Shown piece after piece: positions 1 to 64,000 of a stretch of 64,000 nt of DNA (positions within the stretch are counted from its first letter, which is position 1; each line of letters begins with the position of its first letter). The position numbers and the translations under genes are program-made. The DNA is taken from NCBI RefSeq assembly GCF_034259205.1, contig NZ_CP139487.1, positions 1,984,001 through 2,048,000 of the forward strand, given 5' to 3'. The stretch comes from Peredibacter starrii (GTDB taxonomy: Bacteria; Bdellovibrionota; Bacteriovoracia; Bacteriovoracales; Bacteriovoracaceae). The notes under the pieces were generated by a model, which saw only the letters and a program-made list of their open reading frames with translations, was not told the origin of the DNA and made no database searches.

Positions 1-1
1 C

Positions 2-376
2 GCTTTTGCCCGGACAGATGTTAAATATTTAAGAAACTATGATGGTGATACCATAACCTTTGACGTGGGGAAGGTGAGAGTTCTAGGGATTGACACCGCT
101 GAACTTAAGAGCCGTAAACCATGCGAGAAGGAATATGGGAAAGTCGCTCAAATCTTCGTTGAGAAGGAGCTTCGAGCGGCCAAGGAAATTTACCTAACAA
201 ACAACAATAAACGTGATATCTATGGGCGAATTTTGGCAAAGGTCCACTATGACGGAAAAGACCTAGGAGAGGTGCTTCTACGTGAACAGCTGGCCGTGCC
301 TTATGTCCCTAAGAAACGCCAAAAAGTAAATTGGTGTAAGGTGCAGGAGAAGAGAAATGAATCCAAAAAACTTTAA
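2..376 (+). CDS. Thermonuclease (SNase-like), 5' end outside window
   Basis: Staphylococcal-nuclease-fold secreted nuclease, truncated by the window edge. The frame is open from base 2, so the GTG at 65 is internal and not the start. Upstream codons give the SNase signature YDGDTITF, followed by VRVLGIDTAE, matching the family metal-binding Asp and substrate-binding Arg regions; a second family region follows (NKRDIYGRILAKV). The first visible residues, AFA then RTDV, look like the end of a Sec signal peptide and its cleavage site, so the mature enzyme is probably exported and degrades DNA or RNA, as expected in a predator. Its last 20 bases overlap the next gene, suggesting translational coupling. 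Confidence 0.85.
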   Translation, partial: AFARTDVKYLRNYDGDTITFDVGKVRVLGIDTAELKSRKPCEKEYGKVAQIFVEKELRAAKEIYLTNNNKRDIYGRILAKVHYDGKDLGEVLLREQLAVPYVPKKRQKVNWCKVQEKRNESKKL

Positions 377-800
377 ATCAACCAAACGCTTTAGTGGTTT
401 CCCTTGTACCCACCGTCAGTGGCGTGCGGAATCTCACTGTCGTTTTGTTCACGGATACTCTCGTGAATTCTATTTCGAGTTTGAAGGCAAAGAACTCACT
501 AAAGAAGGATGGGTCGTGGATTTCGGGGGCCTAAAAGAAGTGAAGGCCTGGTTGAACTATATGTTTGATCACACGTTTCTGGTTTCGCAAGATGATCCTG
601 CTATGGAAGAGTTTAAGAAACTCGATCAGAGTGGTGTGATTCAACTGCGTGTGTTGCCTAATCCTGGCATGGAAGGCTCTGCTCAGTATGTGTATGAAGA
701 AGCTTCGAAGATTTTAAAGAAGCTTTACGGTGACCGCGTTTGGATCAGTATGGTTCAAGTCAGCGAGAACGAAAATAATTCTGCCATCTTCACTCCATGA
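357..800 (+). CDS. QueD / 6-pyruvoyl-tetrahydropterin synthase-like protein with altered zinc site
   Basis: 147 residues, close to the size of bacterial QueD (6-carboxytetrahydropterin synthase, queuosine pathway). Seen: a CxxxH pair (C28, H32) in the place of the catalytic Cys and first HGH histidine, a VVDFGGLK segment, FDHTFLV in place of the LDH motif, and a late Glu in SENENNSA. The usual HGH zinc ligands read HGY here, so the third zinc histidine is a tyrosine. That may mean a non-queuosine pterin role or a changed metal site. The gene overlaps SNase by 20 nt and the next gene by 4 nt, so it is mid-operon. Family assignment is good; the exact reaction is open. Confidence 0.7.
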   Translation: MNPKNFKSTKRFSGFPCTHRQWRAESHCRFVHGYSREFYFEFEGKELTKEGWVVDFGGLKEVKAWLNYMFDHTFLVSQDDPAMEEFKKLDQSGVIQLRVLPNPGMEGSAQYVYEEASKILKKLYGDRVWISMVQVSENENNSAIFTP

Positions 801-1438
801 GTTTTTGGGACCGCTTCGAACCTTCATCTTGTTATCCAGACAAGTGCCAGTGTGAGGCGGTCCAGGACGCTTTAATCCGTCAACCATCGTCTTTTTGGTC
901 GTCCCTTGCTTATGTGGTAGCGGGTCTCGCTATCTACCGTGAAATCGAAAATAAAACCCATGAATTGAAGATGTGGGCGGGTGTTTGCTGCCTCATGGGT
1001 CTGTCGAGCATGTTCGGTCATGGGAGTTTCATTAGAGTTTCTTTGGCGCTCGACTTTGCTTCGATTGTTTTGGTTTTGAGCTTCTTTGCCTTATTGAATT
1101 ATCTCAGAAAGTTCTCGGTACTGAAGATCATGGGCTTTTTTAGCGCGTATTACGTGGCACTTTTCATGGCCATGTATCAGCTAGGGAAGTGGCCCAAGAT
1201 AGGAGCGTGCCTGGCGATCTTTGCGGTCTCATTGGGTGAGGTCGCTAAAAGAAAAGTCGATAAGAATTTATTCTTATGCCTGGGAATTCTGGCCCTATCG
1301 TTTGGCTTTTTCGTTATCGATGAAATGCACCTGGGATGTGATCCCCATAGTCTCTTTCAGTTTCACTCTCTGTGGCATTTAGGCACAGGTCTTTCGATGT
1401 ATTTCTATGGCAAATGGCGTTTCACAAACGCTGTTTGA
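797..1438 (+). CDS. CREST-superfamily membrane hydrolase (alkaline ceramidase-like)
   Basis: 213 residues with about six to seven hydrophobic segments. The family hallmarks are visible in order: an early acidic and Asn/Ser-rich lumenal segment (CQCEAVQDAL...SFWSSLAY), an HGS histidine after the second membrane segment, an Asp in LALDFASI, and a terminal DPHSLFQFHSLWH block carrying the paired zinc histidines. Known members are metal-dependent amide hydrolases acting on ceramides or related lipids, or are receptors. In this context it may act on membrane lipids. ATG overlaps the QueD-like stop (ATGA). Its 3' end overlaps the convergent HNH gene by 17 nt. Confidence 0.7.
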   Translation: MSFWDRFEPSSCYPDKCQCEAVQDALIRQPSSFWSSLAYVVAGLAIYREIENKTHELKMWAGVCCLMGLSSMFGHGSFIRVSLALDFASIVLVLSFFALLNYLRKFSVLKIMGFFSAYYVALFMAMYQLGKWPKIGACLAIFAVSLGEVAKRKVDKNLFLCLGILALSFGFFVIDEMHLGCDPHSLFQFHSLWHLGTGLSMYFYGKWRFTNAV

Positions 1439-2222
1439 TTCTTTGCCTCTGATTGCAGTTTCTGCAGAGTAATCTCAAATTGTCTTTTGTGGTTTTACCT
1501 CCGTGGGCGAATGGGGTGATGTGGTCGAATTCGAGCCCATAGATGCTGCCGCAGAGCTGGCATTTCTGGTCTCTTTGGTAGACTTCTTTTTTAATTAAAG
1601 AAGGTACATATCTTGGATTATCTGAAGTCTGCATCTTTAATGCTTTTAATTTAAACTTTTGAGTTTTAATATCTTCGACTGCGATAGTGAATACTCTTTT
1701 CCAAAAGTCTGGCGAATGTGCCAGTAGACCTCGTAGCTCATCGTAGAGCGAAAGTTCCTCTTCTGTAAGTATAATGTTTAGGCGAGGAAGTGGTTTTGTT
1801 TGTTTTTCTGGATTAATGATTTCCAAGAGTGTCTTTTCACAGGTCCTGGCGGATGTATTTTCAATTGATGCGAGGATTTCCTTTTTAAAACTTTTATCCG
1901 TTATGTTTTCCTGCTTAAAAGTATCAGATGCTTTGGCAATGTTTGAAATATTCAATTCACCACTTTCGATTTTTTCCTCGATTTCTGGAATCTCTTCTAG
2001 CATTCTTGCAGCTTTGATTCTTCTAATCGCTGACGAATCAGAAAAGCCCAGCTCTTGAACGACGTAACTGAATAAAGAAGGATAGCCTAGTTCCGAGAAA
2101 AGCTTTCTTCTCTCTATTTCTCGAATATGGTGAAGGAGTTCGGCAGTGACTTTTCTATAAGTCGCTGCGAGTTTTTTGGTGTCGGTCAGAAGTACTTTGT
2201 CTGTGAGATGTTTCAGATTCAT
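1422..2222 (-). CDS. HNH endonuclease domain protein
   Basis: The C-terminal 60 residues hold a classic HNH nuclease: CQLCG zinc knuckle, then LEFDHITPFAHGG, then NLRLLCRNCNQRQ with the second CxxC. The N-terminal 180 residues are charged and helical (IREIERRKLFSELG...), a layout I associate with multicopy HNH proteins of Bdellovibrio-like genomes. I prefer the ATG at 2222 over one 15 nt upstream because AGGAGG lies 4 nt before it. That Shine-Dalgarno is inside a predicted leader hairpin (separate entry). Function could be DNA repair, restriction-like or mobile; no partner genes identify it. Confidence 0.8.
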   Translation of the reverse strand: MNLKHLTDKVLLTDTKKLAATYRKVTAELLHHIREIERRKLFSELGYPSLFSYVVQELGFSDSSAIRRIKAARMLEEIPEIEEKIESGELNISNIAKASDTFKQENITDKSFKKEILASIENTSARTCEKTLLEIINPEKQTKPLPRLNIILTEEELSLYDELRGLLAHSPDFWKRVFTIAVEDIKTQKFKLKALKMQTSDNPRYVPSLIKKEVYQRDQKCQLCGSIYGLEFDHITPFAHGGKTTKDNLRLLCRNCNQRQRIKQRL

Positions 2223-2226
2223 ATTT

Positions 2227-2250
2227 CCTCCTAACATGTTCGTTAAAAGA
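2227..2250 (-). promoter_or_regulatory. Leader hairpin occluding the SD of the HNH gene
   Basis: On the minus strand UCUUUUAAC pairs with GUUAGGAGG across a 6-nt loop: nine consecutive pairs, three of them G.U. The 3' arm is the Shine-Dalgarno AGGAGG of the ATG at 2222. Seen directly by pairing; regulatory role is inferred. Confidence 0.5.
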
Positions 2251-2325
2251 GTTTGATCTTGAAGTACATCTCATGATTTATTTGTTCAATTGTGAATGAC
2301 GCGCTTCCACTTCGACGTCGAAGTC

Positions 2326-3207
2326 TTAAGATAATCGATACTGATCCAACCACGTCAAGAGCTGCGAATCCATTTCGACAGGTACATAGGCAGGAGTATT
2401 CAAAGCATATAAGGCGACAGGAGGATTTAAAGCCTGGGTCCAGCCACGGAAATAGTCTTCAGAGAAATAATGAATCATGGCCGATTTAAGACACTTCAAT
2501 AAATGAACGGCATAGGCATTCATGTCGGCAATGAGATATTCGAATTCGGATGCGAAGGCTTCGTTGCTTAAATCAAAGTAGGCGATGGTTTGATCCAATA
2601 ATCCGTAGAACCCCAGCTGACCCCGGTAACATTCGTTGTGGTAATAAAAATGATCGGCGTGAATCAAGTCATGCATGATGAAACTTAGAGCATCACGCTC
2701 GCCCAGGATATAAGTGGAGAGTCGTTGATCAACGATGGCCGTGACACAGCGGCGACCCATTTTTTGTTGCTTTAAAACTTCCGCAGGATATGGAATGCGG
2801 AACATGAGTTCTAATCCATAGCGACCGGCAGACCACTCAAGTACAGCACGATTTACAGATTCCGGAGTGGATTTCAAAGCAAAGTTCGCGAAGATTTCAT
2901 TCAGAGTTTCAACGCCCTCAAGACGTTTTAAAATATTTGGCTCGAAGGTGAATGGTAAATCTCTCCAAGCGACACCGGATATTTTTAATGAGTTTTTCTT
3001 TGAACCTAACCAGTTGGTGGGGTAGCGGTGAGATAAATACGTGAGTATGTAGGCCGCTACAAAATCCGACCCCGATAGGAGTTTTTGAAACGGAGTCACT
3101 TTGGCCAGAACGAAGGGAGCTTCCGCATGTAACTCTGACTCGGAAACTAACTTCTTCTTAAAACGCCCCGCTCTTGAGGATGATTTAATAGGTAAATTTG
3201 AACTCAT
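2326..3207 (-). CDS. Conserved hypothetical protein with HDxxH motif
   Basis: 293 residues, no signal peptide (starts MSSNLPIKSS, Lys/Arg-rich). I do not recognise the family. The middle has HDLIHADHFYYHNE, a cluster of four histidines with flanking acids that looks like a metal or haem site. The HDxxH part recalls COQ4-type proteins, but the spacing to the next Glu is 9 rather than 11, so I do not claim that family. The C-terminal third is aromatic-rich (SEDYFRGWTQALNPPVALYALN). Transcribed alone, divergent from a 77-residue gene, with 37 nt between them. Confidence 0.65.
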   Translation of the reverse strand: MSSNLPIKSSSRAGRFKKKLVSESELHAEAPFVLAKVTPFQKLLSGSDFVAAYILTYLSHRYPTNWLGSKKNSLKISGVAWRDLPFTFEPNILKRLEGVETLNEIFANFALKSTPESVNRAVLEWSAGRYGLELMFRIPYPAEVLKQQKMGRRCVTAIVDQRLSTYILGERDALSFIMHDLIHADHFYYHNECYRGQLGFYGLLDQTIAYFDLSNEAFASEFEYLIADMNAYAVHLLKCLKSAMIHYFSEDYFRGWTQALNPPVALYALNTPAYVPVEMDSQLLTWLDQYRLS

Positions 3208-3244
3208 ACGATATCATTTAACATATTGGTCCAAGGAGGGAAAT

Positions 3245-3478
3245 ATGATTTGGGATAGTTTAGAAAGATGTTGGAGACAGGGTGGCCGTAAGAACGTAAA
3301 AGTACGTTTCAATGACTGGACTCACCAAATTAAGTATTTCATGATCATGGGCGAGTCATCAGACGGAAAACGTTTTGTAGGTGTGCTCGACACTGGAGAA
3401 AAAATCAGCTTTTACAAAAAGTCTCGTGGTTGGATGCTTTATTACCCTGAGTCTGAATTTCAGGCGCACGCGGTTTAG
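3245..3478 (+). CDS. Small hypothetical protein, 77 aa
   Basis: The frame is open further upstream, but AAGGAGGG lies just before ATG 3245, and an earlier start would run through the divergent neighbour, so I choose 3245. The protein is basic and Trp/Tyr-rich (MIWDSLERCWRQGG, then a WTHQIKYFMIMGE region) with a compact beta-rich look and no signal peptide. Its 3' end overlaps the convergent DUF4442 gene by 4 nt. Function unknown. Confidence 0.65.
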   Translation: MIWDSLERCWRQGGRKNVKVRFNDWTHQIKYFMIMGESSDGKRFVGVLDTGEKISFYKKSRGWMLYYPESEFQAHAV

Positions 3479-3927
3479 GTCGATTTTCTTCTGATATAAA
3501 GAACCTTATCGACGTCTGCAATGAGCTTTCCATCCTTGTCTTTGATTTCAACTTTAAAAATGTAGTCCATTTTATTCTGGGTCGCGAGAGTGGCCTGGAT
3601 TTCTTCTAAATGAGCATCGGTGAGATTGAAATCGGCGTACACTGTGCCACGGCCGGGCTTTCTGAAATTAATCGTCGCGGCCTTGTCCCACACAATGTAG
3701 TCACGGCCAAGATTTTTAATCAGCATCAACATGTACCACGGATCAACCATGGCATAGAGAGAACCGCCGAACTGAGTTCCCATGTAGTTCTTATTGTAAA
3801 AGGTGAGCTTCATCGACACGCGAGCGTGACGATAATCTTTTGTCATCTTCTGAAGACGAACGCCGGCACCAACAAATGGGCCGTAGAAGTTAATGATTTT
3901 CTCTAAGAACAATTGTCTTAGTCTCAT
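3475..3927 (-). CDS. DUF4442 hotdog-fold thioesterase-like protein
   Basis: 150 residues with the hotdog pattern: a central helix region GTQFGGSLYAMVDPWYMLML followed by DKAATINFRKPGRG and a final KVLYI strand. DUF4442 proteins are probable acyl-CoA/acyl-ACP thioesterases. It overlaps the upstream PaaI-like gene by 4 nt and that one overlaps the TetR gene by 4 nt, so all three are one transcript in a fatty-acyl module. Substrate is not predictable from sequence. Confidence 0.75.
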   Translation of the reverse strand: MRLRQLFLEKIINFYGPFVGAGVRLQKMTKDYRHARVSMKLTFYNKNYMGTQFGGSLYAMVDPWYMLMLIKNLGRDYIVWDKAATINFRKPGRGTVYADFNLTDAHLEEIQATLATQNKMDYIFKVEIKDKDGKLIADVDKVLYIRRKST

Positions 3928-4358
3928 GATAGCACCTTAACGTGAGTTTCAGCGTGGGCCATGAGTTCACCCTTAGGTGATTTCACATCGGCACGCATGA
4001 AAATAAAGTTTTTTGTTTTCTTTAAAACCTGGGCCTCGATTGTACAATGGCCCATCTCTTCCGTGAAGGATGTTAAGAAGGTCACATTCATAGAAATTGT
4101 TAAACAAGGGCCTTGGGCCGTGATGTAGGACAATGGCCCGAATACATCATCGATACAACCAGCAAGGATTCCACCTTGGTAAACGCCAACAGGATTTGTG
4201 AATTGTTTTTGGAAAGGAATCTTCGCCACCATTCTCTCACCAGGAACGATTTCCAGGAATTCATGTCCCAAGGAAAGCATTGAGGGAGGAGGAAGCTGGA
4301 GCTTTCCTTCTTTGTTAAAGTGCTTTAAACCGTCTAACCATTTTTGATGTACGCTCAT
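3924..4358 (-). CDS. PaaI/4HBT-family hotdog thioesterase
   Basis: 144 residues. The hotdog helix motif appears as NPVGVYQGGILAGCIDDVFG, with the usual Gly-Gly and an Asp in the helix that serves as catalytic acid in PaaI-type thioesterases. It is followed by TISMNVTFL strands. Likely hydrolyses acyl-CoA in the cytoplasm. Translationally coupled to the regulator upstream and DUF4442 downstream (4-nt overlaps each side). Confidence 0.75.
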   Translation of the reverse strand: MSVHQKWLDGLKHFNKEGKLQLPPPSMLSLGHEFLEIVPGERMVAKIPFQKQFTNPVGVYQGGILAGCIDDVFGPLSYITAQGPCLTISMNVTFLTSFTEEMGHCTIEAQVLKKTKNFIFMRADVKSPKGELMAHAETHVKVLS

Positions 4359-4903
4359 GCTTTAATACTCTTTAAATAAGATTTTAAGTTTTTCTTCCCG
4401 AGATTCGGGTCACCTGTAATACGCGCCAACTGCAAGCTGCCTTGAAGTAAAGACATGGTACAGATAACGGCCTCTCCTCGAGGAATAGAAATATCCATCT
4501 GCTTGAATAATGAATTTAACCAGTCTTTTTGAAGTTCATGTAGTTTTTTAATTTCAGTTTGAAGATCCGGATCGACCTGCTGCCACTCAAGACTTAAAGC
4601 ACCCACTGGACACACACGTTGCTTCTCACTGATCCAGCGAGTGAGGGTCTCCGCATATTGCATGATCTGTTTTTCAGGGGCCAGGTGATTGTATTTCTCG
4701 ACCCAGGCGATGAAGGCATTTTGATAAAAGCGATACAGTTCAATGGCGAGGGCATTTTTAGAAGGGTAGTGATGGAAGACGCTCGCCTTCTTGATGTTTA
4801 AAGACGCGGCCAGCTCTTGCAAACTAAAGCCGTTTAGTCCCTTGCTAAGGAGCATGCGGCTAGCTTCATGTAATAATTCGGTTTTAGTATTGGGTATGGA
4901 CAT
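4355..4903 (-). CDS. TetR/AcrR-family transcriptional repressor of the acyl-CoA module
   Basis: 182 residues. The N-terminal HTH is clear: GFSLQELAASLNIKKASVFHHYPSKNALA. The C-terminal helical part would bind the inducer, plausibly an acyl-CoA. It leads a three-gene operon with two thioesterases and faces a thiolase gene. A perfect palindrome typical of TetR regulators lies in the intergenic region, so auto-repression and repression of the divergent thiolase operon is the simplest model. AGGTCCTCC-like SD complement is visible before the start. Confidence 0.85.
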   Translation of the reverse strand: MSIPNTKTELLHEASRMLLSKGLNGFSLQELAASLNIKKASVFHHYPSKNALAIELYRFYQNAFIAWVEKYNHLAPEKQIMQYAETLTRWISEKQRVCPVGALSLEWQQVDPDLQTEIKKLHELQKDWLNSLFKQMDISIPRGEAVICTMSLLQGSLQLARITGDPNLGKKNLKSYLKSIKA

Positions 4904-4937
4904 TTATCAGGTCCTCCATTAAAATGAAGTATACCCT

Positions 4938-4951
4938 ACCGACCGGTCGGT
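4938..4951. promoter_or_regulatory. TetR-type operator palindrome
   Basis: ACCGACCGGTCGGT is a perfect 14-bp inverted repeat 34 bp upstream of the TetR start and 17 bp upstream of the thiolase ATG at 4969. This sequence class is the well-known operator of many TetR-family fatty-acid and solvent-response repressors. Placement between the divergent genes supports control of both. Confidence 0.85.
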
Positions 4952-4968
4952 TGTCAAAAAGGAACGTT

Positions 4969-6234
4969 ATGAGAAAAGTGGCAATTTTAGGTGGTTCAAG
5001 AACTCCCTTCGTAAAATCAATGACGAGCTATCAAGGGCTCTCAAACCAAACCATGCTGACAGCGGCGATGAATGATTTGGTTAATAAAACAAATTTAAAA
5101 GGCAAACTACTTGGTGACGTGATCGCGGGAACCGTGATGAATCACCCGTTTGACTATAACCTTACTCGTGAAGTGGTACTGGGAACTGAACTTGATCCAA
5201 GAACTCCGGGCCTTAACATCCAGCGTGCTTGTGGTACTGGTCTTGAGGCCGCAAATCTTGTGGCACTAAAAATTGCCGCGGGCCAGATGGAGTCCGGTAT
5301 CGCGGGTGGTTCAGATACAAACTCTGATATTCCATTCGTGGGTCAGCGTCGTTTGACTCACTTTATGATTAAGCTTCAAAACGCCAAGACCTTAACTGAT
5401 AAACTAAAAATTCTTTCAAGCTTTAATCCAAAAATGCTTAAGCCTGAGATTCCGGCGGTGAAAGAACCTCGTACAGGTCTATCGATGGGTGAGCACACTG
5501 AACTTATGGTGAAAGAGTGGGGCATCACTCGTGAAGCGCAAGACCAACTTGCTCTTGAATCGCATCAGAAAGCAGCGAAGGCCTATGAAGAAGGTTTTTA
5601 TGACGATCTCATTATTAACTTTCAGGGTCTGAAGAAAGATGCATTCACACGCAAAGACACTTCATTAGAAAAACTCGGAAAGTTAAAACCTGCATTTGAT
5701 TTTAGCGGTAAAGGCTCTCTCACTGCAGGGAACTCAACTCCTTTAACAGATGGCGCTTCAGTTGTTCTTATGGGCTCAGAAGAATTTGCCAAAGAAAATA
5801 ATCTGGAAGTTATGGCCTACTTTAAAGATGCGGAAGTCGCAGCAGTGGACTTTGTTCACGGTGAAGGACTTCTGATGGGGCCAACAATTGCAGTCTCTCG
5901 TCTTCTGGAAAGAAATAATCTTACTCTTCAAGATTTTGATTTCTACGAAATCCATGAGGCCTTCGCAGGACAAGTTCTGTGTACGTTAAAGGCCTGGGAA
6001 GATCCAGCTTACTGTAAGCGTGTGCTTGGTCGCGATAAGGCGATGGGATCAATTGATCGCAATAAGATGAATGTGAAGGGTGGTTCACTTGCAGTAGGTC
6101 ACCCATTCGCAGCAACTGGTGGACGAATTGTGGCAGCGGCCGGAAAAATTTTAAAAGAGGCAGGTAAGGGCCGACTACTCGTTTCGGTTTGTACAGCAGG
6201 TGGTATGGGAGTTGCGGCCATTATTGAGAGGTAA
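4969..6234 (+). CDS. Acetyl-CoA C-acyltransferase (thiolase, FadI-like)
   Basis: 421 residues from ATG 4969, chosen because AAGGA precedes it and the family start KVAILGGSRTPF follows; an upstream ATG would lie across the operator. Catalytic residues visible: nucleophile C88 in QRACGTG, the NEAF-type EIHEAFAGQ, GHPFAATGGR with the catalytic His, and CTAGGMG with the second Cys. It cleaves 3-ketoacyl-CoA in beta-oxidation. The TetR operator sits 17 bp upstream. The next gene (thioesterase) begins 3 nt after the stop, so they share a transcript. This is distinct from the fadA at 33 kb. Confidence 0.9.
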   Translation: MRKVAILGGSRTPFVKSMTSYQGLSNQTMLTAAMNDLVNKTNLKGKLLGDVIAGTVMNHPFDYNLTREVVLGTELDPRTPGLNIQRACGTGLEAANLVALKIAAGQMESGIAGGSDTNSDIPFVGQRRLTHFMIKLQNAKTLTDKLKILSSFNPKMLKPEIPAVKEPRTGLSMGEHTELMVKEWGITREAQDQLALESHQKAAKAYEEGFYDDLIINFQGLKKDAFTRKDTSLEKLGKLKPAFDFSGKGSLTAGNSTPLTDGASVVLMGSEEFAKENNLEVMAYFKDAEVAAVDFVHGEGLLMGPTIAVSRLLERNNLTLQDFDFYEIHEAFAGQVLCTLKAWEDPAYCKRVLGRDKAMGSIDRNKMNVKGGSLAVGHPFAATGGRIVAAAGKILKEAGKGRLLVSVCTAGGMGVAAIIER

Positions 6235-6237
6235 TGT

Positions 6238-6759
6238 ATGCACATGATCTTCAGAACAATTCTCATTTTTTTGAAGAAGCGCTTTCTTACTAAAACGCAG
6301 TTTAGCGAAAAGACCGTTATTAACATGCGAGTTCTTCCAACAGATTTGGATCTACTCTGGCACGTTAATAACGGTGTCTATTTCTCCTTCATGGACTTTG
6401 GCCGCTGGGACATGATCTTCCGCAATGGGGTCTATGATTTGGCCATGAAAAATGGTTGGTATTCAGTTGTGGCGGGAGAGACCATCAAGTTTAAAAAATC
6501 TTTGGAACTCTGGGACAAGTTTCAGCTTGAGACCCAAATCATGGGCTACGATGATAAATATTTTTTTATCCAACAGCGATTTGTAAAAAATGGCGAGCTT
6601 ATGGCCACCGGACTTGTGAAAGTTCGCTTCCTTAAACGAAAAGGTGGAACAGTTTCTACCCAGGAAGTGATGGATCTCTTCAAAGACCAAGAGCTTCAGA
6701 ACCGCGCACAAGAACTCAGCGCAGAGTGGTATGGAATCGAGAGTAAATATTTAGCGTAG
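6238..6759 (+). CDS. Acyl-CoA thioesterase, 4HBT/THEM6-like
   Basis: 173 residues. Hotdog motif TDLDLLWHVNNGVYFSFMD matches the D...HVNNG active region of FadM/YbgC/THEM6-type thioesterases. A short basic hydrophobic N-terminus (MIFRTILIFLKKRFL) may associate with membrane. Starts 3 nt after the thiolase stop and is expected to be co-expressed under the TetR operator. Likely removes CoA from intermediates that block beta-oxidation. Confidence 0.8.
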   Translation: MHMIFRTILIFLKKRFLTKTQFSEKTVINMRVLPTDLDLLWHVNNGVYFSFMDFGRWDMIFRNGVYDLAMKNGWYSVVAGETIKFKKSLELWDKFQLETQIMGYDDKYFFIQQRFVKNGELMATGLVKVRFLKRKGGTVSTQEVMDLFKDQELQNRAQELSAEWYGIESKYLA

Positions 6760-6792
6760 GTCTTTTGGCCACATTTAAGTCATGAAATCCTT

Positions 6793-6836
6793 CCTCTTTT
6801 GTTAGAAATTTCTGCTGTTAATTCTAACAAAAGAGG
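6793..6836 (+). promoter_or_regulatory. 15-bp leader hairpin occluding the SD of the first tandem paralogue
   Basis: CCTCTTTTGTTAGAA (6793-6807) is the exact reverse complement of TTCTAACAAAAGAGG (6822-6836); loop of 14 nt. The 3' arm contains the Shine-Dalgarno AAGAGG for ATG 6841. No U-tract follows on either strand, so it is not a normal terminator. Confidence 0.7.
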
Positions 6837-6840
6837 GAAT

Positions 6841-7284
6841 ATGAAATTGATCGTCCTGACTCTTGTTTTTCTTCTCTGGTCTGTTGCTCGCGCTGATGAA
6901 ACTGTTGTAGCAGAAGTTCGTGCTGGTTTCTGGAGAACAGAAGCAACTCCCATGTTTGAAATTAACCGCGATCAAGGAAGAGCTTGGGTGACGATCAAAG
7001 CTTGGGATGCAAGTCAGGCCCGTCGAGATCGCTACTACAGTTACTACCGTCAACTTGTTCCAGGACTTACATTCGATAAAGAATCTTCAACCATTGTTTA
7101 TGAAAAAGATGGTGCTATAACGACTTGTGCCAAAGTTGAATCCCGTGGCCGCTCCATTTTTCGTTGGGACTACATTCAACCAACAAATTGTGAGTTAAAA
7201 CTTAAAAAAGTCATGAGAGATTATGACGATGGATTTGAAATCAGACGCATCGAAATGATGCAGGTGCTTTTGAACGTTCTCTAG
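6841..7284 (+). CDS. Exported two-Cys paralogue family, member 1
   Basis: 147 residues from ATG 6841 (GAGGG just upstream). Signal peptide MKLIVLTLVFLLWSVARA then DETVV. The mature part shares a pattern with the next four genes: VxEV.., then FEINRDQGRAWVT, then PGLTFDKESSTIVYEKDG, then TTCAKVESRGRSIFRW and TNCELKLKK. The two cysteines are conserved in all five and could form a disulfide in the periplasm. I know no named family for this. It is the most diverged member along with member 5. Confidence 0.8.
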   Translation: MKLIVLTLVFLLWSVARADETVVAEVRAGFWRTEATPMFEINRDQGRAWVTIKAWDASQARRDRYYSYYRQLVPGLTFDKESSTIVYEKDGAITTCAKVESRGRSIFRWDYIQPTNCELKLKKVMRDYDDGFEIRRIEMMQVLLNVL

Positions 7285-7332
7285 TGTTTTCTTTTGTAAT
7301 CAGTTCGTAAAATTTTGTATCTACAGAGACAG

Positions 7333-7377
7333 ACCTCTTTGTTAATGGTGTTTCTTTTTTAACCATTACTAAGAGGT
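7333..7377 (+). promoter_or_regulatory. Leader hairpin occluding the SD of paralogue 2
   Basis: ACCTCTT (7333-7339) pairs with AAGAGGT (7371-7377), and TAATGGT (7343-7349) pairs with ACCATTA (7362-7368), with a small internal loop between the two helices. The SD AAGAGG for ATG 7383 lies in the outer helix. Confidence 0.6.
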
Positions 7378-7382
7378 TTGTT

Positions 7383-7811
7383 ATGAAAAAGTTGGCCCTA
7401 TCTTTCGCCCTTCTTCTTGTTTCTTCAGCTCACGCATCAGTTGTTCTTGAAACTGGTACAGTGTCAATGAGCCATAAAACTGAAGCTAAATTCGAAATCA
7501 ACAGAAAGAACGACACTGCATGGGTTGTTCTTCAGCAAACTGTTCGTAAGCACGGTGGTCGTGGTGATGTTCGTGACATCGTTTACGAAGAGAAAGCAAA
7601 CGTTGAAGGTCTTTCTTTCGATGCTGCCACAAACACTGTTGTTCTAGTTAAAGACGGTGCTCTTCTTGAGTGCGCGACTGTTGAGCTACGTGGAATTTCA
7701 ATCTTCCGTTACAACAAAATTACTCCAACAGGATGTAAGCTTGTAACTAAGAGAGTTCCAAGAGCGAACAGCCGTTTCACGAACACACAAGTTCACCTTA
7801 TCACTGAGTAA
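7383..7811 (+). CDS. Exported two-Cys paralogue family, member 2
   Basis: 142 residues, signal peptide MKKLALSFALLLVSSAHA, mature N-terminus SVVLETG. Conserved blocks as in the other members: FEINRKNDTAWVVL, VEGLSFDAATNTVVLVKDG, LECATVELRGISIFRY, TPTGCKLV, ending in the shared TQVHLI. Likely periplasmic or secreted beta-rich domain. Followed by a strong UUCG-loop terminator, so members 1 and 2 could be one unit or two. Function unknown. Confidence 0.8.
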   Translation: MKKLALSFALLLVSSAHASVVLETGTVSMSHKTEAKFEINRKNDTAWVVLQQTVRKHGGRGDVRDIVYEEKANVEGLSFDAATNTVVLVKDGALLECATVELRGISIFRYNKITPTGCKLVTKRVPRANSRFTNTQVHLITE

Positions 7812-7824
7812 TTCTTCTCTGACA

Positions 7825-7848
7825 TACGCTGGTCTTCGGATCAGCGTA
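7825..7848 (+). terminator. UUCG-tetraloop hairpin after paralogue 2
   Basis: TACGCTGGTC, loop TTCG, GATCAGCGTA: 10-bp stem with one G.U, 13 nt after the stop. The following tract (CGTTCTCTCC) is U/C-rich, so termination may be partial. Confidence 0.7.
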
Positions 7849-8079
7849 CGTTCTCTCCTAAAAAATCCTCAATTCCTGAAAGTCACATCATAGTTTTGCA
7901 AAGATTCTGTTAGGAAATCTAATGGGCGCAAATTATTTTTTCTTACCTGGAAGTTGGAAATTGCTGGTGACAATTTGGCCAGAAATGCAACTTACTAGAG
8001 GGGAAATTTGTTTTTTTTAGTGATCAAATACAGATGATAGGTCGCGTAGCGCTTCATTTAAGTTTAAGAACACAGGTAA
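7849..8079 (+). other. Intergenic stretch with one weak micro-ORF
   Basis: About 230 bases between the terminator of paralogue 2 and the leader hairpin of paralogue 3. One open frame, 7922-8020 (32 codons, MGANYFFLPGSWK...), has a poor TTAGGA SD and no other support. The remainder is AT-rich and presumably contains the promoter for paralogue 3. I see no tRNA, repeat or strong dyad in it. Confidence 0.4.
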
Positions 8080-8129
8080 CTTTTTTTTGTTAATTCTTTG
8101 GGCGTTCGTTAACCATTAACAAAAAGAGG
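8080..8129 (+). promoter_or_regulatory. 15-bp leader hairpin occluding the SD of paralogue 3
   Basis: CTTTTTTTTGTTAAT (8080-8094) pairs with ATTAACAAAAAGAGG (8115-8129) at all 15 positions, two as U.G. The wobbles fall in the SD AAGAGG, so the structure exists in RNA but not as a perfect DNA palindrome. ATG is 6 nt downstream at 8136. Confidence 0.65.
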
Positions 8130-8135
8130 TTTGTT

Positions 8136-8588
8136 ATGAAAATGTTAGCAGTGTCTCTGTCTCTGTTATTTGTTTCTGCGGCCAACGCTTCCATGGTTCT
8201 TGAAGTTCCAACTGATCATTGGGCAGAAAGAAACGAAGCAAAATTTGAAGTGAACAAAGAGCAAGGTCGCGCCTGGGTAACGCTTATGCAAATTCAACCG
8301 CGTCGAGGTGGCCACAAATCTGCTGGTCCAGGTGAATTCGCTCGCGAAACTCGCGCTAAAGTTCCGGGCATGTCTTACGATGAAGCTTCAAAATCAATTG
8401 TACTTGATCAAGATGGCAGAATCGTAGAATGTGCAACCGTTCGCACTCGTGGTGTATCGATCTTCAAGTACGACAAGATCACTCCGACTGGCTGTAAACT
8501 AATCGTTAAGAAGGCGAAAAAGGCCCAAGATGATGGTTTCAGAACTCGTTACATCAGTGTAACTCAAGTTCACTTGATTGCTGAGTAA
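8136..8588 (+). CDS. Exported two-Cys paralogue family, member 3
   Basis: 150 residues, signal peptide MKMLAVSLSLLFVSAANA then SMVLEVP. Shared blocks: FEVNKEQGRAWVTL, VPGMSYDEASKSIVLDQDG, ECATVRTRGVSIFKYDKITPTGCKL. Closest to member 4, which starts 11 nt after this stop, so the two are co-translated. The leader resembles that of member 2 (GAGGTTTGTTATGAAAA), showing that duplication included the regulatory region. Confidence 0.8.
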   Translation: MKMLAVSLSLLFVSAANASMVLEVPTDHWAERNEAKFEVNKEQGRAWVTLMQIQPRRGGHKSAGPGEFARETRAKVPGMSYDEASKSIVLDQDGRIVECATVRTRGVSIFKYDKITPTGCKLIVKKAKKAQDDGFRTRYISVTQVHLIAE

Positions 8589-8599
8589 GGAGCATCACC

Positions 8600-9055
8600 A
8601 TGAAATTCTTAACTCTTGTTTTTGCAGTTCTTTGTATTGCTCAAGCTCAAGCCGCTGAGACAGTGGTTCTTGAAGTTCCTAAGAATTCGTGGGCCCGCGA
8701 GCTTAAGGCCGTCTTTGAAGTAAATAAAGACAATGGTCGAGCGTGGGTAAGTTTGAATTTCAGAGAGCAGTTCGGTGGCTCAGGTAGCCGTCGTGATGCT
8801 CCACAAATGTCCGTTAGTACTCGAGTGGCCGGTCTCTCATATGACACAGCCTCACAAAACATTATCTTCGAACAAGATGGTGCTTTAACAGAATGTGCAT
8901 CGGTCAGAACTCGTGGTGTTTCAATTTTCAGACATGACAATATCACAATGACTGGATGTAAGTTGAAGGTTAGGCACGTAAAAAAGATGGTGGACAATGG
9001 GTATGAGGTTCGTAAAGAAGACAGAACTCAGGTCCTTCTCATCACCAACAATTAA
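8600..9055 (+). CDS. Exported two-Cys paralogue family, member 4
   Basis: 151 residues, signal peptide MKFLTLVFAVLCIAQAQA then AETVVLEVP. Conserved FEVNKDNGRAWVSL, VAGLSYDTASQNIIFEQDG, ECASVRTRGVSIFRHDNITMTGCKL. Has its own SD (AAGGAG overlapping the member 3 stop) but no hairpin, consistent with coupling to member 3. A clear terminator follows. Confidence 0.8.
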   Translation: MKFLTLVFAVLCIAQAQAAETVVLEVPKNSWARELKAVFEVNKDNGRAWVSLNFREQFGGSGSRRDAPQMSVSTRVAGLSYDTASQNIIFEQDGALTECASVRTRGVSIFRHDNITMTGCKLKVRHVKKMVDNGYEVRKEDRTQVLLITNN

Positions 9056-9077
9056 ACACTTAAATTAACTCTCACAT

Positions 9078-9101
9078 AGCGGGTATCTTAAGGTACCCGC
9101 T
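9078..9101 (+). terminator. Rho-independent terminator after paralogue 4
   Basis: AGCGGGTATC, loop TTAA, GGTACCCGCT (one U.G), followed by TTTTATCTTT. Confidence 0.85.
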
Positions 9102-9194
9102 TTTATCTTTGTGCACAAATTAAAAGCATTTTACAACAGGTGAGTGGGGCCTTTATACACGACCATTCGTTTAACTTTTATTAATGGAGTTTGT

Positions 9195-9638
9195 ATGAAA
9201 TTGTTCGCACTCGTTTTCTCACTACTTGCTTTCTCGGCAGCACACGCTTCTTCAAAGGTTCTGGTTTATGAAGTTGCTGAGTCTTACTGGAAACAAAATC
9301 CAGATGCTTCTTTTTCTGTTAACAAGATGAAGTCTGATGCTTTCATCACTTTTACAACTGAGACGATTGAACAGGATCCTCACCGTGTGATTAAGAACGA
9401 AACAAAAGTAGCTGTTCCTGCTCTTTCAATTCGTGATGGTCAAACGATTCAACTTGAACAGGAAGGTTCACTTGTTGACTGTGCTACAGTTCAAACTCGT
9501 GGCGTATCTGTGTTCCGTTGGAACAAAGTGACTGAAACTGGTTGTACTGTAAAAGTAGAAACAGTTAGAAAAGTATTCAATGACAATGGTTACACTCGCA
9601 AAATGCGCGTTCACCAGGTCTTCATTGTTGTTAAGTAA
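9195..9638 (+). CDS. Exported two-Cys paralogue family, member 5
   Basis: 147 residues from ATG 9195 (GGAG upstream, and the signal peptide MKLFALVFSLLAFSAAHA starts here). The glycine in the GRAW block is lost (FSVNKMKSDAFITF), but VPALSIRDGQTIQLEQEG, DCATVQTRGVSVFRW and TETGCTVK remain. Most diverged domain core of the five. Its leader has only a 5-bp CCATT/AATGG pairing around the SD. 3' end overlaps the convergent HDAC-like gene by 28 nt. Confidence 0.75.
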   Translation: MKLFALVFSLLAFSAAHASSKVLVYEVAESYWKQNPDASFSVNKMKSDAFITFTTETIEQDPHRVIKNETKVAVPALSIRDGQTIQLEQEGSLVDCATVQTRGVSVFRWNKVTETGCTVKVETVRKVFNDNGYTRKMRVHQVFIVVK

Positions 9639-10519
9639 TATTCTTTAGCGACTTTAATCGTGTTCACGTGGGCGCGTACTGTAAGTTCAATTGGATTTGC
9701 GTACCCGCCCCCGAGTCCCATCGCCACTGGTTTATTTCCCGCAAATTCAAACACCATTCTGTCTCTTCTCATGAGCCCATCAAAGGTGAGGGCGAATGTT
9801 CCCAACGTGTCCTCTTTGAGGGGATCCACTCCCGCTTGATAAAATAAAATATCATAGTCCAGGTGACTAATTTGTCTTAAAGCTCCCGCCAAGGCAGAAA
9901 GATAGTCCTCATCACCAGTGTCGGATGGCAGTCCCACATCTAAGTGGGAAGGAACTTTTCTGAAAGGATAGTTCTTGTCTCCATGAAGACTCAAAATAAA
10001 AACATCGTCTCTATTTCCTAGAATGGAACTGTTACCATTTCCTTGATGAACATCGAGATCGATGATGAGAATTTTTTTGACCTTCTTCATTTCTAGTAAT
10101 CGCAGGGCCGCGACCGCGAAGTCGTTAAACACGCAATAACCTTCACCACGATCGGCATGAGCGTGGTGAGTTCCTCCGGCGAGTAAGGCAGAGAAACCAT
10201 TTCTAAGGGCCGAATCAGTAGCAGCAATAAAGCCACCGACTGCTGTATAGGAACGAATAAGAAGTTCCGGACTCCAGGTAAGGCCAATCGGTCGAAGTTC
10301 TTTTTCGGAGAGGGTGTTATTTTTCAGACCCATTACATAGTGCTCAGTATGAACTCGAAGCACGTCCTCATCACTTGCCACTTCCGCCGGATATAGTTGA
10401 TCCTCAGTCAGGACATTTTCATTCACTAAAGCTTCATGGAGAAGTCGATACTTTTGCATCGGGAAACGATGACCCGGAGGCAGAGGAACCTGAATGTGAT
10501 CAGTGTAGAAAAACTGCAT
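9611..10519 (-). CDS. Histone-deacetylase-family (AcuC/acetoin-utilisation-like) zinc deacylase
   Basis: 302 residues from ATG 10519; an upstream ATG at 10573 is possible but would overlap the divergent gene. HDAC fold signatures are seen in order: LLAGGTHHAHADRGEGYCVFND (charge-relay histidines), ILIIDLDVHQGNGNS (zinc Asp and His), SLHGDKNYPF, YQAGVDPLKEDTLG (second zinc Asp) and GLGGGY. Bacterial homologues remove acetyl groups from small molecules or protein lysines. Faces a methyltransferase gene with 21 nt between starts. Confidence 0.85.
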   Translation of the reverse strand: MQFFYTDHIQVPLPPGHRFPMQKYRLLHEALVNENVLTEDQLYPAEVASDEDVLRVHTEHYVMGLKNNTLSEKELRPIGLTWSPELLIRSYTAVGGFIAATDSALRNGFSALLAGGTHHAHADRGEGYCVFNDFAVAALRLLEMKKVKKILIIDLDVHQGNGNSSILGNRDDVFILSLHGDKNYPFRKVPSHLDVGLPSDTGDEDYLSALAGALRQISHLDYDILFYQAGVDPLKEDTLGTFALTFDGLMRRDRMVFEFAGNKPVAMGLGGGYANPIELTVRAHVNTIKVAKEYYLTTMKTW

Positions 10520-10540
10520 TTTCCGAGTATAGTTAGTTTC

Positions 10541-11203
10541 ATGCGAACCATAAAGATGAAATATCCCACCCAAATTAGACAGCGAACTATTAACGGCAAA
10601 TTGTATGTGATGGAAGCGATTCGCGACCTGGATGAGGCAATAGATCTCATCTGTGAGGCCATGACGCCGGAAGAGCAGTTAGACCCCTTTGCGGAAGACC
10701 TGTGCCCATACTTTGGTATTCTGTGGCCCGCGGCCGAGGCATTGGCCCAGTACATTGGTGAAAGACCACAGTTGGTGAAAAATAAAACGGTGTTAGAACT
10801 TGGTTGTGGCCTAGGATTTCCAGCATTGGTCGCCAGTCACGCTGGTGGAAAAGTTCTCGCGACGGATTTTCATCCGGATGTTGAAGAATACTTTCAGCGC
10901 AACTGTCGCCATTCATCAGTTCAGTGCGATTACATGCGCCTTAACTGGAGAGAAGAGAGTAGTGTGGGTCAATTTGATGTGGTAATGGGATCAGATGTAT
11001 TGTACGAGAGTAAGCATCCCAAGGAAGTCGCTCGAGGACTCATCAGATATGCAAGGCCGGGAGGGAAGATTATTTTATCCGATCCCGGCCGAAGTTATTT
11101 ACAACAATTTATGAATGCCATGAATGATGAAGGTCATAAAGAAGAAATCGTGACCCTCACGATAGATCAAAAAGAAGTTTTTGTTATTGAATATACTGTG
11201 TGA
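10541..11203 (+). CDS. METTL/Methyltransf_16-type SAM-dependent methyltransferase
   Basis: About 220 residues. Motif I LELGCGLGFPALVAS, an acidic ATDFHP loop that would bind ribose of SAM, and VVMGSDVLYE post-motif are typical of METTL21/METTL18-like protein-lysine or histidine methyltransferases; bacterial members methylate unknown proteins. Start is uncertain between 10541 and 10556 because no good SD is seen; earlier in-frame ATGs would sit inside the divergent gene. The neighbouring HDAC-like gene is suggestive but not proof of a shared protein-modification role. Confidence 0.7.
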   Translation: MRTIKMKYPTQIRQRTINGKLYVMEAIRDLDEAIDLICEAMTPEEQLDPFAEDLCPYFGILWPAAEALAQYIGERPQLVKNKTVLELGCGLGFPALVASHAGGKVLATDFHPDVEEYFQRNCRHSSVQCDYMRLNWREESSVGQFDVVMGSDVLYESKHPKEVARGLIRYARPGGKIILSDPGRSYLQQFMNAMNDEGHKEEIVTLTIDQKEVFVIEYTV

Positions 11204-11338
11204 AGTAATAAAGACTGCAAGCTAATGTAATTAACGTAAATTTTAAGATCATTTCTCCTCCTTGAGAAATTCATGGGCTTAAATTTTATTCTAGCGTTAA
11301 TTGTGGAAGGTTTCCAAGAAGTTTCAGAGGAGAAAATT

Positions 11339-11363
11339 TGTCCCGACTAAAACAGTCGGGACA
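11339..11363 (-). terminator. Terminator of the peroxidase-redoxin operon
   Basis: On the minus strand TGTCCCGACT, loop GTTTT, AGTCGGGACA, then AAATTTTC. The 135 bases between it and the methyltransferase stop at 11203 are AT-rich and hold no gene that I see. Confidence 0.8.
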
Positions 11364-11370
11364 TTCGAGA

Positions 11371-11955
11371 CTAATATTTAACCGCGCATCCGTACGCTCT
11401 TGTCGTGTGAGCGGTGACTTTTTTACCATTCATCACTTCATCCAAGGCATTCGCAACGTAGTTCTTTGCAGTTGCGATCGAATCCTTTTCTGTATCTGGT
11501 TTATCGTCAATTGCACCTTGGTAAACAAGGGTTCCATCTTTATTAACGATGTACATGTGGGGACTGGTTTTAGCTCCGTAGAGTTTTCCCACTTCACCAG
11601 TTGGATCCAGAAGAATGTCAGTTGGTGAGGCCTTATTTTCCATTTTGTCCTTAAGAGCACCCGCCTGATCAACATAACCTTGTTTTCCAGGGGCGGAAGA
11701 AATCACTGAAAGCCAGACCACACCCTTATCGGTGTACTTCTTCTGAAGGGCCTGCATATTGCCTGAGTCGTAGTGCTTACGAACGAATGGGCAGCCGTGG
11801 TTAAGCCACTCAAGAACCACCACTTTACCTTTATAGTCAGAAAGAGAGACCTCTTTAGAGAGACCTTTAAGCTTAAATGCTGGGGCCTTCTCGCCGGTTG
11901 TAAGGGCGAAGCAGGTGCTACTTACTAAGAAGAGGAGAGCAATCAGTAACTTCAT
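11371..11955 (-). CDS. Exported thioredoxin-fold redoxin
   Basis: 194 residues from ATG 11955, preceded by AAGGAG at the right distance; a TTG 6 nt upstream is less likely. Signal peptide MKLLIALLFLVSSTCFA. AhpC/TlpA-like layout: KAPAFKLKGLSKEVSLSDYKGK, active region EWLNHGCPFVRKHY with a single peroxidatic-type Cys instead of CxxC, then TSPHMYIVNKDG with the cis-Pro region. Probably a periplasmic thiol peroxidase or reductase. It overlaps the di-haem peroxidase gene by 38 nt, an unusually long same-strand overlap that implies tight coupling. Confidence 0.8.
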   Translation of the reverse strand: MKLLIALLFLVSSTCFALTTGEKAPAFKLKGLSKEVSLSDYKGKVVVLEWLNHGCPFVRKHYDSGNMQALQKKYTDKGVVWLSVISSAPGKQGYVDQAGALKDKMENKASPTDILLDPTGEVGKLYGAKTSPHMYIVNKDGTLVYQGAIDDKPDTEKDSIATAKNYVANALDEVMNGKKVTAHTTRAYGCAVKY

Positions 11956-13186
11956 TTTCAACTCCTTTGAGATATTTCTGTAAACTGATGTCAGTTAAAG
12001 CGACTTTCAAGAAACAGAACAAATCGGCCTTTTCTTCATTGGTGAGATAAAGATTTCGCGCCAATTGTGGGGAAAGGGTTCTTTCGCGATTATCGTTATT
12101 CGCCCCATTGGTGTCGAGGTTCAGAGTGTCTGAATAGTTTCTGTGACGAGGGTTCCAGGTGAAATTGCGGAACGTATTATGGGGATCATTGTAGTGCTCA
12201 ATGACTTCCCACAGGTTATTGAAAGTTCCAGAATGCATATAGGGAGCGCTCACCCCAACGTTACGAAGAGGAGAGACGCGAAACTTGTATATGTCGGTTT
12301 GTTTCTGAGTAATTGCTGCACGGCCGTGATCGTCAGCAATAAGTTGTGGAGTACCAATGTTCTGAAAGCCATAAGAAGTCAGCTGATCACCCACATGGCA
12401 CATAGTACACATGCCTTTACCTAGAAATACTTCCGCACCTCTTTTCATTCTTTCAGTCATGGCATTTTTTCTACCTCGAAGATACATGTCCCAAGGAGTA
12501 TTCACGGCGAGAAAGTGGTGACGCTGGAATTCGGCCAGGGCATTTCCAACATGGGCGATATTAAAGGTCGTGACATTAGGATAAGCGGCCCTAAAAAATT
12601 TCTCGTATTCCGGAAGACTGAGCAGGCGGGCCATGATTTGGTCCCAGGCCTCAATAGTTGTGAGTTTTGATTCTTTCCCCAGCATCTCCGCCGGATTTGC
12701 CAGAGGGAAAACTGCTTGAACTGCAGAAATAGAATCAAAGGTCTTGGCAATTTCCGGAAGCTCCGGATTCTCGCCATTAATTTTTGGTTCCGGAGTCATC
12801 CAGTGATCTCTGATTCGCATCACCCGCCCGTCCCAGAAAAGAGTCCGAACGTCAGGAAGTCCCACATTATAATTGGCGGGAGTGTGACGGGCGAGCATTA
12901 GACCATTTTGTTGCATGCGACGATGTCCCAGACCCTGGGCACCTTCACCTAAACCCAGAGGAATACCGTCTCCGCCGAACCCTTCCTGTGAGTGACAAGA
13001 GTTACAGCTGATATTGCCCTTACCGGAAAGGCGATTATCGAAATAAAGTTTTGATCCCAATTGATAAAGGGCCATGCGCTTTTGAGGAGCAGCAAGAGGG
13101 GAAAGTCTCAATCTCTGAATGTAATCATCGAGGTTTTGCGCCTCTGCAGAAGTAAATGAGAATAGAAATGCCAATACCCACAACAT
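11918..13186 (-). CDS. Di-haem cytochrome c peroxidase / MauG family
   Basis: 422 residues from ATG 13186 (AAAAGG SD, immediately followed by signal peptide MLWVLAFLFSFTSAEA); the frame is open to 13246 but the extra residues lack an SD. Two c-type haem sites: CNSCH near the N-terminus and CTMCH in the middle. The second haem's distal region SPLRNVGVSAPYMHSG is the conserved C-terminal signature. Reduces periplasmic H2O2 or oxidises protein residues. Forms an operon with the overlapping redoxin, a plausible oxidative-defence pair against prey or host peroxide. Confidence 0.88.
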   Translation of the reverse strand: MLWVLAFLFSFTSAEAQNLDDYIQRLRLSPLAAPQKRMALYQLGSKLYFDNRLSGKGNISCNSCHSQEGFGGDGIPLGLGEGAQGLGHRRMQQNGLMLARHTPANYNVGLPDVRTLFWDGRVMRIRDHWMTPEPKINGENPELPEIAKTFDSISAVQAVFPLANPAEMLGKESKLTTIEAWDQIMARLLSLPEYEKFFRAAYPNVTTFNIAHVGNALAEFQRHHFLAVNTPWDMYLRGRKNAMTERMKRGAEVFLGKGMCTMCHVGDQLTSYGFQNIGTPQLIADDHGRAAITQKQTDIYKFRVSPLRNVGVSAPYMHSGTFNNLWEVIEHYNDPHNTFRNFTWNPRHRNYSDTLNLDTNGANNDNRERTLSPQLARNLYLTNEEKADLFCFLKVALTDISLQKYLKGVENEVTDCSPLLSK

Positions 13187-13352
13187 GAAGAGCCTTTTAT
13201 AAAAATCGGAATACCAAAGCATAGGGTTTGGTATGCCAAACATCAAGCCTAAAAGTATCGCAACTCCGCGTTATTACCGACTTTTTTCAAGCCTAATAGC
13301 GGCTTTTTAGGATATAGTTAGTCATTAAATTTCTCTACGATAGGAGTGCCCG

Positions 13353-14093
13353 GTGGGACGTAAATGGAACAACATTAAGATGAAAAAGGCCGCTCAAGAT
13401 AAGGCGCGCTCACAAAGTTATACTAAGATTCTTCGCGAAATTCTTATGGCCGTTAAAAACTCTGGCCACGCTGAAGTTGAATCAAACTTCGCTCTAAAAA
13501 TTGCTCTTCAAAAGGCCAAAGACAATAACGTTCCAAGAGATAACGTAGATAAAGCAATCAAGAAAGGTCTTGGACAAGATGGTGCAGTCGTTGAAGAGAT
13601 CAACTATGAAGGTTACGGCCTTGATGGTGTGGCCGTTTTCATTGAGGCCGCAACTGACAACCCAACTCGTACTGTAAGTAACGTTCGTTCTTACTTTAAC
13701 AAATACGGTGGTTCCCTTGGTACTCCAGGATGTCTTCAGTTCGTATTCGAGCGTAAGGCGATGTTCACGATTAAAGAAGAAGACATGAATAAGATGTCGA
13801 CTGATGATCTGATGATGGAACTTATCGACTTCAACATTGATGACGTTGAACTAGAGGATGGTTTCGTAACAGTGAAAGCTCCAACTGAATCTTACCATGA
13901 TGTTTATAAGAAGCTTGATGCCCTTAAAATCAAAATCGAAGACTCAGGGTTAGAGCGTCTGCCGCTTAATACAAAAGAAGTAACAAAAGAATCTTACGAG
14001 AAGATTCAAAAGCTCATCGACGTTCTTGAGAGTGATGATGATGTGACTAAGGTTTACCACAACCTTGAGTGGAACGAAGCTTTCGCAGAATAA
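13353..14093 (+). CDS. YebC/PmpR-family regulatory/translation factor
   Basis: 246 residues with a GTG start at 13353 (AGGAG 6 nt upstream), then GRKWNNIKMKKAAQDKARS, a variant of the family GHSKWANIKHRKAAQD start. Acid-rich middle and the family's YEGYG, EAATDNPTRTVSNVR and GGSLGTPGCLQFVF blocks are present. YebC proteins act at the ribosome on proline-stall sites and were earlier described as DNA-binding regulators. Monocistronic with a strong terminator. Confidence 0.93.
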   Translation: MGRKWNNIKMKKAAQDKARSQSYTKILREILMAVKNSGHAEVESNFALKIALQKAKDNNVPRDNVDKAIKKGLGQDGAVVEEINYEGYGLDGVAVFIEAATDNPTRTVSNVRSYFNKYGGSLGTPGCLQFVFERKAMFTIKEEDMNKMSTDDLMMELIDFNIDDVELEDGFVTVKAPTESYHDVYKKLDALKIKIEDSGLERLPLNTKEVTKESYEKIQKLIDVLESDDDVTKVYHNLEWNEAFAE

Positions 14094-14104
14094 ATTTTTG
14101 ATTT

Positions 14105-14126
14105 AGGCCTTTCTTCGGAAAGGCCT
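14105..14126 (+). terminator. Terminator after yebC
   Basis: AGGCCTTTC, loop TTCG, GAAAGGCCT, then TTTTTAT: 9-bp stem, UUCG loop, U-tract. Confidence 0.92.
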
Positions 14127-14150
14127 TTTTATATTAGCAAAGGAATGCTT

Positions 14151-15161
14151 ATGTATAGTTCAGAGATCATTGGAACAGGGATGTATGTACCGCCGGGTGT
14201 GGTCACAAACCATGACCTTGAGAAGTTGATGGAAACTTCGCATGACTGGATCGTTCAGCGATCTGGAATTGAAGAGCGCCGCTGGGTGACTCCTGAAGTT
14301 GGTACCACGGATCTTGCTCTGCGCGCTTGTGAAGAGGCGATCAAGAATGCTGGCATTGATAAAAAAGAAATCGATTGTATTTTATTCGCGACTCTCTCTC
14401 CTGATCATGATTTCCCCGGTGCCGCTTGTTTTCTTCAACCAAAATTAGGTCTTACAGATATTCCTGCCATTGATGTTCGTCAGCAGTGCTCGGGCTTTAT
14501 CTATGCCATGAGCATCGCCGATGCTTTCATTAAAACTGGCCAGTATAAAACGGTGCTGGTGGTAGGAGCGGAAGTTCACTCTAAGGGGCTGGATAAAACC
14601 ACTCGTGGACGTGATGTGGCCGTATTATTCGGTGACGGTGCTGGTGCCATTGTGATGAGAAGAACAGATGTGAAAGATCCAAAGAAGGACTCTCACGTTT
14701 GGTCGACTCACTTATACACCGAAGGTGCCGGTGCAAAGGAACTTTGGTTAGAAGTTCCGGGCATGGCACTGGGTGCTGATCGTATTACTCACGACATGCT
14801 TGAGAAGGGACTTCACTATCCTCAGATGAATGGTAAGAAGGTTTTTGCCAACGCAGTAAGAAGACTGTGTGAGTGTACGATGACAGCTCTTAAAGCAAAC
14901 AACCTTACTCTTGATGATATCGATCTCTTCTTGTTTCACCAGGCGAATATGAGAATTAATCAGATGGTGGCGCAGGAACTCAAAATCCCGGAAGAGAAGG
15001 TCTTCAATACCATTCAGAAATTCGGTAACACTACTGCCGCCACAATTCCTATCGGGATGGCAGAAGCAGTGAAGGCCGGCAAACTTAAAAAAGGCTCCCT
15101 TGTTGCAAGTGCCGTCTTCGGATCAGGCTTTACTTGGGCAAGTTCAGTTTACAGGTGGTAA
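14151..15161 (+). CDS. 3-oxoacyl-ACP synthase III (FabH-type KAS III)
   Basis: 336 residues from ATG 14151 (AAAGGA 6 nt upstream; an ATG 6 nt earlier lacks spacing). Catalytic triad visible: C113 in RQQCSGF, His in FLFHQANMR, Asn in KFGNTTAATIP. The TSHDWIVQRSGIEERRW start is KAS III-like. Starts fatty-acid synthesis by condensing an acyl-CoA with malonyl-ACP. QQCSGF differs from the common ACAGF nucleophile loop, so a related condensing role (other starter unit) is possible. Next gene begins 2 nt after the stop. Confidence 0.85.
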   Translation: MYSSEIIGTGMYVPPGVVTNHDLEKLMETSHDWIVQRSGIEERRWVTPEVGTTDLALRACEEAIKNAGIDKKEIDCILFATLSPDHDFPGAACFLQPKLGLTDIPAIDVRQQCSGFIYAMSIADAFIKTGQYKTVLVVGAEVHSKGLDKTTRGRDVAVLFGDGAGAIVMRRTDVKDPKKDSHVWSTHLYTEGAGAKELWLEVPGMALGADRITHDMLEKGLHYPQMNGKKVFANAVRRLCECTMTALKANNLTLDDIDLFLFHQANMRINQMVAQELKIPEEKVFNTIQKFGNTTAATIPIGMAEAVKAGKLKKGSLVASAVFGSGFTWASSVYRW

Positions 15162-15163
15162 TC

Positions 15164-15922
15164 ATGAAATTCTTATTCTTACTTTTGTTGCCAGTAGTCG
15201 CGTTCGCTAAAGTTAAAACCGAAAAATTTGCTTACGAGAAAGACGGAGTGAAGATGGTTGGAACCTTGGCCTATGATGATAAGTTTAAAAAACCTCTTCC
15301 GGCCGTAGTGATCTTCCCGGATTGGATGGGAGTAGGTGAGTACACAGAGATGCGTGCAAAACAAATCGCCGAAATGGGTTATGTTGCTTTGGCAGCCGAT
15401 GTTTATGGAGACGGCAAGCGCGCAGCTGATGTGAAAGAAGCGATGTCGCTTGCTGGTAAATACCGTGATGGCGAACGTAAAGAAATGAGAAGCCGCGTGA
15501 ATGGTGCGGTGGAAGCACTTGCAAAAGATAAGCGTGTGAACAAAGACAAGATGGTGGCGATTGGTTACTGCTTCGGTGGGACTGCTGCTCTTGAACTTGC
15601 TCGTTCGGGTGCCCCAGTGAAAGGAGTGATTTCTTTCCACGGTGGACTTAACACGAAAGTTCCTGCAACGAAGATGGATGCTAAGGTTCTTGCCCTTCAC
15701 GGTGCGGATGATCCGTTTGTTCCGACACAAGAAGTGATGGATTTTCAGGAAGAGATGAGAAAAGCAAAAGCAGACTGGTCGATGGTTTCTTATGGAAACG
15801 CCGTTCACTCTTTCACACTTAAAGATGCTGGTAATGATAATTCAAAAGGTGCTGCTTACAATGAACTAGCGGACAAGCGATCTTTTGAAGAGATGAAGCG
15901 CTTCTTTAAAGAAACACTTTAA
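15164..15922 (+). CDS. Exported dienelactone hydrolase-family alpha/beta hydrolase
   Basis: 252 residues, signal peptide MKFLFLLLLPVVAFA. Dienelactone-hydrolase features: PAVVIFPDWMGVGEYTEMRA, nucleophile Cys in GYCFGGTAAL, HGADDPFVP with the Asp, and YGNAVHSFT with the His. The cytosolic enzymes open dienelactones; secreted versions usually cleave other esters. Follows fabH by 2 nt, so it is in the same transcript. Confidence 0.82.
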   Translation: MKFLFLLLLPVVAFAKVKTEKFAYEKDGVKMVGTLAYDDKFKKPLPAVVIFPDWMGVGEYTEMRAKQIAEMGYVALAADVYGDGKRAADVKEAMSLAGKYRDGERKEMRSRVNGAVEALAKDKRVNKDKMVAIGYCFGGTAALELARSGAPVKGVISFHGGLNTKVPATKMDAKVLALHGADDPFVPTQEVMDFQEEMRKAKADWSMVSYGNAVHSFTLKDAGNDNSKGAAYNELADKRSFEEMKRFFKETL

Positions 15923-15926
15923 GATT

Positions 15927-16127
15927 TTATGCCGCCTTGGACTTGGAATTTTCCGGGTCCAAGATGGTTTTCATGATCGCCCTCGAATAAAAATTGATGA
16001 TCACTTCCATGGATTTATCATAGTACTCAGTACGTTCTTCAGTGCTCGCAAATTCCATCTTCGCGACTTCGGCCTCGAGTTCTTTTAGGAGAGTTTCTTT
16101 TAAATGGAAGAGTTGGTTTAAATCCAT
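15927..16127 (-). CDS. Small conserved-looking hypothetical protein, 66 aa
   Basis: Charged, helical: LKETLLKELEAEVAKMEFASTEER, no signal peptide, no cysteines. AAGAGAG precedes the ATG. Convergent with the dienelactone hydrolase 4 nt away. Function unknown; looks like a small coiled-coil or regulatory helix. Confidence 0.55.
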   Translation of the reverse strand: MDLNQLFHLKETLLKELEAEVAKMEFASTEERTEYYDKSMEVIINFYSRAIMKTILDPENSKSKAA

Positions 16128-16264
16128 GCTCTCTTGTCGGAAAACTTACGGAAGGTCTTAAAAATAAGGCATTTCAATAGGATTTATTGGTCATTACAGG
16201 TCTCGTTTCAATAGTTTATGAAAAGTACCGATGAGGTCTTATAATAGCTAAAAGCGAGGTCCCT

Positions 16265-16396
16265 ATGCGTTTATTACTAGTATTAGTTTTAGGATTTAGT
16301 TTTGCGGCCTATGGCCAGAGAGTGAAAGAGAACATCAAGCAAAGCACGACACAGACAACAGATTCAAAACCTGTAAAGAAACAGGTCCGCAAATAA
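16265..16396 (+). CDS. Tiny exported protein, 43 aa
   Basis: MRLLLVLVLGFSFAAYG is a good signal peptide, followed by QRVKENIKQSTTQTT and a basic end KKQVRK. GAGG lies 5 nt before the ATG and a TATAAT box about 25 nt upstream (near 16237). The mature peptide would be about 26 residues. Its stop abuts the left arm of the interrupted terminator described under the IS. Unknown role. Confidence 0.6.
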   Translation: MRLLLVLVLGFSFAAYGQRVKENIKQSTTQTTDSKPVKKQVRK

Positions 16397-16434
16397 AAAG
16401 GGCCCTTATAAACTGTACCCCATAAAAAGTACAT

Positions 16435-17247
16435 TTAAAAAAAACCGCTTAATAATAGCCCTCGGTATTCTGCCGGGGGCTTTTTATTTAAACCCTTTTG
16501 GGGCCTTTCTTCATTATAATATTTGATGGTACTGGATACCACCTTTTCAACCTCTTCATATGATCGACATTTTTTAATCTCTAAGAGATCTTTGAAGTGA
16601 CCAAAAAATGATTCAATTGGTGCGTTATCTAGGCAATTACCTCTCCGTGACATCGACTGAGTTACACCTGCTAGCCTCAGAACTGCTCTAAATTCTTCAT
16701 TAGTATATTGGAAGCCTTGATCTGAATGAATCATTAGATCAGTTCTTTTCTCGATTGGAATCTTACTCAGCAATTCTTTGAACTCGCATGCAAATGCAGA
16801 TACTGTTGGTGTTTTCATTAATTTGTAAGAGACGATCTCGTTAGTCGCAAGGTCTTTGGTCGCTGACAAGAAAGCTTTGTCACAATTTCCATAATACAAG
16901 TAAGTCATATCTGTCGAATACACCTGATCTGGAAGTGGTGGATAGAAGTCTCTTTTAAGTAAGTTTGGTATTTCGACATGCTCCCCAGACTTCAAAGGGA
17001 TTGCGCGATAAGGATTTCGACGACGGATTTTTGTTTCAAATCCATACTCTCGTTTAATTCTGGCGATCTTTTTGTGGTTTATAACATGTCCATCTCTTCG
17101 CATGAGTAAATCAAGCGTGATGATACCTGCTTTTTTCCTACTTCTCTCGTGATAATGCTTAATGATCTTACATGCCATTCTATCTCTTTCTTGGCGGGCC
17201 TCTGAGGATTTTCGAGAGGAATAAAATCCACTTCGACTAACAGACAT
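16435..17247 (-). CDS. IS3-family transposase OrfB (DDE domain)
   Basis: 270 residues from the first in-frame ATG. HTH_21 and rve integrase core: first Asp in VYSTDMTYL, second in MIHSDQGFQY, and Glu in NAPIESFFGHFK, with the family GNCLDN signature and a YNEERPQKGL end. Upstream of this ATG the frame continues to the end of orfA, where TTTTTTC would allow a -1 shift to give an OrfAB fusion transposase, the active form in this family. Confidence 0.92.
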   Translation of the reverse strand: MSVSRSGFYSSRKSSEARQERDRMACKIIKHYHERSRKKAGIITLDLLMRRDGHVINHKKIARIKREYGFETKIRRRNPYRAIPLKSGEHVEIPNLLKRDFYPPLPDQVYSTDMTYLYYGNCDKAFLSATKDLATNEIVSYKLMKTPTVSAFACEFKELLSKIPIEKRTDLMIHSDQGFQYTNEEFRAVLRLAGVTQSMSRRGNCLDNAPIESFFGHFKDLLEIKKCRSYEEVEKVVSSTIKYYNEERPQKGLNKKPPAEYRGLLLSGFF

Positions 17248-17303
17248 TAAACGACAAAGATAGGAGCGATTTAACGATGGATCTTTGGAGATGGCCTCAC
17301 CGA

Positions 17304-17687
17304 TTAAAGAAAAAACAGCGGATCGTCTTCGGTGAGACCTTGGGCCTTTTTTAGCTGAGCATTGATCTCCTTTTGGAGAGCAAGTTCGGCTTTGAGCTCC
17401 TCGATAGTCATTTTATTAGGATCTTTCCGGCGACCACGCTTCTTTGGTACATTTTTAAACTTTTCTTCTCTTCTCCATCTATTCAGTGAGGAGTCAACGT
17501 ACTTCTTATCGAAGCAGTTAACACTAAGAGTATCATTGAAGAATTGTTGACGAGTTCTACCGTCATCTACTCCATGGAGCATGAGCCGTTTAAATTCATT
17601 GCTGAACGAAATAGATTTTTCGGTAATTTTAATAACGTAGGGATTAGTTGTGAGCTTTTTGCGCTCAGAAAGAGAAAAGGCCCTCAT
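17304..17687 (-). CDS. IS3-family transposase OrfA
   Basis: 127 residues. N-terminal helical DNA-binding part, SLNRWRREEKFKNVPKKRGRRKDP, then a leucine-zipper-like C-terminal helix MTIEELKAELALQKEINAQLKKAQG used for multimerisation. Ends LFFL-stop at the slippery run. In frame 0 relative to OrfB at -1. Confidence 0.85.
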   Translation of the reverse strand: MRAFSLSERKKLTTNPYVIKITEKSISFSNEFKRLMLHGVDDGRTRQQFFNDTLSVNCFDKKYVDSSLNRWRREEKFKNVPKKRGRRKDPNKMTIEELKAELALQKEINAQLKKAQGLTEDDPLFFL

Positions 17688-17785
17688 AATCTGCTCCTTT
17701 TAAGGATTTTAGCCCATTTTTTAGAAAAGCGGTTTTTTTAGCTTGTCTAGAAAATGGGGTACAGATCATTACGGGCCCTTCTCTT

Positions 17786-18355
17786 TTATAGCACTTCTTT
17801 TAAAGCTTCTTTTGAATGAGCTTCAACATCTTTGTGAAGCGAGTTTCCATGAGCATCCATCGTTACTACAACCGGAAAATCTTCTACAGACATTTCCCAG
17901 ATCGCCTCTGGAAGACCGAACTCTTCAAGGTATAGACCATCTACTGATTTAATCTTCTCAGCAAGAACCTGAGCAGCGCCGCCTACAGCGTGGAAATAAA
18001 CGCAGCCGTACTCTTTACAAGCATCAAGGGTCTTTTGTCCCATGCCACCTTTACCAATCACACCAACGATACCGTGATCACGAATCACTTCCCACTGATA
18101 TGGCTCTTCACGAATAGAAGTCGTAGGCCCCGCGGCAGTAACAGTCCACTTCTTAGTTTTCTTATCTTGAAGAGTCACTGGACCGCAGTGATAGATAATT
18201 TGGTTTTTAAGATTTACCGGAGATTTCCCACCGTCGTGAAGGTACTTGTGAACAGCATCACGGCCGGTAAAAAGCTTACCAGTGATGAGAACCATGTCTC
18301 CCACTTTAAGTTCACGAACTGCTTCTGGAGAAAACGGATAAGATAGTTTTTTCAT
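17786..18355 (-). CDS. Class I fumarate hydratase, beta (C-terminal) subunit
   Basis: 189 residues from ATG 18355, one nucleotide after the alpha-subunit stop. Family features: LSYPFSPEAVRELKVGDMVLITGKLFTGRDA, then HCGPV, TAAGPTTSIREEP, and GKGGMG. Together with the alpha subunit it forms the oxygen-sensitive [4Fe-4S] fumarase that converts fumarate to malate. The split two-gene form is common outside enterobacteria. Confidence 0.92.
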   Translation of the reverse strand: MKKLSYPFSPEAVRELKVGDMVLITGKLFTGRDAVHKYLHDGGKSPVNLKNQIIYHCGPVTLQDKKTKKWTVTAAGPTTSIREEPYQWEVIRDHGIVGVIGKGGMGQKTLDACKEYGCVYFHAVGGAAQVLAEKIKSVDGLYLEEFGLPEAIWEMSVEDFPVVVTMDAHGNSLHKDVEAHSKEALKEVL

Positions 18356-18356
18356 A

Positions 18357-19346
18357 TTAGTACAACCATTTTTTAATTGTGTTTTTCTTAGCATCAAGCA
18401 CCACACCCTGACGGCGGAATGCCCAGCACATGTATGAAATTGAAACGAAGAATGAGGCAGGAACGCGGTTAGCGTGAGTCATCTTACATGAGATAAGAGT
18501 TGTCTTACCACCGAAGCCCATAGGGCCGATTCCGAGTTTGTTACATGTTTCAACGATCTCTGATTCTAGTTTTGCTAGATCTGCATTCGTGTTTTTATCA
18601 TCAAGTTTACGAAGAAGTTGTTTCTTCGCTGCGTAGGCTGAGTCAGCACGGTCACCACCGATACAAACACCCAGTGCGCCTGGACCGCAACCTTTACCTT
18701 GAGCTTTATAAACTGCATCGATCACAACCTTACGTACACCTTCAAGATCACGACCCGCACCTAGAGTTGTGTCTGGAAGAGAGTATTGAGCAGAAACGTT
18801 TTCGCAACCGCCGCCCTTAAGAACAAGCTTAACTTCAACTTCTTTGCCTTTCGTTTCATAGAAGTGAATTGAAGGGTGACCTTCACCAAGATTTGTTCCT
18901 GCGTTTTCACCAGTAAGAGAGTTTACTGAGTTCTGACGGAGGTAACCTTTTTGAGTTGCTTTAACCACGGCCTTCTTAATGAGTTCTTTGAAGTCATTCT
19001 GGAAGAATCCAGGAGGGTGATAAACGAAGAAAATCACAGTTCCAGTATCCTGGCAAAGCGGCTGAGACTTAAACTTAGCAAGATCCATATTATCTTTGAT
19101 GATGTTCATGGCGTAAGAAGCAGTTGTGTTCTGCTCTTCTTGTGAACGGGCCTTCATCAGAGTTTTTGCCACATCATCAGGAACTACTGTTGAAGTGATG
19201 CGGATGAGTTCAAGAAGGGATTCGATGGTTTGTGTTTTGGGATCGATTTTTTTTGCTGCGGGAACTTTCTTAGAGAGGACTTTTTTTACCGGTTTTTTTG
19301 CCACGGCCTTTTTTACAGGGCGCTTTGTGGCCACTTTCTTAGTCAT
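18357..19346 (-). CDS. Class I fumarate hydratase, alpha subunit with Lys/Ala-rich N-terminal tail
   Basis: 329 residues. Catalytic domain starts near residue 36; cluster cysteines are in SQPLCQDTGT, KGGGCENVS and near GCGPGALGVCIGGDR, and GPMGFGGKTT follows. The first 34 residues are an added Lys/Ala/Pro/Val tail with repeated AKKPVKK-like units, resembling histone- or nucleoid-type basic tails and not part of the enzyme fold. TTAGGAG SD precedes the ATG. It is the first gene of the two-gene operon, which ends near the IS. Confidence 0.9.
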   Translation of the reverse strand: MTKKVATKRPVKKAVAKKPVKKVLSKKVPAAKKIDPKTQTIESLLELIRITSTVVPDDVAKTLMKARSQEEQNTTASYAMNIIKDNMDLAKFKSQPLCQDTGTVIFFVYHPPGFFQNDFKELIKKAVVKATQKGYLRQNSVNSLTGENAGTNLGEGHPSIHFYETKGKEVEVKLVLKGGGCENVSAQYSLPDTTLGAGRDLEGVRKVVIDAVYKAQGKGCGPGALGVCIGGDRADSAYAAKKQLLRKLDDKNTNADLAKLESEIVETCNKLGIGPMGFGGKTTLISCKMTHANRVPASFFVSISYMCWAFRRQGVVLDAKKNTIKKWLY

Positions 19347-19412
19347 AAATATCTCCTAATATGTGGCTACATTTTAGTCGTAAGTTCGTTCTTTTTGAAG
19401 GAAAATTGTCGT

Positions 19413-20465
19413 ATGGAAAAATCTCTTGCCCATGTTTTTTTGAAACTCGGATTTTTGAGCTTCGGAGGACCTGCTGCTCATATTGCTATGATGCGCTCAG
19501 AAGTCGTGGATAGACGTGCCTGGTTATCGGAAAAGGAGTTTATGGATCTCCTTGGTGCCACAAATCTCATTCCCGGTCCCAATTCAACTGAGCTGGCCAT
19601 TTTCATCGGTCATAAGCTGGCCGGATGGCGTGGACTCATCATAAGTGGTGTGTGTTTTATTTTACCGGCCTTTTTAATCGTTCTCGCTGTGGCCGCCTTG
19701 TATTCTCATTTTGGAACAGTTCCAGATACTAATGCAATTCTAAAAGGTATGCGGCCCGTGGTGGTGGGGGTGGTTTTCCTGGCCCTCTGGAAACTTGGTC
19801 AAACGATCTACAACACCGGTATGGTATCGATCATTACCTTGGTCCTTTCTAGCGTTTTAATTTTTTACGGAATCAACGAGTTGGCTGTTATTTTTGGTGC
19901 TGGCCTTTTCATGGGCCTCTATAGAACAAAGTTTCATCAGAAACTAAGCTTGAGTTTTGAATTGTTTATGTTCTTTTTCAAGGTCGGCTCGGTACTGTTT
20001 GGAAGTGGATACGTTCTCCTTGGATTTTTGCAAAAGGACTTGGTTGAAAAATCTAAGCTTCTGACTGAGTCTCAATTATTGGATGCCATCACTATTGGGC
20101 AGGTGACACCTGGGCCGGTCTTCACAACAGCGTCTTTCATTGGTTATCTCATTGATGGTTTCAGTGGATCCATATTCTCGACATTGGGGATTTTTGTGCC
20201 CTCATTTATTTTTGTGGCATTAGTAACCCCATTTCTTACTCGATTGCGTGCCTCAGAATTTTTTTCTCATGCTTTGGATGGAGTGAATGCTGCTTCGCTG
20301 GGGCTCATGATTGTTGTGTTAATCAAGCTTTCTATGGCCAGTTTTATAAATCCTCTAACAGCTGCCTTGGGTCTAATTTCGATCACTCTTTTACTGGTAT
20401 TTAAAAGATTAAATTCCGCTTACTTAATAATCTCTGGCGGTGCTCTCGGTTATTTCTTTTTATAA
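19413..20465 (+). CDS. Chromate transporter family protein (ChrA)
   Basis: 350 residues, about ten hydrophobic segments, two CHR domains. First domain: LGFLSFGGPAAHIAMM, then GATNLIPGPNSTELAIFIG. Second: FKVGSVLFGSGYVLLGFL, then TIGQVTPGPVFTTASFIGY. Start at ATG 19413 (AAGGA upstream); the frame is open through the divergent fumarase region but that is antisense. The family extrudes chromate in some bacteria; many members have unknown substrates. Confidence 0.88.
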   Translation: MEKSLAHVFLKLGFLSFGGPAAHIAMMRSEVVDRRAWLSEKEFMDLLGATNLIPGPNSTELAIFIGHKLAGWRGLIISGVCFILPAFLIVLAVAALYSHFGTVPDTNAILKGMRPVVVGVVFLALWKLGQTIYNTGMVSIITLVLSSVLIFYGINELAVIFGAGLFMGLYRTKFHQKLSLSFELFMFFFKVGSVLFGSGYVLLGFLQKDLVEKSKLLTESQLLDAITIGQVTPGPVFTTASFIGYLIDGFSGSIFSTLGIFVPSFIFVALVTPFLTRLRASEFFSHALDGVNAASLGLMIVVLIKLSMASFINPLTAALGLISITLLLVFKRLNSAYLIISGGALGYFFL

Positions 20466-20481
20466 TTTTTTTCGTTCAAAC

Positions 20482-20509
20482 CTTGACGAAAATGAAACGC
20501 CTCCCATCT
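20482..20509 (+). promoter_or_regulatory. Sigma-32-like heat-shock promoter of hsp20
   Basis: CTTGACG (20482-20488), 12-nt spacer, CTCCCATCT (20501-20509) resembles the CTTGAA / CCCCATNT boxes of RpoH promoters, placed 45 bp before the Hsp20 ATG. Good match at the -10 box, fair at -35. Confidence 0.6.
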
Positions 20510-20554
20510 TGTAAGCAAGAAAGGAATACGGAAATCACCTAATAAGGAGGCACT

Positions 20555-21001
20555 ATGTATCACTTTGAACTAAAACCGAATCGCACTCACAATCAATGGG
20601 AAAAAGAATTTGAAAAACTTTTCGATGTCTTCTCGAAAGAAGACTTATATGCCCCGGTTTGTGAAATTCAGGACGAGGAAAAATCTTATCTCATCAGTCT
20701 GGATATTCCAGGTGCTCGTAAGGAAGACATCAACATTGAAGTAAAAGACAATCATCTTCACATCTCTGGTGAACGTAAATACACCGGGAAAACTGACAAA
20801 GACTACGTTCTCCGCTCAGAACGTCGCTATGGAAAATTTTCACGGGTCTTTAGCTTACCTAAGAATGTGAACCCAGATGCGATTGAGGCCAGATTCGAAA
20901 ACGGAGTTTTGGATCTGACCTTACCTAAAGAAGCCAAATCTCAAACGCGCAAAATCGCGATTTCAGATTGGTCTAAGGCAGAGACCGATCTGAAGAGTTA
21001 A
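20555..21001 (+). CDS. Hsp20/alpha-crystallin small heat-shock protein
   Basis: 148 residues. Alpha-crystallin domain: YLISLDIPGARKEDINIEVKDNHLHISGERK, then RSERRYGKFSRVFSLP, then ARFENGVLDLTLPK (the family GVL motif), and a C-terminal KIAI in the place of the I-x-I anchor. AAGGAGG SD. Binds unfolding proteins as ATP-independent holdase. Own heat-shock-like promoter and terminator. Confidence 0.95.
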   Translation: MYHFELKPNRTHNQWEKEFEKLFDVFSKEDLYAPVCEIQDEEKSYLISLDIPGARKEDINIEVKDNHLHISGERKYTGKTDKDYVLRSERRYGKFSRVFSLPKNVNPDAIEARFENGVLDLTLPKEAKSQTRKIAISDWSKAETDLKS

Positions 21002-21016
21002 TTCTCCTCCCTTTTT

Positions 21017-21039
21017 AGGGCCTCCTTTCCGGGGGCCCT
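21017..21039 (+). terminator. Terminator after hsp20
   Basis: AGGGCCTCC, loop TTTCC, GGGGGCCCT, then eight Ts. Confidence 0.9.
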
Positions 21040-21090
21040 TTTTTTTCTTCACCAAATCCAAACAAACAAAGCCATCTTTCCTGTCATATA

Positions 21091-21122
21091 AGCTCCTGCA
21101 TTAAAACAATCCAACAGGAGTT
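21091..21122 (+). promoter_or_regulatory. Leader hairpin occluding the SD of the 21128 gene
   Basis: AGCTCCTG (21091-21098) pairs with CAGGAGTT (21115-21122), eight pairs including one G.U, loop 16 nt. The 3' arm is the SD AGGAG of ATG 21128. Confidence 0.5.
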
Positions 21123-21127
21123 CTCTC

Positions 21128-21583
21128 ATGAAAAACCTTCTCGTTATTCTCTCTCTCGTTCTTTCATCTTTCTCATTCGCGGGTCCGGAAGATCATATTC
21201 CAGGTGCTGTTTACGCCACTAAATCAAAGGTTCCTTACTATCTAATGGAACTTGTTTTTGATTCAGCGGTTGTTACTCCGAATCTAAGAACATTGTTCCT
21301 TGAAGCACGCTACGGAAATTTTTTCGGAGACTTCAAAGTGACGAACGTTATCTTTAAAACAGAAGATGATATGGTGATCACAGCTGAGAAAGTTCTCTTT
21401 GATAGATCGTCAGGAATTTGTGATGACGCTGAAAGAGCAGTGGCAACAGTTAAGGCAGTTTCGAACATCACTAGCGGAATTGATCCTAAGGCGATGGAAA
21501 TATCTGTTGAGTATTGGTCAACAAATGACAACTGTCACAACTATGGCCAGACTGAAATTCTAAAATACGAATTAAAACAGTAA
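21128..21583 (+). CDS. Exported hypothetical protein, 151 aa
   Basis: Signal peptide MKNLLVILSLVLSSFSFA, then GPEDHIPGAVYAT. Two cysteines in the mature part (SGICDDAE and NDNCHNYG) could pair. Hydrophobic-acidic pattern (YYLMELVFDSAVVTPN) suggests a beta-rich fold. I do not recognise the family. Monocistronic between two terminators, with an SD-occluding leader hairpin. Confidence 0.7.
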   Translation: MKNLLVILSLVLSSFSFAGPEDHIPGAVYATKSKVPYYLMELVFDSAVVTPNLRTLFLEARYGNFFGDFKVTNVIFKTEDDMVITAEKVLFDRSSGICDDAERAVATVKAVSNITSGIDPKAMEISVEYWSTNDNCHNYGQTEILKYELKQ

Positions 21584-21589
21584 TCTCGC

Positions 21590-21613
21590 AAGGGCCCCTT
21601 TTCAGGGGCCCTT
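21590..21613 (+). terminator. Terminator after the 21128 gene
   Basis: AAGGGCCCCT, loop TTTC, AGGGGCCCTT, then TTTATTT. Confidence 0.92.
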
Positions 21614-21653
21614 TTTATTTGGAATAATGGACCTTCATAAAAGTGAGGTATCT

Positions 21654-22058
21654 ATGCACCAAATGCACGCTATTTATCAGGGCGAATTGAGAACTGAGGC
21701 CCTTCATTTAAATTCAAATAACATTATCTATACTGATGCTCCAAAAGATAATCAGGGTAAGGGTGAAGCGTTTTCACCAACTGATCTTTTATCAACTTCA
21801 CTTGCCAGCTGTATGCTGACAATTATGGCGATGAAGGCGCGAACTCTGGGGATTGAGCTTCAGGGAGTGAAGGTGCAGATTGAGAAGAAGATGCAGGCAG
21901 CTCCTCGGAAGGTGTCGGAGATTGTTCTACACTTTGACTGGCAGGGACTGGATCAGCGGATTCCGGCCGAGCATCTGGCGCAGTTGAAGGAGGCGGGAGT
22001 GACGTGTCCTGTGGCGCTGTCACTGGATCCTTCGGTAAAGAAGACTCTGGTTTGGTAA
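21654..22058 (+). CDS. OsmC-family peroxidase-like protein
   Basis: 134 residues from ATG 21654 (GAGG SD). OsmC pattern: FSPTDLLSTSLASCMLTIMAMKA with the first redox Cys, and GVTCPVALSLDPSVK with the second Cys. Reduces organic hydroperoxides. The 3' 236 bp are read in antisense as the C-terminal tail of the subtilase. Codon choice shifts there to CTG/CAG/GCG/AAG, as expected for a doubly coding stretch, while the protein itself stays normal for its family. Confidence 0.9.
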   Translation: MHQMHAIYQGELRTEALHLNSNNIIYTDAPKDNQGKGEAFSPTDLLSTSLASCMLTIMAMKARTLGIELQGVKVQIEKKMQAAPRKVSEIVLHFDWQGLDQRIPAEHLAQLKEAGVTCPVALSLDPSVKKTLVW

Positions 22059-23463
22059 CTGGAGCTGGGGCCACAGTTGTAGGCTCCTCTGGCTCATCAA
22101 CTTCCTGAGGTGTAATCACACTCGGGAATGATTCTAAAACTTTCTTTTTCATTTCCTCCGGAGTCACTGCCGGAGGAAGTCCACCAATATTCACATGATC
22201 TTCCATTGGAATAAGACCTGATTTCCCAAGCTGAATCGCCTGATCTATCGACATGTCTTTTGAAAGAAGTGCGGCCTTAAGGGCGTGATGGTTATTAGCG
22301 ATTGAACCTGAAATCATTTTGTCATTCAGGTGAGTTTTCTCATCACCAGTTTCAAGAATAATGCGCTTGATATTGGCCGGAGTGAGTTTCGGATTCGTAT
22401 TGAGAATCTGGGCAGCAAGGTTTGAGATATAAGGTGCGGCCATAGATGTACCACTGGCCGGAGAGTAAAGATCACTTCCGTCCTGAGAGTAAACCTTTGG
22501 AACAATCGAAAGAATCGCCACGCCAGGCGCACCAATATCTACCGAGGCCTTCCCAAAGTTAGAAAAAGTCGCCAGATAATCACCATTCATCGCTGCCACG
22601 GTAATGGCATTCGGAACTTTAATGCGTGAAGGGTAGTGATGATACTGATCATTATCCAGACCCGAGTTCCCGGCCGAAAACACAAACAGGATATTCGGAT
22701 GGCGAAGCATGGTTTTTTCACCACGACGATAAAGCTCAGCGAAATAATTATTCGTATAGTTTAAGAGGCGAGGCTCATCGATCTCTTTTCCTGTGAACTC
22801 TTTATAGCGTTCACGGAACTTCGTCATAATGTTCTTAAAGGTGATACCGTAAGAGCCATTCACCACTTCAATGCGTTTATTCGAAACGTAACGACAGATC
22901 TTGGTGAATTTCTTTGAAACACGGTCCAGGGAGTTCTTAATATCTTCTTCAAACTTCTGATCGGGAGTTTTAGCAGTTAGAGGAATCTCACCCTCTTTGG
23001 TGTTATCTTCAACTACTACTACCGGGTTAGGAATATTGAGGCCACGAATAGGGAAGATCGAAATGTTTTCACCTTCACGAAGAGCAATTCCGGCGACAAA
23101 AGTTCCGTGAGAATGTTTTTTGAACATCCGCACTTTTTCCATAAAAGTCTTATCGGCGTTCTTTTTCTTATACCACTCAAACTCTTCCATCGAGAGACCT
23201 TCGCGGTGACCTTTGGCACGGAGAGTTCGATAAAGCAGAACTTCCTGAATATCAGACTTATCTTCAATAACAGGTTTTTTTAAGTGAGAGTTGTCGAAAA
23301 AGTCCCAGCCTTGAAAATCAATGGCCTCTTCGTCGGTCTCTTTTTTCAGGATTTTTGGTTTTAGGTAATCGTGATCCAGATCGAAACCAGTGTCGATAAT
23401 AGCAATAGTCGCGCCGTAACTCGCGTTCGCAAGGAATAATAGGAAAAGGGCCAAACGGATCAT
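21823..23463 (-). CDS. Exported subtilisin-like serine protease (S8)
   Basis: 546 residues, signal peptide MIRLALFLLFLANASYG, no propeptide visible before the catalytic Asp D24 (IIDTGF). His H119 in HGTFVAGIA, oxyanion Asn N266 in FSAGNSG, Ser S340 in SGTSMAAPY. A roughly 90-residue insert separates Asp and His. From about residue 455 the chain becomes Pro/Ser/Ala/Glu-rich (APAPVTKPESS...) and low-complexity; the last 78 residues are encoded antisense to osmC. Probably surface-attached or secreted protease. The lack of a propeptide suggests limited-substrate or chaperoned folding. Confidence 0.87.
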   Translation of the reverse strand: MIRLALFLLFLANASYGATIAIIDTGFDLDHDYLKPKILKKETDEEAIDFQGWDFFDNSHLKKPVIEDKSDIQEVLLYRTLRAKGHREGLSMEEFEWYKKKNADKTFMEKVRMFKKHSHGTFVAGIALREGENISIFPIRGLNIPNPVVVVEDNTKEGEIPLTAKTPDQKFEEDIKNSLDRVSKKFTKICRYVSNKRIEVVNGSYGITFKNIMTKFRERYKEFTGKEIDEPRLLNYTNNYFAELYRRGEKTMLRHPNILFVFSAGNSGLDNDQYHHYPSRIKVPNAITVAAMNGDYLATFSNFGKASVDIGAPGVAILSIVPKVYSQDGSDLYSPASGTSMAAPYISNLAAQILNTNPKLTPANIKRIILETGDEKTHLNDKMISGSIANNHHALKAALLSKDMSIDQAIQLGKSGLIPMEDHVNIGGLPPAVTPEEMKKKVLESFPSVITPQEVDEPEEPTTVAPAPVTKPESSLPKDPVTAPQDTSLPPPSTAPDARPESADPVPASQSVEQSPTPSEELPASSSQSAPSLPEAQSPEFAPSSP

Positions 23464-23507
23464 GAGAGAATTGTAATGGGAAAGAAACAGACTTTCGAGA
23501 ACAAAAA

Positions 23508-23525
23508 GGCCCTCCGAAGAGGGCC
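23508..23525 (-). terminator. Terminator after yceI
   Basis: Minus strand GGCCCTC, loop TTCG, GAGGGCC, then TTTTT. Confidence 0.9.
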
Positions 23526-23544
23526 CATTAGACGGAGACGGGAA

Positions 23545-24135
23545 TTATTTTTTAGCTGAAAGATCGATTGCTAGAGTAAATTCGTCGTTAATTGCCTTGT
23601 CACCAAGACCTTTAATGAATGAACCTGAACCGTAAACTAGACCCCATTTAGTGCGGTTAATAGTTACGTTTGATTTACCAGTTACACCAGCATCTGTCTT
23701 TTTAAGATCAGTTACCAGGAAAGTAATAGGGTTTGTCTTACCGATCATAGTAAGGTCACCAGTTACTTCTAGGCCTTTATCAGTTTTCTTAGAGTTTTTG
23801 ATAACAAGTTTAGCTTCAGGATATTTAGCTGTATCGAAGAAATCTGCAGACTTCATGTGGCCAAGATACTTAGCGTTTGTATCTTTATCAGTGATGTCTG
23901 TGCTTGTTAGTGAGTTCATATCAACAACAACTTCACCACCAGTGATTTGTTCGCCTAGGAAAGTAAGGTTACCGCTTTTTGCAGTTACGTTACCAGTGTG
24001 TTGACCAGTTACTTTCTTACCAACATAAACGATCTTAGTAGCAGCAGAGTCTACATTGTAAGTTTGAGTCATAGGTTTGTTTTGAGCGTACGCAGTAGCA
24101 GAGAAAGCAAGAGCAACAGCTAATAATGTTTTCAT
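23545..24135 (-). CDS. YceI-family periplasmic protein
   Basis: 196 residues, signal peptide MKTLLAVALAFSATAYA. YceI lipocalin-like features: YNVDSAATKIVYVGKKVTGQHTGNV, HMKSADFFDTAKYPEAKLV, GDLTMIGKTNPITF, and NRTKWGLVYGSG. Binds polyisoprenoid or amphiphilic ligands in known structures. GAGGAG SD. Divergent from a LysR regulator 113 bp away, which may control it. Transcribed alone. Confidence 0.92.
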   Translation of the reverse strand: MKTLLAVALAFSATAYAQNKPMTQTYNVDSAATKIVYVGKKVTGQHTGNVTAKSGNLTFLGEQITGGEVVVDMNSLTSTDITDKDTNAKYLGHMKSADFFDTAKYPEAKLVIKNSKKTDKGLEVTGDLTMIGKTNPITFLVTDLKKTDAGVTGKSNVTINRTKWGLVYGSGSFIKGLGDKAINDEFTLAIDLSAKK

Positions 24136-24248
24136 ATAAACTCCTCAGTTTGATGAACATTAGATTTTGATGCTTCCATGATGAGGGCATTTCTGATAAA
24201 AAAAAAGACAGTTTTTTTGATAAACTATATAAGAAATAATTATACCCT

Positions 24249-25112
24249 ATGACCTTTGATCAAGTGCTTGTTTTTCATAAGATTGTCCAGTCCGGTAGCT
24301 TCAAACAGGCTGCTGCGGAGTTGCATAAAACCCAACCAGCTATAAGTTTGTCGATAAAGAAACTTGAGGAGGAGATGGAAGTTGATCTTTTTGATCGGAG
24401 TGGGTATCGCCCTGAACTCACAGATCATGGAAAAGCGTTTTATGAACGCTCGCTTAAAGTGCTCCAGGGGATGACTGAACTGGAAGGGCTTTCGCAGAGT
24501 TTTCGAAAACAGCAGGAGCCTGAGATTTCTATTTCAGTGGATGGCATCTCTCCACTGCCAAAACTTCTCCACATCTTTAAAAATTTCGGAGAAAAGCATC
24601 CGAATACAAAACTCAATCTTACCTTTGATATTCTCAGTGAAATTGAGCGCCGGGTTTTAGAGCGTGAAGCTCAAATTGGTGTGACTCATTTTATTTCGGA
24701 TAAAAACGCCCTTGATGTCGTTCCGGTGACCACCGTGAAAATGGTCCCGGTCATGAGCAAGGAGCTCTTTAAAGAACGCAAAGTAAAAAATCAGAAGGAT
24801 CTTCTGGAAATAGATCAGATCGTGATTGGAGACAAAAATCCTCGTGGTGCTAGCTTCGGGCTTCTGGATGAAGGACGAAAGTGGCGAATCAATGACAATA
24901 ACTTCAAGCGCGATATCATCTTCGCGGGTCTGGGATGGGGTCACTTGCCGGATCACTCGATCGTTAGAGAGCTTGCAGAAAAAAAACTCGTTGTTCTTGA
25001 ATTTGAAGATATCCATCCCCGTGAACTTGTTATTAATCTAATAAGACATAAGCGCCACCAACTTGGAGTTGTGGCCAATCTATTGTGGGAAGAACTTAAA
25101 AAGAATTGTTAG
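24249..25112 (+). CDS. LysR-family transcriptional regulator
   Basis: 287 residues. N-terminal winged HTH: FHKIVQSGSFKQAAAELHKTQPAISLSIKKLEEEMEVDLFDRS. C-terminal ligand-binding domain from about residue 90 (EISISVDGISPLPKLL). No SD is seen before ATG. Divergent to yceI in the usual LysR-target arrangement; the shared AT-rich spacer holds runs such as TTTTTTTGATAAAC but no convincing T-N11-A box that I would single out. Effector unknown. Confidence 0.9.
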   Translation: MTFDQVLVFHKIVQSGSFKQAAAELHKTQPAISLSIKKLEEEMEVDLFDRSGYRPELTDHGKAFYERSLKVLQGMTELEGLSQSFRKQQEPEISISVDGISPLPKLLHIFKNFGEKHPNTKLNLTFDILSEIERRVLEREAQIGVTHFISDKNALDVVPVTTVKMVPVMSKELFKERKVKNQKDLLEIDQIVIGDKNPRGASFGLLDEGRKWRINDNNFKRDIIFAGLGWGHLPDHSIVRELAEKKLVVLEFEDIHPRELVINLIRHKRHQLGVVANLLWEELKKNC

Positions 25113-25121
25113 GGAATAGAC

Positions 25122-27947
25122 ATGCTGAAGTTATTGCTCCTGTTGCTTCTTAGTTGGTCTGCTTTTGCTCAAATCGAGGCCCCGTTCGCAGTCGTGGATT
25201 ACAATCAGAACCCCTCTGATATTGAATGGCGACACATTGTTACTGAACACTTTGATCTCATCTTCCCTGAAGAAGTGGAAAAAGACGCTCAAAGGGTCGC
25301 CCATCTTTTAGAGAAGGCCTATCCTTATGTGACTCGTTCTATGGAAGAACTTCCTCCAAGAATTTCCCTAATTTTGCAAAACCAATCGGTGATCTCTAAT
25401 GGATTTGTGACACTCGCTCCAAGAAGATCGGAGTGGTACCTTTCTCCGGCCATAGATCCGGAGCTTACTAATACTGAATGGCTTAAAACTCTTTCTGTTC
25501 ATGAATTTCGTCACGTGGTTCAGTTTCAGAAAGGTAAACACGGGTTCAATAAATTTTTAAATATCATCATGGGTGAAGCGGGCCAGGCCCTTGGACTCGG
25601 GCTCACGATGCCACCATGGTATTTTGAAGGAGATGCGGTCGGTGTTGAGACTGCTCTCACTAAGGGAGGGCGTGGTCGTCTTCCATTATTTGAAAGAGAT
25701 CTCAGAACTCTCTTATTATCAGGTCAGAAATGGGACTACGATAAGGCCCATTTAGGCTCTTATGAAGACTATGTTCCTAATCATTACGTCTATGGTTACT
25801 TCTATACATCGACGTTAAGAAATAACTATGGTGACTTGTTTCTTTCAAAACTCGCCAATCAATCTGCGGAAACCAGCTGGAACCCTCTGAGTTTTTATAA
25901 TTCAGTGGACCGCATGACTCATGAGAAGTTTGAAGACTTTTATTGGGGCGTGATGGGGGATCTTATTAAGGAATGGAAGAAACGAGCTGATGAACTGACA
26001 CCAACTCCTTATGAAGTAAAAAACCTTGGAAAGCGTTTTGGCTGGACCAATTATCTTTTCCCTCAAACCACCCAAGATGGAAAAGTTGTGGCCCTTAAAA
26101 AAGGTCTCTCATTTTACGATCGCTTCGTTTTGATCGATGGCAAAAAAGAAAAGACTCTTTTCTATCCAGGACCTCTGGCGACTGAATACCCATTTAAGCT
26201 TCGCGGCGGGAAACTGGCATTTTTAGAACTCGAAGTTGATCCACGTTGGGGTTACCGAAACTTCAATAAACTTAAAGTTTATGACGTTAACGAAGATAAG
26301 ATAGTTGTCTCTAAGGCCCACACCAAATTAAGAATTGCGATCCCTGATCATGCAGGAAAAAAGATTCTGGCAGTTGAGTGGGACGAGGCCCAAGGCCAGG
26401 CCATCGTTGTCTTGAACCACAAGGGTAAAGAGATTCAACGAATCCCGTATCCTAAGAATGAGGTCATCACTTCCATTGATTGGTTAAGTGATTCAGAGAT
26501 CGTTTTCGTTCAAAAAGACTATAACGATATGAAGTCTATGGTTCAGTTTAACCTGGGCTCAGCTGAAAAGACTTATTTGATTGATAAGGCCGTGAACAAT
26601 ATCGGAAACGTGGCCGTTGAAGAAGGTCACATTCTCTTTGAAAGTCCAGAGTCAGGAATTGATAACATCTGGCTTTATACAAAAGAGGGAACTCGCCAGA
26701 TCACGAGTGCTCTTTTTGGTTCATACGCTCCGACACTTCATCAAGGGAAACTCATCTATAACGATTACACCGCCAACGGGATGAACGTTGTACAAAAGTC
26801 CCTTCGTATGGATGAAGAGCAGAAGTCTCAGAATAGTTTTTACCCCATCTATGAAAAGTTCGCGATGAGTGAAAACGCTAAGGGCCTTGAAAGCGAACTC
26901 TTAGAAAATGAAGAGTACAAGAGCTCTAAGTATTCAGAGCCGAAGCATTCGCTTAACCTTCACAGCTGGTTATTACTAGCACCTCCTTTAGGGGCCGACA
27001 TTACAGTGATTGGCTACTCACAGGATGTGCTTAATAAGTTTTTCCTCTCTGCCGGTGGTGTCTATAATCTGAATGAAAAATCAGTTACAGGTTTTGTGAC
27101 TTCAAGCTGGTCACAATACTATACTGTGTTTGATGTGCGTGCCGCCTATGGTGGAAGACGTCAGGATGTGACCGTCAGTGGTAAGGAAATTGAAGATAAG
27201 TGGGAAGAAGGCACGGCCGATGTCGGTATTTCAGTTCCATGGAAATATATTCAGGGACGATTTACCCATAGTTTTTCTGTCCGCGGTTTTGCAAAACTGA
27301 TTAAAGTGACCAACAAGATCTCAAACGATCTCACTGAAGTGAATGATGGTGCTCTTTATTCACCGGGTGCTGAGCTTAACTATTCCGTGATTTCAAGAAT
27401 GGCCCGTCGAGATTTAAACCCAGAGTGGGGATTTTCAGTCTTTGGACATATGGAAGACGGCCGTGACATCACGGGGGCCGATCAGAAAGGAAGTATCCGT
27501 TCAGTTGATTCTCGCATTTATTTACCGGGTCTCTGGCACCATCACTCTTTTTTCCATCAGGTCGCGTATGAAAGACAGAAGGACAACTTCTATCAATATG
27601 CTTCTTATGTCATTTACCCTCGTGGAACAAGAAGTGTCTTCCTTCAGGAATTTACTAAGTATTCAGCGAACTACATGATGCCACTTTTCTATCCAGACTG
27701 GCACTGGTCACGTTACTGGAACTTGAAGCGAATTAATCTTAACCTTTTCTACGATGATTTGACTGGTCGCTATCTCACCAATCACTACCGTGCTGCTTCG
27801 ACCGGTTGGGAAACAATTTTCGAGATGAATTTCCTTCGTCTGGCCTATCCTATCAGTATCGGTCTTCGTGGAAGTTATGTGTTAGAAGGTCGTGAACAAA
27901 GTAATAACTATGAGCTCTTCCTCGCCACGGTCCTTGGAACTTTTTAA
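25122..27947 (+). CDS. Large exported gluzincin metalloprotease with beta-propeller and outer-membrane-barrel-like C-terminus
   Basis: 941 residues, signal peptide MLKLLLLLLLSWSAFA. Zinc peptidase domain: HEFRH at residues 127-131 and a third-ligand Glu E169 in PPWYFEGDAVG, the gluzincin layout. Residues about 310-580 hold beta-propeller-like repeats (SDSEIVFVQ, YLIDKAVNNIG, IDNIWLY). The last 300 residues are amphipathic beta-strands (FLSAGGVYNLNEKSV, FLRLAYPISIGLRGSYVLEG) ending in an aromatic residue F, as outer-membrane barrels do. Likely an outer-membrane-anchored protease. Follows lysR by 9 nt; the next methyltransferase overlaps its 3' end. Confidence 0.75.
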   Translation: MLKLLLLLLLSWSAFAQIEAPFAVVDYNQNPSDIEWRHIVTEHFDLIFPEEVEKDAQRVAHLLEKAYPYVTRSMEELPPRISLILQNQSVISNGFVTLAPRRSEWYLSPAIDPELTNTEWLKTLSVHEFRHVVQFQKGKHGFNKFLNIIMGEAGQALGLGLTMPPWYFEGDAVGVETALTKGGRGRLPLFERDLRTLLLSGQKWDYDKAHLGSYEDYVPNHYVYGYFYTSTLRNNYGDLFLSKLANQSAETSWNPLSFYNSVDRMTHEKFEDFYWGVMGDLIKEWKKRADELTPTPYEVKNLGKRFGWTNYLFPQTTQDGKVVALKKGLSFYDRFVLIDGKKEKTLFYPGPLATEYPFKLRGGKLAFLELEVDPRWGYRNFNKLKVYDVNEDKIVVSKAHTKLRIAIPDHAGKKILAVEWDEAQGQAIVVLNHKGKEIQRIPYPKNEVITSIDWLSDSEIVFVQKDYNDMKSMVQFNLGSAEKTYLIDKAVNNIGNVAVEEGHILFESPESGIDNIWLYTKEGTRQITSALFGSYAPTLHQGKLIYNDYTANGMNVVQKSLRMDEEQKSQNSFYPIYEKFAMSENAKGLESELLENEEYKSSKYSEPKHSLNLHSWLLLAPPLGADITVIGYSQDVLNKFFLSAGGVYNLNEKSVTGFVTSSWSQYYTVFDVRAAYGGRRQDVTVSGKEIEDKWEEGTADVGISVPWKYIQGRFTHSFSVRGFAKLIKVTNKISNDLTEVNDGALYSPGAELNYSVISRMARRDLNPEWGFSVFGHMEDGRDITGADQKGSIRSVDSRIYLPGLWHHHSFFHQVAYERQKDNFYQYASYVIYPRGTRSVFLQEFTKYSANYMMPLFYPDWHWSRYWNLKRINLNLFYDDLTGRYLTNHYRAASTGWETIFEMNFLRLAYPISIGLRGSYVLEGREQSNNYELFLATVLGTF

Positions 27948-28896
27948 ATTTGATTATGATGCCATTGAGGCCCTCGTAGGAACCAGAACTGGTTCTTATA
28001 AGGGTCTCGATAGCAGGGCCCTCTATACCTCTCGTGAAGACTTCGAATCTATTTTTTCTCATTCCTTAGTTACTGGAACCTTTGTTGATCTGGGTTGTGG
28101 GATAGGGGAAGGTTGTCTTTTGTACTCCTGGCTTTATCCAGATCGCCATTCTATCGGCGTGGATTTTGAGCTGAGTCGCATTGAAGCAGGGTTAAAGATA
28201 AAAGAAGAATTGAAGTTAGAAGCAGTATCATTCCTTCATCAGGATCTTCTTCAGGGAGATATTCCCCTCGGGGACACCTATTTTCTGTATTTTCCTACCG
28301 GCATTGTTTTAGATCGCATCCTATCTGAACTTTATCAATCCAATCGTGATTTTAGAGTCGTCGCAATTGAGTCCCATGGAGATCTGTTTCCGCGCCTGGA
28401 GAAAGAGAATTGGTTGAAGCTAGTCGCGACAATCCCTCTTAAAAGTGAACGGCATCATCCCATGGCCCAGGTTTATGAGAGAACCACAGAACCTAGAAGT
28501 TCTTCCTTGGGTCCATTCGAGTTGAGTTTTCAGGAGAAGTTTCTTTTAATCGAAGAGGGGGATATTGCCTGGCTAGGAGAGTCCTATGGACTTGAATGGA
28601 CCCATGATGATCGATTTGAGCTTCTGACCCCTCCTAGGACCATTTATTGGAATCAAGTGAAAGAGATTTTAAGCTTTGATCAAATTGATGTTAAGTTTCG
28701 AAGGGCGCTCGAAATCCGTCGTCTGGGTGGAGTGACTGTCAAAACTCTGTCATCGGAAATCACGGGCCATATTCGTAAAGTTATTGTGAGGCCCACCTTT
28801 CATCTAGAAATATCAAGTGGGGAAAAGGTAGAATGGAGTCACATTGTGACAATCACACAGGGATCTATTCTATGCTACGACTCCTCTTCTGCTTAA
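27910..28896 (+). CDS. SAM-dependent methyltransferase (class I)
   Basis: 328 residues from ATG 27910, which overlaps the protease by 38 nt; no good SD, so the start is uncertain. Motif I FVDLGCGIGEGCLLYSW and an acidic ribose site GVDFELSRIEAG are clear; SYKGLDSR and FLHQDLLQGD follow. The C-terminal 150 residues are unrelated to the fold and unrecognised. Substrate unknown. Sits between an outer-membrane protease and a lipoprotein, and overlaps the latter by 25 nt. Confidence 0.65.
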   Translation: MSSSSPRSLELFKFDYDAIEALVGTRTGSYKGLDSRALYTSREDFESIFSHSLVTGTFVDLGCGIGEGCLLYSWLYPDRHSIGVDFELSRIEAGLKIKEELKLEAVSFLHQDLLQGDIPLGDTYFLYFPTGIVLDRILSELYQSNRDFRVVAIESHGDLFPRLEKENWLKLVATIPLKSERHHPMAQVYERTTEPRSSSLGPFELSFQEKFLLIEEGDIAWLGESYGLEWTHDDRFELLTPPRTIYWNQVKEILSFDQIDVKFRRALEIRRLGGVTVKTLSSEITGHIRKVIVRPTFHLEISSGEKVEWSHIVTITQGSILCYDSSSA

Positions 28897-29885
28897 TTTT
28901 CATCTCTGCCTGTTCTATGGGAACAATTCAAAAGGGCGGTGAAGATCGCTACTATTACGATTCCCACAGCGAATATACCAAAGAAGATCTAACTGAACTT
29001 GCTCCAAAAGTTGTGATGACTTCACAGCGTGATCCTCGTGTTGGAAAACTGGATGAACTTTTTGGTCCCGGCCAAAAACCTCTGAAGCGAGTAGGGATTG
29101 TTATTTTCGAGACCATGATTCAGCCGACACTTGGTGGACTTGCTAATAGTGACAAAGTTTTCATGTCGGACGCTGGAAAGCAGCTTCTAACAGAAAAATA
29201 CCTAAGCATCTGGGAGCAGAGTCTTCCTCTGATCGCCCCTGAACTTGATTTTGTCTCTACCGCTAAAATCAAAAAGACCAAGGCCCTTCATGAGTATGGC
29301 CAACGTGTTCCTAACTACATTAACTCACGCAGAACGGCCCTCATGCCGGATGACATCTACTACCTGGAGAAAGGCAAGAAGACTTCAAATGCTTTGGTGT
29401 TTAACCCTCGTGGCATGCGAGATCTTTCATTTTTGTTGGTACCTGCAACAGAACTTATGGGAGGACCAAAATGGTCTGAGCATAATAAGTCTTTCTTGAA
29501 TGATCTTGTAAAAGAGCTGAAGCTTGATGCTGCGATCATTATTATGAGTAAGACATCATGGACCGCGGCCCATATCGAGAAAAATTCTGGAGCGATTATT
29601 CCGGAAGAGATTGAGTTTAAAATCCAGGCCTCGACTTTATTACCACTTAGCCTTTATCATGAGCGCTTAGAGAAGCTTGGTAATAAAGAGAAAACTGAAG
29701 TGACTCTATGTTATCGTTCTTACGAGGCACAGATTAAAGTTCCTGCACTTATTTCTGTTGATCCGGCCGATCAGAATTTTGCTACAATTGAAAAAGAAAT
29801 CCTGGCCCCTTTACTTAAAACCTATGCGGATCTCACACAGATGACTCTTATCCGAGTGACTGAAGATCTGAAAAAGACCTGGTAA
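28872..29885 (+). CDS. Lipoprotein of unknown function
   Basis: 337 residues from ATG 28872. Signal peptide MLRLLFCLIFISAC with a lipobox (ISAC) giving a lipidated Cys followed by SMGT. Mature part: LKRVGIVIFETMIQPTLGGLANSDKVF and an alternating alpha/beta pattern (LKLDAAIIIMSKTSW) suggest a soluble domain facing the periplasm or surface. Family not recognised. Its TAA shares the A of the following ATG, so it is coupled to the ThrE-like exporter. Confidence 0.7.
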   Translation: MLRLLFCLIFISACSMGTIQKGGEDRYYYDSHSEYTKEDLTELAPKVVMTSQRDPRVGKLDELFGPGQKPLKRVGIVIFETMIQPTLGGLANSDKVFMSDAGKQLLTEKYLSIWEQSLPLIAPELDFVSTAKIKKTKALHEYGQRVPNYINSRRTALMPDDIYYLEKGKKTSNALVFNPRGMRDLSFLLVPATELMGGPKWSEHNKSFLNDLVKELKLDAAIIIMSKTSWTAAHIEKNSGAIIPEEIEFKIQASTLLPLSLYHERLEKLGNKEKTEVTLCYRSYEAQIKVPALISVDPADQNFATIEKEILAPLLKTYADLTQMTLIRVTEDLKKTW

Positions 29886-31099
29886 TGGAAAAAAAAGAAT
29901 TTCAACGAAAAGTGAAATTCATTCTTCGATTTGGTCGTGCTCTCCATGCAGTGGGATCGCCGGCCCATACGATCGAAGGAACCATGCAAGACATGGCCCA
30001 GCTCTTGGGTCTAAGAGGGAGTTTTATCTCTCAACCGACAGCCATTCTTTCGTCGTTTTCGGATGGCGGAGAGGAAGAGGTCACAAAAATTGAACGTGTT
30101 GAACCAGTAGGAGTTAATCTTGGTAAACTCTCTAAGGTCGATACTGTTGCAAAAGAAGTCATTCAAAATCAAATTACTTATGAAGAAGGTTACGCAAAAT
30201 TAGATGAGATCTGGAGCTCCAAAGATCCCTACGGAAAACGCTGGACCTTGATCTATTTCTTATTTTCGGCCGCGGGATTCATGGTTCTCTTCGGAGGAAC
30301 CTGGGGTGATTTCATTGCCAGTATTACCGTTGGTGTTCTCATGGGTGCACTTTCCATCATTCGACCGATTGGACTTGTGGCCCAGCTCTTCGATGCCATC
30401 GTGGCCGTAGTTGCTTCTCTAGTGACTTATCTCCTGGCCAAACTCATTCCTGGTCTTAACATCGGTGTGATCATTCTATCGAGTCTTATCATTTTCATGC
30501 CAGGTCTCTTCATCACAATTGCCATTGCTGAGATTGCCACTCAAAATCTGGTCTCAGGAACGGCCCGCCTTGTGGGAGGAGTGATGATTCTTTTGAAACT
30601 CACTTTCGGCGTGTTTATTGGAAGTAAGATTGCAAGTTGGTTTCATTATCCTTCTCTTGATATCGATTTTGCCATGATTCCATGGTGGATCACTTTTGTG
30701 ACTCTTCCTCTGACTGCGGCCATGGCCAATGTAAACTTTAAGACCAATAGAGATGACTGGAGATGGGTGACTATCGCTGGTATCTTCGGCTTCCTTTGTT
30801 CAAAACTGGGAGCAAAATATCTTGGACCTGAACTCGGTATGTTCTTCGGTGGCGCTTGTGTCGGGGCCATGAGTAACATCTTTGCTCGTCTTAAAAATAA
30901 ACCTTCTGCCATTTTCCAATGGCCAGGCATTATCCTTCTAGTTCCCGGATCTGTTGGTTATCGCAGTCTCAGCTTCTTGTTTGAGAGAGATGTATTGGGA
31001 GGACTTGAAACGGCCTTCACCATGATCACACTTGCTCTTGCACTCGTGGTCGGGGTGTTCTTCGGTAACATTCTGATTAAACCTCGTCGTAGTATGTAA
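29885..31099 (+). CDS. Threonine/serine exporter (ThrE) family membrane protein
   Basis: 404 residues. Cytoplasmic N-terminal domain HAVGSPAHTIEGTMQDMAQLLGLRG and then about ten membrane segments in two groups (from WTLIYFLFSAAGFMVLFGGTWG and from WITFVTLPLTAAMANV) match the ThrE N- and C-terminal domains fused in one chain. Known members export Thr/Ser. Coupled to the upstream lipoprotein (TAATG). Confidence 0.85.
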   Translation: MEKKEFQRKVKFILRFGRALHAVGSPAHTIEGTMQDMAQLLGLRGSFISQPTAILSSFSDGGEEEVTKIERVEPVGVNLGKLSKVDTVAKEVIQNQITYEEGYAKLDEIWSSKDPYGKRWTLIYFLFSAAGFMVLFGGTWGDFIASITVGVLMGALSIIRPIGLVAQLFDAIVAVVASLVTYLLAKLIPGLNIGVIILSSLIIFMPGLFITIAIAEIATQNLVSGTARLVGGVMILLKLTFGVFIGSKIASWFHYPSLDIDFAMIPWWITFVTLPLTAAMANVNFKTNRDDWRWVTIAGIFGFLCSKLGAKYLGPELGMFFGGACVGAMSNIFARLKNKPSAIFQWPGIILLVPGSVGYRSLSFLFERDVLGGLETAFTMITLALALVVGVFFGNILIKPRRSM

Positions 31100-31224
31100 G
31101 TGGTCCTATCTAAATAAAGCGAACATTTTTGCCTGCTTGATGCGGCCCGCATCGTAGGGGCATACTGAATTATATGGGAATCCAAGGAAGGATCCTCGCT
31201 TAGTCTTTAACCAAGGATGGTGTA

Positions 31225-31917
31225 ATGGCGAAGCTTATTTGGTTAGCATGCCTCTTCATGTTCTTTGCGAGCTGTAACCAGAATCCTGACTGTCAAAATC
31301 AAGATTCAACCACCGGCAAGGCAGCAACCAATCCAACAACTGCTGCTTGTCCGATTGATCCCGAACCAGAAACTCCTGATCTTGAACCCGAACCTGATTT
31401 AGGTGAGCTACCTAACGAGGCCCTGATTTTTGAAACCAAGGCCGACCTTTATAACTTTGAAGTGGCCGACGAAGACAAAGTTCATAAGGCCTTTGAGATC
31501 ATTAAAAAAGTCGTGGGCTCAAAAGAATTCAGAAGCCGAGTCATCAATTTTACTTATCAAGGTAAAAAGCAATTCGTTGATAACAAGGGCATGAGTAATG
31601 CAGAGATTTATCAGGCCGTCCTTGATGGAAGAGAAGATCTCAGACCTGAAGTTGATCACGAGATGGATCTTGAACTTGAATTGTATTACTCATGGAGAAG
31701 CACAGTGGGATATACGACTCCTGGTGCTCTTCGCATCTACATGAATACCAAATACTTCTATCCTTATACGCCTGCACAGGTCGCAGGTAACGTGTTTCAT
31801 GAATGGACCCATAAATTGGGATTTGATCATGATGCCAATTATTCTGTAGCAAGAGACTCATCAGTTCCCTATGCTTTGGGATACTTGATGGAAGAGTTAG
31901 GCAAGCAATACGAATAA
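31225..31917 (+). CDS. Lipoprotein with metzincin-type zinc motif
   Basis: 230 residues; lipobox FASC in MAKLIWLACLFMFFASC, then a Pro/Glu-rich linker (EPETPDLEPEPD). Near the C-terminus H192EWTHKLGFDH202 is a full HExxHxxGxxH zinc site, the metzincin signature. The body (residues 60-190) is unrecognised; no clear Met-turn is seen in the 28 residues that follow, where a metzincin should have one, so the fold is either shortened or different. Probably a surface-anchored peptidase. Monocistronic with a terminator. Confidence 0.75.
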   Translation: MAKLIWLACLFMFFASCNQNPDCQNQDSTTGKAATNPTTAACPIDPEPETPDLEPEPDLGELPNEALIFETKADLYNFEVADEDKVHKAFEIIKKVVGSKEFRSRVINFTYQGKKQFVDNKGMSNAEIYQAVLDGREDLRPEVDHEMDLELELYYSWRSTVGYTTPGALRIYMNTKYFYPYTPAQVAGNVFHEWTHKLGFDHDANYSVARDSSVPYALGYLMEELGKQYE

Positions 31918-31922
31918 GAAAT

Positions 31923-31945
31923 CTGCGTGGTTAAATGCCACGCAG
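31923..31945 (+). terminator. Terminator after the metzincin-like gene
   Basis: CTGCGTGG, loop TTAAATG, CCACGCAG, then TTTTTGTTTTT. Confidence 0.92.
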
Positions 31946-31990
31946 TTTTTGTTTTTCTCCTCTAAGAAATCAATTTTTCATCCATATTCC

Positions 31991-32006
31991 TGGCACCGTT
32001 TATGCT
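31991..32006 (+). promoter_or_regulatory. Sigma-54 (-24/-12) promoter of the 32038 gene
   Basis: TGGCACCGTTTATGCT: -24 TGGCAC and -12 TGC with exactly 10 nt between the invariant GG and GC. Predicted start of transcription near 32017, about 20 nt before ATG 32038. Confidence 0.75.
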
Positions 32007-32037
32007 TTAAATAATCCCGTGAGTACGAGGAGGATTT

Positions 32038-32349
32038 ATGGAAAATCAAAATAATCAGGAACATTCAACTTTCTTTGATCAGGCCGATGGAAAATTCAAC
32101 GAGGCGATTGAAAAAAAACAACCTCTCCGAAGAGGTGTGATGGAAGATGAAGAAAGTGATTTCAGTGATGAAGGTACCAAACAGGCCGGCGCTGTAGATC
32201 CGGAACAGCAGGTGAGAGAAACCGAAGATGCTTCACTTCAAGATGAAACTTATTCATTTGATGAGCAGAACACTGACAATGAAGAGTATCATGACGCCAG
32301 TGGTGCAGAGGAAGTCGACTTCGATAATGATGATGACTTCATCCAGTAA
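32038..32349 (+). CDS. Acidic hypothetical protein, 103 aa
   Basis: Very acidic: about a third of residues are Asp/Glu, with DEESDFSDEG and VDFDNDDDF stretches, Gln/Asn-rich, no Cys, no signal peptide. Looks intrinsically disordered, like a phosphorylatable or charge-buffer protein. GAGGAGG SD before ATG. Behind a sigma-54 promoter, so expression depends on an enhancer-binding activator. Unknown function. Confidence 0.7.
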   Translation: MENQNNQEHSTFFDQADGKFNEAIEKKQPLRRGVMEDEESDFSDEGTKQAGAVDPEQQVRETEDASLQDETYSFDEQNTDNEEYHDASGAEEVDFDNDDDFIQ

Positions 32350-32360
32350 TTGATCAGGAC

Positions 32361-32425
32361 AAGGCATTACGTTTAATTCTTCAGATGATCTATAGATAAA
32401 TGATCTCATGCATGCGTAATGCCTT
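32361..32425. other. Long inverted repeat, possible structured RNA
   Basis: AAGGCATTACG (32361-32371) and CGTAATGCCTT (32415-32425) are perfect 11-bp inverted arms around 43 nt that contain two direct copies of ATGATCT. Directly follows the sigma-54-driven acidic gene. No U-tract. The rest of the gap up to 32550 shows nothing clear. Confidence 0.5.
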
Positions 32426-32550
32426 CTTAAGAACATTCCCAAACTAATTCATGTGCTTTCTGCAGAATGAAAATTCGATGACACTTCGTTCTCCGCAAGA
32501 TTTGCTTTGCTTCAAACAAAAATTGTAAGAATTATCATAGTGAATTTTTG

Positions 32551-32595
32551 TTTTTTCTTGATAGCGTGCTCCCGTCGTTATCTATCAAGGAGAAA
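32551..32595 (+). promoter_or_regulatory. 14-bp leader hairpin occluding the SD of the 32598 gene
   Basis: TTTTTTCTTGATAG (32551-32564) pairs with CTATCAAGGAGAAA (32582-32595): 14 pairs, two U.G in the SD AAGGAG; loop 17 nt. Confidence 0.65.
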
Positions 32596-32597
32596 AT

Positions 32598-33098
32598 ATG
32601 AAATTCGCATCCCTGTTAGTTCTTCTGGCACTCACTGCCGCCTGCGGGAAAGAGGGTGGAGGTAGTGGACGGTCTTCTGTGGCCGCAGGTCAGCCTGGTG
32701 TTTGTAATTTGAATGGTCGTTCAGTTGCCTGCGAATCTATTCGTGGAGCTGATGGCCTTGGAATCGATCTATTAGAAACAATGGTCGATGCTCCCATCCA
32801 AGTTACGGATTCAGAAATTCAGTTCTTGGGTGACAAAGAATCATTGACTCAAGGACGTCGAATTGAATGTCGTACGAATGTTAAGAGCGGCGAAACTTAT
32901 CGCTATACTCTTAGAGGTCAGCGACTTTTGATTGATACAGAAAGTGGCTCATATGAGATGACCCGTCTGAATTCTGGCGAAGGTCTGATTGGAACTTGGG
33001 TATGGAAAGGTTATGTGGATGGTGGAACTCATATCATCCGTCAGTTTTCTTTCCTGGGTAACGATCGTGTGATTATTAGAACTAACTGCGAATTGTAA
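32598..33098 (+). CDS. Lipoprotein of unknown function, 166 aa
   Basis: Signal peptide MKFASLLVLLALTAAC with lipobox LTAAC, then a Gly/Ser linker. Several cysteines (VCNLNGRSVACES, IECRT, TNCEL) and an all-beta look in the C-terminal part (GEGLIGTWVWKGYVDGG). Family not recognised. Its SD is within a 14-bp hairpin. Ends at a bidirectional terminator shared with fadA. Confidence 0.7.
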   Translation: MKFASLLVLLALTAACGKEGGGSGRSSVAAGQPGVCNLNGRSVACESIRGADGLGIDLLETMVDAPIQVTDSEIQFLGDKESLTQGRRIECRTNVKSGETYRYTLRGQRLLIDTESGSYEMTRLNSGEGLIGTWVWKGYVDGGTHIIRQFSFLGNDRVIIRTNCEL

Positions 33099-33112
33099 GA
33101 TATAAAAAAAAT

Positions 33113-33130
33113 GGGGCCCTTTTGGGCCCC
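33113..33130. terminator. Bidirectional terminator between the 32598 gene and fadA
   Basis: GGGGCCC, loop TTTT, GGGCCCC, with A8 before and T9 after, so it can act on both strands. Confidence 0.92.
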
Positions 33131-33137
33131 TTTTTTT

Positions 33138-34304
33138 TTAGTTAAGATTTTCAATGACTGTTGCAACACCTTGACCAAGACCAATACACATTGTGGCCAG
33201 ACCATACTTCTTGTTATTACTACGAAGTTGGTGGGCAAGTGTACCAGTGATACGAGCACCTGAACATCCAAGTGGGTGACCAAGAGCAATCGCACCACCG
33301 TTAAGGTTTACCTTTTTATCCATAACATCAAGTAGACCAAGATCTTTAATTACTGGAAGCGACTGAGCAGCGAAGGCTTCGTTTAGTTCGATGATGTCCA
33401 TCTGATCCATCTTAAGTCCTGCGCGCTCCAGGGCCTTTCTAGAAGAGGCCACCGGGCCGTATCCCATGATTGATGGCTCACAACCAGTGCTCGCCATAGA
33501 AACGATTCTTGCCATTGGTTTCAGGCCAAGGGCCTTCGCCTTATCTTCAGACATGATGATCACAGCAGATGCACCATCAGAAAGGGCAGAAGAGTTACCG
33601 GCCGTAACTGTACCATTCTTCGGATCGAAAACAGCTGGAAGCTTACCAAGAGTTTCAACCGTTGTTTCAGGACGAATGACTTCATCAATCGAGATCATTG
33701 AAGGCACGCCCAGATCGTCGTGACCAGGAGTTGCAACCATCTCATCTTTAAAGCGACCTTTTAGAGTTGCTTCGTGAGCTTTACGGTGAGAAGCAGCGGC
33801 GAATTCATCTTGTTGAAGACGAGTGATCCCGTGCATACGGCCAAGAAGTTCAGCTGTCAGACCCATCGAGCCCGCGCCCTTAGAAGTTGTCTTCGCTAGA
33901 GCAGGGTTAAAATCCACTCCATAAGTCATTGGCACGTGACCCATATGTTCGACACCACCACAAAGGAAAATGTCACCTTGGCCCGACCAGATGCCTTGAA
34001 CGGCCATATGGATGGCAGTCATTGAAGAACCACACAGTCGGTTCACGGTTTGGGCCGAAACAGTCTTAGGGATATCTGTTAGAAGTTGAGCATTACGACC
34101 GATGTTGTAACACTGCTCAAGTGTCTGCTGAACACATCCCCAGATGATGTCTTCGATTTCAGCAGGGTTAACATTTGAGTTACGTTTTAGAATTTCACGC
34201 ATTAGGTGGGCCGAAAGTTCTTCAGCGCGAACGAAACGGAAATTACCCGCTTTCGATCTTGCCATCGGCGTTCTTACTGCATCAATAATTACTGCATTCT
34301 TCAT
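33138..34304 (-). CDS. fadA: Acetyl-CoA acyltransferase, beta-oxidation beta subunit
   Basis: 388 residues. Thiolase residues: nucleophile Cys in [26 protein letters not shown] with catalytic His, CIGLGQG. Partner of the FadB alpha subunit, whose gene ends 12 nt upstream; together they form the fatty-acid oxidation complex. Cleaves 3-ketoacyl-CoA to acetyl-CoA. Second thiolase in the window, so two beta-oxidation branches may differ in chain length or in regulation. Confidence 0.94.
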
Positions 34305-34316
34305 ATACTTTACCTC

Positions 34317-36461
34317 TTAATAATAAGTTTTGTTTTCCGCTGCCAGACCTTTCATGAATGGCGTGAAGTCATACATGTGGCCGATTGATTGATACTTCTT
34401 AGACTCTTCTTCAAGTTTTTTTAGTCCAATCGTGTCAGCATACTTAAGGGCACCAGCGCGGAATGGAGGGAATCCAAGACCAAGAAGAAGACCCATGTCC
34501 ACTTCCACTGGAGTGTTTACAATCTTATCTTCCAGACAACGAGATGATTCAACGATCATAGGGATCATCATACGCATGATGATTTCTTCGTCTGTGATAT
34601 CAATTTGTTTTTTCACCGCTGTCTTAATCAGTTCATAAACCGCAGGGTTAACTTTTTTAACTGGTTTACCTTTTTTATCGATTTCATACTCGTAGAAACC
34701 AACACCGTTCTTCTGACCGAAGCGCTTATTCTCATACATCACTTCCATGATGGTCTTCGATGTATAGGCCATGCGATCAGGGAAAGCGTCGGCCATAATT
34801 TTCGCCGCGTGAACTCCTGTATCGATACCAACGACGTCGAGAAGGTACGCCGGACCCATTGGCCAGCCGAATTTTTCCATCACTTTATCGATGCGTTGGA
34901 AATCCACACCATCTTCGATCAAGTGAGCAAAGCCCTTGAAGTAAGGGAATAGAATTCTGTTCACCAGGAAGCCCGCGCAGTCGTTAACAACGATTGGCGT
35001 TTTACCCATCTGAACAGCATAGTTAACTGCTTGAGCGATTGTTTCTTCCGAACTCTTCGCACCACGGATGATCTCAACCAAAGGCATTCGGTGAACTGGG
35101 TTAAAGAAGTGCATACCGCAGAATTTATCCGGACGAGCAAGGCCTTCAGCTAGTTTTGTGATTGAGATGGTTGAAGTGTTAGAAGCAAGAACTGTATCAG
35201 CAGATGTGGATTTCTCGACCTCAGCAAGAACTGATTTCTTCACTTTCTCATTCTCAACGACAGCTTCAACCACGAATTGAGTGGCCCCAAAGTCAGCGTA
35301 AGAAAGCGTTGGAGTAATTTGTGCAATAACTTTTGCCATTTTCTCCGGAGTCATTTTTTTACGTTCAACTTCTTTAAGAAGAAGTTTACCAGCTTCGTTC
35401 ATACCAAGATCAAGTTGCTCGTGCTTAATATCTTTCATCAGCACTGGAGTTCCAGTTGAAGCTGATTGATAAGCAATACCGCCACCCATGATACCAGCAC
35501 CAAGAACCGCGCCCATCTGAGTTGGTTTAGCGTTCTTTGTTACAGATTTTGAAACTTTTTTAAGATACTGATCACCAAGGAAGACTTGAGTTAAGCATTC
35601 CGCTGTTTTTGTTTTAGCACAAACAGCGAATGTCTCACCTTCAAGAGCAAGTGCCTCATCGCGATTCATACGAGCGGCCTTTTGCATGGTCTCAACTGCT
35701 TTAACTGGAGCAGGATAGTTAGGGCCGGCCATCGCAGCAACAAATGCTTTAGAGCCATCAAAGCTCATGGCCGATTCGATTTTATCTAACTTAAGAGGAG
35801 ATTTCTTCTGATTAACGCGCGCTTGCCAATCCATCTCACCAGCAATTGCTTTCTCAATAAGCTTGATACCAGCTTCTTCCAGACGAGCGTCTTCGATAAT
35901 ACCGTCAATCGCACCAAATTTAAGAGCTTCTTCCGCTTTGTAGTGTTTAGCACCTGTGATCCATTCAATAGCGTGATCTGCACCGACCAGACGAGGAAGA
36001 CGAACCGTGCCACCCCATCCAGGAATGATTCCAAGTTTTGTTTCAGGAAGACCCATTGCTGCTTTAGGCGATGCAAGACGGTAATCCATCGTAAGAGTGA
36101 TTTCGCAACCACCACCAAGAGCGAAGCCATTGATCAAACAAACTTTTGGATAAGGAAGATCTTCATAGCCGTTGAAAATTTTATTGATGCTCGCGATCCA
36201 CGTTTTCATTTCATCTTCGGTCTTTTTAAAGTGACCCAGGAATTCAGTAACGTCTGCACCGAATACGAATCCACTGGCCTTACCAGAAGTGAAGAGAAGA
36301 CCACGTGCTTTTTGTTTTTTAATTACTTCAAGCATCTCACCAAGTTCTTTTAGTGCGAGAGCATTGAACACGTTTGTCGATTGATCTTTCAGATCAAAAA
36401 CAACTTTTAAAATATCATTTGGGAGAGTTTCAAGGCGGAATGCCTGACCGTTAAATAACAT
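34317..36461 (-). CDS. fadB: Multifunctional fatty-acid oxidation complex alpha subunit
   Basis: 714 residues, full length. N-terminal enoyl-CoA hydratase domain: [11 protein letters not shown], then [20 protein letters not shown] and [22 protein letters not shown]. Then NAD-binding 3-hydroxyacyl-CoA dehydrogenase: [18 protein letters not shown], with the [11 protein letters not shown] active-site region, and C-terminal dehydrogenase repeats (NRILFPYF). Performs hydration and oxidation steps of beta-oxidation. No TetR operator like that at 4938 precedes it. Its leader forms a 13-bp hairpin over the SD. Confidence 0.95.
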
Positions 36462-36466
36462 AGATA

Positions 36467-36508
36467 CTCCTTCATCAGAAATAGAAACATTGTACTCTGA
36501 CGAAGGAG
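36467..36508 (-). promoter_or_regulatory. 13-bp leader hairpin occluding the SD of fadB
   Basis: On the minus strand CTCCTTCGTCAGA (36508-36496) pairs with TCTGATGAAGGAG (36479-36467) at all 13 positions, one as G.U; loop 16 nt. The SD GAAGGAG is in the 3' arm, 5 nt before ATG 36461. Confidence 0.7.
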
Positions 36509-36527
36509 AAATACCTAAAAGAGAATA

Positions 36528-37007
36528 CTAGAGTAGTTTAGACAAATCCTTCTTGATATCTTCGGGTTTATCGTTCGGTGCATAACGCTTAACCACCTGA
36601 CCCTCGCGATTGATCAGAAACTTTGTGAAGTTCCACTTGATCATTCCGGTACCTAGAAGGCCCCGCTTTTGCTTCTTCAAAAATTGGTAGAGAGGAGAGG
36701 CCTTGGGGCCATTCACATCAATTTTGGCAAATAATGGAAATTTAACATCGTAAGTTAGGCTGCAAAAGTTTTTAATTTCTTCGGCATCACCGGGTTCCTG
36801 GGCACCAAACTGGTTACAAGGAAAACCCAGTACCACCACGTTATCTTTCAGGTCTTCAAAAAGTTGTTCCAGGCCTTTGTACTGAGGGGTAAAGCCGCAT
36901 TTACTGGCCACATTGACGATTAGAAGGAATTTGCCCTTGTATTGTGAGAGGGAAACGTCCTTTCCATCAATGTCTTTAACCGTATAATCGAAAACTGATT
37001 GTGCCAC
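36528..37007 (-). CDS. Glutathione peroxidase family (GPx/BsaA-type)
   Basis: 159 residues with a GTG start (AAGGAG upstream). Peroxidatic Cys C37 in VASKCGFTPQY, GFPCNQF with the catalytic Gln and resolving-type Cys, and KWNFTKF with the Trp. Non-seleno Cys type, so likely thioredoxin-dependent. Reduces lipid hydroperoxides, fitting the adjacent fatty-acid oxidation genes. Sits directly upstream of fadB in the same orientation. Confidence 0.93.
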   Translation of the reverse strand: MAQSVFDYTVKDIDGKDVSLSQYKGKFLLIVNVASKCGFTPQYKGLEQLFEDLKDNVVVLGFPCNQFGAQEPGDAEEIKNFCSLTYDVKFPLFAKIDVNGPKASPLYQFLKKQKRGLLGTGMIKWNFTKFLINREGQVVKRYAPNDKPEDIKKDLSKLL

Positions 37008-37091
37008 ATGAACTCCTTTCTTGTTAAAGCTTAAGCCCTCGATTAGGATTTGGATAGTTTACCCACATAAGAATCTGACAAAAAAAGTTAC

Positions 37092-37724
37092 ATGAGTACC
37101 AGAAGAAACGGAAATCCTAATCGCTGTCCCACCTGTCGAATCAATCAAGAGCTTTGCGTTTGTGAGCATCTGACACCCTTCGATATTTCAAGCTATGTGT
37201 CACTAGTGGTTCACGTGCGTGAATTAAAACTGACGTCGAATACCGCACAGTTTGGCCCATTGATGCTGCCTGAGAAAGCGAAGATCGATATTCGTGGAAG
37301 AGTGTTTGAAACTTTCGATGCGACACCGATCCTGGAGCGTCCAGGCCGCCCATTGTTCTTATATCCTCACGATGATGCTTTAGAACTCAACGATGATTTC
37401 AGAGCTAAATACCCTGGCCCCTATAATCTCATTATCCCGGATGGGAACTGGCAACAGGCCCGTAAGGTCCGTCAGCGCGAAGAGGGGTTTAAAAACCTTA
37501 TGGCGGTGAAACTTCCACCAGGAATCACTTCTCAATATGGTCTAAGAAAGGCCCAGCATGCTGAATGGGTTTGTACCTACGAGGCCATGGCCCACGCTTT
37601 GGGTGTGCTGGAAGGACCGCACGTGACTGAGAAGCTCATGGCCTTTTTTAGGAAGTGGGTGAAACAAACTGAAAGAGCACGTGCAGGTGAATTTAATTCT
37701 CGTGGGATAAAAGTAAGTGAATAG
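37092..37724 (+). CDS. DTW-domain (TapT-like) tRNA aminocarboxypropyltransferase, variant motif
   Basis: 210 residues. N-terminal zinc ribbon CPTCRINQELCVC, then DTW domain strands (YVSLVVHVRELKLTSNTAQ) and the signature PDGNWQQARK, where the usual DGTW is DGNW, and YGLRKAQHAEWVCTYEA. Family members transfer the aminocarboxypropyl group of SAM to uridine in tRNA (acp3U). A second family member at 62877 keeps DGTW, so this copy may have a different RNA target. Confidence 0.8.
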   Translation: MSTRRNGNPNRCPTCRINQELCVCEHLTPFDISSYVSLVVHVRELKLTSNTAQFGPLMLPEKAKIDIRGRVFETFDATPILERPGRPLFLYPHDDALELNDDFRAKYPGPYNLIIPDGNWQQARKVRQREEGFKNLMAVKLPPGITSQYGLRKAQHAEWVCTYEAMAHALGVLEGPHVTEKLMAFFRKWVKQTERARAGEFNSRGIKVSE

Positions 37725-37727
37725 AAG

Positions 37728-37747
37728 AGGTGCCCTTTCGGGCACCT
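37728..37747. terminator. Shared terminator of the DTW and sigma-factor genes
   Basis: AGGTGCCC, loop TTTC, GGGCACCT, then GATGCTTTTTT on the plus strand; the minus-strand tract is weaker. Confidence 0.7.
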
Positions 37748-37756
37748 GATGCTTTT

Positions 37757-38461
37757 TTAAGCGGCAAGAATATCGATCTTTTGATTCTCAATATGATTCT
37801 TCAACATATCCAGGGCCTCAGCGTGAAGCTGACAAATACGACCCTCAGATAGGTTCACAACTTTCGAGATCTCAAAGAAGTTTAAGTCCTCAAAGTATTT
37901 TAAAGTTACAATCAGTCTCATGGTACGTGGAAGTTCATCCATTACCACTGCGAGTGTTTTCTTGAGCGAGTAATTCTCGAACTCAGAGTTTTCAAGATTA
38001 CCTTTTGAAACCGTTTCACCCTCAACGTATTGCTTGATGGTGTCGCCACTTTCGTACTGCTCAAGACGGATCATATCTTTCGATTTAAACGGCAGCACGT
38101 TTGACATCTCCACCGAGGTAGGCGCGCGACCCAACTCTTCAGTCAGGTTGTTTTTAGCGCGTTTATACTTCTTCTGCTTGTTACGCTCAGAACGGGTCAT
38201 CCAGTCCTGTTTACGAAGCTCATCAATGATTTCCCCACGGATACGGAATTCAGCGTAGGTTTTAAATTGATTTTGCTTATCTTTCTTATACTTATTCATG
38301 GCATCTATAAGTCCGATAATTCCGACCATCACTAAGTCCTCAAATTCTAAGACCTGGTGATATTGGTAGTGATAGTGCTTGGCCCAGTAACGGATGGTGG
38401 GCATGAAATTTTTTATGATTTCCTGCCGAGAAGTCTCTTGGGGATTTAGTTTTGGTTCCAC
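37757..38461 (-). CDS. RNA polymerase sigma factor, FliA/sigma-28 type
   Basis: 234 residues from GTG 38461 (GGAGG 5 nt upstream). Region 2: FEDLVMVGIIGLIDAMNKY, FKTYAEFRIRGEIIDELRKQDWMTRSER; the Trp and MTRS/VPRS part is typical of FliA. Region 3: TEELGRAPTSVEMS. Region 4: LPRTMRLIVTLKYFEDLNFFEISKVVNLSEGRICQLHAEAL. Would direct motility/late-flagellar or developmental promoters. The frame continues to a TTG at 38509, but no SD supports it, and the intervening DNA folds into a hairpin around GGAGG. Confidence 0.85.
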   Translation of the reverse strand: MEPKLNPQETSRQEIIKNFMPTIRYWAKHYHYQYHQVLEFEDLVMVGIIGLIDAMNKYKKDKQNQFKTYAEFRIRGEIIDELRKQDWMTRSERNKQKKYKRAKNNLTEELGRAPTSVEMSNVLPFKSKDMIRLEQYESGDTIKQYVEGETVSKGNLENSEFENYSLKKTLAVVMDELPRTMRLIVTLKYFEDLNFFEISKVVNLSEGRICQLHAEALDMLKNHIENQKIDILAA

Positions 38462-38466
38462 AGATG

Positions 38467-38502
38467 CCTCCGATGAAGTGAGGTCATTCTCACATAGATC
38501 GG
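38467..38502 (-). promoter_or_regulatory. Possible leader hairpin before the sigma-28-like gene
   Basis: Minus strand CCGAT...ATCGG (5 bp) encloses GTGAG...CTCAC (5 bp); the outer right arm runs into the GGAGG SD. Weak stems, and it overlaps codons if an upstream start is used. Confidence 0.3.
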
Positions 38503-38590
38503 CGGTCAAAAAACACGGGACCGTAAGTCTAGGTACTTAGACCCCGCGGGCATCTGAAATAAAAAGTTTAATGATGGTTTTTTGCCACTT

Positions 38591-38851
38591 TTAGTTGGCA
38601 ACTAGCTCTAACTCAGCCTCTTCTTCATAGAGGGCCTCAGGAGTTGCGAGCCATTCAACGTACTCGTCGTACTCCATGATTTCATCTCTAAAAATTACTA
38701 CGCGCCAATTCGCCTGACTTTGATCAAGACATTCTACGTGTTCAGTGTCGAGAAGTTTTTCCTGGATGGAAGAAGGTAGAGAGGAGAAAGTAACTTGCCC
38801 TTCAAGCCGAAGAATCTTTTTACTTTTCATGAGGTAGTAATGTGGATTCAA
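38591..38851 (-). CDS. Small acidic hypothetical protein, 86 aa
   Basis: TTG start at 38851 is supported by AGGAGG 7 nt upstream. Begins NPHYYLMKSKKILRLEG and ends in an acidic helix EALYEEEAELEL. No signal peptide, no Cys pair. Family not recognised. Faces the sigma-54 micro-ORF region. Confidence 0.55.
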   Translation of the reverse strand: MNPHYYLMKSKKILRLEGQVTFSSLPSSIQEKLLDTEHVECLDQSQANWRVVIFRDEIMEYDEYVEWLATPEALYEEEAELELVAN

Positions 38852-39117
38852 GGTTCACCCTCCTGGTGAGTTGAGCGAGGAATAATTCTTTTATTCCCTT
38901 CTTAAAAAGATGGTTTCATGGAAAACAGGACTTCACAATAGTCAGTTTTATTTTTTTTATAAAAGTTTCTTACCAGAGGAGAAAATTACATATTTCCGTA
39001 TTCACTACTCAACTTTGTGCCCCATGGCACTGCCCAGTTTGGCCCTCCCAGTAGCTCTGTGGCCCCGAGTATTAAAGTCACATCAATCAAGTTGTGGAAT
39101 CTTCATAAAACCGACTT
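38852..39117. other. Intergenic stretch upstream of the sigma-54 promoter
   Basis: No gene seen in these 266 bases. The only clear dyad is GGAATAA-TTCTT-TTATTCC at 38879-38897 (7 bp). An SD-like AGAGGAG near 38975 has no ATG downstream. Part of this stretch must serve as the enhancer-binding region of the sigma-54 promoter and as promoter of the minus-strand 86-aa gene. Confidence 0.5.
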
Positions 39118-39133
39118 TGGCACAGTTCCTGCT
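39118..39133 (+). promoter_or_regulatory. Sigma-54 promoter of micro-ORF 39318
   Basis: TGGCACAGTTCCTGCT: -24 TGGCAC, -12 TGC, exact GG-N10-GC spacing. Predicted start near 39143, giving a leader of about 175 nt before the ATG at 39318. Confidence 0.78.
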
Positions 39134-39290
39134 CATACGTATTCCGAGTCTCTGAGTAACCCGCCAGGAAGGTAGGTCGCTTGAAGTTCAAGATGAACGA
39201 ATACAAATATAAAGTCTCACGGAAAATGAGCGATGTGTGTCCAAGGACGCAATGTAATTGTTGGGGCCCCATCCGGTTCAAGGACGAACC

Positions 39291-39312
39291 ACTTTTTATC
39301 AAGAGAAGGAGT
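39291..39312 (+). promoter_or_regulatory. FourU-like pairing over the SD of micro-ORF 39318
   Basis: ACTTTTT (39291-39297) pairs with AAGGAGT (39306-39312), seven pairs with two U.G, loop 8 nt. Us opposite AGGA is the fourU thermosensor arrangement. Upstream GGTTC...GAACC (39276-39290) forms a second hairpin. Confidence 0.45.
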
Positions 39313-39317
39313 CACTT

Positions 39318-39416
39318 ATGGGCGAGGAGATGTTAGTACTAGGGATTGGTATTATCAGTCTTTCGACTGTGAGTTTCTCACTGATCTTCGCAAAGATGAT
39401 GAACAAGAGGAAGTAA
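39318..39416 (+). CDS. Micro-protein, 32 aa, one membrane segment
   Basis: AAGGAG 6 nt before ATG. Sequence starts MGEEMLVLGIGIIS, continues with a hydrophobic stretch, and ends with basic KMMNKRK, an N-out or N-in single-pass peptide like type I toxins or small membrane regulators. It has its own sigma-54 promoter, a structured leader and a strong terminator, which together make a real gene likely despite its size. Confidence 0.65.
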   Translation: MGEEMLVLGIGIISLSTVSFSLIFAKMMNKRK

Positions 39417-39441
39417 TCCCCTAATTACTTTCTCTTCCCTT

Positions 39442-39466
39442 AAGACCCCAGTAAATCTGGGGTCTT
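39442..39466 (+). terminator. Terminator after micro-ORF 39318
   Basis: AAGACCCCAG, loop TAAAT, CTGGGGTCTT, then TTTATTTT. Confidence 0.93.
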
Positions 39467-39519
39467 TTTATTTTACAGGGTCGGTTGCAACGAATCTTAA
39501 CCCGCCATATAACCGGTCC

Positions 39520-39972
39520 ATGAAAAAACTCTCACTTTTTCTACTCACAGTCATGTCTCTTAACCTCTTTGCCAATGGGCCCGCACCGGCGCAGCTTCGT
39601 TACACCGAAGAATTCATCCTGGAACAGGTCTTGAAGCTCAAGAACTGGGAATACCGCCCGGATGTTCCTATGCCGAGTTTTCATTACGCGAGCAAGACCC
39701 CTTTGGAGGTCTTTCAGAACGCCATTGAAGAGCAGTGGGGAATGCGCCCTGATCTCATTACCAACGCTTTTGCGGTCAAACACAACATGATCTTCATCCT
39801 GGATGAGGCAGTCTATTATGAAAGCAAAGGGCGCTGTATGGACGATTCCGTGGCCCATGAGCTTACTCATTATGTGCAGTCAAAATATAGAGGCTGGGAC
39901 ATGAACGATGACAGTCTCGAATGGGACGCCATTGATATTCAGACCCAGTTTCGTGAAAAGTTCTGTAAATAA
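39520..39972 (+). CDS. Exported small zincin-like protein
   Basis: 150 residues, signal peptide MKKLSLFLLTVMSLNLFA. H113ELTH117 with a downstream Glu E134 in DSLEWDA gives a minimal HExxH...E gluzincin-type zinc site. Cys pair at GRCMDD and the C-terminal FCK. Too short for a full peptidase; similar small secreted HExxH proteins exist with unknown roles. Weak SD. Confidence 0.65.
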   Translation: MKKLSLFLLTVMSLNLFANGPAPAQLRYTEEFILEQVLKLKNWEYRPDVPMPSFHYASKTPLEVFQNAIEEQWGMRPDLITNAFAVKHNMIFILDEAVYYESKGRCMDDSVAHELTHYVQSKYRGWDMNDDSLEWDAIDIQTQFREKFCK

Positions 39973-39992
39973 CACAAACTGCTCTTCTTAAT

Positions 39993-40186
39993 TGGTGTTG
40001 GAATCTCAAATCCACCAGTAAAGTCCGAAGCTTAGCATCTTTTTAAGAGGCAGTTCTCACATGAGGACGCTATTACTTCGTTCCTTGTTTTTCATCCTGG
40101 AATTAACTTTGGAATTTCAATGAGTCCAGATGCCAGGATGAGACTGGTAGATTTGAGATTCAAAATTGAAATAAACTCCAACACCA
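39993..40186. ncRNA. Strongly structured intergenic element (candidate ncRNA or MITE)
   Basis: Outer helix TGGTGTTGG (39993-40001) with CCAACACCA (40178-40186). Middle helix 40002-40019 with 40143-40160: 17 of 18 pairs, arms AATCTCAAATCCACCAGT and ACTGGTAGATTTGAGATT. Inner helix TTCATCCTGG (40091-40100) with CCAGGATGAG (40133-40142), 10 pairs, one G.U. A small hairpin GTTCTC-ACAT-GAGGAC lies at 40053-40068. A 17-nt bulge interrupts the right arm. No ORF fits. Strand and promoter are unknown; terminal inverted repeats also fit a small non-autonomous transposon. Confidence 0.55.
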
Positions 40187-40210
40187 TTGTAGTAGTGCAG
40201 TTTTTAACAC

Positions 40211-40242
40211 CACCAGTGCCAGTGTGACCTCTCACTCTGGTG
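40211..40242. other. Hairpin CACCAG/CTGGTG
   Basis: CACCAG (40211-40216) pairs with CTGGTG (40237-40242), in the spacer between the structured element and the sigma-54 promoter. Could be part of the same RNA or an activator site. The remaining spacer (40243-40296) is CT-rich with no gene seen. Confidence 0.3.
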
Positions 40243-40296
40243 CCATCTTTCCCTCTCGCCACCACTTAAATACCTGATTGTTCATCACCTGATACT

Positions 40297-40312
40297 TGGC
40301 ATGATTCCTGCT
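40297..40312 (+). promoter_or_regulatory. Sigma-54 promoter of micro-ORF 40399
   Basis: TGGCATGATTCCTGCT: same core as the promoter at 39118 (ATTCCTGCT versus GTTCCTGCT), GG-N10-GC spacing exact. Leader about 75 nt to ATG 40399. Confidence 0.72.
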
Positions 40313-40398
40313 TTATAGATTTACAACAAGAGACGCTAGGATGGTGACTCTAAAGGGAATTCACGGAATGAAGAAAGGCCAAACAAGGAGAATATCAA

Positions 40399-40494
40399 AT
40401 GGAAATGATGGTTGTTTTAGGCGGAATGATGATGGCAGCAAGTTTACTTCTTCAGCGAGCGTCGTACAGAAAAGTGAAAGTTACAGTAAAATAA
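40399..40494 (+). CDS. Micro-protein, 31 aa, hydrophobic N-terminus
   Basis: AAGGAG 8 nt before ATG. MEMMVVLGGMMMAASLLLQ is one membrane-spanning stretch rich in Met, followed by a basic tail RASYRKVKVTVK. Same size, topology and sigma-54 control as the 39318 micro-protein, but no obvious sequence homology. A competing frame from 40341 lacks a good SD. Confidence 0.6.
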   Translation: MEMMVVLGGMMMAASLLLQRASYRKVKVTVK

Positions 40495-40515
40495 GAGGGC
40501 CCCCAAGGGGCCCTC
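40495..40515 (+). terminator. GC-rich hairpin after micro-ORF 40399
   Basis: GAGGGCCCC, loop CAA, GGGGCCCTC directly after the stop codon. No U-tract follows, so it may be an RNA-end stabiliser rather than a terminator. Confidence 0.5.
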
Positions 40516-40629
40516 GTGATGGAGACGATAGAGTTTCTAAGCATTAATTTTCTTTCAGCAGCGCAATCATTACTCAAAATTCTTTTTTAAAAAATTCAAA
40601 AAAGATCACGTCTGGGCCGGTACTTTAGC

Positions 40630-41067
40630 TTATAGTCTATTTAGTTTGCGGCAAGAGGGAAGACCTTTGACCCTTAATGCATTCATCGCGCGAGTATTTG
40701 AATAAACACCCTCAGGTGCTTCCGTAATATTATGATCTAATTCTTTACGTCGTATGGTCGTTTTCTCTTCTTTTGCATAAATTTCTTCCGCTCCGTACTC
40801 CGTCACCCTTTTGATGACATGAACAAATTGAACTTTAATATTACCGGTATTTTCACCCAGGATTCGAATACCTTCCTCATTATAATTTTCATAAGTATTG
40901 ATGTAGTCTCCTACCTGGACATTCTTTAGTTCAATTAACTTAAAGCCTTTCTTGTGAACACCTGCTCTTGAAAAGTATGAGGCGGGGCTGCCTTCAAAAG
41001 CAATTCTGCAATCCGCAAATGTAGTCATCGCAAAAGTTAAACTAAAAAGCGCGAGTAGTGTTTTCAT
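40630..41067 (-). CDS. Exported hypothetical protein, 145 aa
   Basis: Signal peptide MKTLLALFSLTFAMTTFA. Two Cys (ADCRIAF at the mature N-terminus, LPSCRKL near the end) may form a disulfide. The body has KLIELKNVQVGDYINTYENY and a KVQFVHVIKRVTEYG strand, an SH3/OB-like beta pattern. Unrecognised family. A 6-bp TTCTCC/GGAGAA pairing covers the SD. Confidence 0.65.
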   Translation of the reverse strand: MKTLLALFSLTFAMTTFADCRIAFEGSPASYFSRAGVHKKGFKLIELKNVQVGDYINTYENYNEEGIRILGENTGNIKVQFVHVIKRVTEYGAEEIYAKEEKTTIRRKELDHNITEAPEGVYSNTRAMNALRVKGLPSCRKLNRL

Positions 41068-41071
41068 ATAG

Positions 41072-41096
41072 TTCTCCTATTGAATTAGATGGAGAA
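41072..41096 (-). promoter_or_regulatory. Weak leader hairpin at the SD of the 40630-41067 gene
   Basis: Minus strand TTCTCC (41096-41091) pairs with GGAGAA (41077-41072), six Watson-Crick pairs, loop 13 nt. The right arm is the SD. Confidence 0.35.
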
Positions 41097-41178
41097 ATAC
41101 TAATCTCAAAATGTTGTGGGTTTTGGACGATTGTAAAAAGTATAGGCCAGAATCTAATGACTATTAGTCAGCAGATGG

Positions 41179-41592
41179 TTAGTCCACCGCTATGACTTTA
41201 ATGTTCCTGGACTTCAAGAGCTTGGTGAAGACCCCGTCACCTTCCACCAGTTTTCCTGAGAAGCTTCCGTCATAGATCTGGCCCGAGCCACACATCGGTG
41301 AGCGGGATTTAAGGTAGGCCTCGGTGGCCCCGGTGAGTTCCGCCATCTTTAGAGCTTGATGAGCACCTAATTCATATTCGGCGGTCACATCAGTCCCCGT
41401 TTTAGAGATGATTTTATTTCCGATTTGTTCGGCGGGAGTGCGGGGAGTGGGAAGTCCTCCCATTTGTTCCGGACATACTGCGATCGCTTCGCCTTTTTCA
41501 ACCATCGCACGAATTTCCTCACGCTCTTTGTGAGCGCAGTCAAAGCGACATTGGAATCCAGCGAGGCAGGCAGAAACGATTTTTTTAGTCAT
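41179..41592 (-). CDS. DUF523 family protein
   Basis: 137 residues. Family blocks SACLAGFQCRFD, CPEQMGGLPTPRTPAEQ and KSRSPMCGSGQIYDGSF, all with conserved Cys. Function of DUF523 is unknown; Cys layout suggests metal or redox chemistry. Last gene of the proBA-yajQ-yqeY-M24 operon, overlapping the M24 gene by 4 nt. Confidence 0.85.
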   Translation of the reverse strand: MTKKIVSACLAGFQCRFDCAHKEREEIRAMVEKGEAIAVCPEQMGGLPTPRTPAEQIGNKIISKTGTDVTAEYELGAHQALKMAELTGATEAYLKSRSPMCGSGQIYDGSFSGKLVEGDGVFTKLLKSRNIKVIAVD

Positions 41593-42248
41593 AGGTCAGC
41601 GTCAGTTAAAATGTCCTCATAAAACGCACCATACTTCTTAGTTGGGTGCCAGAGGTGAATTTCTAAAATCCAGGCGTTTGGTACCACCGACTCCTGAACT
41701 TCGCCTAGACCGCCTTTATAAAATACATGGTGGGGGAAGTCCCCAATGCGGTGACCGTCCTGATCAGCATTTAGAACAAATCCCTGAGATTCCGCGCTCT
41801 TTATAGCAAATTCATAGAGGGGAGCTCCACCTTGGCGGGTCTTTTTCCAGTGCTCGGTCACTTCATCGAAAACTTTCTTTTGAGCATCACAGATGCGTTT
41901 GTACTCAAAGTTCGCACCAATTGAAAATGTCTCACCGTAATCCGCTTCATGGCCATCGATCACAGGGCCAATGTCGATAAAGAAGATGTCTTCTTCTTGA
42001 AGCGTATATGGCTCAGAAACGTCTTTAAAATTACAAATGGTATTCGGTCCCATTCTGAGTTTGGCGGGATGCCACTGTTTTTCCACAGGATACTTCTGAC
42101 AAAGTTCCTTGTAGAGGCGATGAGCATCTTCTTCAGTCATGCCAGGTTTTAAAAGAGAGGCGAGCTCATAAGCAATGTCCCGGGCCACATTGCGGGCCCG
42201 AAACAATTTATCCACATTAAACTTTTCGCCGAAAGACTGAAGACTCAT
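41589..42248 (-). CDS. M24-family metallopeptidase-like protein
   Basis: 219 residues, pita-bread fold. Metal ligands: FIDIGPVIDGHEADYGET with the two Asp, GHRIGDFPHH with the His, ILEIHLWH and FYEDIL with the Glu pair. Closest to aminopeptidase P/Xaa-Pro type, cytoplasmic. Overlaps yqeY by 1 nt and DUF523 by 4 nt. Smaller than typical Xaa-Pro peptidases, lacking the N-terminal domain. Confidence 0.8.
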   Translation of the reverse strand: MSLQSFGEKFNVDKLFRARNVARDIAYELASLLKPGMTEEDAHRLYKELCQKYPVEKQWHPAKLRMGPNTICNFKDVSEPYTLQEEDIFFIDIGPVIDGHEADYGETFSIGANFEYKRICDAQKKVFDEVTEHWKKTRQGGAPLYEFAIKSAESQGFVLNADQDGHRIGDFPHHVFYKGGLGEVQESVVPNAWILEIHLWHPTKKYGAFYEDILTDADL

Positions 42249-42658
42249 TAAACAGCGGCCTTCACAAGTTCAGAAGCGCGCTTACCATCGAAGCGGCCTT
42301 TGATTTGTGGCTGAAGCTCCTTCATGATGGCGCCCATATCTTTGGCACCTTTTGCTTTGATGTCGTTGATTAAAGCAACAACTTCAGCTTCAGACATCGC
42401 CTGAGGAAGGTAAGCTTTAAGCACGTCCAATTCTTTTAGAATTTTATCGTGAGCTTCTGTTCCAGCTTGGTACATTTCAAGTGAATCAGAAAGGCGTTTT
42501 GCGTGAGCTACCGTTACAGAAAGTTCATCAGTCGGCTTGGCCGCTGTATTGTTCTTAATGTACTCGGCCTTAAGCATACGAAGAGCATCAAGACGCTCTT
42601 GTTGTTTTGCTTTCATTGCCTCTTTAATGTCGTTATTTACTTGTTCCATTAATGTCAT
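42248..42658 (-). CDS. yqeY: GatB/YqeY domain protein
   Basis: 136 residues. Characteristic NNDIKEAMKAKQQERLDALRMLKAEY and AKGAKDMGAIMKELQPQIKGRFDGKRASELV. YqeY resembles the tRNA-binding tail domain of GatB; likely a tRNA-associated factor. Starts 9 nt after yajQ in the same operon. Confidence 0.92.
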   Translation of the reverse strand: MTLMEQVNNDIKEAMKAKQQERLDALRMLKAEYIKNNTAAKPTDELSVTVAHAKRLSDSLEMYQAGTEAHDKILKELDVLKAYLPQAMSEAEVVALINDIKAKGAKDMGAIMKELQPQIKGRFDGKRASELVKAAV

Positions 42659-42667
42659 AAAGGACTC

Positions 42668-43162
42668 CTATCGTTTCATGTTTTCCATATGTAGTTCTAA
42701 AGTCATGTCTTTGTGTTGGCGAAGAAATTGGAACAGGGCCTGAAGCTCATCGATTGATTTTGATTCAATACGATACTTCTCATCCATGTACTGCGATTTC
42801 CCTTTGAAGCCTGATTCTTTGATCAGACGGTTCATAAGTTTTTGAGCGTCTTTATCAAAGCCCGTTGTAAGACTTAAAGTCAGCTTCTTATTTTTAGTTC
42901 CCCAAGGAAGAATCTCTGATTCTTTCATCCCCTTGAAACCAATTCCACGTTTACCCATATTGGTACGAAGAATATCAAGTACAGCACGAACTTTCATTTC
43001 GTCTTCTGCACGAATCTCAATCAGCTTTTCTTTGTCTTTGTATTCTGCGGCGGCTTCTGAACCTTTAAAGTCGTAGCGACCAGAGATCATTTTCTCTGTA
43101 TTTTTAAGAGCGTTACTTAGCTCCATCTCGTCAATCTTTGAAACCAAATCAAATGATGCCAT
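42668..43162 (-). CDS. yajQ: YajQ-family nucleotide-binding protein
   Basis: 164 residues with family blocks ASFDLVSKIDEMELSNALKN, SGRYDFKGS, GIGFKG and KSQYMDEKYRIESKSIDELQ. YajQ members bind c-di-GMP or nucleotides and RNA. 9 nt after proA. Confidence 0.92.
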   Translation of the reverse strand: MASFDLVSKIDEMELSNALKNTEKMISGRYDFKGSEAAAEYKDKEKLIEIRAEDEMKVRAVLDILRTNMGKRGIGFKGMKESEILPWGTKNKKLTLSLTTGFDKDAQKLMNRLIKESGFKGKSQYMDEKYRIESKSIDELQALFQFLRQHKDMTLELHMENMKR

Positions 43163-43171
43163 AAATTCCTC

Positions 43172-44398
43172 TTATCTAATTTGTCCGTTTCCTTTCACAA
43201 GAAACCTGGTTGTTGTCATTTCTTTCGCGCCCATCGGGCCATAGGCATGAAGCTTTGAAGTGGAAATCCCAAGTTCAGCTCCAAGTCCAAGTTCTCCACC
43301 ATCATTGAAACGAGTTGAAGCATTTACCACCATGGCCGAAGCGTCCAGAGTGTTTAGAAATTCTTCGATGACTTTCGGATCTTGGGTCAGCACCGCTTCA
43401 GTATGATGAGAGGAGTGTTTCTGAATATGAGAAATCGCTTCGGAATAATCATTTACGATTTTAACTGAAATGATGTTCGCAAGATATTCTGTATCAAAAT
43501 CTTTTTCAGTCGCGGCCTTAACTTTGGCATGAAGCTTCTGCGCTTTTTCACAACCGCGAACTTCTACTCCTGCATCAATCAAAGCTGTTACGACTTCTTT
43601 GTTCTGAGAATAGTTGGCGTGGAGAAGGAGAGTCTCAGTCGCGTTGCAGGCCGAAGGACGTTGTACTTTAGCATTCAATACGATTGGAATCACTCGAGTA
43701 ACATCCGCGTCCTCATTCACAAATGTATGGCAAAGCCCTTTATCATGGGCCACCACCGGCATGGTTGCATTGGCGCGCACGTGATTAATTAAACCACTGC
43801 CACCTCTTGGAACCATGAGATCAATATAATGATGAAGTTTTAAAAGTTCTGCCACGTCTTCTCGAGTTTCGATCAGAGAAACTGAGCCCTGTGGAAGAAT
43901 GCGTTCGGTGGCCTCATTTAAGATTTCAAACAATACACGATTTGAATGATGAGCTTCTTTGCCACCTTTGAGAATAATAGCGTTTCCTGATTTAATCGCC
44001 AGGGCCGCACCATCAACCACAACATTTGGACGTGATTCGAAGATCATTCCGATCACACCCAGTGGGATTCTTTGTTTTTGAATCACAAGACCATTTGGTC
44101 GCGTGTATTCTTCAACGATGGTCCCGACAACCTGGTCCTGATCGGCCACATCTCGGCACATCTTTGAAAGATCTGCGATGGCCTTTTCAGTAAGGACCAT
44201 GCGAGCAACGAGAGCTTCGCCAAGATTATTTGTCTTCGCTTCATCGAGATCTTTTTTGTTTTCGGCGAGAATACGTCCAGCATTTTTAGTCAAAGCAACT
44301 GCGATTGCTTCCAAGGCCATGAGACGTTGTTCTTCAGGCAGAGACTGAAGAGTTAGGGTGGCCGATTTCGCTTTTTTGGCAATTTCAAGAACGCTCAT
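43172..44398 (-). CDS. proA: Gamma-glutamyl phosphate reductase
   Basis: 408 residues, ALDH superfamily. IPLGVIGMIFESRPNVVVDGAAL, GNAIILKGGKEAHHSN, catalytic Cys region RPSACNATETLL, and ASTRFNDGGELGLGAE. Second step of proline synthesis. 81 nt downstream of proB in the same direction. Confidence 0.95.
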   Translation of the reverse strand: MSVLEIAKKAKSATLTLQSLPEEQRLMALEAIAVALTKNAGRILAENKKDLDEAKTNNLGEALVARMVLTEKAIADLSKMCRDVADQDQVVGTIVEEYTRPNGLVIQKQRIPLGVIGMIFESRPNVVVDGAALAIKSGNAIILKGGKEAHHSNRVLFEILNEATERILPQGSVSLIETREDVAELLKLHHYIDLMVPRGGSGLINHVRANATMPVVAHDKGLCHTFVNEDADVTRVIPIVLNAKVQRPSACNATETLLLHANYSQNKEVVTALIDAGVEVRGCEKAQKLHAKVKAATEKDFDTEYLANIISVKIVNDYSEAISHIQKHSSHHTEAVLTQDPKVIEEFLNTLDASAMVVNASTRFNDGGELGLGAELGISTSKLHAYGPMGAKEMTTTRFLVKGNGQIR

Positions 44399-44479
44399 AG
44401 TGATCCTCGTGAAGGCAAGATTTTAGCTCTAAAAGAACTATCTGAATATGTTTCTGATGAGTGCTGCTATAGGTCAGCG

Positions 44480-45583
44480 CTAGTGATCAGTCTTAATTAA
44501 GAGATTGTCCTTGTGGATAGCGACTTTAGATGGGGCATTTTCAATCAAAGTGCCGATTTCAACCGACTTTTTGCCCTTTACCATGTCCATTTCCTTAAAA
44601 TCAAACTCAGAGATGCCGACGGCAATGGTCTTATTCTTATGTTTGACCTGAATCACGTCACCACGCTTAAACACACCGTGAACTTTCTTGATCCCAATCG
44701 GAAGAAGGGAAGTTGTACTTTTTTGAAGGGCGAGTGAGCAACCCTCATCCACGACAATCCAGGCGTCGTTTTTAACCACGGTCGATAACCAGGTCTTACG
44801 ACGAGATGTTTGTTTTTCAGGATTACCTTTAAAGAGTGTTCCACCCTTACGCTCTAGAAGACGAGTCAGAGGATTATCAATCAGAAACGTTCCGATGATC
44901 ACATCCACACCAATGGGAGTAAGTTTTCTCACGGCCTTGATTTTAGTGTCCATACCACCGCGGCCCACAGACGTTTTTGCGGCGAACTTTACTCCTGAGA
45001 AGTCGTCTTTAAAATCCACTTCATCAAAGCGCTTAGCATCGGCTTCTTTTGGATTCTTATTAAAGAGACCATCTGCTTCAGTGAGGAGAATCAGTTTCTC
45101 CGCATCTGTCGCCTCAGTGATCATCACTGCCAGCTGATCGTTATCGCCCACGGTGATTTCTTCGTAAGACACAGTATCGTTTTCATTTACGATGGGAAGA
45201 ATATCATTTTCGATCAAACGATTGATGGTGTTGCGGATGTTCAAAAATCTTTTACGTTCTTTGAAATCTTCATGTGTCACTAGAATTTGAGCGCAGTGAG
45301 ATTTGTGATGAGTAAGCGCATCCACATAGGCCTTCATAAGAAGAGGTTGGCCAATGGCAGCTGCCGCTTGTTGAAAAGAGATCATCATCTTCTTCTCTTC
45401 GGGACGCTTCACAAAACTTCTGCCGGAATTAATCGCACCAGAACTCACAAGAATCGGTGCGTAGCCTTTGGTTTTTAAATTTTGTAGCTCGTTAACGATT
45501 GCCTCAATTTTAGAGTAAGAAACACCACCGGTTTCGTCCGTTACTGCGAGGGAACCAACTTTAATTACGACTCTAGTTTTCAT
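44480..45583 (-). CDS. proB: Glutamate 5-kinase with PUA domain
   Basis: 367 residues. Amino-acid kinase start RVVIKVGSLAVTDE, LVSSGAINSG, NENDTVSYEEITVGDNDQLAVMI, and GRGGMDTKIKAVRKL; C-terminal about 90 residues form a PUA domain (HGVFKRGDVIQVKHKNKT). Phosphorylates glutamate for proline synthesis. First gene of a six-gene operon. Confidence 0.95.
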   Translation of the reverse strand: MKTRVVIKVGSLAVTDETGGVSYSKIEAIVNELQNLKTKGYAPILVSSGAINSGRSFVKRPEEKKMMISFQQAAAAIGQPLLMKAYVDALTHHKSHCAQILVTHEDFKERKRFLNIRNTINRLIENDILPIVNENDTVSYEEITVGDNDQLAVMITEATDAEKLILLTEADGLFNKNPKEADAKRFDEVDFKDDFSGVKFAAKTSVGRGGMDTKIKAVRKLTPIGVDVIIGTFLIDNPLTRLLERKGGTLFKGNPEKQTSRRKTWLSTVVKNDAWIVVDEGCSLALQKSTTSLLPIGIKKVHGVFKRGDVIQVKHKNKTIAVGISEFDFKEMDMVKGKKSVEIGTLIENAPSKVAIHKDNLLIKTDH

Positions 45584-45630
45584 GCTTAAATGTTAGAGCA
45601 AAATGGAAAAATAAGGTATGGAAAATTCCA

Positions 45631-45659
45631 TTCATCTAAGAGTTAGAGTGTTTTATAAT
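45631..45659 (+). promoter_or_regulatory. Sigma-70-type promoter of the 45685 gene
   Basis: TATAAT at 45654-45659 with TTCATC 17 nt upstream. Perfect -10, poor -35. Confidence 0.5.
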
Positions 45660-45684
45660 AGAGGGTCTAACAAGGAGTCTTTCT

Positions 45685-45882
45685 ATGGAACCAACTCCCC
45701 AGCCAAATACCCCTCAAGAACCTGTAAAACAACCACCGATTGAAGTAGATACTGGCGATCTACATGGCAAACCTGATTTTGATTATTCCCCATCAACACC
45801 TCAGGAACCAATCACACCTGATCCCGGACCTAATAGAGAGCAACCAACTGAGCCAGATGTTGAACCAGGTCGAGAGCATTAA
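45685..45882 (+). CDS. Pro/Glu-rich small protein, 65 aa
   Basis: AAGGAG SD. Composition is Pro, Glu, Asp, Gln and Thr-rich throughout (PTPQPNTPQEPVKQPP), with a QEPITPDPGPN repeat-like part. No signal peptide, no hydrophobic core; intrinsically disordered. Own promoter and terminator support a real gene. Unknown role. Confidence 0.6.
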   Translation: MEPTPQPNTPQEPVKQPPIEVDTGDLHGKPDFDYSPSTPQEPITPDPGPNREQPTEPDVEPGREH

Positions 45883-45899
45883 TTGACTCACAGTCAGCT

Positions 45900-45936
45900 G
45901 GTGTCACTTCGAGCACTTCAGTTTCATAGTGACACC
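45900..45936 (+). terminator. Terminator after the 45685 gene
   Basis: GGTGTCACT (45900-45908) and AGTGACACC (45928-45936) with a 19-nt loop, then GCTTTTCT. Confidence 0.65.
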
Positions 45937-46033
45937 GCTTTTCTAATATCGTCTGAGATCTTTTCATTCCTCTCGACAGAAAAATTTGCCTGTTAGAAAT
46001 TAGTTTTAAGATAACCGTGCAAAGGAGATTGGC

Positions 46034-46576
46034 ATGCAGAATCTGAAACTAGTTCTAGTGGCGCTTTGTTTTTTGACTGTGACTTTGTTTGATGCCCAGG
46101 CGCAAGTAAGACGCGGTCCCCGTTACAATCCACCAAGTCCATATCCTGATCACCGCCCAGCACCCGCTCCTTATCCTTCACCGTATCCACCATCATATCC
46201 TTCTCCCTATCCCGACTACCGCCCGGCCCCGCCGATGCCTGATTATAGGCCCGTGCCCGACGTTAGAGGTCGCATCTCTTGTTCGGCCAGTGATACTGGT
46301 TGGGAAGAGCATTGGAGTGGCCACTCAAGCTGTGGCGATTGTCTTCAGGACCACGGAAAGTGTGTAGAGAAGTGTTATGAGGCACGAGAAGTCTGTGATG
46401 TTCAGGGAACTGATTACTCTGGCAGAACAATTACCTTCACTGCCCGCGGACCAGATCGTTGGTCAGCTGAATCAGAGGCCCGTCGTCAGTGTGAGTGGAG
46501 TCGTGACATGAGATCTTGTGTTGTAACGTCTTGCCGCTCAGATAACTTGCTCGTTTCTTCTAGATCTTGTCGTTAA
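46034..46576 (+). CDS. Exported Pro/Tyr-rich, Cys-rich protein, 180 aa
   Basis: Signal peptide ending FDAQA. Mature N-terminal half is a Pro/Tyr/Ser low-complexity linker (YPSPYPPSYPSPYPDYRP), C-terminal half has ten cysteines in pairs (SSCGDCLQDHGKCVEKC, CEWSRDMRSCVVTSC), which predicts a disulfide-rich extracellular domain. AAAGGAG SD. Family unrecognised. Likely cell-surface. Confidence 0.7.
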   Translation: MQNLKLVLVALCFLTVTLFDAQAQVRRGPRYNPPSPYPDHRPAPAPYPSPYPPSYPSPYPDYRPAPPMPDYRPVPDVRGRISCSASDTGWEEHWSGHSSCGDCLQDHGKCVEKCYEAREVCDVQGTDYSGRTITFTARGPDRWSAESEARRQCEWSRDMRSCVVTSCRSDNLLVSSRSCR

Positions 46577-46581
46577 AATAA

Positions 46582-46605
46582 AAAGGGCCTCTTTCGAGGC
46601 CCTTT
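46582..46605. terminator. Bidirectional terminator between 46034 gene and scoB-like gene
   Basis: AAAGGGCCTC, loop TTTC, GAGGCCCTTT, then CTTTTT; A-rich on the other side. Confidence 0.9.
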
Positions 46606-46609
46606 CTTT

Positions 46610-47266
46610 TTAGAAAGTCATTTCAGGAACGTTGGCCGGAATCACTAACTCAGCTTCAGTGAGTTTTTGAATTTCTTCAACCGTTACACCAGGTGCTCTT
46701 TCAAGAAGATGGAATTTGCCATTCTCAAGACGAAGAACCGCTAGATCCGTCACTACCAGCTTCACACAGTTAACACCAGTAAGTGGAAGTGAACATTTCT
46801 TCAGAATTTTTGATTCTCCAGTTTTAGAAGCGTGAGACATGGCAACGATGATATTTTCCGCACCGGCCACTAGATCCATGGCGCCGCCCATACCTTTAAC
46901 AAGTTTTCCTGGAATCATCCAAGAAGCAAGGGCACCAGTTGAATCTACTTCAAAAGCACCAAGTACTGTTAGATCAACGTGACCACCACGAATCATGGCA
47001 AATGAATCGGCCGATGAAAAGAAAGCAGCACCTTTAATAACAGTAACAGTTTGCTTACCAGCATTGATAAGATCCGGATCGATTGTTTCTTCAGTCGGGA
47101 ACTCACCCATACCAAGAATGCCGTTCTCAGATTGGAACATCACTTCCATCCCTTTCGGAATGTAATTGGCCACGAGAGTAGGGATACCGATACCGAGGTT
47201 TACATAATAACCATCACGAAGTTCTTTCGCGATTCTTTGAGCGATTTGTTCTCTTGAAAGTGCCAT
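46610..47266 (-). CDS. 3-oxoacid CoA-transferase subunit B
   Basis: 218 residues. Signature YVNLGIGIPTLVANYIP and catalytic Glu in MFQSENGILGMG (SENG motif). With subunit A it moves CoA between succinyl-CoA and acetoacetate or other short 3-oxoacids. Starts 11 nt after subunit A. Could also act on acetate/butyrate (AtoA-like); sequence cannot separate these. Confidence 0.9.
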   Translation of the reverse strand: MALSREQIAQRIAKELRDGYYVNLGIGIPTLVANYIPKGMEVMFQSENGILGMGEFPTEETIDPDLINAGKQTVTVIKGAAFFSSADSFAMIRGGHVDLTVLGAFEVDSTGALASWMIPGKLVKGMGGAMDLVAGAENIIVAMSHASKTGESKILKKCSLPLTGVNCVKLVVTDLAVLRLENGKFHLLERAPGVTVEEIQKLTEAELVIPANVPEMTF

Positions 47267-47277
47267 ATGATTTGTCC

Positions 47278-47979
47278 TTATTTCTTAATTGTTCTTTGCT
47301 CGATTCTTTTCTCAAACTTACCCACGATTAGGCGATTGACATAAATGCCTGGCACGTGAATGAAATTTGGATCAAGCTCGCCTGGTTCAACAATCTCTTC
47401 AACTTCTGCCACTGTGATTTTCCCGGCAGTCGCGATCATAGGATTGAAGTTTGCGGCAGTTTTTCTGAAGATAAGGTTTCCGTATTTGTCTGCTTTCCAA
47501 GCTTTCACCAGAGCGAAATCAGCCTTCGGGAAAGCTGGCTCAAGAATATAAGGGCGACCGTTAAACATTTTAACGTCTTTGCCTTCAGCAATTTGAGTTC
47601 CGAAACCAGTTGCAGTGAAAAAACCTGGAATACCGGCACCTGCGGCACGGATTTTCTCAGCAAGTGTACCTTGTGGAGTAAGTTCAAGTTCAAGCTCGCC
47701 ACTTAGAACTTGTTTCTCAAACAGAGCGTTCTCGCCCACATATGAAGAGTACATTTTCTTTACTTGTTTTTTCTCAAGAAGGATCCCAAGACCAAAACCA
47801 TCAACGCCCGCGTTGTTTGAAGCGATGGTTAGACCTTTAACACCGAGGTCATGAACTTTTTGGATAAGGTTTTCTGGAATCCCACAAAGGCCAAAACCAC
47901 CCACCATTAAAAACATATTGTCTTTGAGACCAGCGAGGGCCTCATCGTAAGTCTTTACGACTTTATTGAATCCAGACAT
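47278..47979 (-). CDS. 3-oxoacid CoA-transferase subunit A
   Basis: 233 residues. [27 protein letters not shown], and [22 protein letters not shown] are the CoA-transferase family 1 alpha signatures. Partner of the downstream subunit B; supports acetoacetate use and complements beta-oxidation genes elsewhere in the window. AAGGAG SD. Confidence 0.92.
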
Positions 47980-48059
47980 AGGAACTCCTTAGAGAGAATA
48001 GAGGCTCAAAGGGTACCGCTAAGGCTTGAATTTGTGAAGGAATTAGAGGGAGAGTGCAA

Positions 48060-48083
48060 TGCGGCACTGTTGCCAGTGCCGCA
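48060..48083 (-). terminator. Hairpin at the end of the endonuclease I gene
   Basis: TGCGGCACTG and CAGTGCCGCA, 10-bp stem, 4-nt loop, just after the minus-strand stop. No real U-tract. Confidence 0.6.
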
Positions 48084-48090
48084 GAGATAT

Positions 48091-48930
48091 TTAGAAATCT
48101 AGAACTTTATCAACCAGTTCAGGGTGATCAACGAAAGGGTTACGCACTTTTTGGTATTTTGCGATCATTTCGTGACGACGAGTTTCAGCTGGATCAACTG
48201 GATCTTGCTTGTGCCATTGACGAAGAACTCTTTCTTCAGAGCTGCTGATACCTAGGTTGTAGTGAAGCGCGAAGTAGAAAAGAGCTCGAGCTACGTTTCC
48301 ACGGTGAGATGGAGGTGGAGTATAAGCGCCATCTTGACCATCTACGATACCGAAGCGGCTGAAACGACAGCCTTCGCCGCCCATTTCATTTTTACCAGCT
48401 TCAACAACACCGAATGGAGAGTTACCGCGAACTGCATTTGCTTGTGAGTCAGTCAGGTAGAGGTGGTGCATGTCTGATTTTTGCATTTCACGAGGAAAGT
48501 TTCCGTTGAAACGGCTTTGAGGCCATGTGTGCTCGATGTTTACTTGAGCGTGCATTTGAGAAACTTCGTTTAGGTTGTTGTAGTAGAATTTCTTCCCACA
48601 ATAAACATCCAAAACGTAAGTTCCGCTGTTATCTCTTTGAACGTCAAGTTCGCCGAACATGATAAGACGTGCTTTGCTATAGCCAACAGAAAAATGACGG
48701 TAGCATCTGCCTTTACATTCAGACGTGATTACGTCGTATTTTCCCGGAGACGAGTGGTGATTTTCGTTGAAGATTTTCAAGAAAACTGAACGGTCGAAAG
48801 TTTTAGTTGAAGCAACACGGTAGAATTCTTCACCGTAATAGGCCCAGTGGCCGTTTGGAAGACGTTGGTTTTCCTGAGCGAAAACCGTTGTGGCCAGCAT
48901 GGCCAAAAGAATGAGAGTTAAACCTTTCAT
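48091..48930 (-). CDS. Exported endonuclease I (EndA/NucM family)
   Basis: 279 residues, signal peptide MKGLTLILLAMLATTVFA. Family active region NIEHTWPQSRF, DMHHLYLTDSQANAVRGNSPFG and HRGNVARALFYFA are present. Cleaves double-stranded DNA in the periplasm or medium, a good candidate for prey DNA digestion alongside the SNase gene. One Cys pair (ECKGRCYR). Monocistronic. Confidence 0.92.
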   Translation of the reverse strand: MKGLTLILLAMLATTVFAQENQRLPNGHWAYYGEEFYRVASTKTFDRSVFLKIFNENHHSSPGKYDVITSECKGRCYRHFSVGYSKARLIMFGELDVQRDNSGTYVLDVYCGKKFYYNNLNEVSQMHAQVNIEHTWPQSRFNGNFPREMQKSDMHHLYLTDSQANAVRGNSPFGVVEAGKNEMGGEGCRFSRFGIVDGQDGAYTPPPSHRGNVARALFYFALHYNLGISSSEERVLRQWHKQDPVDPAETRRHEMIAKYQKVRNPFVDHPELVDKVLDF

Positions 48931-49105
48931 GCAATTCCTTGGTTGGTTTTATGAATTTTTTTTGGAAAAGCGTAGGATAGTTGATCTTAATTGTCACATA
49001 ATTTTTACTAATACTTCGTCTTAACGTTATCTAGACAAAGATGAATTAAATATCAGAATTAAAAATAAATAATTCCGACGTGACACGAGATGTAAAAAGA
49101 TGTGA
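48931..49105. other. Intergenic, AT-rich
   Basis: No gene seen between the endonuclease start and the YkgJ stop. Strongly A/T-rich, presumably carrying the endonuclease promoter. No strong dyad. Confidence 0.5.
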
Positions 49106-49678
49106 TCAAAGGTTCTGGTACTGAGCGTAAAGTGAAACTTTTTCCAACGCCCCCTTGATGGCGAGGTTGATTGGAAGCTTTTTTTGAATGAGTTCGGGAT
49201 CGAGTGTAGCGAGTTTTGAAGTCCACAAAGGAATGAGTGGTGTAGTTGGATCTTGTTCCGCGTTCATTTGGCGGCTTAATTCTGGTTGGGATTCTTTAAT
49301 GTATTTACAGATAGAGAGAGCAATCTTTTGGTGTTTGTCGCGGGTGCCTGCCACCCCAAACATCCGGCAGATAGATGGGCGTTCCTGGTAAGAGCTGCAG
49401 TACCCCTGACCAGTTTCACCCGTTGAAACCAGTAAGAGACAGTGCTCCTGAGTTGAGATCTCTAATTTCTGAAACCATTCCTCAGTTTTACCTTCATCAT
49501 GAATTTTCAGCGCAAAGGGAAGCATTTCAAGCACGCTGGCCTCAATTTCTGGATTAAGACAACAGCGGCCGCAACCATTTAAACAACCGAGTCCAGTACT
49601 CTTTTGATAGCCAGAAAAAGTCTGCCCCATTTCTTCATAAACTTTTTGGAGATTAAAAACGAATTCTCTGATATTCAT
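49106..49678 (-). CDS. YkgJ-family cysteine cluster protein
   Basis: 190 residues from ATG 49678 (an upstream TTG is weaker). Cluster GCLNGCGRCCLNPE then CSSYQERPSICRMFGV, the CxxxCxxCC...C pattern of YkgJ (putative zinc/iron chelation). Divergent to an rRNA methyltransferase gene whose ATG is 6 nt away, so promoters overlap. Cytoplasmic. Confidence 0.82.
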   Translation of the reverse strand: MNIREFVFNLQKVYEEMGQTFSGYQKSTGLGCLNGCGRCCLNPEIEASVLEMLPFALKIHDEGKTEEWFQKLEISTQEHCLLLVSTGETGQGYCSSYQERPSICRMFGVAGTRDKHQKIALSICKYIKESQPELSRQMNAEQDPTTPLIPLWTSKLATLDPELIQKKLPINLAIKGALEKVSLYAQYQNL

Positions 49679-49683
49679 TATCA

Positions 49684-50592
49684 ATGGCCTATTTCTATTT
49701 TGTACTCACTAATGTTGATGCTGAACCACTTCTCAAAGAAGAGATTTCTATTCGATATCCTGAATTAAGACTGAGCTATTCTAGACCTGGTTTTCTGACT
49801 TTTAAAGGGGAGAAACCTTTAGATTTTCGTCCACTCTTTGCCCGTGTCAGTGGGGAGTGTCAGGGGAAGTTCAAACTTAATGACCTTAAACTATCAAAGT
49901 GCTGGGTTTGGAAAAGAGATGAGGAGTTAAATATTCCGACTGAGCTGGCCCAGATGTCTGACAAGACACTTTATAAAGTCGGGGAAACTGTTACTTTGGT
50001 GATGATGATTGGACCGGATGAATTCTGGGTAGGAAATTATCAATTGAAGAGTAACCACTTTCAAACTCCTGGAGAAGTCAGTTCCATCGAAGTTAAAGAC
50101 GTTCCCTCTCGCGCTTATTATAAGCTCGCTGAGGCCTTCGAAGCTTTTGATCTTCCTTTTGATCACCAAGAACGCGTGCTGGAATTAGGTTCTGCACCGG
50201 GCGGAGCAAGTCTCTTCCTTCTTGAACAAGACATGATCGTGCTAGGAGTAGATCCGGCCGAGATGGATAAACGAGTTACAAGTAACATCAATTTCAAACA
50301 CATCCGTCGTCCTTTTGAGACGATCATTGAAAACAATTTCAAAGAAGATGTGGATTGGATCATTAGCGACATTAATCTTCCACCGACCGTGGTGCTCAAA
50401 GAAGTTTATCGCATGCTTACGTTTTTGAATCCGCGTGGATTGGTACTTACACTTAAAATGAATCAGTCAAAGCATCTGGAAGTTGTGGCGAGTGTGAGGG
50501 AGCAGTTCCGTAAACAAGGCTTCAAGACGGTGGAGCTGAAATATCTTCCATCCCACCGCCAGGAAATTGCGCTTATAGCCCTTCGTTCATAA
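49684..50592 (+). CDS. RlmM/FtsJ-like 2'-O-ribose methyltransferase
   Basis: 302 residues. N-terminal part resembles the THUMP-like region of RlmM (YFYFVLTNVDAEPLLKEEI). C-terminal Rossmann fold: LELGSAPGGASLFLLEQ, GVDPAEMD, and the FtsJ K-D-K-E set (K in SRAYYKL, D in WIISDIN, K in LTLKMN). Probably methylates rRNA. Its 3' end overlaps the convergent oxidase by 20 nt. Confidence 0.8.
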   Translation: MAYFYFVLTNVDAEPLLKEEISIRYPELRLSYSRPGFLTFKGEKPLDFRPLFARVSGECQGKFKLNDLKLSKCWVWKRDEELNIPTELAQMSDKTLYKVGETVTLVMMIGPDEFWVGNYQLKSNHFQTPGEVSSIEVKDVPSRAYYKLAEAFEAFDLPFDHQERVLELGSAPGGASLFLLEQDMIVLGVDPAEMDKRVTSNINFKHIRRPFETIIENNFKEDVDWIISDINLPPTVVLKEVYRMLTFLNPRGLVLTLKMNQSKHLEVVASVREQFRKQGFKTVELKYLPSHRQEIALIALRS

Positions 50593-51907
50593 ACCCTTGC
50601 GGGAAGAACTGATTGTAAGGATCATGTTCTTTTTTTAGATCATGGAAAAGATCCAATTGGTTTTTTCCATGGAAGCGCTTGATGTATTTTTGTTTTAAAA
50701 GACCGATTCCATGCTCAGCAAATGGCGAGCCTTTCCAGGCCAGAACTTCGTCATACAATTTTTGAATCTCATCCAGGCACTTCGCCGACTCATCTTTTGT
50801 CGGCATGTAGTTGAAGTGAAGGTGAGCGTCTCCGAAGTGACCGAAGAGGCAATAACGAACTCCGACCTGAGCGGCCTTACGGTAGAACTCCAGGAGGTCT
50901 TCGAATTTATCCGGAGATACCTGAACGTCAGTTCCGATTTTAACCACACCCATCTGAGAGTTCACTTCGAAAATAGCACGAGGAACACCCGCACGAACGT
51001 GGTGGAACTTGTTCTCAGCAATCTCAAAAACATTGTCTGCAGAAGTATGAGTCAGGTTACAAAGAACATTAGCGTAGATGTCTTCAAAGGCACTGCTTTT
51101 TACTTCTAAGAAGATAACGTCCTGGTTGTTACCAAGTTTTTCATCTGGCTTTAAGTAGTTCATACAGTTAGCGTCGAGAAGCTCACACGAGATAATGGCA
51201 TCACGGTGAGACTGAACGGCATGGAAGATTTCCATGTGGGCCGTGAAATCTTCTTCCCAACGAGGAAGGAGAGTGAACACATAAGTCACTGGCTCATTAT
51301 CAGTTGTTTCAATTTCCACTTCAGTCACAAGTCCTAGTTGTCCCTCGGTACCAATCATAAGATCGATGGCCTTTTCAAACCGTGGGTAAGGAGCGTTCTT
51401 GAAGTTTTGATAGTGTTTGAAGTCACTCTGATAGGCAGCAAGGGCCGAGGAAGCAGATTTAAATTCGTCTTCTCTTTTCAGTTCTTTTTCTTCACCGTTA
51501 AAGTCTAAGTATTTTAAGCGCACCACTTGAGAGCGCATATTTCCGAAAGCAAAACAACGTTCACCCGTACAAGATGTCGCGATACCGGCCGTGATGAGGG
51601 CCAGTTGTTCAGTCGGGGACGTTTTAAGGTTTCTACCTTTTGAGCGCAGAAACTTCTTCGCCTCTTCCCAAGAAACAGCCCCACGAAGAACCAGATTTCC
51701 GTTCTCTTTAACTTCCATATGGGCCGGAAGTTTTGAAAGATCACACAGGAAGTATTCCCCGTCTTTTTTCCACGGCAGAAGTGTTTCAAGCTTATCGTAA
51801 GGGATAACAGTTGAGGTTTTTGATGAGAAATAGAAGCTCGGTTGATGCGCCTTGAGGTGACGAACAAGATCTTCTTGAGAGTAAAATGTTTTAGTTACAA
51901 ACGTCAT
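50573..51907 (-). CDS. FAD-linked oxidase (GlcD/D-lactate-dehydrogenase-like)
   Basis: 444 residues. PCMH FAD-binding domain in the N-terminal 220 residues (SPTEQLALITAGIATSCTG, LMIGTEGQLGLVTEVEIE) and C-terminal FAD-oxidase domain with CLFGHFGDAHLHFNYMP and AEHGIGLLKQKY. Oxidises 2-hydroxyacids such as D-lactate or glycolate. No Fe-S motif in this subunit. Convergent with the methyltransferase. Confidence 0.85.
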   Translation of the reverse strand: MTFVTKTFYSQEDLVRHLKAHQPSFYFSSKTSTVIPYDKLETLLPWKKDGEYFLCDLSKLPAHMEVKENGNLVLRGAVSWEEAKKFLRSKGRNLKTSPTEQLALITAGIATSCTGERCFAFGNMRSQVVRLKYLDFNGEEKELKREDEFKSASSALAAYQSDFKHYQNFKNAPYPRFEKAIDLMIGTEGQLGLVTEVEIETTDNEPVTYVFTLLPRWEEDFTAHMEIFHAVQSHRDAIISCELLDANCMNYLKPDEKLGNNQDVIFLEVKSSAFEDIYANVLCNLTHTSADNVFEIAENKFHHVRAGVPRAIFEVNSQMGVVKIGTDVQVSPDKFEDLLEFYRKAAQVGVRYCLFGHFGDAHLHFNYMPTKDESAKCLDEIQKLYDEVLAWKGSPFAEHGIGLLKQKYIKRFHGKNQLDLFHDLKKEHDPYNQFFPQGFMNEGL

Positions 51908-51956
51908 ATAGACTCACTTTTTAGAGTTATTTTAACGTTTTTTTTAAGGAGAGGCC

Positions 51957-52322
51957 ATGGAAGTTGTTGCAGTTATTGGAGCGTCCTCTGACACCAATAG
52001 GTATTCATATAAAGCTATGGAAATGCTGGAAGAGTATGGGCATACACCGGTGCCGGTTCATCCCCGTGAAGAAGTGGTCCGTGGGGTTAAAGTCACTCAC
52101 AATCTAGGGGACCTTGCCGGTCAAAAAATCGACACAGTAACAGTCTATGTGAATCCGGCGATTTCTGACAAATACGAGAAGGATTTGATCGCAGTAAATC
52201 CAAAACGCGTGATCTTTAATCCAGGCGCTGAGAACCCACGTCTTGAAGCCGCTCTTGCGAAAAACGGTATTCAAGTGGAAAACGCCTGTACCCTGGTGCT
52301 TTTAAGAACGAATCAGTTTTAA
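51957..52322 (+). CDS. CoA-binding domain protein (YccU-like)
   Basis: 121 residues, one Rossmann CoA-binding domain: VVAVIGASSDTNRYSYKAMEML, HPREEVVRGVKV, and IFNPGAENPRLEAAL, VENACTLVLL. Single-domain YccU-type proteins have no known reaction. Starts after AAGGAGAGG. Confidence 0.88.
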   Translation: MEVVAVIGASSDTNRYSYKAMEMLEEYGHTPVPVHPREEVVRGVKVTHNLGDLAGQKIDTVTVYVNPAISDKYEKDLIAVNPKRVIFNPGAENPRLEAALAKNGIQVENACTLVLLRTNQF

Positions 52323-52439
52323 ACTCTTCTCTTTTATCAGAGATTCAACTGCTCGGTGAAGTTATCGAAAAATAGTCATTTATAAGGATCATAAAGTTTT
52401 AATATTTTATTAAGATTTACCCGATAGGGTTAATTGTAA

Positions 52440-54938
52440 ATGTTAAATCTTATTAACGTCCTATTTTTATTTACTTTTGTGTCCTGTGTTTCTCCTGTAA
52501 CCCAAGGAAAAATATCTGCAATAATTTATTCTATAAATAAAAAACCTCTTGGACCTGTGGCCAATAATATACATCCAGGTGCATTTGCTGAAGACAGTGA
52601 ATCTCTGATTACCCTGGATTACTCTGCATCAGGCAATGCACTTGCCACGGCCTGTAGCCTAGAGGATCTGGACAGTGTTTATATCTCAACTCCTTGTTCT
52701 TGTGATTTGAGTGGCATTTGTACTGTTGGCATCACAGGAGTAAATGATTTTTACGGAGCCGCCGGTTTTAAATTCACTGTGTTTGTGGATTCAATGGCCT
52801 CAAATACCAGTGAAGCCAGTTTGAGTATTACCAATGTAAACGATGCTCCTGTGGCCGGAGTGAATGTTTCAATTTCGGGTGACGAAGACACTCTTTTGAA
52901 TTTCAATGCACCGGCCGCCACTGATGTTGATTCAGATCCTATAACGTATACGATTACGGCTGCTCCTTTAAATGGAGTACTTTCAAATTGTATTGCAAGT
53001 GACAGTGATTTAAATTGCAACTATACGCCCAACGCAAATTTTAATGGTTCTGATAGCTTTCGCTACCTTGCCAATGATGGGACCGAAAATTCCGCCCTCG
53101 AAACAATAGTCACAATTTCAATAAATGCTATTAATGATCCCCCTGTACTTGATTCAATCTCAGATCAAATGGGCGCTGTTGAGAATACAGCGATTGCGAC
53201 TATTGATGCAGGAGAATTGGGGTTGGATTTGGATTCAGATTCTCAAACTTTAAGCTACTCTTGCTTTTATGATCAAATTATTGATGGAACTGTGGCGGCA
53301 AGTTCTAATTGTTCAGGATTAGCTGGGGCCACATTCACAACATCAACAGGTGTATTTAGTTGGACGCCGATCATAGGGCAAGCTGGCGACTATGAGTTTA
53401 GTATAATAGGTAGTGATGGTTCACTCAGTGACGATGAGATCTTTAGAATTAAAGTGGACAGTGCTCCGAGGCCATTTATTTCAATCTGGCGAACGACAAC
53501 GGCTTCAGAGTCAATATCTTTACCACTGAGGGCCGGATTCAATTATAACTTTACTGTTGATTGGGGTGACGGGTCTCCAGTTTCAACTGTTACCTCAACT
53601 TTTGATACGGACCGTACTCACATTTACGCTGTTGCCGGTGACTATACTGTCACGATAAATGGGCTCGTTGAAGCTTGGTACTTCAATAACACTGGAAGTA
53701 GGGCAAAAATTATTGAAGTTACTGATCTGGGAAAAGTTGGATGGAAGAATTTAAGTAATGCGTTCTATGGATGTTCAAACCTAGTCTCATTTGCCGGAGG
53801 AGATACATCTTTGGTTACGGATATGACTTCAATGTTTAGAGGGACCAGTTCATTAACGGCCCTTGATGTTTCAACTTTTAATACATCTGCAGTCACAAAT
53901 ATGTCATACATGTTTTTTGGCGTCACTTCGCTAACCCATCTTGATTTGTCAAATTTTAATACTTCCCTGGTTACAAATATGACTTATATGTTTACTGGCG
54001 GTAGTTCACTGGTAAGTCTCAATTTATCAGGTTTCAATACCGCTGCAGTTACTAACATGTCGAGTATGTTTACAAGTTTAAGCTCACTCACCAGTCTTGA
54101 TCTTTCAGATTTTAATACAGTTTCAGTGACCGATATGTCTTATATGTTTTTTCAATCAACGGGTCTAACGACGCTTGATTTATCGGGCTTTGATACCTCA
54201 GCAGTCACAACCATGATGAGTATGTTCCAGGGTGTAACTTCACTAACAAGCCTTAATCTTTCAGGCTTTAACACGGCCGCAGTCACCAATATGGGCAGTA
54301 TGTTTGAAAATGCAAGTGCCCTAACAAGTCTCAACTTATCAAGCTTTAATACATCTTCTGTTGTAAATATGGGGCGAATGTTTTACCAGGCAAGCTCGTT
54401 AACCAGCCTTGATCTTTCAAACTTCATCACCTCGGCCGTGACAAATATGGCCAGTATGTTTCAAAATGCAAGTTCCCTGACAAGTCTCAATTTATCGGGT
54501 TTTAACACCGCTGCAGTAACAAGCATGGGCAGTATGTTTGAAGGAGCAAGTTCACTCACGAGTCTCAACCTGTCGAGCTTTAACACTTCTGCTGTCACAA
54601 ATATGAGTGGTATGTTTTACCAGGCAAGTTCGCTCACGAGTCTTGATCTGGCAAACTTTAATACTTCTTCTGTAACCAGTATGGTGAGTATGTTTCGCAA
54701 TGCCAGCTCGTTAACAAGTCTTAATCTGTCTAACTTCAATACGACGGCAGTCACATCAATGGCCTACATGTTCTATGCTACAACCAATCTGACTTCACTT
54801 AACGCAAATGGATGGAACGTCACAAATGTTACTAATTCAAGTAACATTTTCACCTCTAAAAATCCTGGTCTTGTTGTCAGTTGTGACCAAGGTGGAACGC
54901 CAGGCACAGGCAGCCTCTTTGGAGAAGTCTGCAATTAA
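52440..54938 (+). CDS. Large surface lipoprotein with cadherin-like/PKD and BspA-type (DUF285) repeats
   Basis: 832 residues, lipobox FVSC. Residues about 35-345: Ig/cadherin-like repeats (NDAPVAGVNVSISGDEDT, NDPPVLDSISDQ). About 350-420: PKD-like domain (FTVDWGDGSPVST, GDYTVTINGL). Residues 456-793: thirteen 26-residue repeats of DUF285 type, pattern SAVTNMSxMFxxxSSLTSLDLSNFNT, right-handed solenoid. Final Cys-containing cap. Lower GC and no good SD, so possibly acquired. BspA-like repeats are linked to adhesion in other bacteria; here it may bind prey or matrix. Confidence 0.85.
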   Translation: MLNLINVLFLFTFVSCVSPVTQGKISAIIYSINKKPLGPVANNIHPGAFAEDSESLITLDYSASGNALATACSLEDLDSVYISTPCSCDLSGICTVGITGVNDFYGAAGFKFTVFVDSMASNTSEASLSITNVNDAPVAGVNVSISGDEDTLLNFNAPAATDVDSDPITYTITAAPLNGVLSNCIASDSDLNCNYTPNANFNGSDSFRYLANDGTENSALETIVTISINAINDPPVLDSISDQMGAVENTAIATIDAGELGLDLDSDSQTLSYSCFYDQIIDGTVAASSNCSGLAGATFTTSTGVFSWTPIIGQAGDYEFSIIGSDGSLSDDEIFRIKVDSAPRPFISIWRTTTASESISLPLRAGFNYNFTVDWGDGSPVSTVTSTFDTDRTHIYAVAGDYTVTINGLVEAWYFNNTGSRAKIIEVTDLGKVGWKNLSNAFYGCSNLVSFAGGDTSLVTDMTSMFRGTSSLTALDVSTFNTSAVTNMSYMFFGVTSLTHLDLSNFNTSLVTNMTYMFTGGSSLVSLNLSGFNTAAVTNMSSMFTSLSSLTSLDLSDFNTVSVTDMSYMFFQSTGLTTLDLSGFDTSAVTTMMSMFQGVTSLTSLNLSGFNTAAVTNMGSMFENASALTSLNLSSFNTSSVVNMGRMFYQASSLTSLDLSNFITSAVTNMASMFQNASSLTSLNLSGFNTAAVTSMGSMFEGASSLTSLNLSSFNTSAVTNMSGMFYQASSLTSLDLANFNTSSVTSMVSMFRNASSLTSLNLSNFNTTAVTSMAYMFYATTNLTSLNANGWNVTNVTNSSNIFTSKNPGLVVSCDQGGTPGTGSLFGEVCN
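53805..54818 (+). repeat. Thirteen 78-bp tandem repeats (coding)
   Basis: Exact 78-bp period in frame with the lipoprotein; codes the 26-residue DUF285 unit. DNA copies are diverged, so the repeats are protein-selected and not recent slippage. Confidence 0.9.
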
Positions 54939-54964
54939 TCAAGCCTGATGAGCCCACATTGAAT

Positions 54965-56512
54965 TTAATCGTTCAAACAACGAAGAGGTGAATTCTTCTG
55001 GATGTATTCTTCCAGCAACGGCCAGTAGTTTTTGGTCTCGAGATAATCCAGACGATGGAGAATCACACGACCAAAAATGTTTAAGAGTTTTTCCATCCCA
55101 TATGGAACTTCGCTGGGAAGAGCGATCGAGTAGTAGCGGAGATTTCTGATCTGCTCACCATTAATGATGGCCGCTTCAGCTGTGTGAACGGTTGGGTCAT
55201 AAGGGACTTCATGACCTGTTTTATCCTGAACCTTGATCCCATCGATCATCACTTGCAGACCCACTTCGGATCCGGCGAATGCATTGAGAATTTGTTTTAA
55301 GACAAAACCTGAAATGCGAGCACGGGCCACGTTCCACCCCTGATCTCCCCAACGTCTGAAATGAGGAAAGTTATCCACCATATCACCAAATGTAATGGGG
55401 CCCGCTGGAATTTGTTCACCCTGAAACACATCAAACTGAAGACCTAGTTCAGTTTTCGCGGCTTCGCGGGTAAGGCGAGCGATGTGACGAGACCAACAAG
55501 TTCTGGTTTGAGTGTCCTGGCCGTTATAATTTCCGCTCAGTGTGATATCGGAAAAACCAATCACTTCATCCCAATTGCGACCGAAGTATTGCTCACGATT
55601 GATATAGGCCGTGCCTACGAAGTTTCTCATCTCTTCGTCCTGAGGCATGTCTTTAAAAATATCGATCATCTTGTAATCGAGAATTTCCGCCTGACCTTTG
55701 CCTTTAATATCCACAATCATGGAACCCACATATCCAGAGTGAGCACCGGCCTGAATTATTGGAATCTGTCGGCCACTTAAATTTTTAACATGCTCTGGTT
55801 TCTCAAGGCGGATGTGCGAGTGGCCACCCACGATGAGGTCAATCGTGCGTGTGTTCTTAACCAGTTTTCTATCTTGCTCTAGACCAATGTGAGTCAGACC
55901 AATGAGATAATCGACGCCATCTTTAATCGCCTTGTTCGCTTGCTTCACACCTGTTTTATGAGGGTCCGCGATCCAGCCCAGAGGGCGAATGGGATACATG
56001 TAGTGAATCTCATTTGTGGTAAGTCCAAAGACGCGAACTTTCATTCCGTCTAAGTTATAGTCCATGTAGTCGGGCATGAGGCCAGAGAGACCCATCCAGC
56101 GTTTGCCCTTTAAATTGGCAGAAAGAATTTTCGCTTTAAGTTCAGCATCACGGATTTGATTCCGTAGTTCTTTTCCACCCAGAATAAAATCATGGTTCCC
56201 GAGAACCGTTACATCAACGCCCAACATATCCAGTGCACGTAGGGAATCCACTCCTTGATTTGAAAAATAAAAGCTCGAACCTTCACCAAAATCGCCACCA
56301 TCTAAGTAAATCGACGGAATACCTTTTGCCTTAGAATCAGCTCTAAGTTCATCAATCACTTTCTTCAGCTGGGCATAACCACCAATTCCACCGCGCGTGC
56401 CCTGAAAATACGAATGAAGATCATTGGTGTGAATGATGTGCAGGGGCTTAGCGAGAAGCGAATTTGAGATGCCCAAAGCAAGAAAAAGGGCCGCAGTTTG
56501 AAGAACTTTCAT
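54965..56512 (-). CDS. Exported 5'-nucleotidase / UshA-type metallophosphatase
   Basis: 515 residues, signal peptide MKVLQTAALFLALGISNSLLA. Metallophosphatase motifs: HTNDLHSYF, DGGDFGEGSSF, LGNHDFILGG, GLTHIG, VGGHSHIR. C-terminal 5'-nucleotidase domain with TFGDMVDNFPH. Dephosphorylates nucleotides in the periplasm for salvage, a useful step after DNA digestion by the window's exported nucleases. Confidence 0.92.
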   Translation of the reverse strand: MKVLQTAALFLALGISNSLLAKPLHIIHTNDLHSYFQGTRGGIGGYAQLKKVIDELRADSKAKGIPSIYLDGGDFGEGSSFYFSNQGVDSLRALDMLGVDVTVLGNHDFILGGKELRNQIRDAELKAKILSANLKGKRWMGLSGLMPDYMDYNLDGMKVRVFGLTTNEIHYMYPIRPLGWIADPHKTGVKQANKAIKDGVDYLIGLTHIGLEQDRKLVKNTRTIDLIVGGHSHIRLEKPEHVKNLSGRQIPIIQAGAHSGYVGSMIVDIKGKGQAEILDYKMIDIFKDMPQDEEMRNFVGTAYINREQYFGRNWDEVIGFSDITLSGNYNGQDTQTRTCWSRHIARLTREAAKTELGLQFDVFQGEQIPAGPITFGDMVDNFPHFRRWGDQGWNVARARISGFVLKQILNAFAGSEVGLQVMIDGIKVQDKTGHEVPYDPTVHTAEAAIINGEQIRNLRYYSIALPSEVPYGMEKLLNIFGRVILHRLDYLETKNYWPLLEEYIQKNSPLRCLND

Positions 56513-56673
56513 GAAGGTCCCGTGATTTGAAGATTTAGTGGTAACTTTGATTAAAACTCTGATCGAAAAAAGAGGAAATGCTGTAAATATTTCCTAAACA
56601 AAATGAGAGAGCATCTTAAGCTTCACAAGAGAGATGGCCAAGTTGATTTCCTTTAAGCTAAAACTCCTAACTT

Positions 56674-59127
56674 ATGAATTCTGAACTTCTACTCCCTGTC
56701 GGTAATATGGCCATGTGTCTGGCTGCTGTGCATTATGGCGCAGACGCCATTTATGTTGGTGTTCCCTTTTTCAATGCCCGAGGCAGAAGTGCTGACCTCA
56801 CCATGGCCGAGCTGAAGGAAATGATCGACCTGTGCCACCTCTATGGTGTGAGAGTAAATCTTGCCTTCAATGTGGTGATCTTTCAGGATGAATATCCAAA
56901 AGTGATAGAGACCCTCAAAGAGATTCTTCCGATGGGTCCTGATGCTTTCATCGTGCAGGACCTGGGGCTCGCAAAACTTATTCGTGCTATGGCACCCAAT
57001 CAGCGCATTCACGCTTCGACTCAGATGACGGTCACAAATCCAGACGCGATTAAACTCGTCGATGACTTAAAGATCGATCGTTTTGTTTTGGGCCGCGAGA
57101 ATTCAATCAACGAAATTAAGCTCATTCGCGAAAAGACGGACAAAGAACTTGAAGTGTTTGTTCACGGAGCTCTTTGTGTGGCCTACTCTGGCCAGTGTTT
57201 TACTTCTGAGTCATTGGGTGGCCGAAGTGCTAACCGCGGTCAGTGTGCACAGAGCTGCCGCTTAGAGTATGAACTCTTTGTTGATGAAGTGAAAAAAGAT
57301 CTCGGACAAAAAAAATATCTCGTTTCTCCTAAGGACTTAATGGGCATTGAAGAAGTGCCGACGTTAAAAGAACTAGGAGTAAATTCATTTAAAGTTGAAG
57401 GACGCTTAAAGACTCCGGAGTATGTGGCCGCTGCCGCTAAGAACTATCGTGAAGTCTTAGATGGCGCTCCGGTGAATCTAGAAAAGAGGACGGAAGAACT
57501 CTCGACTACTTACTCAAGAGGCTTTTTCTCAGGCTGGCTTCATGGTGTGAATCACCAGAAACTTGTGGATGGTACTTATAGCGCTCACCGAGGGCTAGAG
57601 ATCGGAACGATCAAGGAAATTAAAAAGAAAGCCGTGATGATTGATTCAACTCGTGATCTAAAAGCGGGAATGGGACTACTCTTCGCGGGCCCTAAAGAAG
57701 ATCAGGGCTCAAAGATCTTTACTGCTTTAAGAATCGGTAAAAACTTTGAAGTAGAACTTCTTCAAAAAGACCTGAAGCTAGAAAAAGGAATGAAGGTTTA
57801 CCTTAATTCCAATGAGGCCCAGGCAAAAGATCTTCAAAGAGGATGGAGCTCTCGCGAGCACATGAAGAAGATCCCATTGAAGTTCTTAGTTCAAGGTCTT
57901 TATAACGAGCCCCTTTTGGTGAAGGTCACAGATCCGGAAGGACGTGAAATTTACGCTCAGACAATTTCAAATCTTGCTCCGGCTTCGGCCCGTCCGATGA
58001 CTGAACAGTTTCTAAAAGATGAACTTTCATCATTAGGCACGACAGTATATGAAATGGGGACTTTTGAGTGCTTTATTCAAGAAGGTCTTTTCCTAAATCA
58101 CCGCGAACTTAAAGACGTTCGTCGTGAACTGGTTGAGAAAATGAACCAGGCGCGAATTGAGCGCCGTGCCCGCGTGGAAACTTTTGATTTAAAGCCCATG
58201 GTGAAAAATCAAACGGAAGCAGGTCTTAATATTCTTCTTCGTTCTAAGAAACAGGTGGAAGGCTTTGCGGAAAACTTCGCGCTTTTCCAAGGCCATAAAG
58301 ACATCATTAAGAGTGTGATCCTGGATTTTGAATTCGGGAAAGATTACGCTGCTTCAGTTGAATTAATTAAATCTCTTGGCGTGAAAGCGGGAATCGCGAC
58401 AACGCGAATTTTAAAACCGGCCGAGTACTATAATCTAAATACGATTATTCGCTGTAATCCGGATCTGATCCTGGTTCGTAACCTGGGTGCTATCGAATAC
58501 CTCCGCCAAATGTCACAGATTCCTCTTATTGGTGATTTCTCGCTTAACGTGACTAATTCCCTGTCTCTGGATTACTTAACGTCTAAGGGCCTCGGAAGCG
58601 TTAACGTTTCGTATGATCTTAATCAGGATCAATTACTGGATATGCTCGAGTTCTCTGATCCATCAAAAATGGAAGTGACTCTGCACCAGTACATGCCTGA
58701 GTTCCATATGGAGCATTGTGTGTTTGCGGCCTTCATGTCGAATGGTTCATCATTCCGTGATTGCGGCAAGCCTTGTGAAAAGCACGAAGTAAAACTGAAA
58801 GATCCATACGGGAACATGCACTTCCTTAAGGCCGATCAGGAATGCCGTAATACGTTCTTCAAGGCGACTCCCCAGTCTGCTGGCTTCCTGGTGAAGGAGC
58901 TTAAAGAACGTGGCGTAGGATCGTTTCGTTTAGAGGCCCTGAACGAAACACCGGAAGAAATTAATCTCAAGATTGTGACTTACTTAAAGCTCATCAAGGG
59001 TGAGATCACCGCGGACTACGCTCTTAATTCTCTAAAAGTTGTGGAGAGTTATGGACTGGGTCTCGGTCAGATGAATAAGTCAGATACTTATAAAGATCGT
59101 AAGAAAGAAACGAATCAGCACAAATAA
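56674..59127 (+). CDS. U32 peptidase-family protein (RlhA-like)
   Basis: 817 residues. ELLLPVGNMAMCLAAVHYGADAIYVG, HASTQMTVTN, FVHGALCVAYSGQCF, GRSANRGQCAQSCR (cluster Cys) are U32 signatures. The C-terminal half with a second Cys region (FRDCGKPCEKHEVKL, LKADQECRNTFFKA) matches the long RlhA type, which hydroxylates C2501 in 23S rRNA with prephenate as partner. Could alternatively be a collagenase-like U32 peptidase; length favours RlhA. Confidence 0.82.
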   Translation: MNSELLLPVGNMAMCLAAVHYGADAIYVGVPFFNARGRSADLTMAELKEMIDLCHLYGVRVNLAFNVVIFQDEYPKVIETLKEILPMGPDAFIVQDLGLAKLIRAMAPNQRIHASTQMTVTNPDAIKLVDDLKIDRFVLGRENSINEIKLIREKTDKELEVFVHGALCVAYSGQCFTSESLGGRSANRGQCAQSCRLEYELFVDEVKKDLGQKKYLVSPKDLMGIEEVPTLKELGVNSFKVEGRLKTPEYVAAAAKNYREVLDGAPVNLEKRTEELSTTYSRGFFSGWLHGVNHQKLVDGTYSAHRGLEIGTIKEIKKKAVMIDSTRDLKAGMGLLFAGPKEDQGSKIFTALRIGKNFEVELLQKDLKLEKGMKVYLNSNEAQAKDLQRGWSSREHMKKIPLKFLVQGLYNEPLLVKVTDPEGREIYAQTISNLAPASARPMTEQFLKDELSSLGTTVYEMGTFECFIQEGLFLNHRELKDVRRELVEKMNQARIERRARVETFDLKPMVKNQTEAGLNILLRSKKQVEGFAENFALFQGHKDIIKSVILDFEFGKDYAASVELIKSLGVKAGIATTRILKPAEYYNLNTIIRCNPDLILVRNLGAIEYLRQMSQIPLIGDFSLNVTNSLSLDYLTSKGLGSVNVSYDLNQDQLLDMLEFSDPSKMEVTLHQYMPEFHMEHCVFAAFMSNGSSFRDCGKPCEKHEVKLKDPYGNMHFLKADQECRNTFFKATPQSAGFLVKELKERGVGSFRLEALNETPEEINLKIVTYLKLIKGEITADYALNSLKVVESYGLGLGQMNKSDTYKDRKKETNQHK

Positions 59128-59130
59128 AAA

Positions 59131-59148
59131 GTGCCACCGAAGTGGCAC
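59131..59148. terminator. Bidirectional terminator of the U32 and SulP genes
   Basis: GTGCCAC, loop CGAA (UUCG on the minus strand), GTGGCAC, with A5 before and T5 after. Confidence 0.92.
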
Positions 59149-59160
59149 TTTTTATTTGAT

Positions 59161-60687
59161 CTAGGCCGCGGCCAATTTCTTTTTCATCGCAGACAACTGA
59201 TCAACCCCAAGAGCATAGTGTTCAGGAGACATAATCACCTGGAACGGAATGCCCACGTTTTGGAAGTAAGCTTTTAGATCGTGGATCTGATCCATTACAC
59301 TGTGGTCAACGTAGGGAGAGTGAGTCAGATCAAGTTTAAATTCTTTCTTATCAGCAGTCAGACGAAGGATTTCATCTTTTACGCCAAGGAAGTTACTGAA
59401 AGTCAGAGCACTGTCCACTTTCATAAGAGTTCCACCACTGATTTGTGTTTCTACTGAGTAAGAAGCTTTAAGACTGTGACGTAGTTTAAGTCCTAGATAG
59501 ATCTCAACAGCGAACTGGGCAAGAGCACCAAGGAAAATCCCCATAAGTAGATCAACAGATAGAGTTACTAGAAGTGTAACTAAGAAACCTGTTAGGTTAT
59601 CTTTACCAATCTGAAGCGCATGGTGAAAGTGTTTTGGTGAACCAAGACGGTAACCAATCATCACTAGGATCGCAGCGAGAGCGGCAATAGGGATGTAGGC
59701 AAGTACTGATGGAAGAGCAAGAACCGCCACAAGGATAAGAACACCGTGGAAGAAGTTGGCTCTCCAAGTTTTAGCACCGTAAGAAACGTTGGCCGAAGAA
59801 CGAACGATCTCAGCAATCATGGGAAGACCACCAAGAGCAGCACTTAGCATGTTACATGCGCCTTTTGCTACCAGGTCACGGTCAAGGTCTGATTTTCTTT
59901 TCTGAGTATCAATTTTATCAACTGCCGCGGCCGAAAGAGTTGTTTCAAGAGTACCAACTAGAGCAAGTGTGATGGCAGATTTCCAGAAATCAAATGATCC
60001 AAAGGCCGCGAAGTCAGGAAAAATCACCCAGCTTTTAACGTCCGCAGGGATGTTAAGAAGTTTTGATTGATCCATACCAATGAAAGAAGCAAGACCCGCA
60101 CCAACGATGACCGCTAGGAGAGGACCTGGAATCTTTTTAGCAGGGGCCCAAGTGATTTGGTTCCAAGTAATAAGAAGGGCAAGTGAAACTGCACCAACGA
60201 TGAATACTGTCGTATCAAAGCTTGTGAAGGCCATTGGGATTTCAGCAATGAGCATCAGTGGGTTTTTATTCACAGGCACGTGACCCACCATTAAGTGGAA
60301 TTGTTTGGCGATGATGATAAGACCTATTGAGGCCATCATCCCGTGAATAACTGATACTGGGAAAGCAAGACCTTTACGAGCAAGCTTCATCAGACCGAAA
60401 ACCACTTGAAGAGCACCGGCCACAATGGCAGCACCAAGCATACCTCTAAAACCAAGTTTGTTAACTGCTTCAAGAACAATAACGATGAGACCAGCAGCTG
60501 GACCATTAATCGTTACGTGAGAGCCACCCATCCATGAACCTAGTAGTCCACCGATAATAGCGGCAATGAGTCCGGCAGAAGCTGGTGCGCCTGAAGCGAG
60601 GGCAATACCAATCGAAAGTGGTAGGGCCACAAGCGCGACAGAGAACCCTGCCATAAAATCGAATTTTAAATCACTCGTGTTTTTCAT
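59161..60687 (-). CDS. SulP-family anion transporter with STAS domain
   Basis: 508 residues. Transmembrane domain: FSVALVALPLSIGIALASGAPASAG, GLLGSWMGGSHVTINGPAAG, LVGTLETTLSAAAVDK; C-terminal STAS (KLDLTHSPYVDHSVMDQIHDL). Family moves sulfate or bicarbonate; many bacterial versions are bicarbonate carriers. AAGAGG SD. Two small ORFs lie upstream in the same direction. Confidence 0.92.
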   Translation of the reverse strand: MKNTSDLKFDFMAGFSVALVALPLSIGIALASGAPASAGLIAAIIGGLLGSWMGGSHVTINGPAAGLIVIVLEAVNKLGFRGMLGAAIVAGALQVVFGLMKLARKGLAFPVSVIHGMMASIGLIIIAKQFHLMVGHVPVNKNPLMLIAEIPMAFTSFDTTVFIVGAVSLALLITWNQITWAPAKKIPGPLLAVIVGAGLASFIGMDQSKLLNIPADVKSWVIFPDFAAFGSFDFWKSAITLALVGTLETTLSAAAVDKIDTQKRKSDLDRDLVAKGACNMLSAALGGLPMIAEIVRSSANVSYGAKTWRANFFHGVLILVAVLALPSVLAYIPIAALAAILVMIGYRLGSPKHFHHALQIGKDNLTGFLVTLLVTLSVDLLMGIFLGALAQFAVEIYLGLKLRHSLKASYSVETQISGGTLMKVDSALTFSNFLGVKDEILRLTADKKEFKLDLTHSPYVDHSVMDQIHDLKAYFQNVGIPFQVIMSPEHYALGVDQLSAMKKKLAAA

Positions 60688-60697
60688 AAATAACCTC

Positions 60698-60832
60698 TTA
60701 GTGAATCGCCGGAGCGCTCACTTCCTTTATTAAAATCTCAGATGTTTGTTTTTTAGTTTCAGCGTTTTTCATCAAACTGAAAGTGCTGCCGATGACGAAA
60801 ATTGTGACAAGAATAGCGCGTCCCCATTTCAT
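60698..60832 (-). CDS. Small membrane or exported protein, 44 aa, upstream of sulP
   Basis: GGAG before ATG. MKWGRAILVTIFVIGSTFS is a hydrophobic N-terminus (signal anchor), then a polar tail ending SAPAIH. Ends 10 nt before sulP, so co-transcribed. Could be a small accessory subunit. Not recognised. Confidence 0.55.
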   Translation of the reverse strand: MKWGRAILVTIFVIGSTFSLMKNAETKKQTSEILIKEVSAPAIH

Positions 60833-60876
60833 AATGGTCTCCAATTAGGTTTCAAATTTGTTCAGGGTTGTTTTAC

Positions 60877-61173
60877 TTAAGCTGCGCTAACCGGAGGAGG
60901 CAGACAAATGTGGTGCGAATTTAAGAGGGTTGAAAGAAGATGGAACTCAGAAGTTGGATAAGTAACATCAGTTGATACAACGACTGGTTTTTGGTCTTCA
61001 ACAAGTTCTACTAATTTCGCAAGAGAGTATTTGAATTCAATCAGAGGCTGAATTTCCACCTCTGTATTTACTTCATTTGTCTTAGGCGAACGAGCATAAG
61101 CATTGTGCATAGACAGCTGTCCCATCAGGAACAACAGCGTAATGAAAATGCTTACTGAACGTGTGTGTTTCAT
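60877..61173 (-). CDS. Exported hypothetical protein, 98 aa, in the sulP unit
   Basis: Signal peptide SIFITLLFLMGQLSMHNAYA, then a mature part with EVEIQPLIEFKYSLAKLVELVEDQKP and a C-terminal HHICLPPPVSAA. No good SD seen. 44 nt before the 44-aa gene, same strand. Unknown function; maybe periplasmic partner of the transporter. Confidence 0.55.
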   Translation of the reverse strand: MKHTRSVSIFITLLFLMGQLSMHNAYARSPKTNEVNTEVEIQPLIEFKYSLAKLVELVEDQKPVVVSTDVTYPTSEFHLLSTLLNSHHICLPPPVSAA

Positions 61174-61234
61174 GAAGACATTTTCGGTCGAAATGTAAGG
61201 ATATACGAGGACAAAATCCTTAATTATCTTTCAT

Positions 61235-61804
61235 CTATTTAAAGGATTTTTCATCTAGATTAACGTCTGTTAATTCCTTGTAAGAACCGAGAGATAGATC
61301 CCCTAATTGGAGATGGCCTATTCCCTTTCGTATAAGTCTCAGAGTAGGGTGACCAATGGCCGCGGTCATTTTTCTAACCTGGCGGTTCTTGCCCTCAACG
61401 ATTTTTATCTCTAGCCAAATATCTGTGACACTTTTTCGGAATCTCACTGGAGGATCACGAGGGGGAACTTCGGGTTGTGGATCGAGAATTCTGACCTCGC
61501 AAGGCTTGGTCATATAGTCTTCGATTTTTAGTCCCCTTCGCATTTTCTCCAGAGACTCTTCTGTAGGCACTCTCTCGACCAATACCCAATAAGTTTTTTG
61601 TTTTTCATTCTTAGGATTAAGAAGTCTCTCAATCAGTGGACCATCATCCGTCAGAAGAAGAAGTCCCTCGGAATCTTTATCCAGACGTCCGGCCGCATAG
61701 ACTCCCTTCGGGAGATCGAACTCCGCAAGCGAGCGGGCCCCATCTTCAGGGGTAAACTGTGAAAGAACTCCATAGGGCTTATGAAACAATATATAGCGAG
61801 GCAT
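61235..61804 (-). CDS. RluE/RsuA-type rRNA pseudouridine synthase
   Basis: 189 residues. FHKPYGVLSQF, catalytic Asp in AAGRLDKDSEGLLLLTDDG, and IVEGKNRQVRKMTAAIGHPTLRLIR are the RsuA/RluE signatures. No N-terminal S4 domain, which fits RluE (23S rRNA 2457). Probably functions in ribosome maturation. Confidence 0.92.
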   Translation of the reverse strand: MPRYILFHKPYGVLSQFTPEDGARSLAEFDLPKGVYAAGRLDKDSEGLLLLTDDGPLIERLLNPKNEKQKTYWVLVERVPTEESLEKMRRGLKIEDYMTKPCEVRILDPQPEVPPRDPPVRFRKSVTDIWLEIKIVEGKNRQVRKMTAAIGHPTLRLIRKGIGHLQLGDLSLGSYKELTDVNLDEKSFK

Positions 61805-61891
61805 GGGGCCATCTTAGCATAATCAGGTGATCTGCCCCATGGAAAAGTCAGGGTCTGTAATAAAGTAAACTCTTACACTTACATTTTCTAA

Positions 61892-61919
61892 CTTAAGAAA
61901 AAGAGCTGGCTTTCTTAAG
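61892..61919 (+). promoter_or_regulatory. Leader hairpin before micro-ORF 61961
   Basis: CTTAAGAAA and TTTCTTAAG, 9-bp perfect stem, loop 10 nt. Located 41 nt before the ATG; the SD itself is not in the stem. Confidence 0.4.
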
Positions 61920-61960
61920 ATTGGGGGGATACAACTCTCTCCAAGGAAGGGAGGATTAGC

Positions 61961-62041
61961 ATGGAAAAACTGCTTCTCTTATTAGGTCTCGGATTCTTTT
62001 CGATTACGGCTACTATCCTTTCGAGTGCTGCGTTCAACTAA
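61961..62041 (+). CDS. Micro-protein, 26 aa, hydrophobic
   Basis: AAGGAAGGGAGG gives a strong SD, 6 nt before ATG. MEKLLLLLGLGFFSITATIL is one hydrophobic segment followed by SSAAFN; very short. Same size class as the 31-32-residue micro-ORFs at 39318 and 40399 but no sigma-54 promoter seen. The 62 nt to the SUI1 gene could be a common transcript. Confidence 0.5.
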   Translation: MEKLLLLLGLGFFSITATILSSAAFN

Positions 62042-62102
62042 GGCATGAGGCCGCTCTCACGAAGCTCTTGACTCATGGATGAGTCAACTTTTAAATTGTG
62101 CT

Positions 62103-62453
62103 ATGTCTGATTACGAACTCGTCTACAGTGATGATCCTAACTTTAAAAAACGTTGCCCAAAATGTGGGAAGTATCCTTGCGCTTGTCCTAAAGCAGGCGA
62201 CATGGTTCCCTCTCAGCACACGTTAAAAATTCGTCTCGAAAAAAATAGTCGCGGTGGAAAAACTGTGACAGTGATTTTTGAGTTACCGAATAATGAAGCT
62301 TACTTCAATGATGTTCAGAAGAAACTAAAGGGCCTGTGTGGTACTGGTGGTTCTTATAAGAACAACATGATTGAGATTCAAGGGGACCATCGTGAGAAGA
62401 TCAAGGCCCACCTTGAAAAACTTGGCTTTAAAGTGAAACTTGCTGGCGGTTAA
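62103..62453 (+). CDS. SUI1/eIF1-family protein (YciH-like) with zinc-knuckle
   Basis: 116 residues from ATG 62103. N-terminal CPKCGKYPCACP zinc knuckle, then eIF1 fold: LEKNSRGGKTVTVIFELP, KKLKGLCGTGGSYKNNMIEIQGDHREKIKAHLEKLGF, KVKLAGG end. Homologues such as YciH affect translation-initiation fidelity. Family ending KLAGG is exact. Confidence 0.9.
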   Translation: MSDYELVYSDDPNFKKRCPKCGKYPCACPKAGDMVPSQHTLKIRLEKNSRGGKTVTVIFELPNNEAYFNDVQKKLKGLCGTGGSYKNNMIEIQGDHREKIKAHLEKLGFKVKLAGG

Positions 62454-62790
62454 TACAAACTGCTGTGTATTCTCCGTGATTTACGGAAACTTCATACTCA
62501 CGAGTGCTACTTAAACTTTTCATTGGAAACTCAAAGGTCATTTTCTTTTCGTCATGAGAGAAAAGTGTCACATATCGACATGTCTCATAATCAATGATGT
62601 CCACATCATGAGCATAAAAAACATTTCCGTCGAATTGAATGTAGGCCGCTGAACCCATGGGCCTGAACAAGAAATTAAATTCGTATTTTGTAAAACCAGG
62701 CCTTTTGATTTGGCAGTCCACTTGGATAGGTGTGGCCCCGTGAGCTTTGGCAAAGAGAGCTAATAAAATCATCGCGAGAATCATTTTCAT
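62428..62790 (-). CDS. Exported hypothetical protein, 120 aa
   Basis: Signal peptide MKMILAMILLALFAKAHG. Mature part: VDCQIKRPGFTKYEFNFLF, MGSAAYIQFDGN, ending CINRQQVSL; Cys near both ends. All-beta look. Overlaps the convergent SUI1 gene by 26 nt. AAGGAG SD. Family not recognised. Confidence 0.65.
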   Translation of the reverse strand: MKMILAMILLALFAKAHGATPIQVDCQIKRPGFTKYEFNFLFRPMGSAAYIQFDGNVFYAHDVDIIDYETCRYVTLFSHDEKKMTFEFPMKSLSSTREYEVSVNHGEYTAVCINRQQVSL

Positions 62791-62876
62791 ACTCGTCTCC
62801 TTAAAGTGGGGAGCACACTAGCGAAAAGTTTAACAACGGTCTTGGCGCAGAGCGAGCGTTGAAGTATAAATCCCCC

Positions 62877-63581
62877 ATGAATCTTTGCCTTAAATGCCGA
62901 CGTCGAAATCTCACCTGCGTGTGCGCGCTTCTAAAGCCGTTTAAAACGACTTCTCGGTTTATCATCCTCATGCATCCCATGGAGTTCAAAAAAGAGAAGG
63001 TGGGCACGGGACGCTTCTCTCATTTGATTTTAGAGAACTCTAAGGTCGTAGTGGATGTGGGCTTTGATGAGAACGCAGAGTTTCAGGCCATTTTGAATGA
63101 TCCTGAGTATGAGAGCTACGTGTTATATCCGGGTGTGGAACCGATTGATCTTGGAACAGATGTCCTTGCCCAAAAAGTCACCAAGAAGGCCCAGTTCATT
63201 GTGATCGACGGGACCTGGCCATGTGCTAAGAAGATGATGAAGCTCACCACCAGTTTGCATCACGTTCCTCGTGTGAGCTTTAAAAGTGACCGTATTTCAG
63301 AATTTAAAGTGAAGCATCAGCCGATGCCTGGGTGTCTCTCGACCGTTGAATCTATTCACCAGGTACTTTTAGATCTAAACCGTATGGGAATGGAAAACAC
63401 TAACCCGGCCCATGAGAATCTCATGGATGTTTTTCGTCATACAGTGAATCAGCAGATGGATTTGGCGAAGGATCCGAGTCGTCAGGGCTATCGAAAGAAA
63501 CCTTTCTCACTTCCTGAAAACCGCAAAATTTCCAAGAAGTGGGAAGGGCGTTTATTGTTCTTTAAAGAGTCTGGTGAATAA
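62877..63581 (+). CDS. DTW-domain (TapT-like) tRNA aminocarboxypropyltransferase
   Basis: 234 residues from ATG 62877; a TTG at 62859 is also possible, and neither has a clear SD. Zinc ribbon CLKCRRRNLTCVCALL, then LMHPMEFKKEKVGTGR, the canonical DGTWPCAKKM (DTW motif) and LSTVESIHQVL. Transfers acp group from SAM to tRNA uridine. Paralogue of the gene at 37092. Confidence 0.85.
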   Translation: MNLCLKCRRRNLTCVCALLKPFKTTSRFIILMHPMEFKKEKVGTGRFSHLILENSKVVVDVGFDENAEFQAILNDPEYESYVLYPGVEPIDLGTDVLAQKVTKKAQFIVIDGTWPCAKKMMKLTTSLHHVPRVSFKSDRISEFKVKHQPMPGCLSTVESIHQVLLDLNRMGMENTNPAHENLMDVFRHTVNQQMDLAKDPSRQGYRKKPFSLPENRKISKKWEGRLLFFKESGE

Positions 63582-64000
63582 TTTCTTCTCTTGGCTTATC
63601 ACCCCAAGCTTTGTTCTTACTAAAGCTTCTGAATAAGGCGATCAGTCTCCACCAAGAAGTCAGCTGCTTATAACCTAAATGCAAAAACAGCGTTTCAATC
63701 GTGCTTTGAGTACAAGACCAGTACTTCTTTTTAGAGACGTACTTGTTATCGAAGTAAACCCCGATCAATGTAATGATTAAGTTAAAGAATAATCCGATCC
63801 CGAGATACATGAAGACCGTTTCTAGTGACACCCAGTTTTGATAAAGAGCATAGGGAATAAGCACAAGTCCTAAAGCTTCAACTACGGGAGAGAGGACTTC
63901 CACAAACCAAAAGTATGGAATGGCAAATAGTCCTAGTGGGCCATGATTTGGATTAAAGAACAGCGAAATATTCTCAGATAGAGTCTGAACTAGTCCCATC
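63562..64000 (-). CDS. Membrane protein, C-terminal part of a probable glycosyltransferase (partial)
   Basis: Open to the window edge; only the end is visible. Segment NPNHGPLGLFAIPYFWFVEVLSPV then two to three membrane spans and a basic tail. This resembles the C-terminal membrane part of family-2 processive glycosyltransferases, but the catalytic domain lies outside the window, so the assignment is tentative. Overlaps the DTW gene end by 20 nt. Confidence 0.55.
   Translation of the reverse strand, partial: MGLVQTLSENISLFFNPNHGPLGLFAIPYFWFVEVLSPVVEALGLVLIPYALYQNWVSLETVFMYLGIGLFFNLIITLIGVYFDNKYVSKKKYWSCTQSTIETLFLHLGYKQLTSWWRLIALFRSFSKNKAWGDKPREEIIHQTL

Follow-up and report, generated by a model that had tools for sequence, protein, structure and literature searches.

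The five-gene cluster

The window analyzed here is a 64,000-nucleotide stretch of the Peredibacter starrii chromosome, and within it five related genes, each starting with ATG, lie in tandem on the forward strand:

6841..7284 (+): gene 1, 147 aa, signal peptide at residues 1-18
7383..7811 (+): gene 2, 142 aa
8136..8588 (+): gene 3, 150 aa
8600..9055 (+): gene 4, 151 aa
9195..9638 (+): gene 5, 147 aa, the most divergent of the five copies

The start of gene 1 is fixed by the MK-signal-peptide alignment common to the copies and by an SD of GAGGG. An earlier reading of the DNA, made from the sequence only, proposed that these genes are tandem paralogues, and they are. They align end to end, and 23 columns, two of them cysteines, are invariant; gene 3 used as a query against its own genome recovers its four neighbors at E-values of 1e-36 to 7e-24, so the likeness of the copies is far above chance. 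Gene 1 shares 37, 39, 42, and 29% identity with the four other copies. Every copy carries a signal peptide that ends in A-x-A or similar and is without a lipobox, in agreement with the exported architecture originally described, and every copy combines the signal peptide and the two conserved cysteines with a full-length match to the family profile. Two further members lie beyond the window at C1:1604855 and C1:1626715, bringing the family to seven in the whole genome.

The motif blocks listed in the sequence-only reading are found in most copies but are not exact in every one. The AW block reads AF in gene 5; in place of QDG, genes 1 and 2 have KDG and gene 5 has QEG; and TGCKL is exact in genes 2-4 only, being TNCEL in gene 1 and TGCTV in gene 5. 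The two invariant cysteines, by comparison, are kept throughout an alignment of 54 sequences as well.

Extent of the family

The suspicion that these proteins belong to no named family is borne out. Profile and single-sequence searches of the five against Pfam, NCBIfam, and PHROGs give no credible match, and PDB sequences give none to the 54-member profile. A single NCBIfam match at 2e-4 and, for a few members, DUF5335 matches at 0.005 are taken as chance. Profile searches of the loci collected assemble a family of about 98 sequences, a few of them truncated by contig ends and one (L087, ~90 aa) resembling a heavy-metal-binding domain and probably matched through its signal peptide. A group of this size, unnamed in the libraries searched, is of note in a phylum of predators with much unexplained biology.

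The proteins are conserved well beyond this strain. Members occur in 18 of the 48 Bacteriovoracaceae genera sampled and are sparse in the other families of the phylum. Among good Bacteriovoracaceae genomes only 24 of 71 have a member, and the family is therefore not a core component of predation. A scan of every GTDB species genome by pattern, which reaches close relatives only, finds matches in Bacteriovoracaceae only. Phage and plasmid records searched by tblastn contain no match and thus lend no support to a mobile origin. Matches to the pattern TTAACAAAAAGAGG in the genome are no more frequent than in the control.

Copy number and selection at the locus

The cluster occupies a recurrent site, in which a thiolase and a thioesterase gene are followed by one or more family genes and then by a conserved downstream block. 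The same site in five other genomes holds 1, 2, 2, 2, and 3 copies, compared with five here. In a maximum-likelihood tree the five copies and the orthologues of the site form one clade (98/81), and a second clade of shorter paralogues adjoins the site-clade genes in four relatives. The cluster thus arose by the local duplications envisaged at the outset: its copies share one clade with the site orthologues, and copy number varies between genomes at a fixed position. In another genome the same site holds a single member of 388 aa (L075:5864-7030, +), which carries at its C-terminus an extended run of Lys-rich, decapeptide-like repeats (GKKKVDPELN/A).

A second recurrent site, with one to three copies, lies between a response-regulator-like gene and an opposite-strand operon that encodes MCE, ABC-ATPase, and permease proteins; a SAM synthetase gene is also among its neighbors. 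This convergent, Mla-like operon adjoins the site (L062:4147-8536 and its equivalents) in about a dozen genomes. Both sites are syntenic, but a common functional theme was not found among their neighboring genes. Expansion of families by recent duplication has been described for predatory Bdellovibrionota of the same phylum (PMC11656739); the expanded families named in its abstract are peptidoglycan enzymes, and the two-Cys family was not found by name in the passages covered.

The term "diversifying," applied to the copies in the sequence-only reading, is not supported in the sense of adaptive sequence change; the variation present is concentrated in the loop described below and in copy number. 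Ten pairs with usable dS, made up of close orthologues and one local-paralogue pair, have dN/dS of 0.03-0.17, and positive selection is rejected for the orthologue pairs. Selection between close relatives is strongly purifying, with the qualification that gene-wide averages could hide a few loop sites.

Cysteines, loop, and predicted fold

Mature family members have exactly two cysteines in 74 of 98 sequences and exactly four in 21, and in all 21 four-Cys members the extra pair lies inside the loop between strands beta3 and beta4. Even numbers of cysteines are as expected of disulfides formed outside the cytoplasm, and the conserved pair of these exported proteins apparently forms one. The beta3-beta4 loop varies in length between 6 and 52 residues (one truncated sequence left out), and Gly, Tyr, and Pro are often abundant in it. 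Within the locus clade it is the least conserved segment, with a mean pairwise identity of 0.17, and identity peaks at 0.81 in the R-G-x-S-I-F turn. A four-Cys subset (L048, L055, L104, L106, L068, and L090) carries 30-52 inserted residues, rich in Gly, Tyr, and Pro, that lie between the extra cysteines or surround them.

AlphaFold2 predicts confident all-beta structures for two of the copies. Mature gene 3, modeled with 14 sequences, has nine strands and a pLDDT of 89.5, and gene 5, modeled with the same 14 sequences, reaches 88.4. Neither model has a credible structural match. Foldseek returns nothing at E < 0.1 from the PDB for both models or from BFVD for the first. The modeled fold may be new, or it may be a remote variation on a common sandwich.

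Hairpins and transcript organization

The 5' leaders of genes 1-3 each contain a hairpin with the SD in its 3' arm, and two further stems lie within the cluster. Stem figures are the longest uninterrupted stems, with G-U pairs counted.

6791..6838 (+): SD hairpin of gene 1, 17-pair stem, fold z -5.75
7328..7382 (+): SD hairpin of gene 2, 12-pair stem, fold z -5.1
8078..8131 (+): SD hairpin of gene 3, 17-pair A/U-rich stem, fold z -2.0
7825..7848 (+): stem of 10 pairs capped by a TTCG loop, directly downstream of gene 2, no clear T run
9078..9101 (+): terminator-like hairpin with a T-rich tail, after gene 4

Genes 3 and 4, separated by a gap of 11 bp, are likely cotranscribed, and the terminator-like hairpin at 9078-9101 probably puts gene 5 in a different unit from them. 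The stem at 7825..7848 is a possible transcript end. An L20-leader match at 9009-9114 falls short of the gathering score of its family, shares sequence with the terminator, and was set aside; nothing in Rfam scores at the gathering threshold.

Freeing the SD at 30 C is calculated to cost 13.2, 13.1, and 7.0 kcal/mol for genes 1, 2, and 3; among 306 control genes the median cost is 3.3 kcal/mol and the 95th percentile lies at 9.0. From 10 to 55 C the three SDs are accessible at most 1% of the time in ViennaRNA calculations. Burial of the SD in a 5' hairpin is a known means of controlling small heat-shock genes, exemplified by the ROSE and fourU thermometers. Those elements resemble the hairpins of genes 1-3 in placing the SD inside the stem, but the hairpins here are calculated to be much more stable than melting at growth temperature would allow. 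A plain RNA thermometer of the ROSE or fourU type is rejected as unlikely, since in the calculation the SD does not open even at 55 C. Either the hairpin is opened by a factor, or the transcript starts inside it and only read-through RNA is silenced. The hairpins argue that genes 1 and 2, at least, are kept off under some conditions, a point against the reading favored below.

Related elements precede the orthologues, recognizable by sequence as TTTGTTA...TAACA with outer pairs CCTC/GAGG or ACTC/GAGT. RNAalifold finds no consensus structure in a MAFFT alignment of the hairpins because their loops differ in length. Across the whole family the SD-hairpin signature is weakly above controls (P about 5e-4), an excess that comes partly from differing SD strength, and strong SD hairpins are confined to genes 1-3 and a few other family genes.

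Codon usage

Codon usage was scored against the ribosomal protein operon and ranked among 931 genes sampled from the genome. Genes 2 and 5 and both distant members of the genome fall at percentiles of 97.6-99.5 (gene 2 at the 98th, gene 5 at 97.6), and genes 3, 1, and 4 at 91, 76, and 60. Ribosomal-like usage that places four of the seven family genes in the top 2.5% of the genome suggests high expression, and some copies are probably made in large amounts. The ordinary codon usage of genes 1 and 4 counts against the reading favored below.

Possible function

The reading favored here, held tentatively and at somewhat below even confidence, is that these are lineage-restricted small exported beta proteins in which a fixed disulfide core carries an adjustable binding loop, and which expand locally. 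Each protein would be exported through its Sec signal peptide and, once out of the cytoplasm, would form a compact all-beta domain, with the one conserved disulfide as a staple. The mature protein would be soluble in the periplasm or released. Its scaffold would be the core formed by beta6, the R-G-x-S-I-F turn, and beta8, and the beta3-beta4 loop would be the likely contact for a ligand or partner, closed in some members by the second disulfide; such a protein would act by binding rather than catalysis. Tandem copies would provide higher dosage together with several versions of the loop. Against the loop as a binding site, a length-variable loop can instead be a tolerated site of insertion, and the invariant C-A, R-G, and F residues might belong to a catalytic site. 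Testable handles on the family come from the fixed core with its adjustable loop, from a copy number of one to five at a single position, and from the proposed gating of translation by hairpins.

A role in predation is possible, although the patchy distribution argues against a core one. One form of it, which we consider unlikely, is that the proteins are delivered into or onto prey as effectors or digestive accessories. They are exported, their copy number has expanded, and within the searches made they are confined to the phylum of the Bdellovibrio-like predators; yet two-thirds of good Bacteriovoracaceae genomes lack a member, the neighborhoods have no link to predation genes, and the low dN/dS does not suggest an arms race. 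Equally unlikely is that the proteins are inhibitors that use the exposed loop as inhibitory site and shield the predator envelope from the proteases or lysozymes that the cell itself secretes. A small, exported, apparently disulfide-stapled beta fold with a variable exposed loop would suit such a role, and gene multiplicity could parallel enzyme multiplicity. However, the Pfam, NCBIfam, and PHROGs searches reveal no similarity to any listed inhibitor family, and the neighborhoods contain no protease- or lysozyme-type enzyme genes. Should either role prove correct, the proteins would add a new component to bacterial predation.

A more ambitious form of the favored reading, and a somewhat less probable one than either of these, would make the family a phylum-restricted set of abundant recognition proteins, exported and built on a new beta fold whose disulfide-fixed core carries one interchangeable loop. 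Their translation would be gated by the hairpins, their copies would multiply at fixed chromosomal sites, and predators would use them toward varied prey or environments.

Lower still stands the proposal that these are extracytoplasmic holdase chaperones with an alpha-crystallin-like sandwich, akin to small heat-shock proteins. The HSP20 alpha-crystallin domain is an all-beta sandwich, as the fold modeled here may be, and alpha-crystallin-domain chains rank first among the weak VIA-align alignments of both models, represented by Hsp27 (Z 6.4, 73 residues, rmsd 3.2) and HSPB6 (Z 5.0, 68 residues, rmsd 5.0). The SD-burying hairpins also recall the control of small heat-shock genes. Both Z values, however, are lower than the tool treats as trustworthy and lower than the 7-8 usual for models without a match; Foldseek offers no support at its E < 0.1 limit. 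HSP20 (PF00011) is absent from the Pfam matches of the five proteins at E-values up to 10 and from those of the 54 members at up to 0.1, and the hairpins of genes 1 and 2, calculated to stay closed up to 55 C, are not simple thermometers. The two-Cys family further departs from HSP20 in being exported, in its conserved Cys pair, and in its variable beta3-beta4 loop. As improbable as the holdase proposal is that the proteins are AMIN-like binders of peptidoglycan or another envelope polymer: the AMIN region, which is the N-terminal part of AmiC, is likewise an exported beta domain and aligns with the second model only (Z 4.5, 72 residues, rmsd 3.7), but the score is in the noise range, AMIN is absent from the Pfam matches of the five proteins and the 54 members, and the family consists of small stand-alone proteins with a Cys pair.

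SD-burying hairpins elsewhere in the genome

Stems that include the SD are more frequent in this genome than chance predicts. In a sample of 425 genes, 18 have such stems of at least 11 pairs where shuffled leaders give 4.9, and 8 have stems of at least 13 pairs where 0.6 are expected. They precede 10 of 123 genes with a crude exported-protein signature and 8 of 302 others (P 0.014), a difference that is not significant once the cluster is removed (P 0.09). Elsewhere in the genome SD-burying hairpins often stand before genes for exported proteins or lipoproteins and once before an apparent IMP dehydrogenase gene. Further examples in the window precede the genes at 32598-33098 (+) and 34317-36461 (-), and others are found at L158:7509-7871, L164:1649-2068, L157:178-573, L182:1564-3027, and L185:715-1233.
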